40,413 nucleotides of DNA from contig JAOABK010000014.1 in NCBI GenBank assembly GCA_026418415.1, positions 1 to 40,413 of the forward strand. Reading direction: 5' to 3'. The DNA is from Pseudomonadota bacterium (GTDB lineage: Bacteria > CALINM01). Positions 1 through 40,413 of this stretch are shown in pieces. A model generated the notes under the pieces. It was given only the letters and a program-made list of their open reading frames with translations. It searched no databases and was not told where the DNA came from. Numbering within the stretch: position 1 is the stretch's first letter; every line of letters begins with the position of its first letter. The position numbers and the translations under genes are program-made.

Positions 1-559
1 GTATATTTGCCTTTGAACCAAATTCTGTTTTACCAAGAGAATCTACCTGTATATAAAAATATACTCCTCCTGATGCTGCGCCAGCACCTATGCCTTCGTA
101 ACCACTTGCAAATTCTCCGCTTGTTGTACCAGTAAAATCAACAGAACCAACTTTCGCTAAATTTAGATATGCCTTATTATTGCCTGAAAAAGTAATTGTT
201 ATGTCTGGTGAGTCAATATTATTATCATTTGGATTGGCAAAACCAAGTATCTCATCAACAAGACTTTTACCATCTCCATCATTATCATTTCCAGCTCCAT
301 CATCATTGAATGATACAACATCTGCTGGATAGACACCTGCTGGAGGCATTGACTTTTCGCTCAATATTCTATCTATTATGTGAGTTGTGTATGTCATGCC
401 CCCATCTGCAACATAAAAAGCCTTTTTTGCTTGTTCTGTATATAGTACCTGTTTTAAACCAGTTGAACTCATGTCTAAATAAGCCATTAGCATAAAGCTT
501 AAAACAAGCATGAATATAAGAGATGTTATTAAAATACTTCCTCTTTCATTATTAGCCAT
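1..559 (-). CDS. PilX-like minor pilin / pilus assembly protein (partial, C-terminus outside window)
   Basis: The ORF reads from ATG at 559 to the left window edge without a stop, giving about 186 residues. The N-terminus has the prepilin layout: a short basic/polar leader ending in RG at residues 6-7, then a hydrophobic helix (about 8-28) and the region ending KKAFYVADGG at residues 45-54, typical of PilX_N proteins (compare the usual QAFQAAEAG). It lacks Glu at +5, unlike the three pilins upstream. Residues 92-103 (DNDGDGKSLVDE) form an EF-hand-like calcium loop. It is last in the visible cluster fimT-pilV-pilW-pilX, 4 nt after pilW, and the SD (GGGAG) lies in the end of pilW. By analogy it should be a minor pilin priming type IV pilus assembly at the inner membrane; PilY1 often follows in such clusters and would lie outside the window. 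The class is confident, the exact name less so. Confidence 0.75.
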   Translation of the reverse strand, partial: MANNERGSILITSLIFMLVLSFMLMAYLDMSSTGLKQVLYTEQAKKAFYVADGGMTYTTHIIDRILSEKSMPPAGVYPADVVSFNDDGAGNDNDGDGKSLVDEILGFANPNDNNIDSPDITITFSGNNKAYLNLAKVGSVDFTGTTSGEFASGYEGIGAGAASGGVYFYIQVDSLGKTEFGSKANI

Positions 560-563
560 TTTA

Positions 564-1523
564 TTAGCTCCCTAAATATGTGTTTCTCAAATCAACAGTT
601 GTAGTGAAGATTACTCTTCTATAATTTCTCAAAGTTGTTGGTGGTGTATACCTTTTTGCCACTGCAACCATACCAGTACTGCTTATACCAAGAAAATAGT
701 TATTTCTATCATTAAATTTATTATCTGGAACATTACCTCTAACTATAAGCCATATTTTTATGGCTTTTACCTGATCTACCTTATTGGTACCATCGCTTAC
801 ATTGTTAACCCATTGATCTACATATCCATCGCCATTTGTATCAAGACCATACTGGAACTGAAGATCTTCAACATTTTCTAATATTGGTTGGTTGCCGTTG
901 TTCTCAAAGTTATTTCTTCTAAGTGTTCCTGTACTATCTACAAAATATCTTAAATCTTGAATACCATTAAACATGGTCCCTTCTCTATGATTGTAATTCA
1001 GCCCATCACCCGTTCTAAAGCTTATGTTTTGCTTATTCGTTCCCGCAACTTGATTGATTGCCCTAATTTCAGCATTTCCGCCAGGCCCAGCAATAGATAT
1101 GTAATTTCCCACCGAAAACCTATCTCTAGATTTGTATGCAACTGTTATTGTTTCTCTATTGGGATCATCATCCGCTATGGTTGTTCCTAAAACACTACTT
1201 ATATTGCCATATATACCTTGAAAATTACCCCTAATTCTTATAGCATCAGGTCCTGTGTCAGAATTAATACTACTCAATACATTAAATGTTCTACCATTTT
1301 TAAAGTAATAATTTTTATCCCTAAGTCCAGATCCCAGCATTCTAATCTCTTTTGCCATATAATCAAGGACAGCTTTTGCTGTATACTGGGTCTCTCCTAT
1401 GTCACTATGTATAGAGTAGGTTCTTGACTGAGTTACAAATACTGAAGCGAGAGAAGCTATTAAAATTCCTCCTACCGCCATTACAATTAAAAGCTCTACT
1501 AATGAAAAACCTCTTTTATCCAT
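564..1523 (-). CDS. PilW-like minor pilin
   Basis: 319 aa. The type III prepilin signal is clear: MDKRG, cleavage after Gly5, then FSLVE with Glu at mature position 5 and a hydrophobic helix to about residue 30. The following YTAKAVLDYMAKEIRMLG region and the large C-terminal pilin head match PilW-type minor pilins, which initiate type IV pilus polymerisation and are processed by PilD. Residues 228-239 (DTNGDGYVDQWV) form an EF-hand-like calcium loop. It lies 10 nt after pilV and 4 nt before the PilX-like gene, so the four pilins are surely one operon. Assignment to PilW rests on position, length and the N-terminal pattern; a PulJ/GspJ-like pseudopilin is the main alternative. Confidence 0.8.
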   Translation of the reverse strand: MDKRGFSLVELLIVMAVGGILIASLASVFVTQSRTYSIHSDIGETQYTAKAVLDYMAKEIRMLGSGLRDKNYYFKNGRTFNVLSSINSDTGPDAIRIRGNFQGIYGNISSVLGTTIADDDPNRETITVAYKSRDRFSVGNYISIAGPGGNAEIRAINQVAGTNKQNISFRTGDGLNYNHREGTMFNGIQDLRYFVDSTGTLRRNNFENNGNQPILENVEDLQFQYGLDTNGDGYVDQWVNNVSDGTNKVDQVKAIKIWLIVRGNVPDNKFNDRNNYFLGISSTGMVAVAKRYTPPTTLRNYRRVIFTTTVDLRNTYLGS

Positions 1524-1533
1524 ATATCACTTC

Positions 1534-1959
1534 CTAATTTGGCAATATATAAGTTGAATATTCTAATTTATGATTAAAGGTTCCCTCTTTCCAATTTATC
1601 GTTACTTTTAGAGGATAGGGCCTTATGTTTGTAACACTAATTTCAGCCCATGATCCTGGGTATTTATTTAAAATATTCCTGAAATCATCAAAGTCTCGGT
1701 TAGCTGGAAAGGTAGCAGGTTTTGTAGTAGTATCATTAGTCTTTATACCATTATAAGAGAGAACTGTTTGATCATCAGATGAATTACTTATTATCCGCTC
1801 TATTATCTCTTGTCCAATATTTTGTATGTTAGCAGATAATTTATTCCTTGATTGTACTTTCAAAGCAGTAGTCTGCATTGAAACAACAGCAAGTATTCCA
1901 ACTGTTAATATTGACATAGCAATTAAAACCTCAATTAAGCTAAAACCTTTACTGCTCAT
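1534..1959 (-). CDS. PilV-like minor pilin
   Basis: 141 aa. The prepilin leader MSSKG is followed by FSLIEVLIAMSILTVGILAVV, the characteristic PilV/GspI start with Glu5 and a conserved GIL segment. The region QTTALKVQSRNKLSANIQNIGQEIIERI resembles the amphipathic helix of PilV proteins, which usually reads A...A...A-ERM. It should be a minor pilin in the tip or priming complex of a type IV pilus. It sits between the FimT-like and PilW-like genes, with 16 and 10 nt gaps, in the order known from many pil operons. The small size is normal. GspI is the alternative name, but four pilins together with no gsp export genes favour the pil reading. Confidence 0.8.
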   Translation of the reverse strand: MSSKGFSLIEVLIAMSILTVGILAVVSMQTTALKVQSRNKLSANIQNIGQEIIERIISNSSDDQTVLSYNGIKTNDTTTKPATFPANRDFDDFRNILNKYPGSWAEISVTNIRPYPLKVTINWKEGTFNHKLEYSTYILPN

Positions 1960-1975
1960 GGTCTAACCCTCTTTT

Positions 1976-2434
1976 TTATTTCTCTACTCTAATTCTTCCA
2001 TAGCCTGACACCACTATTCTTCTCGTCTGGTTACCATACTTAAAAGTAAGCGTTGTATTTGAACCCACTATAATACCCGTTGGTGGTATACCAATATATA
2101 CGGGGTTATTTGTTTGATGTGTTAAATTTGAATCTAAAACGAGCCTATTTAGCACTGTTTCTCCGTTATCTAAAGCATTGTTTCTATTAGAATCTATAAA
2201 CATAGTTACTGTTATTCCATTGCCTGCAGGAAAAATCAAACCTATTTGATCATTGTATTTTAAGGAAGCACTTTTTGCTAGATTAATAAAAGATACTATT
2301 TTTTGCATTTCCCCTTTTGTTACATAAATCTCCCTATATCTAGAAAAATTTGGAATTGCAATTGCCGAAAGGATGCTAATTATTGCTATCACAATCAATA
2401 TTTCTACAAGGGTGTATCCTCTTTTTTCTTTCAT
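1976..2434 (-). CDS. FimT/GspH-type minor pilin
   Basis: 152 aa. Leader MKEKRG, then YTLVEILIVIAIISILSAIAIPNF: a textbook prepilin N-terminus with Glu5 and Pro at mature position 22. The middle has the GspH/FimT-type segment FIDSNRNNALDNGETVL. Residues 81-92 of it read as an EF-hand-like loop with acidic or Asn ligands at positions 1, 3, 5, 9 and 12. It is first in the visible pilin operon; an AAGGAT SD lies just upstream of the ATG. FimT-like proteins help start pilus assembly, and some bind DNA during uptake; no competence gene is visible here, so that role is not supported. Confidence 0.8.
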   Translation of the reverse strand: MKEKRGYTLVEILIVIAIISILSAIAIPNFSRYREIYVTKGEMQKIVSFINLAKSASLKYNDQIGLIFPAGNGITVTMFIDSNRNNALDNGETVLNRLVLDSNLTHQTNNPVYIGIPPTGIIVGSNTTLTFKYGNQTRRIVVSGYGRIRVEK

Positions 2435-2456
2435 ATCAAATCCTTATGCAAAAACT

Positions 2457-2486
2457 TTGCCAATTTTTCTCATTTTCTATTATTAT
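2457..2486 (+). promoter_or_regulatory. Predicted priA promoter (leaderless)
   Basis: TTGCCA at 2457-2462 (five of six matches to TTGACA), an 18-bp spacer and TATTAT at 2481-2486. The -10 box ends 7 nt before the ATG at 2494, so transcription would begin at or next to the start codon. No SD is present. Confidence 0.5.
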
Positions 2487-2493
2487 TTATATC

Positions 2494-4659
2494 ATGCAAA
2501 AGTCCTTTGTAGAAGTTATATTGACAAATTGTAACATAAAACCTTTGTTTTATAGTGTTCCCGATGTTTTATCAGATAAGCTTGGGGTAGGTATGCTTGT
2601 TACTGTCCCGATAAAGGGAAGAACAGAAATTGGTTTTGTAATAAAAATAAACACCACACCACCAAAGGGTATTGATTTAGAAAAAATTTTAGATATCAAA
2701 GACCTATTATCACCAACTAAATATTTTGATGAAAAGTACCTTTCTTTTTTCAATTTTTCAGCATCCTATTATAGTTCAAACCTAAAGGACGTTATAAGAG
2801 CCTCCTTCCCTAAGTTAAGCCTCATAAAAAAAACAAGTAGTATCAAAATTAAAACGAAAAATCCTTTAGACCCAGTAATGGAGTTCATTGCAAAAAACAA
2901 AAACTGTACTATTGAAAAGATCCTCAAGGCCTTTCCAAATCTCGAATATAAGCATATCCATGAACTTCAAGAAAAGGGTTTTATTGAAATTGATACAAGC
3001 TTTATGTACAAGAAAATATTTCCGCCCCTTGAATATTTTAAACATGAGGAAGCACAAAAAAAATTAACATTAAATGAAGAACAAGAAAATTTTTTATTTA
3101 ATGTAATAAACAACCTTAATAAACCAAAGAATTACCTTCTTACAGGCAAAACTGGCTCTGGAAAAACGGAAGCTTTAATAAAGCTATCAGATATTTTATT
3201 AAAAATGGGGTATTCAGTATTATACCTTGTACCAGAAATTGCACTTGCTTCTTATATTTATAAAAAAATGTCTGAAGTTATAGATAAAGATAAAATATTT
3301 ATATGGCATAGTAGTTTACCTTCTAGAATACGAGGCTTTACCTTTGAAAAGATTGTAAATTCAGAAAATATAGTTATAGGAACGCGATCGTCTGTATTCC
3401 TTCCAATTAAAAATCCAGGCTTAATAATAGTTGATGAAGAGCATGATGCTTCTTATAAACATGAAGGGAGTTTCCCATATAATGCAAGGGATTTAGCAAT
3501 TGTTAGGGGAAAGATTTTTTCACATCCAGTTATCCTATCTTCAGCTACACCATCAATGGAGACATTACACAGAGCAAAGGAAGGATATTATAGTTATGTT
3601 TTTTTTAAAGAGAGATTTCACCCAAAAAAACCAGAAATCATAATTGTTGATAGTGAAAAAAATAAACTTATCAATGGCTTCTTTTCTTATCTATTACTTG
3701 AAAACATAGAAAGTAACCTTACTAAAAATGAGCAATCTTTGATTTTTATAAATAGGCGCGGTTATGTACCCTATGTATATTGTAATGAATGCAAAAATTT
3801 CATTCTATGCAAATTTTGCACAGTACCCCTTACATGGCATAAGAGAAAAAATATTTTAACCTGTCACAAATGTGGATATACATTGCCTTTTCAAACATCA
3901 TGTTTAGTATGTAATAGTGATAAACTATCATTTTTAGGAGCAGGAACAGAAAAAATAGCAGAAATGCTATCCCATATATTTCCTTCTGCAAAAATTATAA
4001 AGATTGATAGAGAATCTACAGAAAGGATAGAGTTTTTCAAAAAAGAATTGTCACACATTATTGAAGGTAAATACGATATTATTGTATCAACTCAAATATT
4101 AACTAAGGGACATCATTTTCCCAAGCTTACACTTGTTGGTGTTCTTTTAGGTGATCAGGGATTAAGTTTGCCAGATTTTAGAGCACAAGAAAGAACCTTT
4201 CAATTGCTAACACAAGTTTTTGGAAGAACTGGAAGAGAGCTCCCTGGAAGAGTTATAATACAAACTTCCATGCCAGACGCTCCAGCGATAAAGTATGCGA
4301 TTAATGAAGATATAGGTGATTTTTATGAATATGAAATAGATCTTAGAAAACAAACTTTCTTTCCTCCTGTTTCTCGACTACTTATAATAAAGGTCTTATC
4401 ACTTGATGAGGATAATGCTATAAAAACATCAAGACTTTTGTATGAAAGTGCAAAAAAATTTGCATATTTCAAAGATTTACAGATTTTTGAACCTGTAGAA
4501 GCACCCATATATCGGGAGCGTGGATACTATAAGATGCACATTTATTGTAAATCTGTGAAGGCACAAACACTCGTAAAACTTTCAAGTTTTTTAAAAAATT
4601 CAATAAAACAGAAAAACTCGAAAATTTACTTTGATATAGATCCTGTCAACCTAATATAG
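2494..4659 (+). CDS. priA: Primosomal replication restart helicase PriA
   Basis: 721 aa from ATG 2494. The ORF is open upstream to 2383, but those 37 residues are hydrophobic, unlike PriA, and run through the promoter and the opposite-strand pilin start, so I reject them. PriA is a 3'-5' DNA helicase that reloads DnaB at stalled forks. Visible motifs: Walker A TGKTGSGKTE near residues 216-225, DEEH box VDEEHDASYKHEG near 312-324, the eight-cysteine zinc domain from about residue 430 to 472 (CNEC, CKFC, CHKC, CLVC) inserted in the helicase core, and QILTKGHHFPKL plus the RxxGRTGRELPG segment (TQVFGRTGRELPG) of the second helicase lobe. Length is normal for a PriA. It is a single gene divergent from the pilin operon. 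It probably gives a leaderless mRNA. Confidence 0.95.
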   Translation: MQKSFVEVILTNCNIKPLFYSVPDVLSDKLGVGMLVTVPIKGRTEIGFVIKINTTPPKGIDLEKILDIKDLLSPTKYFDEKYLSFFNFSASYYSSNLKDVIRASFPKLSLIKKTSSIKIKTKNPLDPVMEFIAKNKNCTIEKILKAFPNLEYKHIHELQEKGFIEIDTSFMYKKIFPPLEYFKHEEAQKKLTLNEEQENFLFNVINNLNKPKNYLLTGKTGSGKTEALIKLSDILLKMGYSVLYLVPEIALASYIYKKMSEVIDKDKIFIWHSSLPSRIRGFTFEKIVNSENIVIGTRSSVFLPIKNPGLIIVDEEHDASYKHEGSFPYNARDLAIVRGKIFSHPVILSSATPSMETLHRAKEGYYSYVFFKERFHPKKPEIIIVDSEKNKLINGFFSYLLLENIESNLTKNEQSLIFINRRGYVPYVYCNECKNFILCKFCTVPLTWHKRKNILTCHKCGYTLPFQTSCLVCNSDKLSFLGAGTEKIAEMLSHIFPSAKIIKIDRESTERIEFFKKELSHIIEGKYDIIVSTQILTKGHHFPKLTLVGVLLGDQGLSLPDFRAQERTFQLLTQVFGRTGRELPGRVIIQTSMPDAPAIKYAINEDIGDFYEYEIDLRKQTFFPPVSRLLIIKVLSLDEDNAIKTSRLLYESAKKFAYFKDLQIFEPVEAPIYRERGYYKMHIYCKSVKAQTLVKLSSFLKNSIKQKNSKIYFDIDPVNLI

Positions 4660-4672
4660 TAAGTATTTTTTA

Positions 4673-4689
4673 TCTATCCTACAGATAGA
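4673..4689. other. Small hairpin between convergent priA and the zinc-ribbon gene
   Basis: TCTATC (4673-4678) pairs with GATAGA (4684-4689) around a 5-nt loop. It lies in the 41-bp gap where two convergent units meet, but no clear U-tract follows on either strand, so it is a weak candidate for a bidirectional transcription end. Confidence 0.3.
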
Positions 4690-4700
4690 AAGAATCAACT

Positions 4701-4871
4701 TCAGGTATACTTTGAGCTTATAGAACAATTTGCTGGTTTTTTTTCTTCTCTAACAACTAATTCAATATTATTACCACCACATACAGGACAAAGAACCTCT
4801 TTCTCTTCTTCAAACACAGTTCTTTCAAATTTAAAATCACAGTCTTTACAAATATATTCTTTTCTAATCAT
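4701..4871 (-). CDS. FmdB-family small zinc-ribbon protein
   Basis: 56 aa. It begins MIRKEYICKDCDFKFE and has a second cysteine pair in LCPVCGG, so four cysteines as CxxC-CxxC about 21 residues apart: a minimal zinc ribbon of the FmdB/CxxC_CXXC_SSSS type. The tail (REEKKPANCSISSKYT) is polar. The start ATG overlaps the parB stop (ATGA, 4868-4871), so it is translationally coupled to parB at the end of the rpmH-parB operon. FmdB-like ribbons are often annotated as putative regulators, but their function is unknown; I infer only metal binding. Confidence 0.75.
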   Translation of the reverse strand: MIRKEYICKDCDFKFERTVFEEEKEVLCPVCGGNNIELVVREEKKPANCSISSKYT

Positions 4872-5683
4872 CCTTTTACTCCAATAAGTAGATTAATTAG
4901 TCCATCAAGTTGTTCCTTAGAATAATAATCGATAATAATGCTTCCTTTTTTCTTTTTTCCCTTAATCGAAACCCTTGTTTGAAATATTGACGAAAGCCTA
5001 TTTTCTAAATCTTGAATAGTAATATCTTTCTCTTTTCTAACCTTTACTCTCTTCTCTGCTTCCCTTACTGTTACCTTTTCAGATAACATTTTTCTAAAAA
5101 GTTTTTCTCTTTTATCTTCATCTTCAATAGCAAGGAGAGCTCTTCCGTGACCTTCTGTTATTTTGTTCTCCTGAATTGCAATCTGCATATGTTCTGGTAG
5201 TCTAAGCAACCTCAATACGTTAGCTATGCTACTTCTACTTCTTCCAACAATTTCACTTAGTTCTTCTTGGGTATATTTAAATTCATCCACTAACTTTTTA
5301 TAGGCATGAGCTAATTCAATGGGATTAAGATCTTCTCTTTGTATATTTTCAATAAGTGCTGATTCCATTATCTGCTTGTTGTTCATCTCCTTTACTATAA
5401 CGGGCACTGTTTTAAGACCTAAAATCTTTGCTGCCCTCCATCTTCTTTCACCTACAACAAGTGTATATTTATCTTCCCTGCCTTTTGTAACTATTAATGG
5501 CTGGATTATACCCTGTGTTTTTATTGATTGTACAAGTTCGTTTAATTTCTCTTGATTAAACTGCTTCCTTGGCTGATAGGGATTTGGTTCTATTTTTTCA
5601 GGATCAATCTCGATAACTTCCAATCCCATTTCTGCATCAATTAAAGCAGACAGTCCTCTTCCCAGTGGCTCCTTCTTACTCAT
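4868..5683 (-). CDS. parB: Chromosome-partitioning CTPase/DNA-binding protein ParB
   Basis: 271 aa. The N-terminus (KKEPLGRGLSALI) is the ParA-interacting peptide. NPYQPRK at 34-40 begins the ParB/Srx fold, GERRWRAAKILGL at 78-90 is the CTP-binding and clamp-closing motif, ALIENIQREDLNPIE is at 109-123, and the HTH is TQEELSEIVGRSRSSIANVL at about 138-157. The C-terminal segment is a dimerisation region. ParB loads at parS, spreads as a sliding clamp and organises the origin region with ParA. A near-consensus parS lies at 7008-7023 in the same operon. The start overlaps the parA stop by 8 nt and the gene ends in a 4-nt overlap with the zinc-ribbon gene. All expected motifs are intact. Confidence 0.95.
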   Translation of the reverse strand: MSKKEPLGRGLSALIDAEMGLEVIEIDPEKIEPNPYQPRKQFNQEKLNELVQSIKTQGIIQPLIVTKGREDKYTLVVGERRWRAAKILGLKTVPVIVKEMNNKQIMESALIENIQREDLNPIELAHAYKKLVDEFKYTQEELSEIVGRSRSSIANVLRLLRLPEHMQIAIQENKITEGHGRALLAIEDEDKREKLFRKMLSEKVTVREAEKRVKVRKEKDITIQDLENRLSSIFQTRVSIKGKKKKGSIIIDYYSKEQLDGLINLLIGVKG

Positions 5684-6443
5684 ATTGTTTACTCCTTTCT
5701 AAAAACTCTTCAACAAAAAGCTGATAGCTTAAGCTCCCTCTCGAACTTGGTTCAAACGTAAATATTGGCTGTCCATGACTGGGAGCTTCTGAGAGTTTAA
5801 CATTTCTTGGTATTAATGTTGAAAACAATTTATCACCAAAGTGTTTTTTTATCTCCTCAAAAACACATTTGGCAAGATTGTTTCTTCCATCAAACATAGT
5901 CAGAAGAATACCCATGATATCAAGAGATGGGTTTAGTTCCTTTTTTACCATTTTTATTGTTTTCAAAAGCCTGCTTAAACCTTCAAGGGAATAGTATTCA
6001 CTTTGCATAGGAACCAATAAACCTTTAGAAGCTACTATTGCATTAAGAGTTAAAATACCAAGCGACGGTGGGCAATCAATTATTATAAAATCAAAACCAC
6101 TTAGATATCCCAATGCAGATTTTAATCTGAACTCCCTTCTTTCCATTGTTATTAGCTCTATTTCTGCACCAACAAGTTCAGAATTAGAAGGTAGTATAAA
6201 CAAATTTTCTATATTTGTCTTTAAAAGAGCGTCATTAATTTCCATGGGGTTAAGCAAAACATTGTAAACAGTTTTTTTTAGAATTCTGTTATCTATCCCT
6301 AATCCACTTGTAGCATTGCCCTGTGGATCTATATCAACAAGAAGGGTTTTTTTTCCTCTTATTGCAAGACCACTTGCAAGATTTATTGCGGTTGTAGTTT
6401 TACCTACCCCTCCCTTTTGATTAGTTACTGCCACAACTAACAT
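5676..6443 (-). CDS. parA: Chromosome-partitioning ATPase ParA (Soj)
   Basis: 255 aa, the usual Soj length without an N-terminal HTH. The deviant Walker A KGGVGKTTTAINLA is at residues 10-23 with both signature lysines (KGGxGKT). Walker A' is LLVDIDPQGNATSGLG and Walker B is FIIIDCPPSLGILTLNAI. The ATPase binds DNA nonspecifically as an ATP dimer and is stimulated by ParB, moving the origins apart; Soj proteins also act on DnaA. The gene follows rsmG with 2 nt between them and overlaps parB by 8 nt. Confidence 0.96.
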   Translation of the reverse strand: MLVVAVTNQKGGVGKTTTAINLASGLAIRGKKTLLVDIDPQGNATSGLGIDNRILKKTVYNVLLNPMEINDALLKTNIENLFILPSNSELVGAEIELITMERREFRLKSALGYLSGFDFIIIDCPPSLGILTLNAIVASKGLLVPMQSEYYSLEGLSRLLKTIKMVKKELNPSLDIMGILLTMFDGRNNLAKCVFEEIKKHFGDKLFSTLIPRNVKLSEAPSHGQPIFTFEPSSRGSLSYQLFVEEFLERSKQYE

Positions 6444-6445
6444 TT

Positions 6446-7027
6446 TTAATCCTCTGTTTTCTTTCTAATGATTATAAAGCTATTACCAATCTTTCTTTTA
6501 TAAAAAATACACCCTAAAACATTCAGATTATTATCTCTTTTAGGCGCGCTACTTGAAAAATAAATTAAATAACCACCCTTATTTAATAAACCCCTTGCTA
6601 TATAAATGAGCTTTTCTTCTTTCATCGAAGCTTTGCTGACTATGCAACTAAATTTTTTATCCCAATTTTTATCAGGCAAGTGTTTAAAATATATATTCAT
6701 GGGTATGTGTAAAATTTTACTTACGTACTCTAAAAAAGCAATCTTTTTTTCACTACCATCAAGCAAAGATACATTTATAGAAGGTTGAAATATTTTAACG
6801 ATAATTCCTGGCATACCATAACCAGTACCAACATCAAGTATTTCTTTTATATTCAATTTATACAATACTTTTGTAAGCACATAGGCATCAAGAATACCAA
6901 TATCAATTAGCTCTTCTTTAGTATAGGAAGTTAGATTTACTTTCTTGTTCCATTTAAACAAAATTTCCATATAAGAATTAAGCATTTTCAATGTTTCCAT
7001 TGGTAATTGTTTCATGTGAAACATCAT
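6446..7027 (-). CDS. rsmG: 16S rRNA (guanine-527 N7) methyltransferase RsmG (GidB)
   Basis: 193 aa. The SAM-binding motif I is DVGTGYGMPG at residues 65-74, the RsmG version of D-G-G-GFPG with Met replacing Phe. LNSYMEILFKWNKKVNLTS at 16-34 matches the conserved W-K-NLT segment. The enzyme methylates G527 in the 530 loop of 16S rRNA. The first residues MMFHMKQ are encoded by the parS site at 7008-7023, so this N-terminus is shaped by the partition site. The start overlaps the mnmE stop by 4 nt (ATGA). Two adjacent ATGs (7027, 7024) are possible starts; I keep the first because it makes the overlap. The C-terminus is somewhat short. Confidence 0.92.
   Translation of the reverse strand: MMFHMKQLPMETLKMLNSYMEILFKWNKKVNLTSYTKEELIDIGILDAYVLTKVLYKLNIKEILDVGTGYGMPGIIVKIFQPSINVSLLDGSEKKIAFLEYVSKILHIPMNIYFKHLPDKNWDKKFSCIVSKASMKEEKLIYIARGLLNKGGYLIYFSSSAPKRDNNLNVLGCIFYKRKIGNSFIIIRKKTED
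7008..7023. promoter_or_regulatory. parS: parS partition site
   Basis: TGTTTCATGTGAAACA differs from the common bacterial parS palindrome TGTTTCACGTGAAACA by one central base. It lies within the first codons of rsmG, 565 bp upstream of parA. ParB and ParA are encoded just downstream in the same operon. I saw no second copy in the window. Confidence 0.88.
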
Positions 7028-8397
7028 TTACCTATACAAAACCGACTGAAAATTTTATTTATTTCTTCTTCGGAAGCGTTCCTTCCAAGAAGCCTATCAT
7101 ATAAAGAAATAAGATCATTAAGTGCAAATAAAAATTCTTCAGTTTGAGCCTTTCTTTTCACAATCTCACTAACTATTTGCTTCATCTCGAGAAAGATCTG
7201 GTTATGTCTGGGAGAGGTAACATAAAACTCTTTATCTACACTGAATGAATAAATTTCCAAAATTGATTCCCTAAATATTTTCTTAAACTCCTCAAAACCA
7301 TTGCCAGTTTTAATGGACATTTTTATACATTTAAATTCCATTAATTCTCGAACTACATCAATGTTTTCACCTTTGTCTATTTTGTTAAGAATGACAAAGA
7401 CATTTTTCTTATTTCTTAATATTTTAATAATCTCTCTATCCTCTTCTGTTAATTTATCTGAAACATCAAAAATCGCAAAAACAATCTGTGCTGAATCAAG
7501 TTTGCTTTTTGTCTTTTCAATTCCAATACTTTCTATTGGATCATTTGTAAATCTTATCCCTGCTGTATCAATAATTTTTAGAGGTATGCCCTCTAAAACT
7601 ATTGTTTCTTCAATTAGATCTCGTGTAGTACCAGGAAAGGGGCTTACGATCACCCTTTCATTATTAAGCAATAAATTCATAAAACTTGATTTCCCAACAT
7701 TTGGTTTACCGATTATTATCGCACTAACTCCTGAAATGTAGGGCTGTGATTCATTATAAGAACTAATCAATTCATCTAAAAAAAGACTAAACTCATTCAA
7801 TGTAGGCTCAATATTAATTAATACATTTTCCACATCCTCTGGAAAGTTTATAATTGCCTCTAAAGCTAATCTTGTCTCCTCAAATATATTAAAATAATCT
7901 CTCAATTTTGTGCCAAGATAACCATCCAATTGTTTAAGTGCATTTTTTTGCTGAAAATATGTTTTTGAATGAATTAAACTTTCAACCGCTTCAGCCTGTG
8001 TAAGGTCTTTTTTTCCATTAAGAAATGCTCTATAGGTGAACTCTCCTGGCTCAGCATATCTAACTAATCCTTCATTTTTCAATATTTCTTCTACAACTCT
8101 TGCAGGAATTATACTCCCACCGTGACAATGAAATTCAACCACATCCTCACCTGTATAACTTTTTGGTGATCTCATATAGATTAGCAAACACTCATCAATA
8201 GGAGAGCCTTGAGAATCAACAAAATATCCCAAATATACTTTTCTGTGTTCTATTTCTGCTAAACTAACATTATTTTTTAATCTAAAATGTTTTTTAGCCA
8301 AATCAAGAGAATTGCTACCCGATACTCTTATAACAGATATACCGCTATAACCCGGTGGGGTCGATATTGCAACAATTGTATCTAAATTATAGGTCAT
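7024..8397 (-). CDS. mnmE: tRNA modification GTPase MnmE (TrmE)
   Basis: 457 aa. The N-terminal tetrahydrofolate-binding domain begins with DTIVAISTPPGYSGISVIRVSG, followed by GEFTYRAFLNGKKDLTQAEAV. The G domain sits in the helical region: G1 GKPNVGKSS near residues 228-236, G2 region PGTTRD, G3 DTAG, G4 NKID. It ends FCIGK, the invariant C-x-GK tail whose Cys is essential. MnmE with MnmG makes cmnm5U at wobble position 34 of tRNAs. MnmG, often adjacent, is not in this window. The start overlaps the yidC stop and the stop overlaps rsmG by 4 nt each, indicating translational coupling. Length is normal. Confidence 0.97.
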   Translation of the reverse strand: MTYNLDTIVAISTPPGYSGISVIRVSGSNSLDLAKKHFRLKNNVSLAEIEHRKVYLGYFVDSQGSPIDECLLIYMRSPKSYTGEDVVEFHCHGGSIIPARVVEEILKNEGLVRYAEPGEFTYRAFLNGKKDLTQAEAVESLIHSKTYFQQKNALKQLDGYLGTKLRDYFNIFEETRLALEAIINFPEDVENVLINIEPTLNEFSLFLDELISSYNESQPYISGVSAIIIGKPNVGKSSFMNLLLNNERVIVSPFPGTTRDLIEETIVLEGIPLKIIDTAGIRFTNDPIESIGIEKTKSKLDSAQIVFAIFDVSDKLTEEDREIIKILRNKKNVFVILNKIDKGENIDVVRELMEFKCIKMSIKTGNGFEEFKKIFRESILEIYSFSVDKEFYVTSPRHNQIFLEMKQIVSEIVKRKAQTEEFLFALNDLISLYDRLLGRNASEEEINKIFSRFCIGK

Positions 8398-9932
8398 GCC
8401 TTTTGAGTTTTTAAAGTATAAACCTGCTGTAAAATTGAGAAAACATTATTTACAAGCCAGTATAGCACAAGCCCAGATGGAAACTTAAGAAACATAAAGG
8501 TAAAAACTACTGGAAGTATATACATCATCTTCTTTTGTGTTGGATCACCTGAAGATGGGGTTAAAATCTGCTGAATAAGCATTGTCAATCCCATAAGTAT
8601 TGGTGTTATATAATAGGGGTCGTAATTGGACAAGTCTTTAATCCATCCAAAGAATGGTGCATGTCTAAGTTCAATAGCATGCATCAATGCTTGATAAAGG
8701 GCTATGAAAAAAGGTATTTGAACTAAAATAGGAAGGCATCCACTTACCGGATTAACTCCATGTCTTCTATATAGCAACATCATTTCTCTATTTAGTGCTT
8801 CCCTATCATTAGCAAATTTTTTGCGTAGCTCCTCCATTTTTGGTTGAAGCTTCTGGAGCTCTTTCATTGATTTATAACTTTTATGACTCAAAGGAAAAAA
8901 TACAATCTTAATCAATATTGTCAGAAGAATAATACTTATTCCGTAGTTATGGGTAAATTTGTTAAAAAAATTCATAATTAAAAGTAATGGTTTTGATATA
9001 AAGTGGAACCAACCGTAGTCTATGCTTGCAACTAATTTATCATTTATTTTTTTAAGTGCCTTTTCTTCCTTTGGTCCAGCGTAGTATTTAATCTCTCTTT
9101 CTATCATGCTGTTTGGAGATAAATTAGCTTGCATTATTCTTATTTTAATCTCAGATTTATCGCCTTCTAATTTTGATTCTACTTTCAAATTTTTATTATC
9201 ATCAACTAAAAAGACAGCAAAATATTTCTCTGCATATCCAGCAAATAAAACATTTTCCCTCAAATATCCCTTTTTAAGACTTCTCTCAGAAGGCATATCA
9301 AAGCTAGAGTTATAAAAAACAGCTGGTTGTGGGTTTGCCTCTACAGAGGTATCAAAAACTGTACCTGCTAATGACATGACTTTTGTTAAATTTATAACTC
9401 TATTTCCATTGTTGTTTCTTACATAATACCGAACATTTCCTCCATATTCATTTTTTGATAAAGTTAGAGTCTTGACTATTTCTATATCTTCAACTGTTCC
9501 ATAAAAATTTACCTGTATCTCTGTTGGTAATTCTTTAAATTCCATGTTTGTATAAATAACCCTATGATTTTTGCCATCAACTTCTATTATGTCAAAGCTA
9601 TCAATTTTTCCTTCTCTCAAAATATCTATTGGTTGTAAACTGTTTAAAGTCTTCTTAAACTTTTTTAGATCTACTCTCTTAAAAAAACCATTTTCTTTAG
9701 CTATAACAATATGATACAAATCTGTATCAAAAGTTTTAACTGTTATAGAATTGACTGGTACTTCTACTGTTTTTGTAACGTTTATATTCTCTCTCTGTTC
9801 TACCCTATTCTGCTTAGAGGTTATCTGATTAAAGCTTTTATTTTGAACATTTTGTTTTCTAACATAAAAGTAGTCCCAAAATAATAAGAACGCTAAAGAT
9901 ATAACAATAAATAATATTTGTCTCTTTTCCAT
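8394..9932 (-). CDS. yidC: Membrane protein insertase YidC
   Basis: 512 aa, the long Gram-negative form: an N-terminal TM (about residues 6-22), a large periplasmic domain, then the five-TM insertase core beginning around residue 310 (PLLLIMNFFNKFTHNYGISIILLTILIK). GCLPILVQIPFFIALYQAL is the conserved core motif. The groove residue that is Arg in E. coli and B. subtilis appears to be Lys here (TILIKIVFFPL), a conservative change. YidC inserts proteins alone or with SecYEG. The long periplasmic domain supports a diderm cell. The start directly abuts the yidD stop, and its SD AAGGAG lies in the last codons of yidD. It overlaps mnmE by 4 nt. Confidence 0.96.
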   Translation of the reverse strand: MEKRQILFIVISLAFLLFWDYFYVRKQNVQNKSFNQITSKQNRVEQRENINVTKTVEVPVNSITVKTFDTDLYHIVIAKENGFFKRVDLKKFKKTLNSLQPIDILREGKIDSFDIIEVDGKNHRVIYTNMEFKELPTEIQVNFYGTVEDIEIVKTLTLSKNEYGGNVRYYVRNNNGNRVINLTKVMSLAGTVFDTSVEANPQPAVFYNSSFDMPSERSLKKGYLRENVLFAGYAEKYFAVFLVDDNKNLKVESKLEGDKSEIKIRIMQANLSPNSMIEREIKYYAGPKEEKALKKINDKLVASIDYGWFHFISKPLLLIMNFFNKFTHNYGISIILLTILIKIVFFPLSHKSYKSMKELQKLQPKMEELRKKFANDREALNREMMLLYRRHGVNPVSGCLPILVQIPFFIALYQALMHAIELRHAPFFGWIKDLSNYDPYYITPILMGLTMLIQQILTPSSGDPTQKKMMYILPVVFTFMFLKFPSGLVLYWLVNNVFSILQQVYTLKTQKA

Positions 9933-10157
9933 TTAATTCTCCTTAACCTCCAGTGGATCGTATCCGCCTCTAGACCATGGATTACACCTTGATATTCTTT
10001 TTACAACAAGAAAAAGGGATATATGAAAAGGTTTTGTAGAAAAAGCCTCAATAGCATATTCCGAACACGATGGATAAAACTTACAGTTATTACCAAGTAA
10101 AGGACTCAAAAAAAACTTATATATTCTTATTAACAAAATAAATATTTTATTTATCAC
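9933..10157 (-). CDS. yidD: Membrane protein insertion efficiency factor YidD
   Basis: 74 aa. The family motif NNCKFYPSCSEYAIEAF is followed by RISRCNPWSRGGYDPL, with all three conserved cysteines. The N-terminal amphipathic/hydrophobic segment (FILLIRIYKFFLSPLLG) attaches it to the inner membrane. It assists YidC-dependent insertion. The start overlaps the end of rnpA by 11 nt and yidC follows with no gap, the conserved rpmH-rnpA-yidD-yidC order. Confidence 0.95.
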   Translation of the reverse strand: MINKIFILLIRIYKFFLSPLLGNNCKFYPSCSEYAIEAFSTKPFHISLFLVVKRISRCNPWSRGGYDPLEVKEN

Positions 10158-10455
10158 TTATTATTCTCCAAAATAGATCAAATTCATCTTTCATTTCTTT
10201 AAAACCAATATTCGAAAGTTTAGGCTTAATAATTAAATCATAACTATATTCTTTGTGTCTCAATATATTTTTTATGATCCTTTTAATATAGTTTCTTTTA
10301 ACTGCTTTTCCAATTCTCCTTGGCGCTGTAACTACGAATCCTCCAGTATCGTTACCTTGTAGCTTTAAGTAATATATTTTTAGATATTTACTCTCATATA
10401 TTTTCCCATTTTTTAAAATACTTATTATTCTCTTTCTATTACTAATAGTGAGCAC
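10147..10455 (-). CDS. rnpA: Ribonuclease P protein component
   Basis: 102 aa from a GTG start at 10455. The RNR-type motif is AVKRNYIKRIIKNILR with the conserved KRN and KR, preceded by GGFVVTAPRRIGK. It binds the M1 RNA and promotes 5' maturation of tRNAs. It begins 3 nt after the rpmH stop; the short spacing leaves only a weak SD in the rpmH tail, so translation is probably coupled. It overlaps yidD by 11 nt. Confidence 0.93.
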   Translation of the reverse strand: MLTISNRKRIISILKNGKIYESKYLKIYYLKLQGNDTGGFVVTAPRRIGKAVKRNYIKRIIKNILRHKEYSYDLIIKPKLSNIGFKEMKDEFDLFWRIISDK

Positions 10456-10458
10456 ACT

Positions 10459-10608
10459 TTATTTACCAGATACTTGAGGAACAAGTTGCCATCTACCTTT
10501 CTTTCTTCTGTTCTTTAAAACCTTTTGTCCTCCCTTTGTACTCATCCTCTCAAGAAAGCCATGGGTCCTCTTTCTTTTTGTACGAGACGGTTGATAAGTC
10601 CTCTTCAT
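10459..10608 (-). CDS. rpmH: 50S ribosomal protein bL34
   Basis: 49 aa: it begins [18 protein letters not shown] and includes the segment [17 protein letters not shown], closely matching the universal bL34 pattern (KRTyqPs..kR.r.hGFr.Rm.t..Gr.vl..RR.kGR). The C-terminus PQVSGK is slightly longer than the common 44-46 aa. The strong SD AAGGAGG lies 5 nt before the ATG. It is first in the operon that runs left to parB, and divergent from dnaA across about 130 bp, as in many bacteria. Confidence 0.97.
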
Positions 10609-10741
10609 AATTCCTCCTTATATTTTCAGAAAATGAACATTATATTTTTAAAGTTTTTTTTAAAAAAGTCAATAACTAATTATATATCTGTTTTATTTAT
10701 AAACTTGCAAATTAAGCTGTCTTTTGGTAAATTACTTTGAC
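10609..10741. promoter_or_regulatory. rpmH-dnaA divergent intergenic region with dnaA promoter
   Basis: Very AT-rich. On the plus strand TTGCAA (10705-10710), a 17-bp spacer and TAAATT (10728-10733) make a plausible dnaA promoter, 8 nt before the ATG at 10742. On the minus strand TATAAT (10639-10644) is a good -10 for rpmH, but the nearest TTGACT (10667-10672) is 22 bp away, too far for a standard sigma-70 promoter. I found no clear TTATCCACA-type DnaA box in this gap. Confidence 0.45.
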
Positions 10742-12037
10742 ATGGAAAATCTCAAGAGAAAATTTTTTGAGAAGGCTCGCCTAAATTTTGATGAACATGT
10801 ATATGAAACATGGATTAAGCCAATTTCTATTGAATTAAATGAAAACTCTTTTCAAATTATCACACCAAACCAATTATTTAAAGATTGGTTAGAAGAAAAC
10901 TATCTTGAGCAAATAAAAAATATTGTTTACTCTCTAATGGAAAGGGAAATACAAATATTTTTAACGGTATCTAAAAATAAAAACATTACAACATATTCAC
11001 AGGAAAGTTTTCATCCAGAACTTATTCAAAGATACACCTTTGAAAACTTTATTAAAGGAAAATCAAATGAGTTCGCATACGCTGCTGCCAAGGCTGTAGT
11101 TGATAATTTAGGTGGATTGTATAATCCACTACTTATTTATAGCAATGTTGGATTAGGAAAAACCCATCTAATAATGGCAATAGGACACGAAGTTTACAGA
11201 AAATATCCTCATAAAAAAGTAGTCTATTATAGTTCTGAAAAATTTATGAACGAGCTCATTTCTTCTATCAGATTTGAAAAAATGCATGAATTTAGAGAAA
11301 AATTTAGAAATGCAGATCTACTTCTAATTGATGATATTCAATTTATCTCAGGAAAAACAGCAACACAAGAAGAATTTTTCAATACCTTCAATACACTATA
11401 TGAATCAAAAAAACAAATTGTCATAACCAGTGATAAATTTCCCAAACAACTACAAAATATTGAAGATAGACTAAAAAATAGATTTGAATGGGGTCTTACA
11501 GTAGATATTCAACCACCTGAATACGAAACAAGAATAGCTATTCTGAAAAATAAAGCATGGTACCACAAAATTGATCTGCCAGACGATATAGCAGAGTTTA
11601 TAGCAACAAACATATGCACAAATATTAGAGAAATGGAAGGAGCATTAATAAAACTACTTGCATATTCATCACTTACAAAAAAACCTCTTGATATTAACTT
11701 GGCAAAGGACATTTTAAAAGATTTCATACCACAGGAAGAAACAACTATAAGTGTTGAACAAATACAAAAAACAGTCTCCGAATACTTCCAAATTAAAATT
11801 ACAGATCTTAAATCACAAAAAAAACTCAAAACAATCTCTATACCAAGGCAAATAGCAATTTTCCTATCTAGGAAATATACACAACTATCTCTGAATGACA
11901 TAGGTAATAAATTTGGCGGTAAGGATCATTCAACAATAATTCACTCAATTAATAAAATCAAAAAAATGTTAGATAACGATAACAGCATAAAAAAACACAT
12001 AGACAATATTGAAAAAATGTTGACAAAAAACAGATGA
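10742..12037 (+). CDS. dnaA: Chromosomal replication initiator DnaA
   Basis: 431 aa from ATG 10742. An in-frame TTG at 10724 would add six residues, but it falls just before the predicted -10 box and has no SD. Domain I begins MENLKRKFFEKARLNFDEHVYETWIKPI. Domain III has Walker A NVGLGKTHL, Walker B ADLLLIDDIQF and the box-VII-like segment DRLKNRFEWGL. Domain IV ends with the DnaA signature LSLNDIGNKFGGKDHSTIIHSI, which contacts DnaA boxes. The protein opens oriC as an ATP filament. The linker domain II is very short, hence the modest length. dnaN follows after 134 bp that look like the unwinding region. Confidence 0.97.
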   Translation: MENLKRKFFEKARLNFDEHVYETWIKPISIELNENSFQIITPNQLFKDWLEENYLEQIKNIVYSLMEREIQIFLTVSKNKNITTYSQESFHPELIQRYTFENFIKGKSNEFAYAAAKAVVDNLGGLYNPLLIYSNVGLGKTHLIMAIGHEVYRKYPHKKVVYYSSEKFMNELISSIRFEKMHEFREKFRNADLLLIDDIQFISGKTATQEEFFNTFNTLYESKKQIVITSDKFPKQLQNIEDRLKNRFEWGLTVDIQPPEYETRIAILKNKAWYHKIDLPDDIAEFIATNICTNIREMEGALIKLLAYSSLTKKPLDINLAKDILKDFIPQEETTISVEQIQKTVSEYFQIKITDLKSQKKLKTISIPRQIAIFLSRKYTQLSLNDIGNKFGGKDHSTIIHSINKIKKMLDNDNSIKKHIDNIEKMLTKNR

Positions 12038-12171
12038 AAATAAAAAATGTAGAAAAATATAAAAAAATAAACATTTTGTAAACATGAAAAATAAATGTAA
12101 TTACAATAACTTACTTACAATTATCAACATTTCAACATTGACTAATACTAATACTCTACAAGGAGTTAAAT
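12038..12171. other. oriC: Candidate oriC unwinding region (dnaA-dnaN intergenic)
   Basis: The 134-bp gap is extremely AT-rich at its left half. At 12121-12129 TTATCAACA is one mismatch from the DnaA box TTATCCACA. The octamer TCAACATT is repeated in tandem (12124-12139). From 12142 the trinucleotides CTA ATA CTA ATA CTC all have T in the middle, resembling the DnaA-trio read on the complementary strand. dnaN's SD AAGGAG follows. The arrangement box-spacer-trio is like B. subtilis oriC, and strand use diverges near here. This is inference from pattern only. Confidence 0.5.
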
Positions 12172-13250
12172 ATGAAAATAATAGTAGAAAAAGAAAAGCT
12201 TAAATCCCTGCTTGATATTGTTCAAGGAATAATAGAAAAAAGAACTACAATGCCCATTCTTAATACCATACTAATTGAAACAAATGAAAAAGTTAACATA
12301 AAAGCCACAAACTTAGAAAAATCAATCATTACAAATATTGATGCAGAAATCATTGAAAAAGGATCAACCTGCATACCAGCAAAAAAATTCTATGAAATAA
12401 TAAAATCACTAAACGAAGAAAAAATAGAGATGCAAATAGAAAACAATCATTTAAAAATAAAAGCAGGAAAATCCCAGTTTAAAATATTTACACAGGATCC
12501 ATTAGATTTTCCAAAAATAAAAACTTTAGATCAATCGAAAAGAAATACGTTAAAAAAAGAAGACCTACAAAAATCCATTGAAAAAATTGAATATGCTATT
12601 TATCAAGACGAATCCAGACTTAGTTTAAACGGTATATATATACATAATAATGATGGAAAATTAAGATTTGTCGCTTCAGATGGTTATAGACTTTCCTATA
12701 ATGAGATAGAATATGATGGAGAAGCAATAGATGTTCTAATTCCCAAAAAGGCAATAGGGGATATAAAGAAAATATGTAGAGAATCAAAATCACCAGAAAT
12801 AAAACTATCCATAGAAAGCAACATGGCCTGTTTTGAAACTGAAAATATAACCTTTATAACAAGACTCAACGAAGCCAAATTCCCAAATTATAAGGATGTA
12901 ATACCTGACAATAAAATGAGAGCTTTTATAAATAAGTCTGAAATAATAAACTCCATTGAAAAACTTTTAACTATTGCAGATGAAATGACTAAAAGTATAG
13001 TACTAAATATAGACGAAACTCGTATTAAGATGAGTACTGCAAATAATGAAGTTGGAGAAGCTGAAGACGAAATAGAAACAAAGTATGAGGGAGAAAATCT
13101 AACTATAGGCTTCAATGGTGAGTTTTTGCTTGCTGCAATAAAACATGTAGATAGTGATACTATAGAGATGTCATTCAAAGACTCACAAACTGCCGTAATA
13201 ATCTCTGGTGATACTATGTACAAAGCGTTGGTTATGCCTATTAGAATATA

Positions 13251-13251
<1 letters not shown>
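12172..13251 (+). CDS. dnaN: DNA polymerase III beta subunit (sliding clamp)
   Basis: 359 aa, a normal length for three clamp folds. N-terminal MKIIVEKEKLKSLLDIVQGIIEKRTTMPILNTILIE matches DnaN, and the middle has LRFVASDGYRLSYNE and LIPKKAIGDIKKI. The C-terminus ends YKALVMPIRI, the conserved MP(M/I)R(I/L) tail that contributes to the pocket for polymerase clamp-binding motifs. SD AAGGAG lies 7 nt before the ATG. The stop TAA overlaps the recF ATG by 1 nt (TAATG). The protein is Lys/Glu-rich as elsewhere in this genome. Confidence 0.97.
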
Positions 13252-16575
<3,324 letters not shown>

Positions 16576-16587
16576 GAGGGGGTAAAA

Positions 16588-18969
16588 ATGATATTAAAGC
16601 TTAAAGATGAGGTAGCAAGAATATCAAAGTTTAAGAAAAATAGCCTAAATTTTGAGAATGGTGTATATCAAAGTACTCAAAAAATAGCCTCTGATTCCTT
16701 ACAGTTTGGCTTTGATATAAGATCTGATGGATATAATATATTTGCCCTTGGTGAACCAGGACTCGGTAAACACGAATTAATAATGACCCTTGCCCTTGAA
16801 AAGGCGTTAAATGAAAACACACCTGATGACTTTGTGTATGTATATAATTTTAAAGATCCTGACAGACCTATGTACTTACAATTACCCCCAGGAAAGGGTT
16901 CTGCTTTTGCTCGGGACATGAATGAATTAATAGAACATTTAAGAAAGGATATCCCTAAAATTTTCGAATCCAAAGAGTATGAAAATGAGAAAAATCAGCT
17001 AATAGAAAAGTTCCAAGAATTTGATAGACAGATCTTTGAAAGTTTAGCCCAAGAGGCAAGGGGTAGAGGATTTGTATTAGAAAGAGGTGTAGATGGATTT
17101 GTTTTTCTTCCTGTTAAAGATGGAGAGGTGATGGATGATGAGAAATTCTCAAAACTATCTGATTCTGAAAAGAGAGCAATTCAAGAAAAAATAAAAGTTC
17201 TCCAGTCAAGGCTTAAAGAAGCAATAAAAATGGTTAAAGAAGCTGAAAAAGAGACAAAGAGAAAACTTTCAGAGCTTGAGAAAAGGATAGCAAGTTCTGC
17301 TGTTGTATATCATATAGATGATATAAAAGAAAAATATAACTTTAATCAGAAGATAATTGATTACTTGAACTATGTGCAAGAAGATGTTCTAAATAATTTA
17401 GATGATTTCAAACAAAGCGAACTTCCAGTACCAGCTAATATTGCTCTTAGGTTTTTTAAGCCCGAACCATCTTTTATAAGGTATCAAGTTAATGTTTTTA
17501 TTGACAGAACAGAACAAAGAGGCGCACCAGTAGTTTATGAAACCAATCCAACTCATTCAAATCTTATGGGTAAGGTGGAATACAGATTTCAGATGGGAAT
17601 GGCTGTTACTGATTTTACACTAATTAAACCAGGAGCACTTCACAAAGCAAATGGTGGTTATCTAATTCTTGATGCTCTTGATGTTTTCAAGAACCCCTTC
17701 TCCTATGACATATTAAAGAGAGCCATAAAAAATAAAGAAATTAAAATTGAAGATCCACTCGAAGCGTATCACATGTCTTCAGGCACATTGAAGCCAGAAC
17801 CAATACCGTTAAACATAAAGTTAATCTTAATTGGTAGTCCTTTTGTTTACTATATTTTATATAATTATGATGAAGACTTCCCCAAGATATTTAAAGTAAA
17901 AGCTGACTTTGAAAGAGATATGGACTGGAATGAAGAAGGAGAAAACTCTTATGCTTTTTTTATAAATCAATTACAGGAGAAAGAAGGATTACTAACCTTT
18001 GATGATTCTGCTATTCAAAGGATAATAGAGTATGGAGGAAGACTGGTAAGTGATCAAAGGAAGCTTTCAATGAAGGTTGAAGAGATAGCAACAATAGCAA
18101 GGGAAGCCCACTACGTTGCAAAGAAGAAAGGTAAGGCCTTTGTATCAAGAGAGGATGTGATAAAAGCTATAGAAATGAAAAAACAAAGACACAATAGGTT
18201 AGAAAGAAGAATCCATGAAGCAATAATGAGAGATATTTATTTAATATCAACAGAAGGTACAAAAGTTGGTACTATTAATGGTCTTTCTGTTTATGATTTA
18301 GGAGATTACTCTTTTGGGAGACCATCAAGAATAACAGCAAGAGTTTCTGTGGGAAAAGAAGGAGTAGTGCATTTAGATAGAGAAGCAAAACTAAGTGGAA
18401 AAATTCATGACAAGGGTTCAATGGTCATAACAGCCTATTTAAATAGTAAATTTGGTAGTAAAACTCCCCTTAGTTTCAATGCTACCCTCTGCTTCGAACA
18501 GTTATATGAAATGGTAGAGGGGGACAGTGCTTCTGTTGCCGAAGTGCTTGTTTTACAATCAGCCTTAGGTAATTTGCCCTTGAAGCAGAACCTTGCAGTG
18601 ACTGGATCTTTAAATCAGCATGGAGAAGTCCAGCCAATAGGTGGGGTTAACGAGAAAATAGAAGGTTTTTTTGCTGTCTGTAAAGAAAGAGGACTTACAG
18701 GTGATCAAGGGGTTGTTATTCCAAAATCAAACATACAGCATCTAATGCTTGATGAAGAGATAAGGGATGCTATTGATAGGGGATTATTTCATATTTATGC
18801 TATTGAAAATGCAGAGGAGGCATTAGAGCTGTTTACTGGACTTCCTGCTGGAGTTCCAAATGAACAGGGAGAATATGAAGAGGGTACCGCTAATTATTTC
18901 ATTTTGAAAAATTTAAGAGAGATGAAGAAGGTTATTGAAGCAAAAGAAGAAAAATCTAAAAAGAAGTAG
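16588..18969 (+). CDS. Lon-family protease, LonC/YcbZ type (S16)
   Basis: 793 aa. The C-terminal third is a Lon protease domain: catalytic Ser647 in VEGDSASVAE and Lys690 in GGVNEKIEGFF, the usual Ser-Lys dyad spacing. The N-terminal part is the AAA_32/COG1067 ATPase-like module. Its P-loop is GEPGLGKHEL (near residues 54-63), with His after the Lys instead of Thr/Ser, and the Walker B-like strand reads GGYLILDALD, without the usual DE. A long coiled-coil (residues about 125-245) interrupts it. It lacks the classical Lon N-domain. Characterised LonC enzymes degrade unfolded protein without real ATPase activity; the altered P-loop would fit. It follows gyrB by 12 nt with the SD GAGGGGG. Confidence 0.9.
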   Translation: MILKLKDEVARISKFKKNSLNFENGVYQSTQKIASDSLQFGFDIRSDGYNIFALGEPGLGKHELIMTLALEKALNENTPDDFVYVYNFKDPDRPMYLQLPPGKGSAFARDMNELIEHLRKDIPKIFESKEYENEKNQLIEKFQEFDRQIFESLAQEARGRGFVLERGVDGFVFLPVKDGEVMDDEKFSKLSDSEKRAIQEKIKVLQSRLKEAIKMVKEAEKETKRKLSELEKRIASSAVVYHIDDIKEKYNFNQKIIDYLNYVQEDVLNNLDDFKQSELPVPANIALRFFKPEPSFIRYQVNVFIDRTEQRGAPVVYETNPTHSNLMGKVEYRFQMGMAVTDFTLIKPGALHKANGGYLILDALDVFKNPFSYDILKRAIKNKEIKIEDPLEAYHMSSGTLKPEPIPLNIKLILIGSPFVYYILYNYDEDFPKIFKVKADFERDMDWNEEGENSYAFFINQLQEKEGLLTFDDSAIQRIIEYGGRLVSDQRKLSMKVEEIATIAREAHYVAKKKGKAFVSREDVIKAIEMKKQRHNRLERRIHEAIMRDIYLISTEGTKVGTINGLSVYDLGDYSFGRPSRITARVSVGKEGVVHLDREAKLSGKIHDKGSMVITAYLNSKFGSKTPLSFNATLCFEQLYEMVEGDSASVAEVLVLQSALGNLPLKQNLAVTGSLNQHGEVQPIGGVNEKIEGFFAVCKERGLTGDQGVVIPKSNIQHLMLDEEIRDAIDRGLFHIYAIENAEEALELFTGLPAGVPNEQGEYEEGTANYFILKNLREMKKVIEAKEEKSKKK

Positions 18970-18973
18970 GATC

Positions 18974-19240
18974 ATGAGTAGAAAAGACGATGAGTTAGAA
19001 GAACATTTACTTGATGATTTTCTGGAAAGAGAAAAGAAGAAAATTTTAGAAGAAACAAAAGAAGTAGATATTAGTTTAGAACAAATGTATCAAAGGCTCA
19101 TAAAGGGGCTCGATATATTAGAGGAAGAAATTAAAAGGGCACAAGAAGAGGGTGATGAAAATCTCTGGATAAGCCTTACAAATAGAAAGAGCATAATATT
19201 GCAAAACCTTTTTGAAGTAAAAAGATTACTTAAAAAATAA
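18974..19240 (+). CDS. Small acidic coiled-coil protein of unknown function
   Basis: 88 aa from ATG 18974 (SD-like AGGA nearby); an upstream in-frame ATG lies inside lon and I reject it. The sequence is rich in Glu and Lys and predicted almost wholly helical, with heptad-like segments in ILEETKEVDISLEQMYQRL and LDILEEEIKRAQEEGDENL. There is no signal peptide or metal motif. It begins 4 nt after the lon stop, so it belongs to the dnaA-lon unit; a protease adaptor role could be guessed but nothing shows it. Its 3' end overlaps the convergent trmFO by 11 bp. Confidence 0.65.
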   Translation: MSRKDDELEEHLLDDFLEREKKKILEETKEVDISLEQMYQRLIKGLDILEEEIKRAQEEGDENLWISLTNRKSIILQNLFEVKRLLKK

Positions 19241-20549
19241 CTAATTTTGATGCCCATTCAAACCAATTGTTAAAATCCTCTTCTTCTTGTTTTTTTATCC
19301 ATAATTTTTTATCTATCCTTTTTGGCATATTTTTTTTGTCAAATAAACCAAGATGAATTCCAGAAGGTTGAAAGGGCTTAACATCAGTTCTCAAATGGGA
19401 AAGAAGGGCTCCAATTGCAGTTGTTCGAGGTGGAATTTGAGGTTCAATACTCATTAGGTCGCAGAGTAGAAAAAATCCTGCCATAATACCAGAGCAAGCT
19501 GATTCAAGATATCCTTCAACACCTGTTATCTGTCCTGCAAAGAATATATTCCGCATATTCTTTAAGTTAAGAGTAGGTAGAAGGTATGTAGGAGAATCGA
19601 TAAAAGTATTTCTATGGATAGAACCATATCTTAAAAATATTGCCTTTTCTAAACCTGGAAGCATTCTAAAAACTCTTTCTTGCTCTTTTATAGTCAATTT
19701 AGTTTGAAATCCTACTATGTTATAAGCAGTTCCTTCTTTATCTTCTCTTCGAAGTTGGACTATAGCAAAAGGTTTAAAACCAATCTTGTTCTCGTCAAAT
19801 CCAACTGGTTTCATCGGTCCATACGCTAAAGTTTCTTCACCTCTTTCAGCAAGAACCTCTATTGGTAAGCATCCCTCATAGTACCTTTCTTTTTCGAAGG
19901 GTCTAAGAGTTACCTTTTCTGCAGATTTTAGGGCATTTACAAATTCATAATATTGTTCTTTTGTTAAAGGAATGTTTAAGAAATCATCACCACCCTTGTC
20001 ATATCTCGAAGCGAAAAAAACCTTTGATTTATCAATAGAATCACTATCTATTATCGGTGCAATCGCGTCATAGAAATATAGAAAATCATTATTAAATAGT
20101 TTATTTAAATAATTTGCAAGAGACTGGCTTGTTAAGGGACCTGTTGCAATTATAATAAAGTCGTATTCATTTGGTATATCCTCAACTTCTTTGTAAATAA
20201 CTTTTACATTGTTAAGAGTCAATAGCTTTTCTGTTATATATTTAGAAAAGTTTTCCCTGTCAACAGCGAGAGACTCACCCGCTGGCACTTTATTTTTTAG
20301 TGCCGATTCCATAACAATTGAACCTAACTTTTCCATCTCTTCTTTTAGCATAAATGAAGGATTATACTTATTCATGCTTTTAAAAGAATTGCTACAAACA
20401 AGCTCTGAAAAGTATGGCAACTTATGGGCTGGAGAATACTTATTTGGTTTCATCTCGAATAAATCAACAGCAATACCATTCTTACTGAGTAACCAGACCG
20501 CTTCACAACCAGCAAGACCTGCTCCAATTACAGCAATTTTTCTTTTCAT
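19230..20549 (-). CDS. trmFO: Methylenetetrahydrofolate-tRNA (uracil-54-C5) methyltransferase TrmFO
   Basis: 439 aa from ATG 20549. The ORF is open 16 codons further, but that part crosses the predicted promoter. The start MKRKIAVIGAGLAGCEAVWLL is the FAD-binding GxGxxG fold. LVCSNSFKS and YYEGCLPIEVLAERGEETLAYGPMKPVG carry the two conserved cysteines, including the catalytic one. IFFAGQITGVEGYLESACSG is the second family signature. TrmFO makes T54 in tRNA using folate and FADH2, replacing SAM-dependent TrmA. It is related to MnmG but lacks its C-terminal domain, and the short length rules MnmG out. The ATG has TATAAT 6 nt upstream and no SD. The end overlaps the preceding convergent gene by 11 bp. 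Confidence 0.95.
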   Translation of the reverse strand: MKRKIAVIGAGLAGCEAVWLLSKNGIAVDLFEMKPNKYSPAHKLPYFSELVCSNSFKSMNKYNPSFMLKEEMEKLGSIVMESALKNKVPAGESLAVDRENFSKYITEKLLTLNNVKVIYKEVEDIPNEYDFIIIATGPLTSQSLANYLNKLFNNDFLYFYDAIAPIIDSDSIDKSKVFFASRYDKGGDDFLNIPLTKEQYYEFVNALKSAEKVTLRPFEKERYYEGCLPIEVLAERGEETLAYGPMKPVGFDENKIGFKPFAIVQLRREDKEGTAYNIVGFQTKLTIKEQERVFRMLPGLEKAIFLRYGSIHRNTFIDSPTYLLPTLNLKNMRNIFFAGQITGVEGYLESACSGIMAGFFLLCDLMSIEPQIPPRTTAIGALLSHLRTDVKPFQPSGIHLGLFDKKNMPKRIDKKLWIKKQEEEDFNNWFEWASKLVIF

Positions 20550-20555
20550 ACTACT

Positions 20556-20586
20556 ATTATAATTCTTTTGTGGTAAAATATTGCAA
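20556..20586 (-). promoter_or_regulatory. Predicted trmFO promoter (leaderless)
   Basis: On the minus strand TTGCAA (20581-20586), a 19-bp spacer and a perfect TATAAT (20556-20561), followed after only 6 nt by the trmFO ATG. There is no SD between them. The spacer is longer than ideal, so the -10 is the stronger part of this call. Confidence 0.5.
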
Positions 20587-20599
20587 AAAATGTTCAAGT

Positions 20600-20628
20600 T
20601 TGATTGTTTATAATTATTTAAATATAAT
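20600..20628 (+). promoter_or_regulatory. Predicted purH promoter
   Basis: TTGATT (20600-20605), a 17-bp spacer and TATAAT (20623-20628). The ATG is 24 nt further on and is preceded by the SD AGGAGGG (20641-20647), so this is a leadered message, unlike the divergent trmFO. Confidence 0.6.
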
Positions 20629-20652
20629 GCTAAAAAATTCAGGAGGGAATCT

Positions 20653-22194
20653 ATGTTTCAAAGAGCCTTAATTAGTGTGTCAGATAAGACTGGCATTGAT
20701 GTTTTTGCTAATTTCCTTGCAAAAAAGGGAATAGAAATATTATCAACAGGTGGAACTGCTTCTTTTTTAAAGAGTAAGGGCATTAATGTTGTTGACGTAT
20801 CGGAATATACTGGCTTTCCAGAGATTATGGATGGAAGAGTAAAGACATTACACCCTAAAATACATGGAGGCATTTTATGTATTAGAAATAAAAGAGAGCA
20901 TACTGAAAGCCTTCAAAAATTAGGTATACCCTTTATTGACATAGTAGTAGTTAATCTTTATCCCTTCGAAGCCACTATTCAAAAACCAAATGTAAGCTTT
21001 GAGGAAGTTATAGAAAATATAGATATAGGTGGACCTACATTAATTAGAGCTTCTGCGAAAAACTTTCAAGATGTTGTGGTTGTTGTAGATCCTGCTGATT
21101 ATGAAAAGGTTATGGAATATATAGACAAAGGAGAGGTCCCTTACGAGTATAGGTTTTATTTAGCAAAAAAGGTATATACCCATACTTCAAGGTATGATGG
21201 AGTTATATCAAGTTATCTCAGCTCTTTAGAAAATGGTAAGGTACAACCATTCCCTGAAGTAGTAAATCTTCAATATTTTAAGGTACAGGAATGTAGATAT
21301 GGAGAAAATCCCCATCAGAAAGCAGCGTTTTATAAAGAAAAAGAAGTTAATTTTGCCTGTGTGAGTTCTGCAAAAAAAATCCAGGGCAAGGAGCTTTCAT
21401 ATAATAATATTCTCGATACCGATTCTTGTTTTAGAATAGTCCTTGAATTTGCTGAACCATCAGCGGTAATTGTCAAACATAATAATCCCTGTGGTGCAGC
21501 AGTTCATGAAGATATAGTTGAAGCCTATAAGATGGCAAGGGAGTGTGATCCCGTTTCTGCATTTGGTGGTATAGTTGCTGTAAACAGAAAAGTAAATGCT
21601 GAACTTGCTAAAGAGATAGCAGAGACATTTGTCGAGGTAGTTATTGCACCGGGTTATGACAAAGCTGCAATAGAAATCTTTGCTAAACATCCTAATTTAA
21701 GGGTTTTAGATGTGGAAGGACTACCTATGAGAATAGAGGGAATAGAATATAGAAGGGTTTTAGGTGGGATGCTCGTTCAGGATTATGATACAGAAACTTA
21801 TAAAAAAGAAGATCTAAAAGTAGTAACAAAAAGAAAGCCAACCGATGAAGAAATGAAAGCCCTTGACTTTGCTTGGAAGATTGCCAAGCATGTTAAATCT
21901 AATGCTATTCTTATTGCAAGAGATAATGTAACAGTTGGGGTAGGTGCTGGTCAGATGAGCAGGGTTGATTCTGCAAGGATTGCTGTTATGAAAGCAAGAC
22001 AGAGCACTAAGGGATGTGTAGCAGCATCTGATGCTTTTTTCCCCTTTCCTGATGGTCTTCAGGTATTAGCAGAAGCTGGGATTACAGCGGTGATTCAACC
22101 TGGCGGTTCTGTTAGAGATAAGGAAGTAATAGAACTTGCTGATAAATATGATATAGCAATGGTTTTTACTGGCATGAGACACTTTAAACATTAG
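20653..22194 (+). CDS. purH: Bifunctional AICAR transformylase / IMP cyclohydrolase
   Basis: 513 aa, normal for PurH. The N-terminal IMP cyclohydrolase domain (to about residue 195) has RALISVSDKTGI, TGGTASFLKSKGI and MDGRVKTLHPKIHGGIL. The C-terminal AICAR transformylase has RYGENPHQKAA, VKHNNPCGAAV (the catalytic Lys-His), SAFGGIVAVNR and VGVGAGQMSRVDSARIA, ending MVFTGMRHFKH. It catalyses the last two steps of de novo purine synthesis. The SD AGGAGGG is strong. It leads a plus-strand unit: the sensor kinase starts 12 nt after its stop, though the two have no obvious functional link. No riboswitch fits in the short leader. Confidence 0.97.
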   Translation: MFQRALISVSDKTGIDVFANFLAKKGIEILSTGGTASFLKSKGINVVDVSEYTGFPEIMDGRVKTLHPKIHGGILCIRNKREHTESLQKLGIPFIDIVVVNLYPFEATIQKPNVSFEEVIENIDIGGPTLIRASAKNFQDVVVVVDPADYEKVMEYIDKGEVPYEYRFYLAKKVYTHTSRYDGVISSYLSSLENGKVQPFPEVVNLQYFKVQECRYGENPHQKAAFYKEKEVNFACVSSAKKIQGKELSYNNILDTDSCFRIVLEFAEPSAVIVKHNNPCGAAVHEDIVEAYKMARECDPVSAFGGIVAVNRKVNAELAKEIAETFVEVVIAPGYDKAAIEIFAKHPNLRVLDVEGLPMRIEGIEYRRVLGGMLVQDYDTETYKKEDLKVVTKRKPTDEEMKALDFAWKIAKHVKSNAILIARDNVTVGVGAGQMSRVDSARIAVMKARQSTKGCVAASDAFFPFPDGLQVLAEAGITAVIQPGGSVRDKEVIELADKYDIAMVFTGMRHFKH

Positions 22195-22206
22195 GATTAA
22201 TAAAAA

Positions 22207-24111
22207 ATGACAGCTTTAGAATTATTACAAAATAACGTTTTTAAATTTATAGGCGAAAGCTCCATAATTTTTATTTTACAGGAAGCAGGAGAGCCATACC
22301 ATATAAGGTTTGTAAGTACTAATGTTAAAAAAATTCTTGGACTTGAAGAAAGGGATATTTTGCCTGATATAGGAAGCTGGATAAAAAGAATTCATAAAGA
22401 GGACAGAGAAAAATATATAGAGTTAGTTAATGGCAGTTTTAATAAGGGCAATTTTATAGAATACAGATTTTTGGATAAAGAAGGTTCAGTAAGATGGCTC
22501 AGGGAGGAGTTTAGAAAATTTATAATTGAAAATGAATCCGTAATATTAAGAACAATAGTGGATGTTACTACTTGCAGAAAGCAGGCAGAGCTTTATAATG
22601 AAATGTTTAATAATATTGAAGAAGGCCTCGTTGTATTTAATAGAAAACTGGAAATAAAGAATGTAAATGCAGGTTTTTGCAAAATAATAGGATTCTCATG
22701 CGATGAATTAATTGGCAAGAATTTTTTAGAGATTTTTGAAGTAAAGGGGTATCTCTTAGAAAAAAAAGTTTTAAAAGAACAAATTGATTATCTTATTATA
22801 AACAAGAATTCACAGAAGGTTTCAATAAGATTATTTAACAAATTATCACAACCAAGATATGTTGATGTACATCTATATCCAATAAGGCCTGTAACGAGTG
22901 ATTCTGTTGAAGCCTTGGTAGGGGTTTTTATTGATATTACAGAGAAGAAACATTTAGAAGATCAACTAAGTTATATCCAAAAAATGGAGACTATAGGTCA
23001 GCTTTCAGCTGGTATTGCACATGATTTTAATAATTTACTAACTGCCATTATAGGTTTTGCAAGTTTTATTGATATGAAAATTGAAGAAGGTAATCCTTTA
23101 AAGGTATATGCACAAAACATTTTGAAGGTCTCTGAAAGGGGTGCAAATCTTGTAAAAAACTTACTTACCTTTAGTAGAAAAAGGGAGTTTCAACCTTCAA
23201 GAGTTGATATTAACAGGTTAATATTAAATTCTGATCCTCTTTTAAGAAAAATGACTGGTGAGTACATATCTATTAAGTATGAGATGGCTAAGGAAGAATT
23301 ACCAGTTATGGTAGACATAACACAGATGGAACAGGTTTTATTAAATCTTGTATCAAATGCAAAAGATGCAATTACTGGTAGTGGTGAAATTAGAATCTCT
23401 ACAAAACCTTTTAAAATTGATGAAGATTTTATGAAAAGAAATGGATTTGGCTATCCCGGGGATTATGCATTAATAACAGTTTCCGATAATGGAATAGGAA
23501 TGAGTGAAGAGGTTAAAAAGAAAGCCTTTGAACCTTTTTTTACAACTAAAGATATAAATAAAGGTACTGGACTTGGTTTATCTATAGTATATGGGATAAT
23601 AAAACAGCATAATGGATATATAACAATAGATAGTAATGAAGGGATAGGCACTAAAGTTAATATATATTTGCCAGCGTTGAAAGAACATAAGCCAACAGAG
23701 GAGGAGATAAAAAGGGAGTTTCTTAATGTTAAAGGTGGTAGTGAAACAATTTTAGTTGCAGAGGATGATGATTACGTGAGGGATCTTATAAATCAGATAC
23801 TTAGTAATGCAGGTTATAAGGTTGTACTTGCAAGAGATGGTAAAGAAGCGATATCAGAGTTTATAAAAAGGAAAAAGGAAATAAGCTTGGCAATTATCGA
23901 TGTTATAATGCCAATTAAGAATGGTGGAGAGGTATTTAATGAAATTCGTCTTATAAATCCAACAATAAAGGTAATTTTTTTGAGTGGATATTCCATGGAA
24001 TTTGTAAATAATGAAGCAAAAATATCAAAGCACGCATGCTTTATGGCTAAGCCTATATCTCCAAAAGAGCTTTTGTTGAAGGTAAGACAGACTTTAGATG
24101 GTATAATATAA
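22207..24111 (+). CDS. Hybrid PAS sensor histidine kinase with C-terminal receiver
   Basis: 634 aa and soluble: no TM segment. Two PAS domains (about 15-125 with a PAC-like end VILRTIVDVTTCRK, and about 128-245 beginning LYNEMFNNIEEGLVVFNRKLEIKNVN) precede the kinase. H-box GIAHDFNNLLTAIIGF puts the phospho-His near residue 271. The HATPase motifs are NLVSNAKDAI, VSDNGIGMS, FEPFFTTK and GTGLGLSIVYGI. The receiver (about 515-630) has EDDDY, the phospho-Asp near 564 in IIDVIMP and Lys in MAKPISP. There is no output domain, so phosphate must pass to another protein. It lies between purH and an exporter operon (3-nt gap to the fusion protein), suggesting it senses a cytoplasmic signal linked to that export; this is inference. 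Confidence 0.92.
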   Translation: MTALELLQNNVFKFIGESSIIFILQEAGEPYHIRFVSTNVKKILGLEERDILPDIGSWIKRIHKEDREKYIELVNGSFNKGNFIEYRFLDKEGSVRWLREEFRKFIIENESVILRTIVDVTTCRKQAELYNEMFNNIEEGLVVFNRKLEIKNVNAGFCKIIGFSCDELIGKNFLEIFEVKGYLLEKKVLKEQIDYLIINKNSQKVSIRLFNKLSQPRYVDVHLYPIRPVTSDSVEALVGVFIDITEKKHLEDQLSYIQKMETIGQLSAGIAHDFNNLLTAIIGFASFIDMKIEEGNPLKVYAQNILKVSERGANLVKNLLTFSRKREFQPSRVDINRLILNSDPLLRKMTGEYISIKYEMAKEELPVMVDITQMEQVLLNLVSNAKDAITGSGEIRISTKPFKIDEDFMKRNGFGYPGDYALITVSDNGIGMSEEVKKKAFEPFFTTKDINKGTGLGLSIVYGIIKQHNGYITIDSNEGIGTKVNIYLPALKEHKPTEEEIKREFLNVKGGSETILVAEDDDYVRDLINQILSNAGYKVVLARDGKEAISEFIKRKKEISLAIIDVIMPIKNGGEVFNEIRLINPTIKVIFLSGYSMEFVNNEAKISKHACFMAKPISPKELLLKVRQTLDGII

Positions 24112-24114
24112 ACA

Positions 24115-25320
24115 ATGGAAAAAGAATCTTTAGAAAAACTGCAAATAAAAAAAGGTGAGTATCAAAGAGGCAAAGGAATATCAAAAAAAATCTGGATTTT
24201 CTTGTCATTTTTAATTTTATTGGCGGTCTACTTACTATTTTTTTATCATAGAACAATCACAGTAGATGTTATGACGGTTAATAATATATATCCCTATCAA
24301 AGTATTACAGTTTTGAACGCAAGCGGATATGTATCCGCTGATAGAAAATCTGCTATTGGTGCGAAGGTCACTGGTAGATTGGTAAAGGTTTATGTTGAAG
24401 AAGGGATGAGAGTAAGAAAAGGGGATATATTAGCAGAACTTGAAAGTGATGATGTAAGAGCCAATTACCAGCAGGCTCTTGCTAATTTAGAAGCGAGCAG
24501 AGAAAATATTAACTTTGCTATGGCTGAACTTGAAGATGCTAAGAAAAATTTTGAAAGAGTTAAGGTACTTTTTGATAGAGGGTTTGCAACACAATCGGAA
24601 TTTGACCTTGCTGAATCGAGATATAAAAAGGCACAGGCCCTTCTAAAGTCTTCACAAGCAAATTATAACTCTGCAAAGGCTAATTTAAACAATGCAGAAG
24701 TACAATTAGAATATACAAAATTAAGAGCTCCCTTTAATGGAATAATCCTTACCAAAGATGCAGATATTGGCGATATTATAACTCCCTTAGGTTCATCGGC
24801 GAATGCAAAAGCAGCGGTTGTAACAATGGCTGATATGAATAGTCTTTACGTAGAAGCAGACGTCTCGGAGTCTTATATTGAAAAGATAAAAAGGGGACAA
24901 AGGTGTATTATAAGTTTTGATGCAATACCCGAAAGAGTTTTTGAGGGGTATGTCCATATGGTTGTACCAACTGTTGATAGAACAAAGTCTTCAATTACGG
25001 TAAAGGTTAAGTTTATAGAAAAAAGTGAACAGATACTTCCTGATATGAGTGCGAAAATATCTTTCCTTGAAAGACCTTTAAGAGAAGATGAAAAAGATAG
25101 AAAGCTATTGATAAATAAATCTTTTGTTAAAGTTGAAGGAGATAAATATTTTGTTTTTGTTATTAAAAATAACATAGTTGAAAAAAGGGAGATAAAAATT
25201 GAAAGAGAAGAAAATAAGTATCTCTTTGTAAAGGAAGGGATAAACACAGGAGAGAAGATAGCAATACGTCCTTTAGATAAACTAAAAGACAAGATTAAGG
25301 TAAAAATAGAAGCCAAATAA
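24115..25320 (+). CDS. Periplasmic adaptor (HlyD/MacA/DevB-type membrane fusion protein)
   Basis: 401 aa. After a basic cytoplasmic tail there is one TM (IWIFLSFLILLAVYLLFFY, about residues 23-41). The lipoyl/biotinyl half-motif is at GAKVTGRLVKVYVEEGMRVRKGDILAELESDD, then a coiled-coil hairpin (about 120-195), then the second lipoyl half LRAPFNGIILTKDADIGDIITP and a beta-barrel domain. Such adaptors bridge an inner-membrane ABC transporter and an outer-membrane channel, here again arguing for a diderm. The start is 3 nt after the kinase stop, and the stop overlaps the ATPase start by 1 nt (TAATG). No TolC-like gene is in the window. Confidence 0.92.
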   Translation: MEKESLEKLQIKKGEYQRGKGISKKIWIFLSFLILLAVYLLFFYHRTITVDVMTVNNIYPYQSITVLNASGYVSADRKSAIGAKVTGRLVKVYVEEGMRVRKGDILAELESDDVRANYQQALANLEASRENINFAMAELEDAKKNFERVKVLFDRGFATQSEFDLAESRYKKAQALLKSSQANYNSAKANLNNAEVQLEYTKLRAPFNGIILTKDADIGDIITPLGSSANAKAAVVTMADMNSLYVEADVSESYIEKIKRGQRCIISFDAIPERVFEGYVHMVVPTVDRTKSSITVKVKFIEKSEQILPDMSAKISFLERPLREDEKDRKLLINKSFVKVEGDKYFVFVIKNNIVEKREIKIEREENKYLFVKEGINTGEKIAIRPLDKLKDKIKVKIEAK

Positions 25321-26024
25321 TGGCAGAGTCTAAAAATATAATAGAAATTAAATCTCTATACAAGTCTTATAAAAGGGGAAACCAAGTAATTCCTGTCTTA
25401 CAAGATATCAGCTTTAATATAAAAGAAGGGGAGTTTCTCGCTCTTATGGGGCCTTCTGGATCTGGTAAAAGCACACTTTTAAATTTAATTGCTGGAATAG
25501 ATAAACCTGATTCGGGAAGCATAGTTGTACAGGGACTGGATATTACGAGCTTAGATGAAAGAACACTTTCTAACTGGAGAGCAGAGAACGTGGGTTTTAT
25601 TTTCCAGTTCTATAATCTAATTCCTGTTTTAACTGCCTTTGAAAATGTTGAACTTCCTCTTCTTCTAATGAATTTATCAAAAAAAGAAAGAAGTGAACAT
25701 GTAGAAATGGCCCTTTCCATTGTTGGTTTATACGATAGAAAGGAACATTACCCCAGCCAGTTATCTGGTGGTCAGCAACAAAGAGTTGCCATAGCAAGAG
25801 CAATTGTAACAGATCCAACAATTATTGTAGCCGATGAGCCAACAGGAGATCTTGATAAAAAGTCTGCGGAAGATGTCTTAAATTTAATGACTCAGTTAAA
25901 CGAAAAATTTGGTAAAACCATAGTTATGGTAACCCATGACTTAAGGGCTGCAAAGCATGCAAAGACGATGAAATATTTAGACAAAGGCTTTTTAATAAAT
26001 GGTTCTACTGAAATATTTATTTAG
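25320..26024 (+). CDS. ABC transporter ATPase, MacB/LolD/DevA type
   Basis: 234 aa. Walker A GPSGSGKSTL, Q-loop FQFYNLIPVLTAFENV, signature LSGGQQQRVAIARAI, Walker B IIVADEPTGDLD and switch His in MVTHD are all intact. YNLIPVLTAFENVELPLLL is the segment typical of the MacB/LolD family (mechanotransmission rather than substrate tunnelling). It overlaps the adaptor by 1 nt and the first permease by 26 nt. The substrate is unknown: macrolide-like compounds, peptides, lipoproteins or glycolipids are all handled by this family. Confidence 0.95.
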   Translation: MAESKNIIEIKSLYKSYKRGNQVIPVLQDISFNIKEGEFLALMGPSGSGKSTLLNLIAGIDKPDSGSIVVQGLDITSLDERTLSNWRAENVGFIFQFYNLIPVLTAFENVELPLLLMNLSKKERSEHVEMALSIVGLYDRKEHYPSQLSGGQQQRVAIARAIVTDPTIIVADEPTGDLDKKSAEDVLNLMTQLNEKFGKTIVMVTHDLRAAKHAKTMKYLDKGFLINGSTEIFI

Positions 26025-27156
26025 AAATATATTTAGACATAAATTAAGAAGCACTCTTACAGTTTTAAGCGTCTCTGTGGCAGTTCTTTCTTTTTGTCTT
26101 CTAAATACAATTATTACTGCCTGGTATGCTGGAGTCTCTGCTTCTTCTTCATATAGGCTAATCGTTAGAAATGCTATATCTCTTGTGTTTTCTCTTCCCC
26201 TTTCTTATAAAGAGAAAATTAGGCAAGTTAAGGGGGTAACATATGTGGCACAGGGCAATTGGTTTGGGGGAATTTATATTGAAGAGAAGAATTTTTTTGC
26301 AAATTTTGCGGTAGAGCCAGAGACTTTTTTAAGGCTCTATCCTGAATTTATAGTTAAAGAGGAAGAAAAAAAGGCCTTTTTATCTGATAGGAAGGGCTGT
26401 CTTGTGGGAAGAAAACTTATTGAGAGATTTGGATGGAAGGTTGGAGATATTGTGGTTTTAAGAGGCACAATATTTCCAGGTAACTGGGAGTTTGTGATAA
26501 GAGGGATATATTATGGTAAGGATAAAAATGTAGATGAAAGTCAGTTTTTATTTCACTGGGATTATTTAAACGAGACCTTGAAAAAATTTGCTCCTTCAAG
26601 GGCTGATCAGGTTGGTTACTATATTGTTGGGATTAAGAATCCTGAAGATTCAGCGGTAATTTCTAAAGAGATTGATAGCCTCTTTAAAAACTCCTATGCA
26701 GAAACACTTACAGAAACAGAAAAGGCTTTTCAGTTAAGTTTTATAACCATGACTGAAGCTATTGTTATAGCAATTAAATTAGTGTCCTTTGTTGTTATAG
26801 GAATAATTCTTGTGGTTGTGGCAAATACAATGAATATGTCAGTTAGAGAGCGAAGGGGAGAGTACTCGATATTAAAAATGTTTGGTTTTTCCTATACCCT
26901 AATCACTTCAATAATTTTAGGTGAATCTTTGTTAATAGTTCTAACTGGAGCTGTTTTGGGAGTAATTTTTACCTTTCCTGCGGTAAAGGTAGTGGGAGAT
27001 ATTTTAAGTGTTTATTTTCCAGTATTTATTCTTGAATCAAAAGTAATCTTTGAATCCCTGATGTATTCTTTTGTGGTTGGTATTTTGTCAGGGATAATTC
27101 CTGCAATAAGGTCTATAAGAGTTGATCTATCAGAAGGATTGAGATGGAATATGTAA
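25999..27156 (+). CDS. FtsX/MacB-type ABC permease (first copy)
   Basis: 385 aa. A first TM follows FRNIFRHKLRSTLTVLSVSVAVLSF, then a large extracytoplasmic MacB_PCD-like domain (about 45-250) and three C-terminal TMs (about 255-280, 305-340, 350-375) forming the FtsX domain with MSVRERRGEYSILKMFGFS, the coupling segment. The end (IPAIRSIRVDLSEGLRW) is typical of the family. The start overlaps the ATPase by 26 nt, and no other start fits the conserved N-terminus better. In MacB the permease and ATPase are fused; here they are separate, as in LolCDE and DevBCA. Confidence 0.92.
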   Translation: MVLLKYLFRNIFRHKLRSTLTVLSVSVAVLSFCLLNTIITAWYAGVSASSSYRLIVRNAISLVFSLPLSYKEKIRQVKGVTYVAQGNWFGGIYIEEKNFFANFAVEPETFLRLYPEFIVKEEEKKAFLSDRKGCLVGRKLIERFGWKVGDIVVLRGTIFPGNWEFVIRGIYYGKDKNVDESQFLFHWDYLNETLKKFAPSRADQVGYYIVGIKNPEDSAVISKEIDSLFKNSYAETLTETEKAFQLSFITMTEAIVIAIKLVSFVVIGIILVVVANTMNMSVRERRGEYSILKMFGFSYTLITSIILGESLLIVLTGAVLGVIFTFPAVKVVGDILSVYFPVFILESKVIFESLMYSFVVGILSGIIPAIRSIRVDLSEGLRWNM

Positions 27157-27157
27157 T

Positions 27158-28324
27158 ATGAAGCTAATTTTGTTATATAGCTTAAGGAATTTAGTAAATA
27201 GAAAACTGACTACAATCTTAACAGCTTCTGGCATGGCACTTGTCATTCTTGTTTTTTCTGCAGTTCTTATGCTTTCTGAAGGATTAAGAAAAACACTTGT
27301 TAAAACAGGAACTCCAGGAAATGTGGTTGTTATAAGGAAGTCTTCTGGCTCTGAGGTTCAAAGTGGGATTGAAAAAGATCAAGCAAGGATCATAGAAGTA
27401 TCGCCAGAAATTTCCCTAAATGAAGAGGGTAAAAGAATGGTTTCAAAAGAATTAGTAGTACTCATAGGTCTCCCAAAAAAGGGCACTGATAAACTTTCTA
27501 ATGTTGTAATAAGGGGGATAATGGAAAGCTCATTGCCTCTAAGAAGCCAAGTTAAGCTAAAAGAAGGAAGAATGATAAGATGGGGTTCCAATGAGATTAT
27601 TGTGGGTAATAAGATCGCTGATAATTTTGATGGGGTTAGGATTGGAAATACACTAAATTTTGGACAAAGACAGTGGCTTGTAGTGGGTATCTTTGAAGGA
27701 GGTACTACAGGTTTTAGTTCTGAGATATGGGCAGATGTAGAACAATTAAAACAAGCATTTAGAAGACCCAATTATTCGTCAATGATTTTCAAACTTTCTA
27801 ATGCAAAGGATTTTGATATTGTAAAGGATCGTTTAGAAAAAGATCCTCGTCTTACTGTTGAAGTAAAAAGAGAGATTGAATATTATGAAGATCAGTCTGC
27901 AATGATGGCTAAATTCATAAAAGTTCTTGGTGTTTCGATGACGGTGGTTTTTTCTATAGGTGCGATTCTTGGTGCTATGATTACCATGTATTCTGCAGTA
28001 GCCCAAAGAAAAAATGAGATAGGAACATTAAGAGCCCTTGGATTCCAGAAAACTACAATACTAACTGCTTTTCTTGTGGAATCTCTATTTTTAAGTTTGA
28101 TTGGTTGTGTATTTGGCCTTTTTCTCTCATCTTTTTTACAGCTTTACACAATCTCAACAATGAACTGGCAGACTTTCTCTGAATTAGCCTTCTCCTTTAC
28201 CCTTACACCTAAGATAATTTTACAATCTCTGTTATTTTCGGTTATTATGGGTTCATTGGGGGGGCTGATCCCTGCATTAAGAGCCTCAAGACAGAAAATA
28301 GTGGATGCCTTAAGAACGGATTAG
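27158..28324 (+). CDS. FtsX/MacB-type ABC permease (second copy)
   Basis: 388 aa with the same architecture as its neighbour: N-terminal TM after LRNLVNRKLTTILTASGMALV, an extracytoplasmic domain (about 45-265), and three C-terminal TMs with the coupling segment AQRKNEIGTLRALGFQK and the end IPALRASRQKIVDALRTD. It starts 1 nt after the first permease's stop. Two different permeases suggest a heterodimer, as in LolC/LolE. The end overlaps the convergent ychF by 4 bp, leaving no room for a terminator. Confidence 0.92.
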   Translation: MKLILLYSLRNLVNRKLTTILTASGMALVILVFSAVLMLSEGLRKTLVKTGTPGNVVVIRKSSGSEVQSGIEKDQARIIEVSPEISLNEEGKRMVSKELVVLIGLPKKGTDKLSNVVIRGIMESSLPLRSQVKLKEGRMIRWGSNEIIVGNKIADNFDGVRIGNTLNFGQRQWLVVGIFEGGTTGFSSEIWADVEQLKQAFRRPNYSSMIFKLSNAKDFDIVKDRLEKDPRLTVEVKREIEYYEDQSAMMAKFIKVLGVSMTVVFSIGAILGAMITMYSAVAQRKNEIGTLRALGFQKTTILTAFLVESLFLSLIGCVFGLFLSSFLQLYTISTMNWQTFSELAFSFTLTPKIILQSLLFSVIMGSLGGLIPALRASRQKIVDALRTD

Positions 28325-29418
28325 ACATTAAATCTAAAATATATTATGTCTCCATCTTCAACTATGTAATCTTTACCTTCTAAATGGTAAAGCCCTAATT
28401 CCCTTGCTTTGAGTTCTGACCCTGCCTTAATTAGGTCCTCATAGTGAATAACTTCTGCGCGGATAAAGCCCCTTTCCATATCACTATGTATTTTACCGGC
28501 TGCATGTATAGCCTTGGTGCCCCGTTCAATAGTCCATGCCTTCAATTCCTTTCTTGCAGTAGTAAAAAAAGTTATAAGATTAAGTAATCTATAACCTGTA
28601 TGAATAATTTTGTCTACCGCAAGCTCATGAATTCCATATTCTTCAAGAAGCTGATATCTTTCATCCTCATTTAATTCATTTATTTCTTCCTCTAATTTTC
28701 CACAAATAACCACAACTTCAATCCCTTCAGAATCTGCATATGTTTTTAAGTTGGCAAAATGTTTTGGATTCTTTAATTCCCTTTCATCAACATTGGCAAT
28801 ATAAAAATAGGGTTTCAGGGAAATAAGATTTAGTTCCTTTAGTCCCCTTTTTTCTTCTTCTGTAAAATTTTTAATTATCTCTTCAATATCATGTCTTTTC
28901 TTGTTCTGATTTATGGCATCTCTTAATTTTTTAAATGAATCTGCAATCTTTCTTTGTTCTTGTAGATGACTTTTGGCGGTTTTTTCTATTTTTCTGTCAA
29001 GAATTTCTATGTCCGAGAGCATTAGCTCTGTTTTTATTATTTCTATGTCCCTTATTGGGTTAGCAGAGCCTTCTACATGTACAATATCATCTATATCGAA
29101 ACATCTAACCACGTGAGCAATGCCGTCCACTTCTCTTATGTGAGATAAAAATTTATTTCCCAGCCCTTCTCCTACGCTTGCTCCCCTAACAAGTCCAGCT
29201 ATGTCTATGAACTTTATAGAGGTAGGTATGTAACTTTCTGTTTTAATAATTTCAGCAATTTTATCAAGGCGCCTATCTTTTACTGGAATCACACCTATAT
29301 TGGGTTCGATAGTGCAAAAGGGATAATTGGAAGCTTCAGCACAAACACTTGTGATAGCATTGAAGATAGTTGTTTTCCCAACGTTTGGAAGGCCAACAAT
29401 ACCTATTGAAAAACCCAT
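28321..29418 (-). CDS. ychF: Redox-regulated ATPase YchF (OLA1 family)
   Basis: 365 aa. P-loop GLPNVGKTTIFNA at residues 8-20, switch segment DIAGLVRGASVGEGLGNKFLSHIREVDGI, and the altered G4 motif NVDE (in YIANVDERELK), which makes YchF prefer ATP over GTP. The C-terminal TGS domain ends FHLEGKDYIVEDGDIIYFRFNV. It associates with ribosomes and responds to oxidative stress in other bacteria. It is last in the prs-rplY-pth-ychF order, 3 nt after pth, a conserved arrangement. Length is normal. Confidence 0.96.
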   Translation of the reverse strand: MGFSIGIVGLPNVGKTTIFNAITSVCAEASNYPFCTIEPNIGVIPVKDRRLDKIAEIIKTESYIPTSIKFIDIAGLVRGASVGEGLGNKFLSHIREVDGIAHVVRCFDIDDIVHVEGSANPIRDIEIIKTELMLSDIEILDRKIEKTAKSHLQEQRKIADSFKKLRDAINQNKKRHDIEEIIKNFTEEEKRGLKELNLISLKPYFYIANVDERELKNPKHFANLKTYADSEGIEVVVICGKLEEEINELNEDERYQLLEEYGIHELAVDKIIHTGYRLLNLITFFTTARKELKAWTIERGTKAIHAAGKIHSDMERGFIRAEVIHYEDLIKAGSELKARELGLYHLEGKDYIVEDGDIIYFRFNV

Positions 29419-29421
29419 AAG

Positions 29422-29985
29422 TTATCCATTAAATTTATTCATAGCAATTTGTGGTCCCTCTTCTATTAAGGTTCTAATACAGGCAATAGCTTTAATTATA
29501 GCAGAGTCTATAATCTCCCTTTCTTCTTTGTTAAATTTTTCAAGAACATAGTTTTCAACAAGCTGTTTTAAAGGTGGTCTTCCTATACCGATTTTCAGAT
29601 GGAAGAAATCTTTTGTTCCCCATTCACTAATAACAGAGTTTACTCCTCTATGACCACCACCACTACCATTCCATTTTAGTCTTAGCTTTCCCAATGGTAA
29701 ATCAAGATCATCATAGATTACAATAGTTTTAGAACCTTCTATTGAGTTTTTATATTTAACAAAATCAACAACTGCTTTTCCACTAAGATTCATAAAAGTA
29801 AGAGGTTTCAAAAGAAAAATTGGGGTACTTCCCAAGTACCCCTCACCTAAGTCATAAATTTTTTTATTTAGAAAACTTATTTTAATCTCTTCTGCGAATA
29901 GATTTATAACGTTAAATCCTATGTTATGTCTCGTATTTTCGTACTTCTTTCCGGGATTCCCCAAACCAATGATTAACCATGTCAT
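29422..29985 (-). CDS. pth: Peptidyl-tRNA hydrolase
   Basis: 187 aa. GLGNPGKKYENTRHNIGFNVI carries the catalytic His (near residue 21). LKPLTFMNLSGKAV holds the tRNA/peptide-binding Asn, and DDLDLPLGKLRLKWNGSGGGHRGVNSV is the second signature with the catalytic Asp. It frees tRNA from aborted peptidyl-tRNA. The start overlaps the L25 stop by 4 nt. All active-site residues are present and the length is standard. Confidence 0.96.
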   Translation of the reverse strand: MTWLIIGLGNPGKKYENTRHNIGFNVINLFAEEIKISFLNKKIYDLGEGYLGSTPIFLLKPLTFMNLSGKAVVDFVKYKNSIEGSKTIVIYDDLDLPLGKLRLKWNGSGGGHRGVNSVISEWGTKDFFHLKIGIGRPPLKQLVENYVLEKFNKEEREIIDSAIIKAIACIRTLIEEGPQIAMNKFNG

Positions 29986-30608
29986 TCTTTGGTCTCAGCT
30001 AAACTTGCCTCAAGTTGAGCCTTCTTTTCTTCCTCTGTTAATTCCCTTTCTTCTTTAGGTGGTACTACTGTTGCAACTGCTATAGATGGGTTCTCAGCAA
30101 GGCTTACACCTTCAGGAAGTTTTATTTCTCCAAAATGTATTGAATCTCCAATATCAAGGCTTGAAACATCAACCTCTATAAAGTCTGGAACATTTTCTGG
30201 CATAGTTTTAATTGTTATTTCATGCCTTTCTTGTTCTAAAATACCACCCTTTGTTACACCTATTGGCTTACCGGTTAACTTTATCGGTACATCTATTTTA
30301 ATCAATTCCTTTTCAGGAACAATGTAAAAGTCTATGTGAAGTATTTTGTCTGAGACAGGATCTTTATCAATATCTTTTATAAAAGCCCTTTTACCGTTTA
30401 GAATTGAATCGGTGCTTTCAATATTAAAAAGAATTGTTTTTCCTTTTTTTAAATTTTTACTTAATTCTTTACTGTTTACTATACCCAAATAATTTTCATT
30501 TTTTGAACTATAAAGTACTACTGGTATCTTTCCATCTTTTCTTAATGCCCTTGAATGGTTTTTCCCTGCACTTTCCCTTTTTTCCAGCCTTATAGATACT
30601 GTTTCCAT
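29982..30608 (-). CDS. rplY: 50S ribosomal protein bL25 (general stress protein Ctc form)
   Basis: 208 aa, the long two-domain form. Residues 1 to about 92 are the 5S rRNA-binding L25 domain (LEKRESAGKNHSRALRKDGKIPVVLY). About 95-185 is the TL5/CTC beta domain (VPIKLTGKPIGVTKGGILEQ ... DFIEVDVSSLDIGDSIHFGEIKLPEGV). The tail is acidic and Glu-rich (ELTEEEKKAQLEASLAETKE). SD AAGGAGGA is strong. It lies 26 nt after prs and overlaps pth by 4 nt. Confidence 0.95.
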   Translation of the reverse strand: METVSIRLEKRESAGKNHSRALRKDGKIPVVLYSSKNENYLGIVNSKELSKNLKKGKTILFNIESTDSILNGKRAFIKDIDKDPVSDKILHIDFYIVPEKELIKIDVPIKLTGKPIGVTKGGILEQERHEITIKTMPENVPDFIEVDVSSLDIGDSIHFGEIKLPEGVSLAENPSIAVATVVPPKEERELTEEEKKAQLEASLAETKE

Positions 30609-30634
30609 AATCCCATCCTCCTTTTTAATAATTT

Positions 30635-31576
30635 TTATACAAATAGAGCACTTAAAGAACCACCCGAAGTAATTCTCCTGATCGCTTCTCCAATAAGATT
30701 GCTTATGGATACAACAGTAATCTTTCCAGATTGTTTTGCCCTTTCAGATAGGGGAATTGTATCAGTTACAATTACAGTATCGATTGGAGAATTTACAATT
30801 CTATCAATAGCAGGCCCAGAAAAGACCGCATGAGTTGCACAGGCATAGATTTTTTTTGCTCCATTTTGTTTTAGTGCTTCTGCGGAATTGCAAAGGGTGC
30901 CTGCAGTATCAATCATGTCATCAACTAATATGGCAACTTTGTCTTCAACATTACCGATTATATGCATAACTTCTGACTGATTCGGCTTTTCCCTCCTTTT
31001 GTCAATAATTGCAAGTGTTGCGTTTAGTCTTTTTGCATATTCTCTTGCCCTTTCAACACCACCTGCATCGGGAGAAACGATAACAAGGTTTTCTTCCTGT
31101 AACATTTTTAGATGTTCAAGCAGGGTAGGTGAAGCATAAAGATTATCAACGGGAATATTAAAAAATCCCTGAATCTGTCCAGCATGCAAATCCACAGTCA
31201 GTACCCTATGGGCACCAGCAACAGTAATTAAATCTGCTACAAGTTTTGCAGAAATGGGTGCTCGTGGCGCAACTTTTCTATCCTGTCTTGCATAACCGTA
31301 ATAGGGAATAACTGCTGCAATTGTTCTTGCTGAAGCGCGTTTTAAAGCATCTATAATAATTAATAATTCCATTAAATTATCATTTACCGGTGGACATGTA
31401 GATTGAATAACGAAAACATCTTTACTTCTCACATTTTCATCAATCTCAACCATTACCTCGCCATCAGAGAATCTTTTAACCTTGGCTGGAGTAAGTTTTA
31501 TACCTAAATATTGAGCAATTTTTTCAGCAAGTTCTGTATTAGAAGTACCAGCAATTAACATAGGAAGATTATCCAT
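30635..31576 (-). CDS. prs: Ribose-phosphate pyrophosphokinase
   Basis: 313 aa, the class I length. FVIQSTCPPVNDNLMELLIIIDALKRASA is the flexible and regulatory region. IPYYGYARQDRKVAPRAPISAKLVADLI contains the ATP-binding RQD and catalytic loop residues, and VAILVDDMIDTAGTL is the PRPP loop. It makes PRPP for purines, pyrimidines, His and Trp, so it feeds the pathway of purH, which is nearby but on another unit. SD GAGGAG lies 5 nt before the ATG. Confidence 0.96.
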   Translation of the reverse strand: MDNLPMLIAGTSNTELAEKIAQYLGIKLTPAKVKRFSDGEVMVEIDENVRSKDVFVIQSTCPPVNDNLMELLIIIDALKRASARTIAAVIPYYGYARQDRKVAPRAPISAKLVADLITVAGAHRVLTVDLHAGQIQGFFNIPVDNLYASPTLLEHLKMLQEENLVIVSPDAGGVERAREYAKRLNATLAIIDKRREKPNQSEVMHIIGNVEDKVAILVDDMIDTAGTLCNSAEALKQNGAKKIYACATHAVFSGPAIDRIVNSPIDTVIVTDTIPLSERAKQSGKITVVSISNLIGEAIRRITSGGSLSALFV

Positions 31577-31637
31577 ACTGACTCCTCTAAGTTTTATTTT
31601 AATAATAAGTTAAACCATTTTTTACAAAAAATCAAAT

Positions 31638-32009
31638 TTACAGTTTTTCTATGAGTATTTTTTTGATTCCCCTTAATCCTTTAAAAACCTCGGGATCATC
31701 GGTTATCCTACCCACAATATTAACTTCGCTTGCTGGGACAGGGTCGTTACTTGTACTCATAGGAGTGGGACCAAAAAAGATACATAATGCATTTCCCGGT
31801 GGCCAGTATCCAATATCACCAACCTTTACTTTCCTTGTAGAAGTATTATCATTGCCATAACTAACAGGGATAGTAAAATAAAACTCCTCACCCCACTCAT
31901 TTATGCTACTCTCTATAGGGAGGGCTTCAAATATTTTTTTTGCACAATCTGTGTCGAAAAGTTCAGCATTAATTATTTTGTCTTTAATAATTATTCTTAT
32001 TTTTGACAT
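31638..32009 (-). CDS. Cyclophilin-like fold protein (TM1367/COG2164 type)
   Basis: 123 aa. The sequence has the family's conserved beta-rich pattern: INEWGEEFYFTIPV, VKVGDIGYWPPGNALCIFFGPTPMS and VNIVGRITDDPEVFKGL. Proteins of this family (structure known for Thermotoga TM1367) adopt a cyclophilin-like barrel, but no peptidyl-prolyl isomerase activity or biological role is established. The good SD GGAGGT lies just before the ATG. It is 61 nt upstream of prs on the same strand and could be cotranscribed. It is divergent from the GGDEF gene. Confidence 0.8.
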   Translation of the reverse strand: MSKIRIIIKDKIINAELFDTDCAKKIFEALPIESSINEWGEEFYFTIPVSYGNDNTSTRKVKVGDIGYWPPGNALCIFFGPTPMSTSNDPVPASEVNIVGRITDDPEVFKGLRGIKKILIEKL

Positions 32010-32032
32010 TTTTAATACCTCCGCAAATATCC

Positions 32033-32061
32033 TTGTATTTTAATTTACAAAGTTATATACT
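32033..32061 (+). promoter_or_regulatory. Predicted promoter of the GGDEF gene (leaderless)
   Basis: TTGTAT (32033-32038), exactly 17 bp, TATACT (32056-32061), then 8 nt to the ATG at 32070. No SD is present: the intervening bases are almost all T. This is the cleanest of the leaderless-type promoters in the window. Confidence 0.55.
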
Positions 32062-32069
32062 TTTTTTAA

Positions 32070-33971
32070 ATGTTAAAAGAATCTAACACTTATAAATATT
32101 TTCAGAAATTTATCAATATTATAACTTTTAGAGACATCCCACTGCAAAAGAAATTTCTTTTATTTTCAGTAGGTTCTCTCTTCTGGTTAATGGTTGTTGC
32201 TGGCATAGGCTTAACCTTTATGTTCTATATGGATAGCAGTTCAAAAAAAATGGTAGATGTAAATGTTCCCCATTCGAAGACTGTTAATCTTGTATATAGC
32301 AATGTTAGGGAGGTTTGTGTTGCAGTTCATAAGATAATAGTTAGTGAAGATAAAGCTCTAGCGGAGAAGAATCATGAAAGGGCAATATCAAGGCTAAGGG
32401 AAAGTAAAGATTATTTAGATACTCTATTGACTGGAGGCAAAATAACATATGCAACCAGGATCAGTGAAAACAACACTATAGATTTTCTTGTTCAACCAGT
32501 TAGAAATTCTGAACAAAGAAAGATAATTGAGAATCTGAAGAAAAATATTGATTTATTATCATCGAATGTCAATGAGATCTGGGATTTAAAAACAAAAAAT
32601 AAATCAATAAATAATCTTAAAGAAAAATTAGCGGAGTATGACATACTTGTCCTGCAAACAGAGAGAAATCTTATGAACCTATTAAATATTATGGACAAGG
32701 AATGGAATGATTTTTCAGAGTATATGTCTCTGCGGATAAAAATGGCAATTCTTTTAATGAGTTTGATTCTTATTATCGTTATTATATTATATTTCATTTT
32801 TGGCAGTTTAATATCCAAGGCTTTAAAAAAACCAATTCTTGAAATCATAAATCAAATTAAAGCGCTTTCTACAGGTGAGATTGACTTAACAAAGAAAATA
32901 GAAGTATCCTCTAAGGATGAGCTTGGTGAGCTTTCGAGGGAGTTTAACAAATTAATGGAAACCATTTCCCATGTTGCTCAGTTTAAGAAAATAGCTGAGG
33001 AAGATGATACTCTACAAGATGTTTATAATAGATTAGGCAAGATATTTGTTGATGAATTAGGGCTTAGAGATGTAATAATTTATGAAGTTTCTAACAGTAA
33101 GAAAAACATGAAGATTGTTTATCCACCTGAGTTAGAAGGGACCGAGGCAAATTGCTCAATGGATATTCAGTTAGACAGTGATTTGTGCAGGGCAAAGAGA
33201 ACGGGACACGAAGTCTCTTCACTTGATTATCCAGAAATATGTAAGTTTTTTATTGAAAGTGATAAGCATAGCCATATTTGTGTTCCTATGATGATTAGTG
33301 GGAATGTGGGTGGAGTTGTTCAATTTGTATGTGGAAAAAATGTTAGTTGTGATATGGATTTTAAAAATAAAATCAGCAGGGCAAAACAATATATTAGGGA
33401 AATACAGCCTGTTATAGAAACCAAAAGGTTAACTAATACCCTAAAGGAATCAGCAATAAGGGATGCATTAACTGGTCTTTATAATAGAAGATTTCTGGAA
33501 GAAAGCTATGAAAGCATTGTTGCTGGAATTCAAAGAAGGGGCAAAAATTTAGGGCTCCTTATGTGTGATTTAGACTTTTTTAAAAATATAAATGATGTTT
33601 ATGGTCATGATGTGGGTGATATTGTTTTAAAAGAGACAGCGAGTGTAATTAGAAAAAATGTAAGAGCCTCTGATTTTGTAGTTAGATTTGGAGGAGAAGA
33701 GTTTCTTGTAATATTGGTTGACATTAGGGACGAGGAAGCTTTTAATGTAGCAGAGAAGATTAGGGAGAAAGTAGAGGAAACAAAGATCAAAATAACTGGT
33801 GGGGTCATCCAGAAGACTATTAGTATTGGGGTAAGTGAGTTTCCAAAGGATGCTCAAAACTTCTGGCAATCTATAAAGTATGCTGATGTAGCGCTTTATA
33901 AAGCCAAGGAAAGAGGCAGAAATAGGGTAATTAGATTTACTCCAGACATGTGGGAAGAAGAAAAATATTAA
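32070..33971 (+). CDS. Membrane-bound diguanylate cyclase (sensor-HAMP-GAF-GGDEF)
   Basis: 633 aa. TM1 about 29-53, a periplasmic helical sensor region about 54-222 (four-helix-bundle-like), TM2 about 225-245, HAMP about 246-300 (PILEIINQIKALSTGEIDLTKKI). A GAF-like segment at about 300-440 has several Cys (EANCSMDI, DLCRAKR, EICKFF, CGKNVSCD). The GGDEF domain from about 458 begins ALTGLYNRRFLEESY, with the active site GGEEF near 541-545 and an RxxD inhibitory site (RASD) five residues before it. It should make c-di-GMP in response to an external signal and could control the type IV pili. It is a single gene. The Cys-rich GAF might bind a metal or heme, but that is a guess. Confidence 0.93.
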   Translation: MLKESNTYKYFQKFINIITFRDIPLQKKFLLFSVGSLFWLMVVAGIGLTFMFYMDSSSKKMVDVNVPHSKTVNLVYSNVREVCVAVHKIIVSEDKALAEKNHERAISRLRESKDYLDTLLTGGKITYATRISENNTIDFLVQPVRNSEQRKIIENLKKNIDLLSSNVNEIWDLKTKNKSINNLKEKLAEYDILVLQTERNLMNLLNIMDKEWNDFSEYMSLRIKMAILLMSLILIIVIILYFIFGSLISKALKKPILEIINQIKALSTGEIDLTKKIEVSSKDELGELSREFNKLMETISHVAQFKKIAEEDDTLQDVYNRLGKIFVDELGLRDVIIYEVSNSKKNMKIVYPPELEGTEANCSMDIQLDSDLCRAKRTGHEVSSLDYPEICKFFIESDKHSHICVPMMISGNVGGVVQFVCGKNVSCDMDFKNKISRAKQYIREIQPVIETKRLTNTLKESAIRDALTGLYNRRFLEESYESIVAGIQRRGKNLGLLMCDLDFFKNINDVYGHDVGDIVLKETASVIRKNVRASDFVVRFGGEEFLVILVDIRDEEAFNVAEKIREKVEETKIKITGGVIQKTISIGVSEFPKDAQNFWQSIKYADVALYKAKERGRNRVIRFTPDMWEEEKY

Positions 33972-34021
33972 CTTTTTTCAAAGTTCACACAAAATAATTA
34001 AACAAAAATAATCTCGTTTTT

Positions 34022-34050
34022 TTGTAAAAGCCCCTCTTAGATGGTATAAT
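34022..34050 (+). promoter_or_regulatory. Predicted promoter of the COG4315-type gene
   Basis: TTGTAA (34022-34027), a 17-bp spacer and TATAAT (34045-34050). The start codon is 47 nt downstream with SD AAGGAGGAGG, so the message is leadered. It lies in the 126-bp gap after the GGDEF gene. Confidence 0.6.
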
Positions 34051-34097
34051 TTATTTGTAATTAAATTAGTTCTTTAGAAAAAAATAAGGAGGAGGGT

Positions 34098-34517
34098 ATG
34101 CAAAGATTTTTATTTCTTATTCTCTTAATATCGTCTCTATTTTTAGGAAATAGCCTTGTTATGGGAACGGAAAGCTCAATAAAGGTATTAGAAAAAGAAG
34201 GTATCGGGAAATATCTTGCAGATAGTTCTGGAAAAACTCTTTATTGGTTTAAAAAAGACTCACCTGGCAAAAGCGCTTGCATGGGTCCATGCATTGAAAG
34301 ATGGCCTATTTTTTATGTGGAAAATATATCAGTTCCAAAGGGTATAAACAAGGAAGATTTTGGTACAATAACCAGAGAAGATGGTAAAAAACAGACCACC
34401 TTCAGAGGGTATCCTCTTTATTACTGGATAAATGATAAACAAGCTGGTGATACAACCGGACATGGTGTAAACAACGTTTGGTTTGTAATAAATCCAGATA
34501 CTTTTCCACCCAAATGA
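34098..34517 (+). CDS. Secreted COG4315-type protein (Lipoprotein_15 repeat)
   Basis: 139 aa. A signal peptide (QRFLFLILLISSLFLGNSLVMG, cleavage likely near residue 23) has no lipobox Cys, so the protein is probably periplasmic or exported rather than lipidated. Two family repeats follow: YLADSSGKTLYWFKKDSPGKSACMGPCIERWPIF with the paired Cys of the CxGxC motif, and FRGYPLYYWINDKQAGDTTGHGVNNVWFVI. Proteins of this family are common and uncharacterised; some lie near redox or cytochrome genes. It has its own promoter and terminator, so it is monocistronic. SD is excellent. Confidence 0.88.
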   Translation: MQRFLFLILLISSLFLGNSLVMGTESSIKVLEKEGIGKYLADSSGKTLYWFKKDSPGKSACMGPCIERWPIFYVENISVPKGINKEDFGTITREDGKKQTTFRGYPLYYWINDKQAGDTTGHGVNNVWFVINPDTFPPK

Positions 34518-34529
34518 TAAATTATAAAG

Positions 34530-34568
34530 CCCCAGCACATAAATTAATTGTGTTGGGGGTTTATTTGG
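34530..34568 (+). terminator. Rho-independent terminator
   Basis: CCCCAGCACA (34530-34539) pairs over 10 bp, with one G-U, with TGTGTTGGGG (34549-34558). A 9-nt AT loop separates the arms, and GTTTATTT follows. It lies 12 nt after the stop of the COG4315-type gene. Confidence 0.85.
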
Positions 34569-34586
34569 ATCTAAATCTTTATTATC

Positions 34587-34614
34587 TTGACATAATTTTT
34601 CATTGTGATAAAAA
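34587..34614 (+). promoter_or_regulatory. Predicted promoter of the deacetylase gene (leaderless)
   Basis: A perfect TTGACA (34587-34592), a 16-bp spacer and TAAAAA (34609-34614), preceded by TGTGA. Only 7 nt separate it from the ATG at 34622 and no SD is present. The -10 is weak, the -35 strong. Confidence 0.5.
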
Positions 34615-34621
34615 TTGAACT

Positions 34622-35542
34622 ATGAAAGTTTGCCTTATTTATGACGATATTTTTTTACAGCATCACATGCCCCCCTTTCATCCAGAATCTGTAGACAGAT
34701 TGAAGGCGATCCTTGAAGCAATTAAAAACAGCAAAAATATAGAGGGTTCTATAGAATGGTTAAAACCAAGGAAAGCAACAAAACAAGAGGTTACCCTCGT
34801 TCATGATGAGTATTATTATGATTTTATAATGAATAGTAAAGTAGGTTATTTAGACAGTGATACCTATCTGTCTGAAGGCACAAAAGAAGCGGCGCTTTAT
34901 GCAGTAGGGGCGGTTTTAACTGCCATTGAAAGTATAACCGAGGAGAGAAAAAGGTTTTTCTGTTTGGTTCGACCACCAGGTCATCATGCTGAAAGGGATG
35001 AAGCTATGGGTTTTTGCATTTTCAATAACGTGGCTGTAGGTGCAGAATTTGCAAAAAGCAAGGGATATAAACGTTCATATATTGTTGATTTTGATGTCCA
35101 TCATGGAAATGGCACCCAACATATCTTTCAAGCCGATCCAGATGTTTTTTATTTTAGCACACACCAATCTCCCCTTTATCCGGGAACGGGAAGATCATCA
35201 GAAAGGGGAATAGGAGCGGGAGAGGGAACTACGTTAAACATTCCTTTAAGACCTGGAGCAGGTGATGCAGAGTTAATAGAAATTTACAGTAATGATTTTG
35301 TTAATTCCTTTAATGAGTTTAACCCTGAGATACTTTTTGTGTCAGCAGGATATGATTTAAGGGATAAAGATCCCCTTGCATCACTCAATGTAACTAAAGA
35401 TGGAATTAGAAAAATAGTTAATATATTACTGACCACTGCTAAAAAAATACCTGTAATATTTTCTTTAGAAGGTGGGTACAATCTTTCCGCTCTTGCTGAG
35501 TCTGTTGTCATAACAATAGAAGAGATGATTGCTAACGATTAG
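34622..35542 (+). CDS. Histone-deacetylase-like amidohydrolase (class II/AcuC-like)
   Basis: 306 aa. The zinc-dependent deacetylase motifs are complete: RPPGHHAERDEAMGFCIFNN with the catalytic His pair, DFDVHHGNGTQ and SAGYD holding the Asp/His/Asp zinc ligands, and LEGGYNL near the end. SAGYDLRDKDPLASLNVT is typical of the bacterial class II group, which deacetylates polyamines, acetylated lysines or other acyl amides. It is alone between a terminator upstream and uvrD 94 nt downstream. Substrate cannot be told from sequence; acetylpolyamine amidohydrolase is one alternative. Confidence 0.92.
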   Translation: MKVCLIYDDIFLQHHMPPFHPESVDRLKAILEAIKNSKNIEGSIEWLKPRKATKQEVTLVHDEYYYDFIMNSKVGYLDSDTYLSEGTKEAALYAVGAVLTAIESITEERKRFFCLVRPPGHHAERDEAMGFCIFNNVAVGAEFAKSKGYKRSYIVDFDVHHGNGTQHIFQADPDVFYFSTHQSPLYPGTGRSSERGIGAGEGTTLNIPLRPGAGDAELIEIYSNDFVNSFNEFNPEILFVSAGYDLRDKDPLASLNVTKDGIRKIVNILLTTAKKIPVIFSLEGGYNLSALAESVVITIEEMIAND

Positions 35543-35635
35543 TACATCAATCAGTGGTGATAGTATATCTAAACTTTATTTTTCCGCCAAAATCATTTAA
35601 AATATCCATCTATCAAAATTTTCAAGGAGTTTCTC

Positions 35636-37762
35636 ATTAATATTTTAGCCCATTTGAATGAAGAGCAAAAGGAAGCGGTCAAGCATTTTGAAGGTCCGCT
35701 TTTAATCCTTGCTGGAGCAGGTTCTGGTAAAACCAGAACTATAATTTACAGAATTGCCTATCTTGTTTTAAATTATGGAGTATCTCCCCATTCAATTTTA
35801 GCACTTACCTTTACAAATAAGGCTGCAAGAGAGATGATACAGAGACTGCATAATTTTCCCGATGGCAAAATATTTAGGAATGTCAATGCCTCTACATTTC
35901 ACTCCTTTGGACATAGATTTTTGATAACCAATGCACAAAAAATTAATATATCGCCAAACTTTCAGGTTTTAGATGAAGAAGATCAAAAAAGGCTCTTAGG
36001 AGAAGTTTTGGCTTATTTAAGTATCTCAAAAGATGAAATAGCGCCTAAAAATGTTCAAAGGGTTATTGATGAATGGAAAAATACTGGATTAGAAATGGAA
36101 GAATTTCTTAATAAAGGATTTTACTTTGATTTTCTTAAGGGCAAGTACAGGGATATTTTAAGCAAATATGAGGAACTAAAAAGAGAAAGAGGGCTTGTAG
36201 ATTTTGGAGATCTTTTAATGATTCCCTATTTGACTTTAAAAAAAGATGAGGACTTAGCAAAGAGATACAGCGAAAGATATAAATTTATCCTTGTTGATGA
36301 GTATCAGGACACAAATGCAATACAGTATAAATTATTAAAACTACTCACAAAAACTCATAGGAATCTTACTGTTGTTGGCGATGACGACCAATCAATTTAT
36401 AGCTTTCGCGGTGCAGAAATAAGAAACATACTTGATTTCAAAAAAGACTTTCCCGATGCAAAAATTATAAGCCTTGGCAAAAATTATAGATCTACAAGGA
36501 TTATAATAGAAGCTGCAAATGCAGTTATCAAATCAAATCTTCAAAGAATGGATAAGGTGCTGATCCCAACAAAAGAAGAAGGAGAAAAGATAAAATTAAC
36601 CAACTACTTTGACGAGAAACAAGAAGCTCTGGGGATTGTTCAAGAGATACAAAATCTAATTTATAAGGGCTATAAATATCAGGACATAGCAATTTTTTAT
36701 AGAACAAATCAGCTTTCAAGGCGTTTTGAAGATGCTTTAAGAAGGGCGAAAATTCCCTATAAAGTTTATGGAGGCTTTAGATTTTACAACAGAAAAGAAG
36801 TAAAGGATATACTGGCTTTTATCAGATTTTTGTGCAATAGAAAGGATGTGATGAGTTTTTCAAGGCTTGCGGTATATTCAATGGATGGGGTTGGTAAAAC
36901 AACTCTTGACAAAATTTTTAAGTTTATAACAGAAGAAAGGGATATTATAGAAGCCATAAAAATGTTTATAATTCAGGAAGGAGAAAAAAAGAAGGCATCT
37001 ATAAACTGTCTAAACTTCCTTGCGCTTTTTGAAAAAATTGAAAAGCTATATGATAATGATACTCCAGCAAATTTGATAGATAACATAATAAAACTCACTG
37101 GATATGAGAAATACCTGTTAGATGAATCTAAGGATGAAAAAGAAGCAGAAGAGAGAATGAAAAACATTGAAGAACTAAAAGTAGCTCTTATGGAAAACTA
37201 TAAAGAAGGCAGATCCTATACAGAATTTATAAATGAGCTTGTATTAGAAGATATTACTGAAGAGGAGATAGGCAATCAGGTAGTGTTAATGACAGTTCAT
37301 GCTTCAAAAGGTCTTGAATTTCCTGTTGTATTTATAGTTGCTCTTGAAGACGATATATTTCCTCACATGTATTCTAAGGATGAGAAAAACGAAGAGGAAG
37401 AAAGGCGTCTTTTCTACGTTGCAATAACGAGGGCAAAGGAGAGGTTATATTTAAGTTATTGTGATATAAGAAATGGAAGGGGCATGAGAGTCTCTCCCTT
37501 TTTGAAAGATATACCAGCTTGGTTAATAGAAAAAAACTTTGTGGAAGATAATAATATTGCCCATTTTGAAGAACCCAAAAGGGTTTTTGTTGAAAAACAT
37601 GAAAATAGAAGTTTTAAAAAAGGGCAGAGAGTACTTCACAATGTTTTTGGTTATGGTAAAATTATTCAAAAAATATCTGATAGTAGTGATCCAATCTGGC
37701 TTGTTGAGTTTGAAAAAGGAGAGTTAAAAAGAATAGCAGAATCTTTTCTAAGGATTTTATAG
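35636..37762 (+). CDS. uvrD: ATP-dependent DNA helicase UvrD/PcrA
   Basis: 708 aa if started at the ATT at 35636, 702 aa from the first conventional start, TTG 35654. I prefer ATT: SD AAGGAG (35624-35629) sits 6 nt before it but 24 nt before the TTG, and the extra residues give NILAHLNEEQKEAV, which matches the usual UvrD/PcrA start (ILxxLNxEQxEAV). Helicase motifs: GAGSGKT (I), TFTNKAAREM (Ia), VDEYQDTN (II), VVGDDDQSIYSFRGA (III), LGKNYRS (IV), TVHASKGLEFPVVFIV (V) and YVAITRAKERLYLS (VI). The C-terminal 50 residues (FKKGQRVLHNVFGYGKI...) form the Tudor-like domain that binds RNA polymerase in PcrA. It acts in repair and in backtracking of RNA polymerase. Confidence 0.94.
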   Translation: MNILAHLNEEQKEAVKHFEGPLLILAGAGSGKTRTIIYRIAYLVLNYGVSPHSILALTFTNKAAREMIQRLHNFPDGKIFRNVNASTFHSFGHRFLITNAQKINISPNFQVLDEEDQKRLLGEVLAYLSISKDEIAPKNVQRVIDEWKNTGLEMEEFLNKGFYFDFLKGKYRDILSKYEELKRERGLVDFGDLLMIPYLTLKKDEDLAKRYSERYKFILVDEYQDTNAIQYKLLKLLTKTHRNLTVVGDDDQSIYSFRGAEIRNILDFKKDFPDAKIISLGKNYRSTRIIIEAANAVIKSNLQRMDKVLIPTKEEGEKIKLTNYFDEKQEALGIVQEIQNLIYKGYKYQDIAIFYRTNQLSRRFEDALRRAKIPYKVYGGFRFYNRKEVKDILAFIRFLCNRKDVMSFSRLAVYSMDGVGKTTLDKIFKFITEERDIIEAIKMFIIQEGEKKKASINCLNFLALFEKIEKLYDNDTPANLIDNIIKLTGYEKYLLDESKDEKEAEERMKNIEELKVALMENYKEGRSYTEFINELVLEDITEEEIGNQVVLMTVHASKGLEFPVVFIVALEDDIFPHMYSKDEKNEEEERRLFYVAITRAKERLYLSYCDIRNGRGMRVSPFLKDIPAWLIEKNFVEDNNIAHFEEPKRVFVEKHENRSFKKGQRVLHNVFGYGKIIQKISDSSDPIWLVEFEKGELKRIAESFLRIL

Positions 37763-38026
37763 ATGCCTTTACAGGGAAGTCCAAAAAAGTTAGCAGAAGA
37801 CATTTCAAAGGGGTATTTCTACGTAACCCCACCCTACTTAAAAAACCTATCAACTGGTGAATTTAAGGAGCTATACAATGCTTTAAAGATAGTACAAAGG
37901 GATGTTAGATCAATAGTAACTACAACTCAAGAAGATACAAAAGACAAGCAGATGAGACTTATGAGGCTTAACCAAGTATTAACATTAATGGAAAACTATG
38001 CAAGGAAATATAAAATAATTTTGTAA
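37763..38026 (+). CDS. Small protein of unknown function downstream of uvrD
   Basis: 87 aa. The ATG directly follows the uvrD stop, so translation is likely coupled. The sequence is basic and mostly helical (STGEFKELYNALKIVQRDVRSI ... KQMRLMRLNQVLTLMENYARKYKI), with no signal peptide, TM or metal motif. I do not recognise a family. Its position suggests a partner of UvrD, but nothing in the sequence proves that. It ends 4 nt from the convergent yacG. Confidence 0.65.
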   Translation: MPLQGSPKKLAEDISKGYFYVTPPYLKNLSTGEFKELYNALKIVQRDVRSIVTTTQEDTKDKQMRLMRLNQVLTLMENYARKYKIIL

Positions 38027-38030
38027 AAGA

Positions 38031-38207
38031 TTAATCAGAATCCTCTTTTTCCTCTGGGCTATTATCATCTTCCATAACAGGGATCGAATAATCACCTCGA
38101 AGCCATTTTCCTAAATCAATTAATTTACACCTTTCAGAACAAAAGGGTCTGTATGGATTATTTTCCCAATTAACCTTTGTGGAACATGTGGGACACTTTA
38201 CAAGCAT
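38031..38207 (-). CDS. yacG: DNA gyrase inhibitor YacG (zinc-binding)
   Basis: 58 aa: starts [15 protein letters not shown], then [20 protein letters not shown] and GDYSIP. CxxC...CxxxC (CPTC and CSERC) is the four-Cys zinc site of YacG, and [14 protein letters not shown] is the family signature. YacG binds GyrB in E. coli and blocks DNA binding. The tail is acidic ([13 protein letters not shown]). It lies 16 nt downstream of the tRNA-Gly gene on the same strand and has no separate promoter that I can see, so it may be transcribed with that tRNA. Confidence 0.9.
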
Positions 38208-38223
38208 GGCACTAAAAACTTAA

Positions 38224-38295
38224 AGCGGGCGACGGGATTCGAACCCGCGACAGCAAGCTTGGGAAGCTTGAACTCTACCCCTGAGCTACGCCCGC
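38224..38295 (-). tRNA. tRNA-Gly (anticodon CCC)
   Basis: 72 nt including discriminator U. The acceptor GCGGGCG pairs with CGCCCGC. The D arm is GCTC...GAGT. The anticodon stem CAAGC/GCTTG holds loop TTCCCAA (anticodon CCC, reads GGG). The T arm CGGG-TTCGAAT-CCCG is standard. Discriminator U fits bacterial tRNA-Gly. CCA is not encoded. Confidence 0.95.
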
Positions 38296-38308
38296 AGTAT
38301 TTTACTCT

Positions 38309-38337
38309 ATTATAAGTCTGATTATAATATAAGTCAA
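38309..38337 (-). promoter_or_regulatory. tRNA-Gly promoter
   Basis: On the minus strand TTGACT (38332-38337), a 17-bp spacer and TATAAT (38309-38314). It ends 13 nt before the tRNA 5' end. This is the best sigma-70-type promoter of the window and would also serve yacG. Confidence 0.75.
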
Positions 38338-38413
38338 TGATGAGGGATTACGAGGAATCAAAAAGCGTTTAAAAGAGTGATAATTGCATCTTATAGTTCT
38401 AAATTTAAAACTA

Positions 38414-38540
38414 ATGGATAAATACTATGTGGATGAGGACGTGTAAAGAGATGGTTCTTAAGAGGATAGAAAGTTTAAAAGAGAGTGGATATTTGATATC
38501 TAAAAAGTATTTTTTGGCTTATATTCTGAATAGATCTTGA
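38414..38540 (+). pseudogene. Possible frameshifted gene remnant
   Basis: ATG at 38414 opens MDKYYVDEDV and then meets TAA. The overlapping next frame continues KEMVLKRIESLKESGYLISK and on to AYILNRS, stopping at TGA 38538-38540. Joining the two gives one plausible 40-residue basic helical peptide, suggesting an indel near 38443. There is no SD, no family is recognised, and chance is quite possible. Confidence 0.25.
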
Positions 38541-38665
38541 AAAATCTTCCAACAGGTTATAAATTGCTAAAAATTAAGACCAATAGTTTCAATACCACCA
38601 ACCACCTACCACCTGCCTACGTGAACTTTGTCGGGGTTATGAGCAAATCAAACTTTAAAGAATTG

Positions 38666-38686
38666 CCTTCTAAATGTTGAAATTAC
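38666..38686. repeat. Decayed CRISPR-repeat-like segment
   Basis: CCTTCTAAATG (38666-38676) is identical to 11 nt of the CRISPR repeat, and the following TTGAAATTAC resembles a shortened version of the repeat end. It lies 72 nt outside the first recognised repeat, on the side where terminal repeats decay. It may be a relic repeat. Confidence 0.4.
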
Positions 38687-38758
38687 AAGTCGTAAAAATT
38701 CCTTAATTTTTTAGAAATTATAAGAGAACATTATTGACTTTTAAATAATCTTAAAAAG

Positions 38759-40413
38759 TAAGCAATCCCTTCTAAATGAGGTCTAAATTCCTACGGAAAG
38801 AGTTGGAAAAAACAATTGCGATTTGTGAGTCGCAATCCCTTCTAAATGAGGTCTAAATTCCTACCGTGTCAGTACGACAGGAGGCGTCTGTGAAGAATTG
38901 GTCGCAATCCCTTCTAAATGAGGTCTAAATTCCTACGGGCTCTTCGATTGAGGCAATTAGATTTTATCCAGACAGTCGCAATCCCTTCTAAATGAGGTCT
39001 AAATTCCTACCAGTTGCCATTATCAGAACTAAAAATATGAAGGTTGGTCGCAATCCCTTCTAAATGAGGTCTAAATTCCTACTGAAAAGAAATTAGAGGA
39101 GGTGAAAAAGTTAGGGTCGCAATCCCTTCTAAATGAGGTCTAAATTCCTACAAGGAGGTGATTTTTTGATGAAGAGATTTGAGTACTCGTCGCAATCCCT
39201 TCTAAATGAGGTCTAAATTCCTACTGAATTCTGTGAGCAAAAAGCTACAGAATTATTGTCGCAATCCCTTCTAAATGAGGTCTAAATTCCTACTTTGCGA
39301 AGAAAAAGCGGAACAACTATTAAAAAACGTCGCAATCCCTTCTAAATGAGGTCTAAATTCCTACGAAAATCTCTTCAGAGAAGAACTACTCTTACATGAT
39401 GTCGCAATCCCTTCTAAATGAGGTCTAAATTCCTACCACAAAATTAACATTGATTTTCTCTATTGTATTAATGTCGCAATCCCTTCTAAATGAGGTCTAA
39501 ATTCCTACCTACATTGTATGAAGTTATTTAGTATTGAAGTTGAGGTCGCAATCCCTTCTAAATGAGGTCTAAATTCCTACGGATTGCTGGGCGAATGGTG
39601 TAAGATAGCAATCCTGCAAGTCGCAATCCCTTCTAAATGAGGTCTAAATTCCTACTCGACGAAGAGGTGGAATTTTGCACACGTAAGGCTCAGTCGCAAT
39701 CCCTTCTAAATGAGGTCTAAATTCCTACTTAATGAGGTCAGAACACAGTTAGAAACCGTCAATAGTCGCAATCCCTTCTAAATGAGGTCTAAATTCCTAC
39801 CTGAGTAAAAAGATTGAAGAAGAAATTAGCTTTTGGTCGCAATCCCTTCTAAATGAGGTCTAAATTCCTACGAAGTATAGTTATAAGTGTAAAGGTAACA
39901 AAAGAAGTCGCAATCCCTTCTAAATGAGGTCTAAATTCCTACGGGTAAGCGAGTAGGGTAGGGTAAAAAGGAGGTGATGCTAAGTCGCAATCCCTTCTAA
40001 ATGAGGTCTAAATTCCTACGAATCCAAAGGGAAACACATAGAAGTCCACTTCTATGTCGCAATCCCTTCTAAATGAGGTCTAAATTCCTACCTGGAATTG
40101 CTGGTTGGAAGACCAGCAAAAAATTAAGTCGCAATCCCTTCTAAATGAGGTCTAAATTCCTACTCACTATTGCACTACATAAAAAATTAAGATTTATGAA
40201 AATGTCGCAATCCCTTCTAAATGAGGTCTAAATTCCTACTTGGAAGACTTTAAAAAATTCTTGAATAAAGACGGGAGTCGCAATCCCTTCTAAATGAGGT
40301 CTAAATTCCTACAGTATCAAAAATAAAAAAAAAAGGAGGGAAAAGTCGCAATCCCTTCTAAATGAGGTCTAAATTCCTACTTACCAATGGTGGCATTCTT
40401 ACCACCAGCGATT
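38759..40413 (-). CRISPR. CRISPR array, 23 repeats, 22 complete spacers, continuing beyond the window
   Basis: The 36-nt repeat begins GTCGCAATCCCTTC and ends TCTAAATTCCTAC on the plus strand, with TCTAAAT occurring twice inside, 11 nt apart. All copies are identical except the first (38759-38794), where GTC is replaced by TAA. Repeats start at 38759, 38829, 38901, 38975, 39047, 39116, 39189, 39258, 39329, 39401, 39473, 39545, 39620, 39693, 39765, 39836, 39907, 39984, 40056, 40128, 40204, 40277 and 40345. Spacers are 32-41 nt, mostly 33-38. I assign the minus strand as crRNA sense: there the repeat ends GGGATTGCGAC, close to the ATTGAAAC tag of many type I and III repeats, and the degenerate copy becomes the terminal, leader-distal one. 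No cas gene or leader is in the window, so the type is open. Confidence 0.97.

Follow-up and report, generated by a model that had tools for sequence, protein, structure and literature searches.

Strand-biased CRISPR arrays in a genome with a reverse transcriptase-linked adaptation module

Coding-strand bias has been reported in a survey of type III and type I-A/I-B arrays (PMC8482600), and type III arrays of Thermus are strongly biased by selection without any reverse transcriptase (RT) (PMC7515739). Such a bias is known from both type III and type I-B arrays, and selection by itself can produce it. The origin and orientation of RT-linked spacers are an open question in the field (PMC5513706, PMC5576922). 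In the CART-CAPP modules of Caloramator australicus and Geobacillus lituanicus, an N-terminal group II-type RT is fused to a CAPP_A primase-polymerase, beside cas1 and cas2, and the genome also carries type III cas genes (PMC10415136, PMC8211822). The genome studied here has these features as well. Unlike in those modules, a TPR region lies between the RT and the primase, the csm effector is on another contig, and the primase keeps the DxD and H residues that it has in common with Marinitoga CAPP. Tested on its own, the PP domain of CaCART-CAPP gave no detectable activity, and that of the Geobacillus protein has likewise been proposed to be inactive (PMC10415136, PMC8211822).

The RT-Cas1 systems of Marinomonas mediterranea and Arthrospira (PMC5576922, PMC5513706) resemble this one in their RT-linked adaptation, type III effector and untraced spacer source, but Cas1 is separate here, and the new spacers of Marinomonas are only moderately oriented. 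RT-less CAPP-Cas1 loci of Desulfobacterota (L087, L122/L199 and L123) share the repeat 3′ end GGGATTG(C/A)GAC, the CAPP-cas1 order and a sense fraction of about 0.95; they differ in that no RT was found in them and AGGAGG is not above its permutations. As in the biased type III arrays (PMC8482600; Thermus, PMC7515739), crRNAs of the present array would be antisense to mRNA for nearly all spacers, although the bias is read here from the spacers themselves, without protospacers.

The array and its polarity

The window, meaning the whole 40,413-nucleotide stretch analysed, is contig C55 of a draft genome (G000) of 2.03 Mb in 161 contigs; only three genomes of the same phylum were in the searched set. 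Its high-coordinate end is occupied by an array of 23 repeats (GTCGCAATCCCTTCTAAATGAGGTCTAAATTCCTAC) that contains 22 full spacers and a further one truncated where the contig stops.

38759..40413, minus strand: CRISPR array, 23 repeats of 36 nt; crRNA strand minus; leader-distal part, the leader being seen on C77 and C81
38759..38794, minus strand: terminal leader-distal repeat; crRNA 3′ end degenerate, GC TTA and not GCGAC, with 3 mismatches

Contigs C77, C81, C99 and C161 carry the same repeat, and the array on C120 is built from a related one. Two array families and two cas1 modules are present together in the genome, which makes any pairing of the window array with the RT-CAPP module indirect.

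Leader-distal repeats are usually degenerate. The crRNA is made from the minus strand, because the arrays on C77 and C81 have a common leader, alignable for about 180 nt up to the first repeat, on the side matching the high-coordinate end of the window array; because degeneracy marks the repeat at 38759 as well as the final ones on C161 and C120; and because the minus-strand repeat ends in ATTGCGAC, close to the ATTGAAAC handle reported for type I and III repeats (PMC8482600). The flanks on the opposite (trailer) side, in C55 and C99, have nothing in common with the C77/C81 leader or with each other. The sequence-only reading had deduced this polarity from the repeat, and the conserved leader and degenerate distal repeats agree with it.

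Effector and adaptation genes of the genome

A type III system had been predicted elsewhere in the genome, and a type III-A system was found on C85 (L042 11829-18422), where csm1-csm2-csm3-csm4-csm5-cas6 form one locus with complete csm1-5. Its products match Csm1 (493 bits), Csm2 (70 bits), Csm3 (236 bits), the RAMP/Csm4_C and Cas6 domains, and also Csm5. The Cas10 sequence contains a GGDD motif, and Pfam reported no HD domain in it. Other genes of this contig (L042 1559-6925) look, by eye, like McrBC- and AbiEii-type defence genes. Type I-B-like cas6, cas7, cas5 and cas3 lie on C119 and C66, where cas3 is seemingly split by the contig break; the matched proteins are Cas3, Cas5b, Cas7 and Cas6b, and a 377-aa gene at the cas8 position gave no match. 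The cas genes of the genome are thus not limited to DNA-targeting ones, as csm1-5 is present, though type I-B genes are too.

On C120 (L033 1454-5623), a 966-aa RT-TPR-CAPP protein is followed by cas1 and cas2, and a short array of its own adjoins them. The protein comprises an RT with a YCDD motif, TPR repeats and a CAPP primase-polymerase (NF040561, 478 bits), whose primase domain keeps residues invariant with Marinitoga CAPP, including both D of DxD and the H. The sequence-only reading had invoked RT-Cas1. An RT does stand beside cas1-cas2, but it is fused to the CAPP primase-polymerase and not to Cas1, which is encoded by a separate 331-aa ORF whose start lies 4 nt before the RT-CAPP ORF ends. 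A second module on C33 has the order cas6-cas2-cas1'-cas1-cas2. In G000, a degenerate Cas1 paralogue of 270 aa lies between cas1 and a second cas2 (L034 16106-16918); it is found at the same place in G002, a genome of the same family and a different genus (L148 9704-10528). Comparison with Cas1 by hhalign gave a probability of 85% at 15% identity, with the catalytic E and H seemingly lost, and the paralogue matched no Pfam, NCBIfam or PADLOC family. G002 also encodes, beside type III genes and a short array (L147 9193-11730), a Cas6-RT-Cas1-like protein of 845 aa in which the RT motif YADD reads YAGN, which points to a dead reverse transcriptase.

CAPP-type adaptation genes accompany this repeat family: in Desulfobacterota, repeats with the 3′ end GGGATTG(C/A)GAC are found next to CAPP-cas1 loci, and for two of these loci the contig also encodes Cas10. 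Since this repeat end is common to CAPP-cas1 loci and is absent from G002, despite a C33-type cas1 module there, the RT-CAPP-Cas1-Cas2 module on C120 is the likelier partner of the window array. The leader of the C120 array differs from that of the window array family.

Orientation of the spacers

The purine counts quoted in the sequence-only reading were exact (27/33 in spacer 5, 24/34 in spacer 1 and 28/32 in spacer 22). On the plus strand, 20 full window spacers are purine-rich and one is purine-poor (p = 2e-5). Across all arrays of the genome (45 distinct spacers), the strand opposite the crRNA has more than half purines in 40 spacers and fewer in 4 (p = 1.7e-8), and none of 200,000 random orientation flips matched the observed purine excess. 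AGGAGG occurs in 8 spacers on the plus-equivalent, mRNA-sense strand and in none on the opposite strand, and is followed by a start codon in several. A codon log-likelihood model trained on host genes, which classified 81% of held-out host fragments correctly, prefers the plus strand in 39 of 46 spacers, giving a sense fraction of 0.97 (range 0.81-1.00).

Open frames, on which the earlier argument had relied, are by themselves worthless as strand evidence, since purines predominate in stop codons and the minus strand is no less open: at least one open frame occurs on the plus strand in 96% of window spacers and on the minus strand in 100%, with a shuffle expectation of 80%, and the mean number of open frames per spacer, over all spacers, is 1.56 on plus and 1.67 on minus. 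AGGAGG and codon likelihood are stronger evidence than what had been listed. The plus strand of the spacers thus reads as mRNA-sense by composition and codons, and a sense bias is present. The earlier claim that crRNAs are antisense to mRNA is borne out by purines (40:4), AGGAGG (8:0) and sense fraction (0.97), as far as spacer sequence can indicate.

The following spacers carry ribosome-binding sites or resemble other spacers.

38937..38974, plus strand: spacer 3 (GSSIEAIRFYPD), homologous to a C161 spacer (ASSIEAIKFYPD)
39152..39188, plus strand: spacer 6, ribosome-binding site and start codon (AAGGAGGTGATTTTTTGATGAAGAGA..., MKRFEY)
39225..39257, plus strand: spacer 7 (EFCEQKATEL), plus-frame similarity to spacers 8 and 13, singly near chance
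39294..39328, plus strand: spacer 8 (CEEKAEQLLKN), plus-frame similarity to spacers 7 and 13, singly near chance
39656..39692, plus strand: spacer 13 (DEEVEFCTRKA), plus-frame similarity to spacers 7 and 8, singly near chance
39943..39983, plus strand: spacer 17, AAAAGGAGGTGATG, ribosome-binding site with start
40240..40276, plus strand: spacer 21 (LEDFKKFLNKDG), resembles a C99 spacer (IEGLKKFLSSN), singly near chance
40313..40344, plus strand: spacer 22, A-rich run then AAGGAGGG, ribosome-binding site with the start cut off

The pairs SSIEAIRFYPD/SSIEAIKFYPD and TEFKN-type keep one plus frame and differ mostly at third positions; for spacer 3 and its C161 homolog, synonymous third positions account for 3 of the 5 differences within the common frame. 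Two spacer peptide pairs scored at least 34, against none in shuffled peptides. Other pairs (EFC..KA, KKFL) scored lower, with 6 pairs at 28 or above against 1.4 expected. The C161 spacer of which window spacer 3 is a diverged version occurs twice within its own array (L039 1-450).

Protospacers were found neither in the own genome and family genomes nor in phage records, and seven codon-degenerate spacer patterns gave none in IMG/VR. Nor was any protospacer seen that spanned an exon junction or was restricted to RNA. Since no protospacer was found, the targets and the target strand are read from composition only. Three matches from a distant-mode search of phage records were at chance level and were discarded. 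Within a parB-like gene of the window, 22 of 23 bases at 5078-5100 match the end of a C81 spacer (E = 0.013), probably by chance. A 35-nt site on C114 of G000 (2981-3015) matches the leader-proximal C120 spacer at 86% (E = 0.007) and is possibly a diverged protospacer.

Comparison with RT-less arrays

CAPP loci, 39 in number, were found with a hand-made pattern, whereas a two-sequence CAPP alignment search of the genome contigs gave none; none of 20 Bacilli regions with CAPP-like matches contained cas1 or an array. In three large RT-less CAPP arrays, purine-rich and purine-poor spacers number 42:21 (L087), 33:17 (L122) and 29:11 (L123), and no RT match was found near their cas1. Pooled over 187 spacers, the RT-less CAPP arrays that share this repeat family in Desulfobacterota have a sense fraction of 0.95 (0.82-1.00). 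They come from draft genomes of another phylum that are less AT-rich and where the codon model separates strands less well, classifying 68% of held-out fragments correctly. Among RT-linked arrays, the comparison covers essentially those of this genome and L084 (4 spacers); RT-Cas1 homologues also occur on plasmids. As these arrays are equally biased, RT is not needed for the bias, and antisense orientation alone does not show RNA-derived acquisition. The bias accordingly lends no support to the earlier idea of RNA-derived acquisition.

The content of the spacers was compared post hoc. AGGAGG is present in 8 of 46 spacers and in 0.8% of host sense 36-mers; in phage sense strands the value is 2.3% (THSA-485A; p = 9e-6 against the spacers) or 1.8% (GVE2; p = 1.4e-6). 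The spacers thus carry ribosome-binding sites 8-10 times as often as do the sense strands of these two comparison phages, although the true phages may have denser or stronger sites. The 14 A/G permutations of AGGAGG are not enriched in spacers of this genome, and in the RT-less arrays AGGAGG is no higher than its permutations.

Origin of the bias

The window most probably holds the leader-distal part of a type III-compatible array whose guides are antisense to invader transcripts, the bias having been set by selection, perhaps together with RNA-templated capture. A transcript starting at the leader end, beyond 40413 on the minus strand, would be processed to crRNAs with the repeat-derived 5′ handle ATTGCGAC. 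Because the mRNA-sense strand of each spacer lies opposite the crRNA, the guides would base-pair with the transcripts of invaders and could in this way arm the type III-A Csm complex of C85. The capture of new spacers would most likely fall to the RT-TPR-CAPP protein of C120, acting together with Cas1 and Cas2. The most economical cause of the near-complete sense orientation would be that selection favours spacers functional in type III interference, perhaps with a contribution from RNA-templated capture.

Spacers may instead be taken from DNA in both orientations, the bias being wholly due to type III selection and the RT being unused, so that the C33 cas1-cas2 may serve the arrays. Thermus provides the precedent (PMC7515739), and the genome has another cas1 module, which includes cas6. 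This is a rather unlikely account, as G002 has a C33-type module without this repeat family, and such repeats adjoin CAPP-cas1 elsewhere.

Alternatively, RT-CAPP may copy invader mRNA, and the cDNA may be inserted directionally, in the orientation that yields antisense crRNA, so that the bias would arise during acquisition rather than through selection. The RT (YCDD) and a CAPP with conserved DxD and H stand beside cas1-cas2, in vitro, CART enzymes prime on RNA and supply Cas1-Cas2 (PMC10415136), the sense fraction is near 1, and the excess of ribosome-binding sites has no counterpart in the RT-less arrays when AGGAGG is set against its permutations. The sense fraction is, however, the same in RT-less CAPP arrays of this repeat family, DNA templates are preferred by CAPPs lacking an RT (PMC8211822), and new-spacer orientation in Marinomonas RT-Cas1 is only moderately biased (PMC5576922); this origin is accordingly doubted.

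Were the arrays to serve the type I-B effector, the preference would be that reported for I-B arrays. The Cas3, Cas5b, Cas7 and Cas6b genes on C119 and C66 could use these crRNAs, and the coding strand is also preferred by I-A and I-B arrays (PMC8482600). Nevertheless, the repeat family is common to CAPP-cas1 loci, two with Cas10 on the same contig, and sharing with type III may itself cause the bias of type I arrays, as the survey suggests (PMC8482600), which makes a type I-B explanation quite improbable.

A more speculative and still less probable idea is that RT-CAPP takes spacers straight from the RNA of invaders and favours translation-initiation regions, some targets being small-genome or RNA viruses of this bacterium. 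If true, this would explain the ribosome-binding-site enrichment, the synonymous re-acquisition at homologous sites and the lack of a DNA match. Hot-spring riboviruses of bacteria have SD motifs before nearly every gene (PMC10847044), so that, if this host is a thermophile, some targets may be RNA viruses. Finally, a compositional bias, with an integrase inserting purine-rich ends one way irrespective of coding, would fit the spacer purine fraction of 0.62, above host gene sense strands (0.57) and two phages (0.59, 0.57), but is very improbable given that AGGAGG is enriched and its 14 A/G permutations are not, that start codons follow AGGAGG, and that homologous spacers keep one reading frame.

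Implications

Selection in type III interference, perhaps aided by RNA-templated capture, is the preferred explanation, and the RT-less CAPP arrays provide a matched control against over-reading antisense orientation as RNA capture. Orientation can be scored from the spacers alone, by purines, ribosome-binding sites and codon likelihood, without a known protospacer. Should ribosome-binding sites prove enriched in other RT-linked arrays as well, this signature would reveal RNA capture directly and cheaply.
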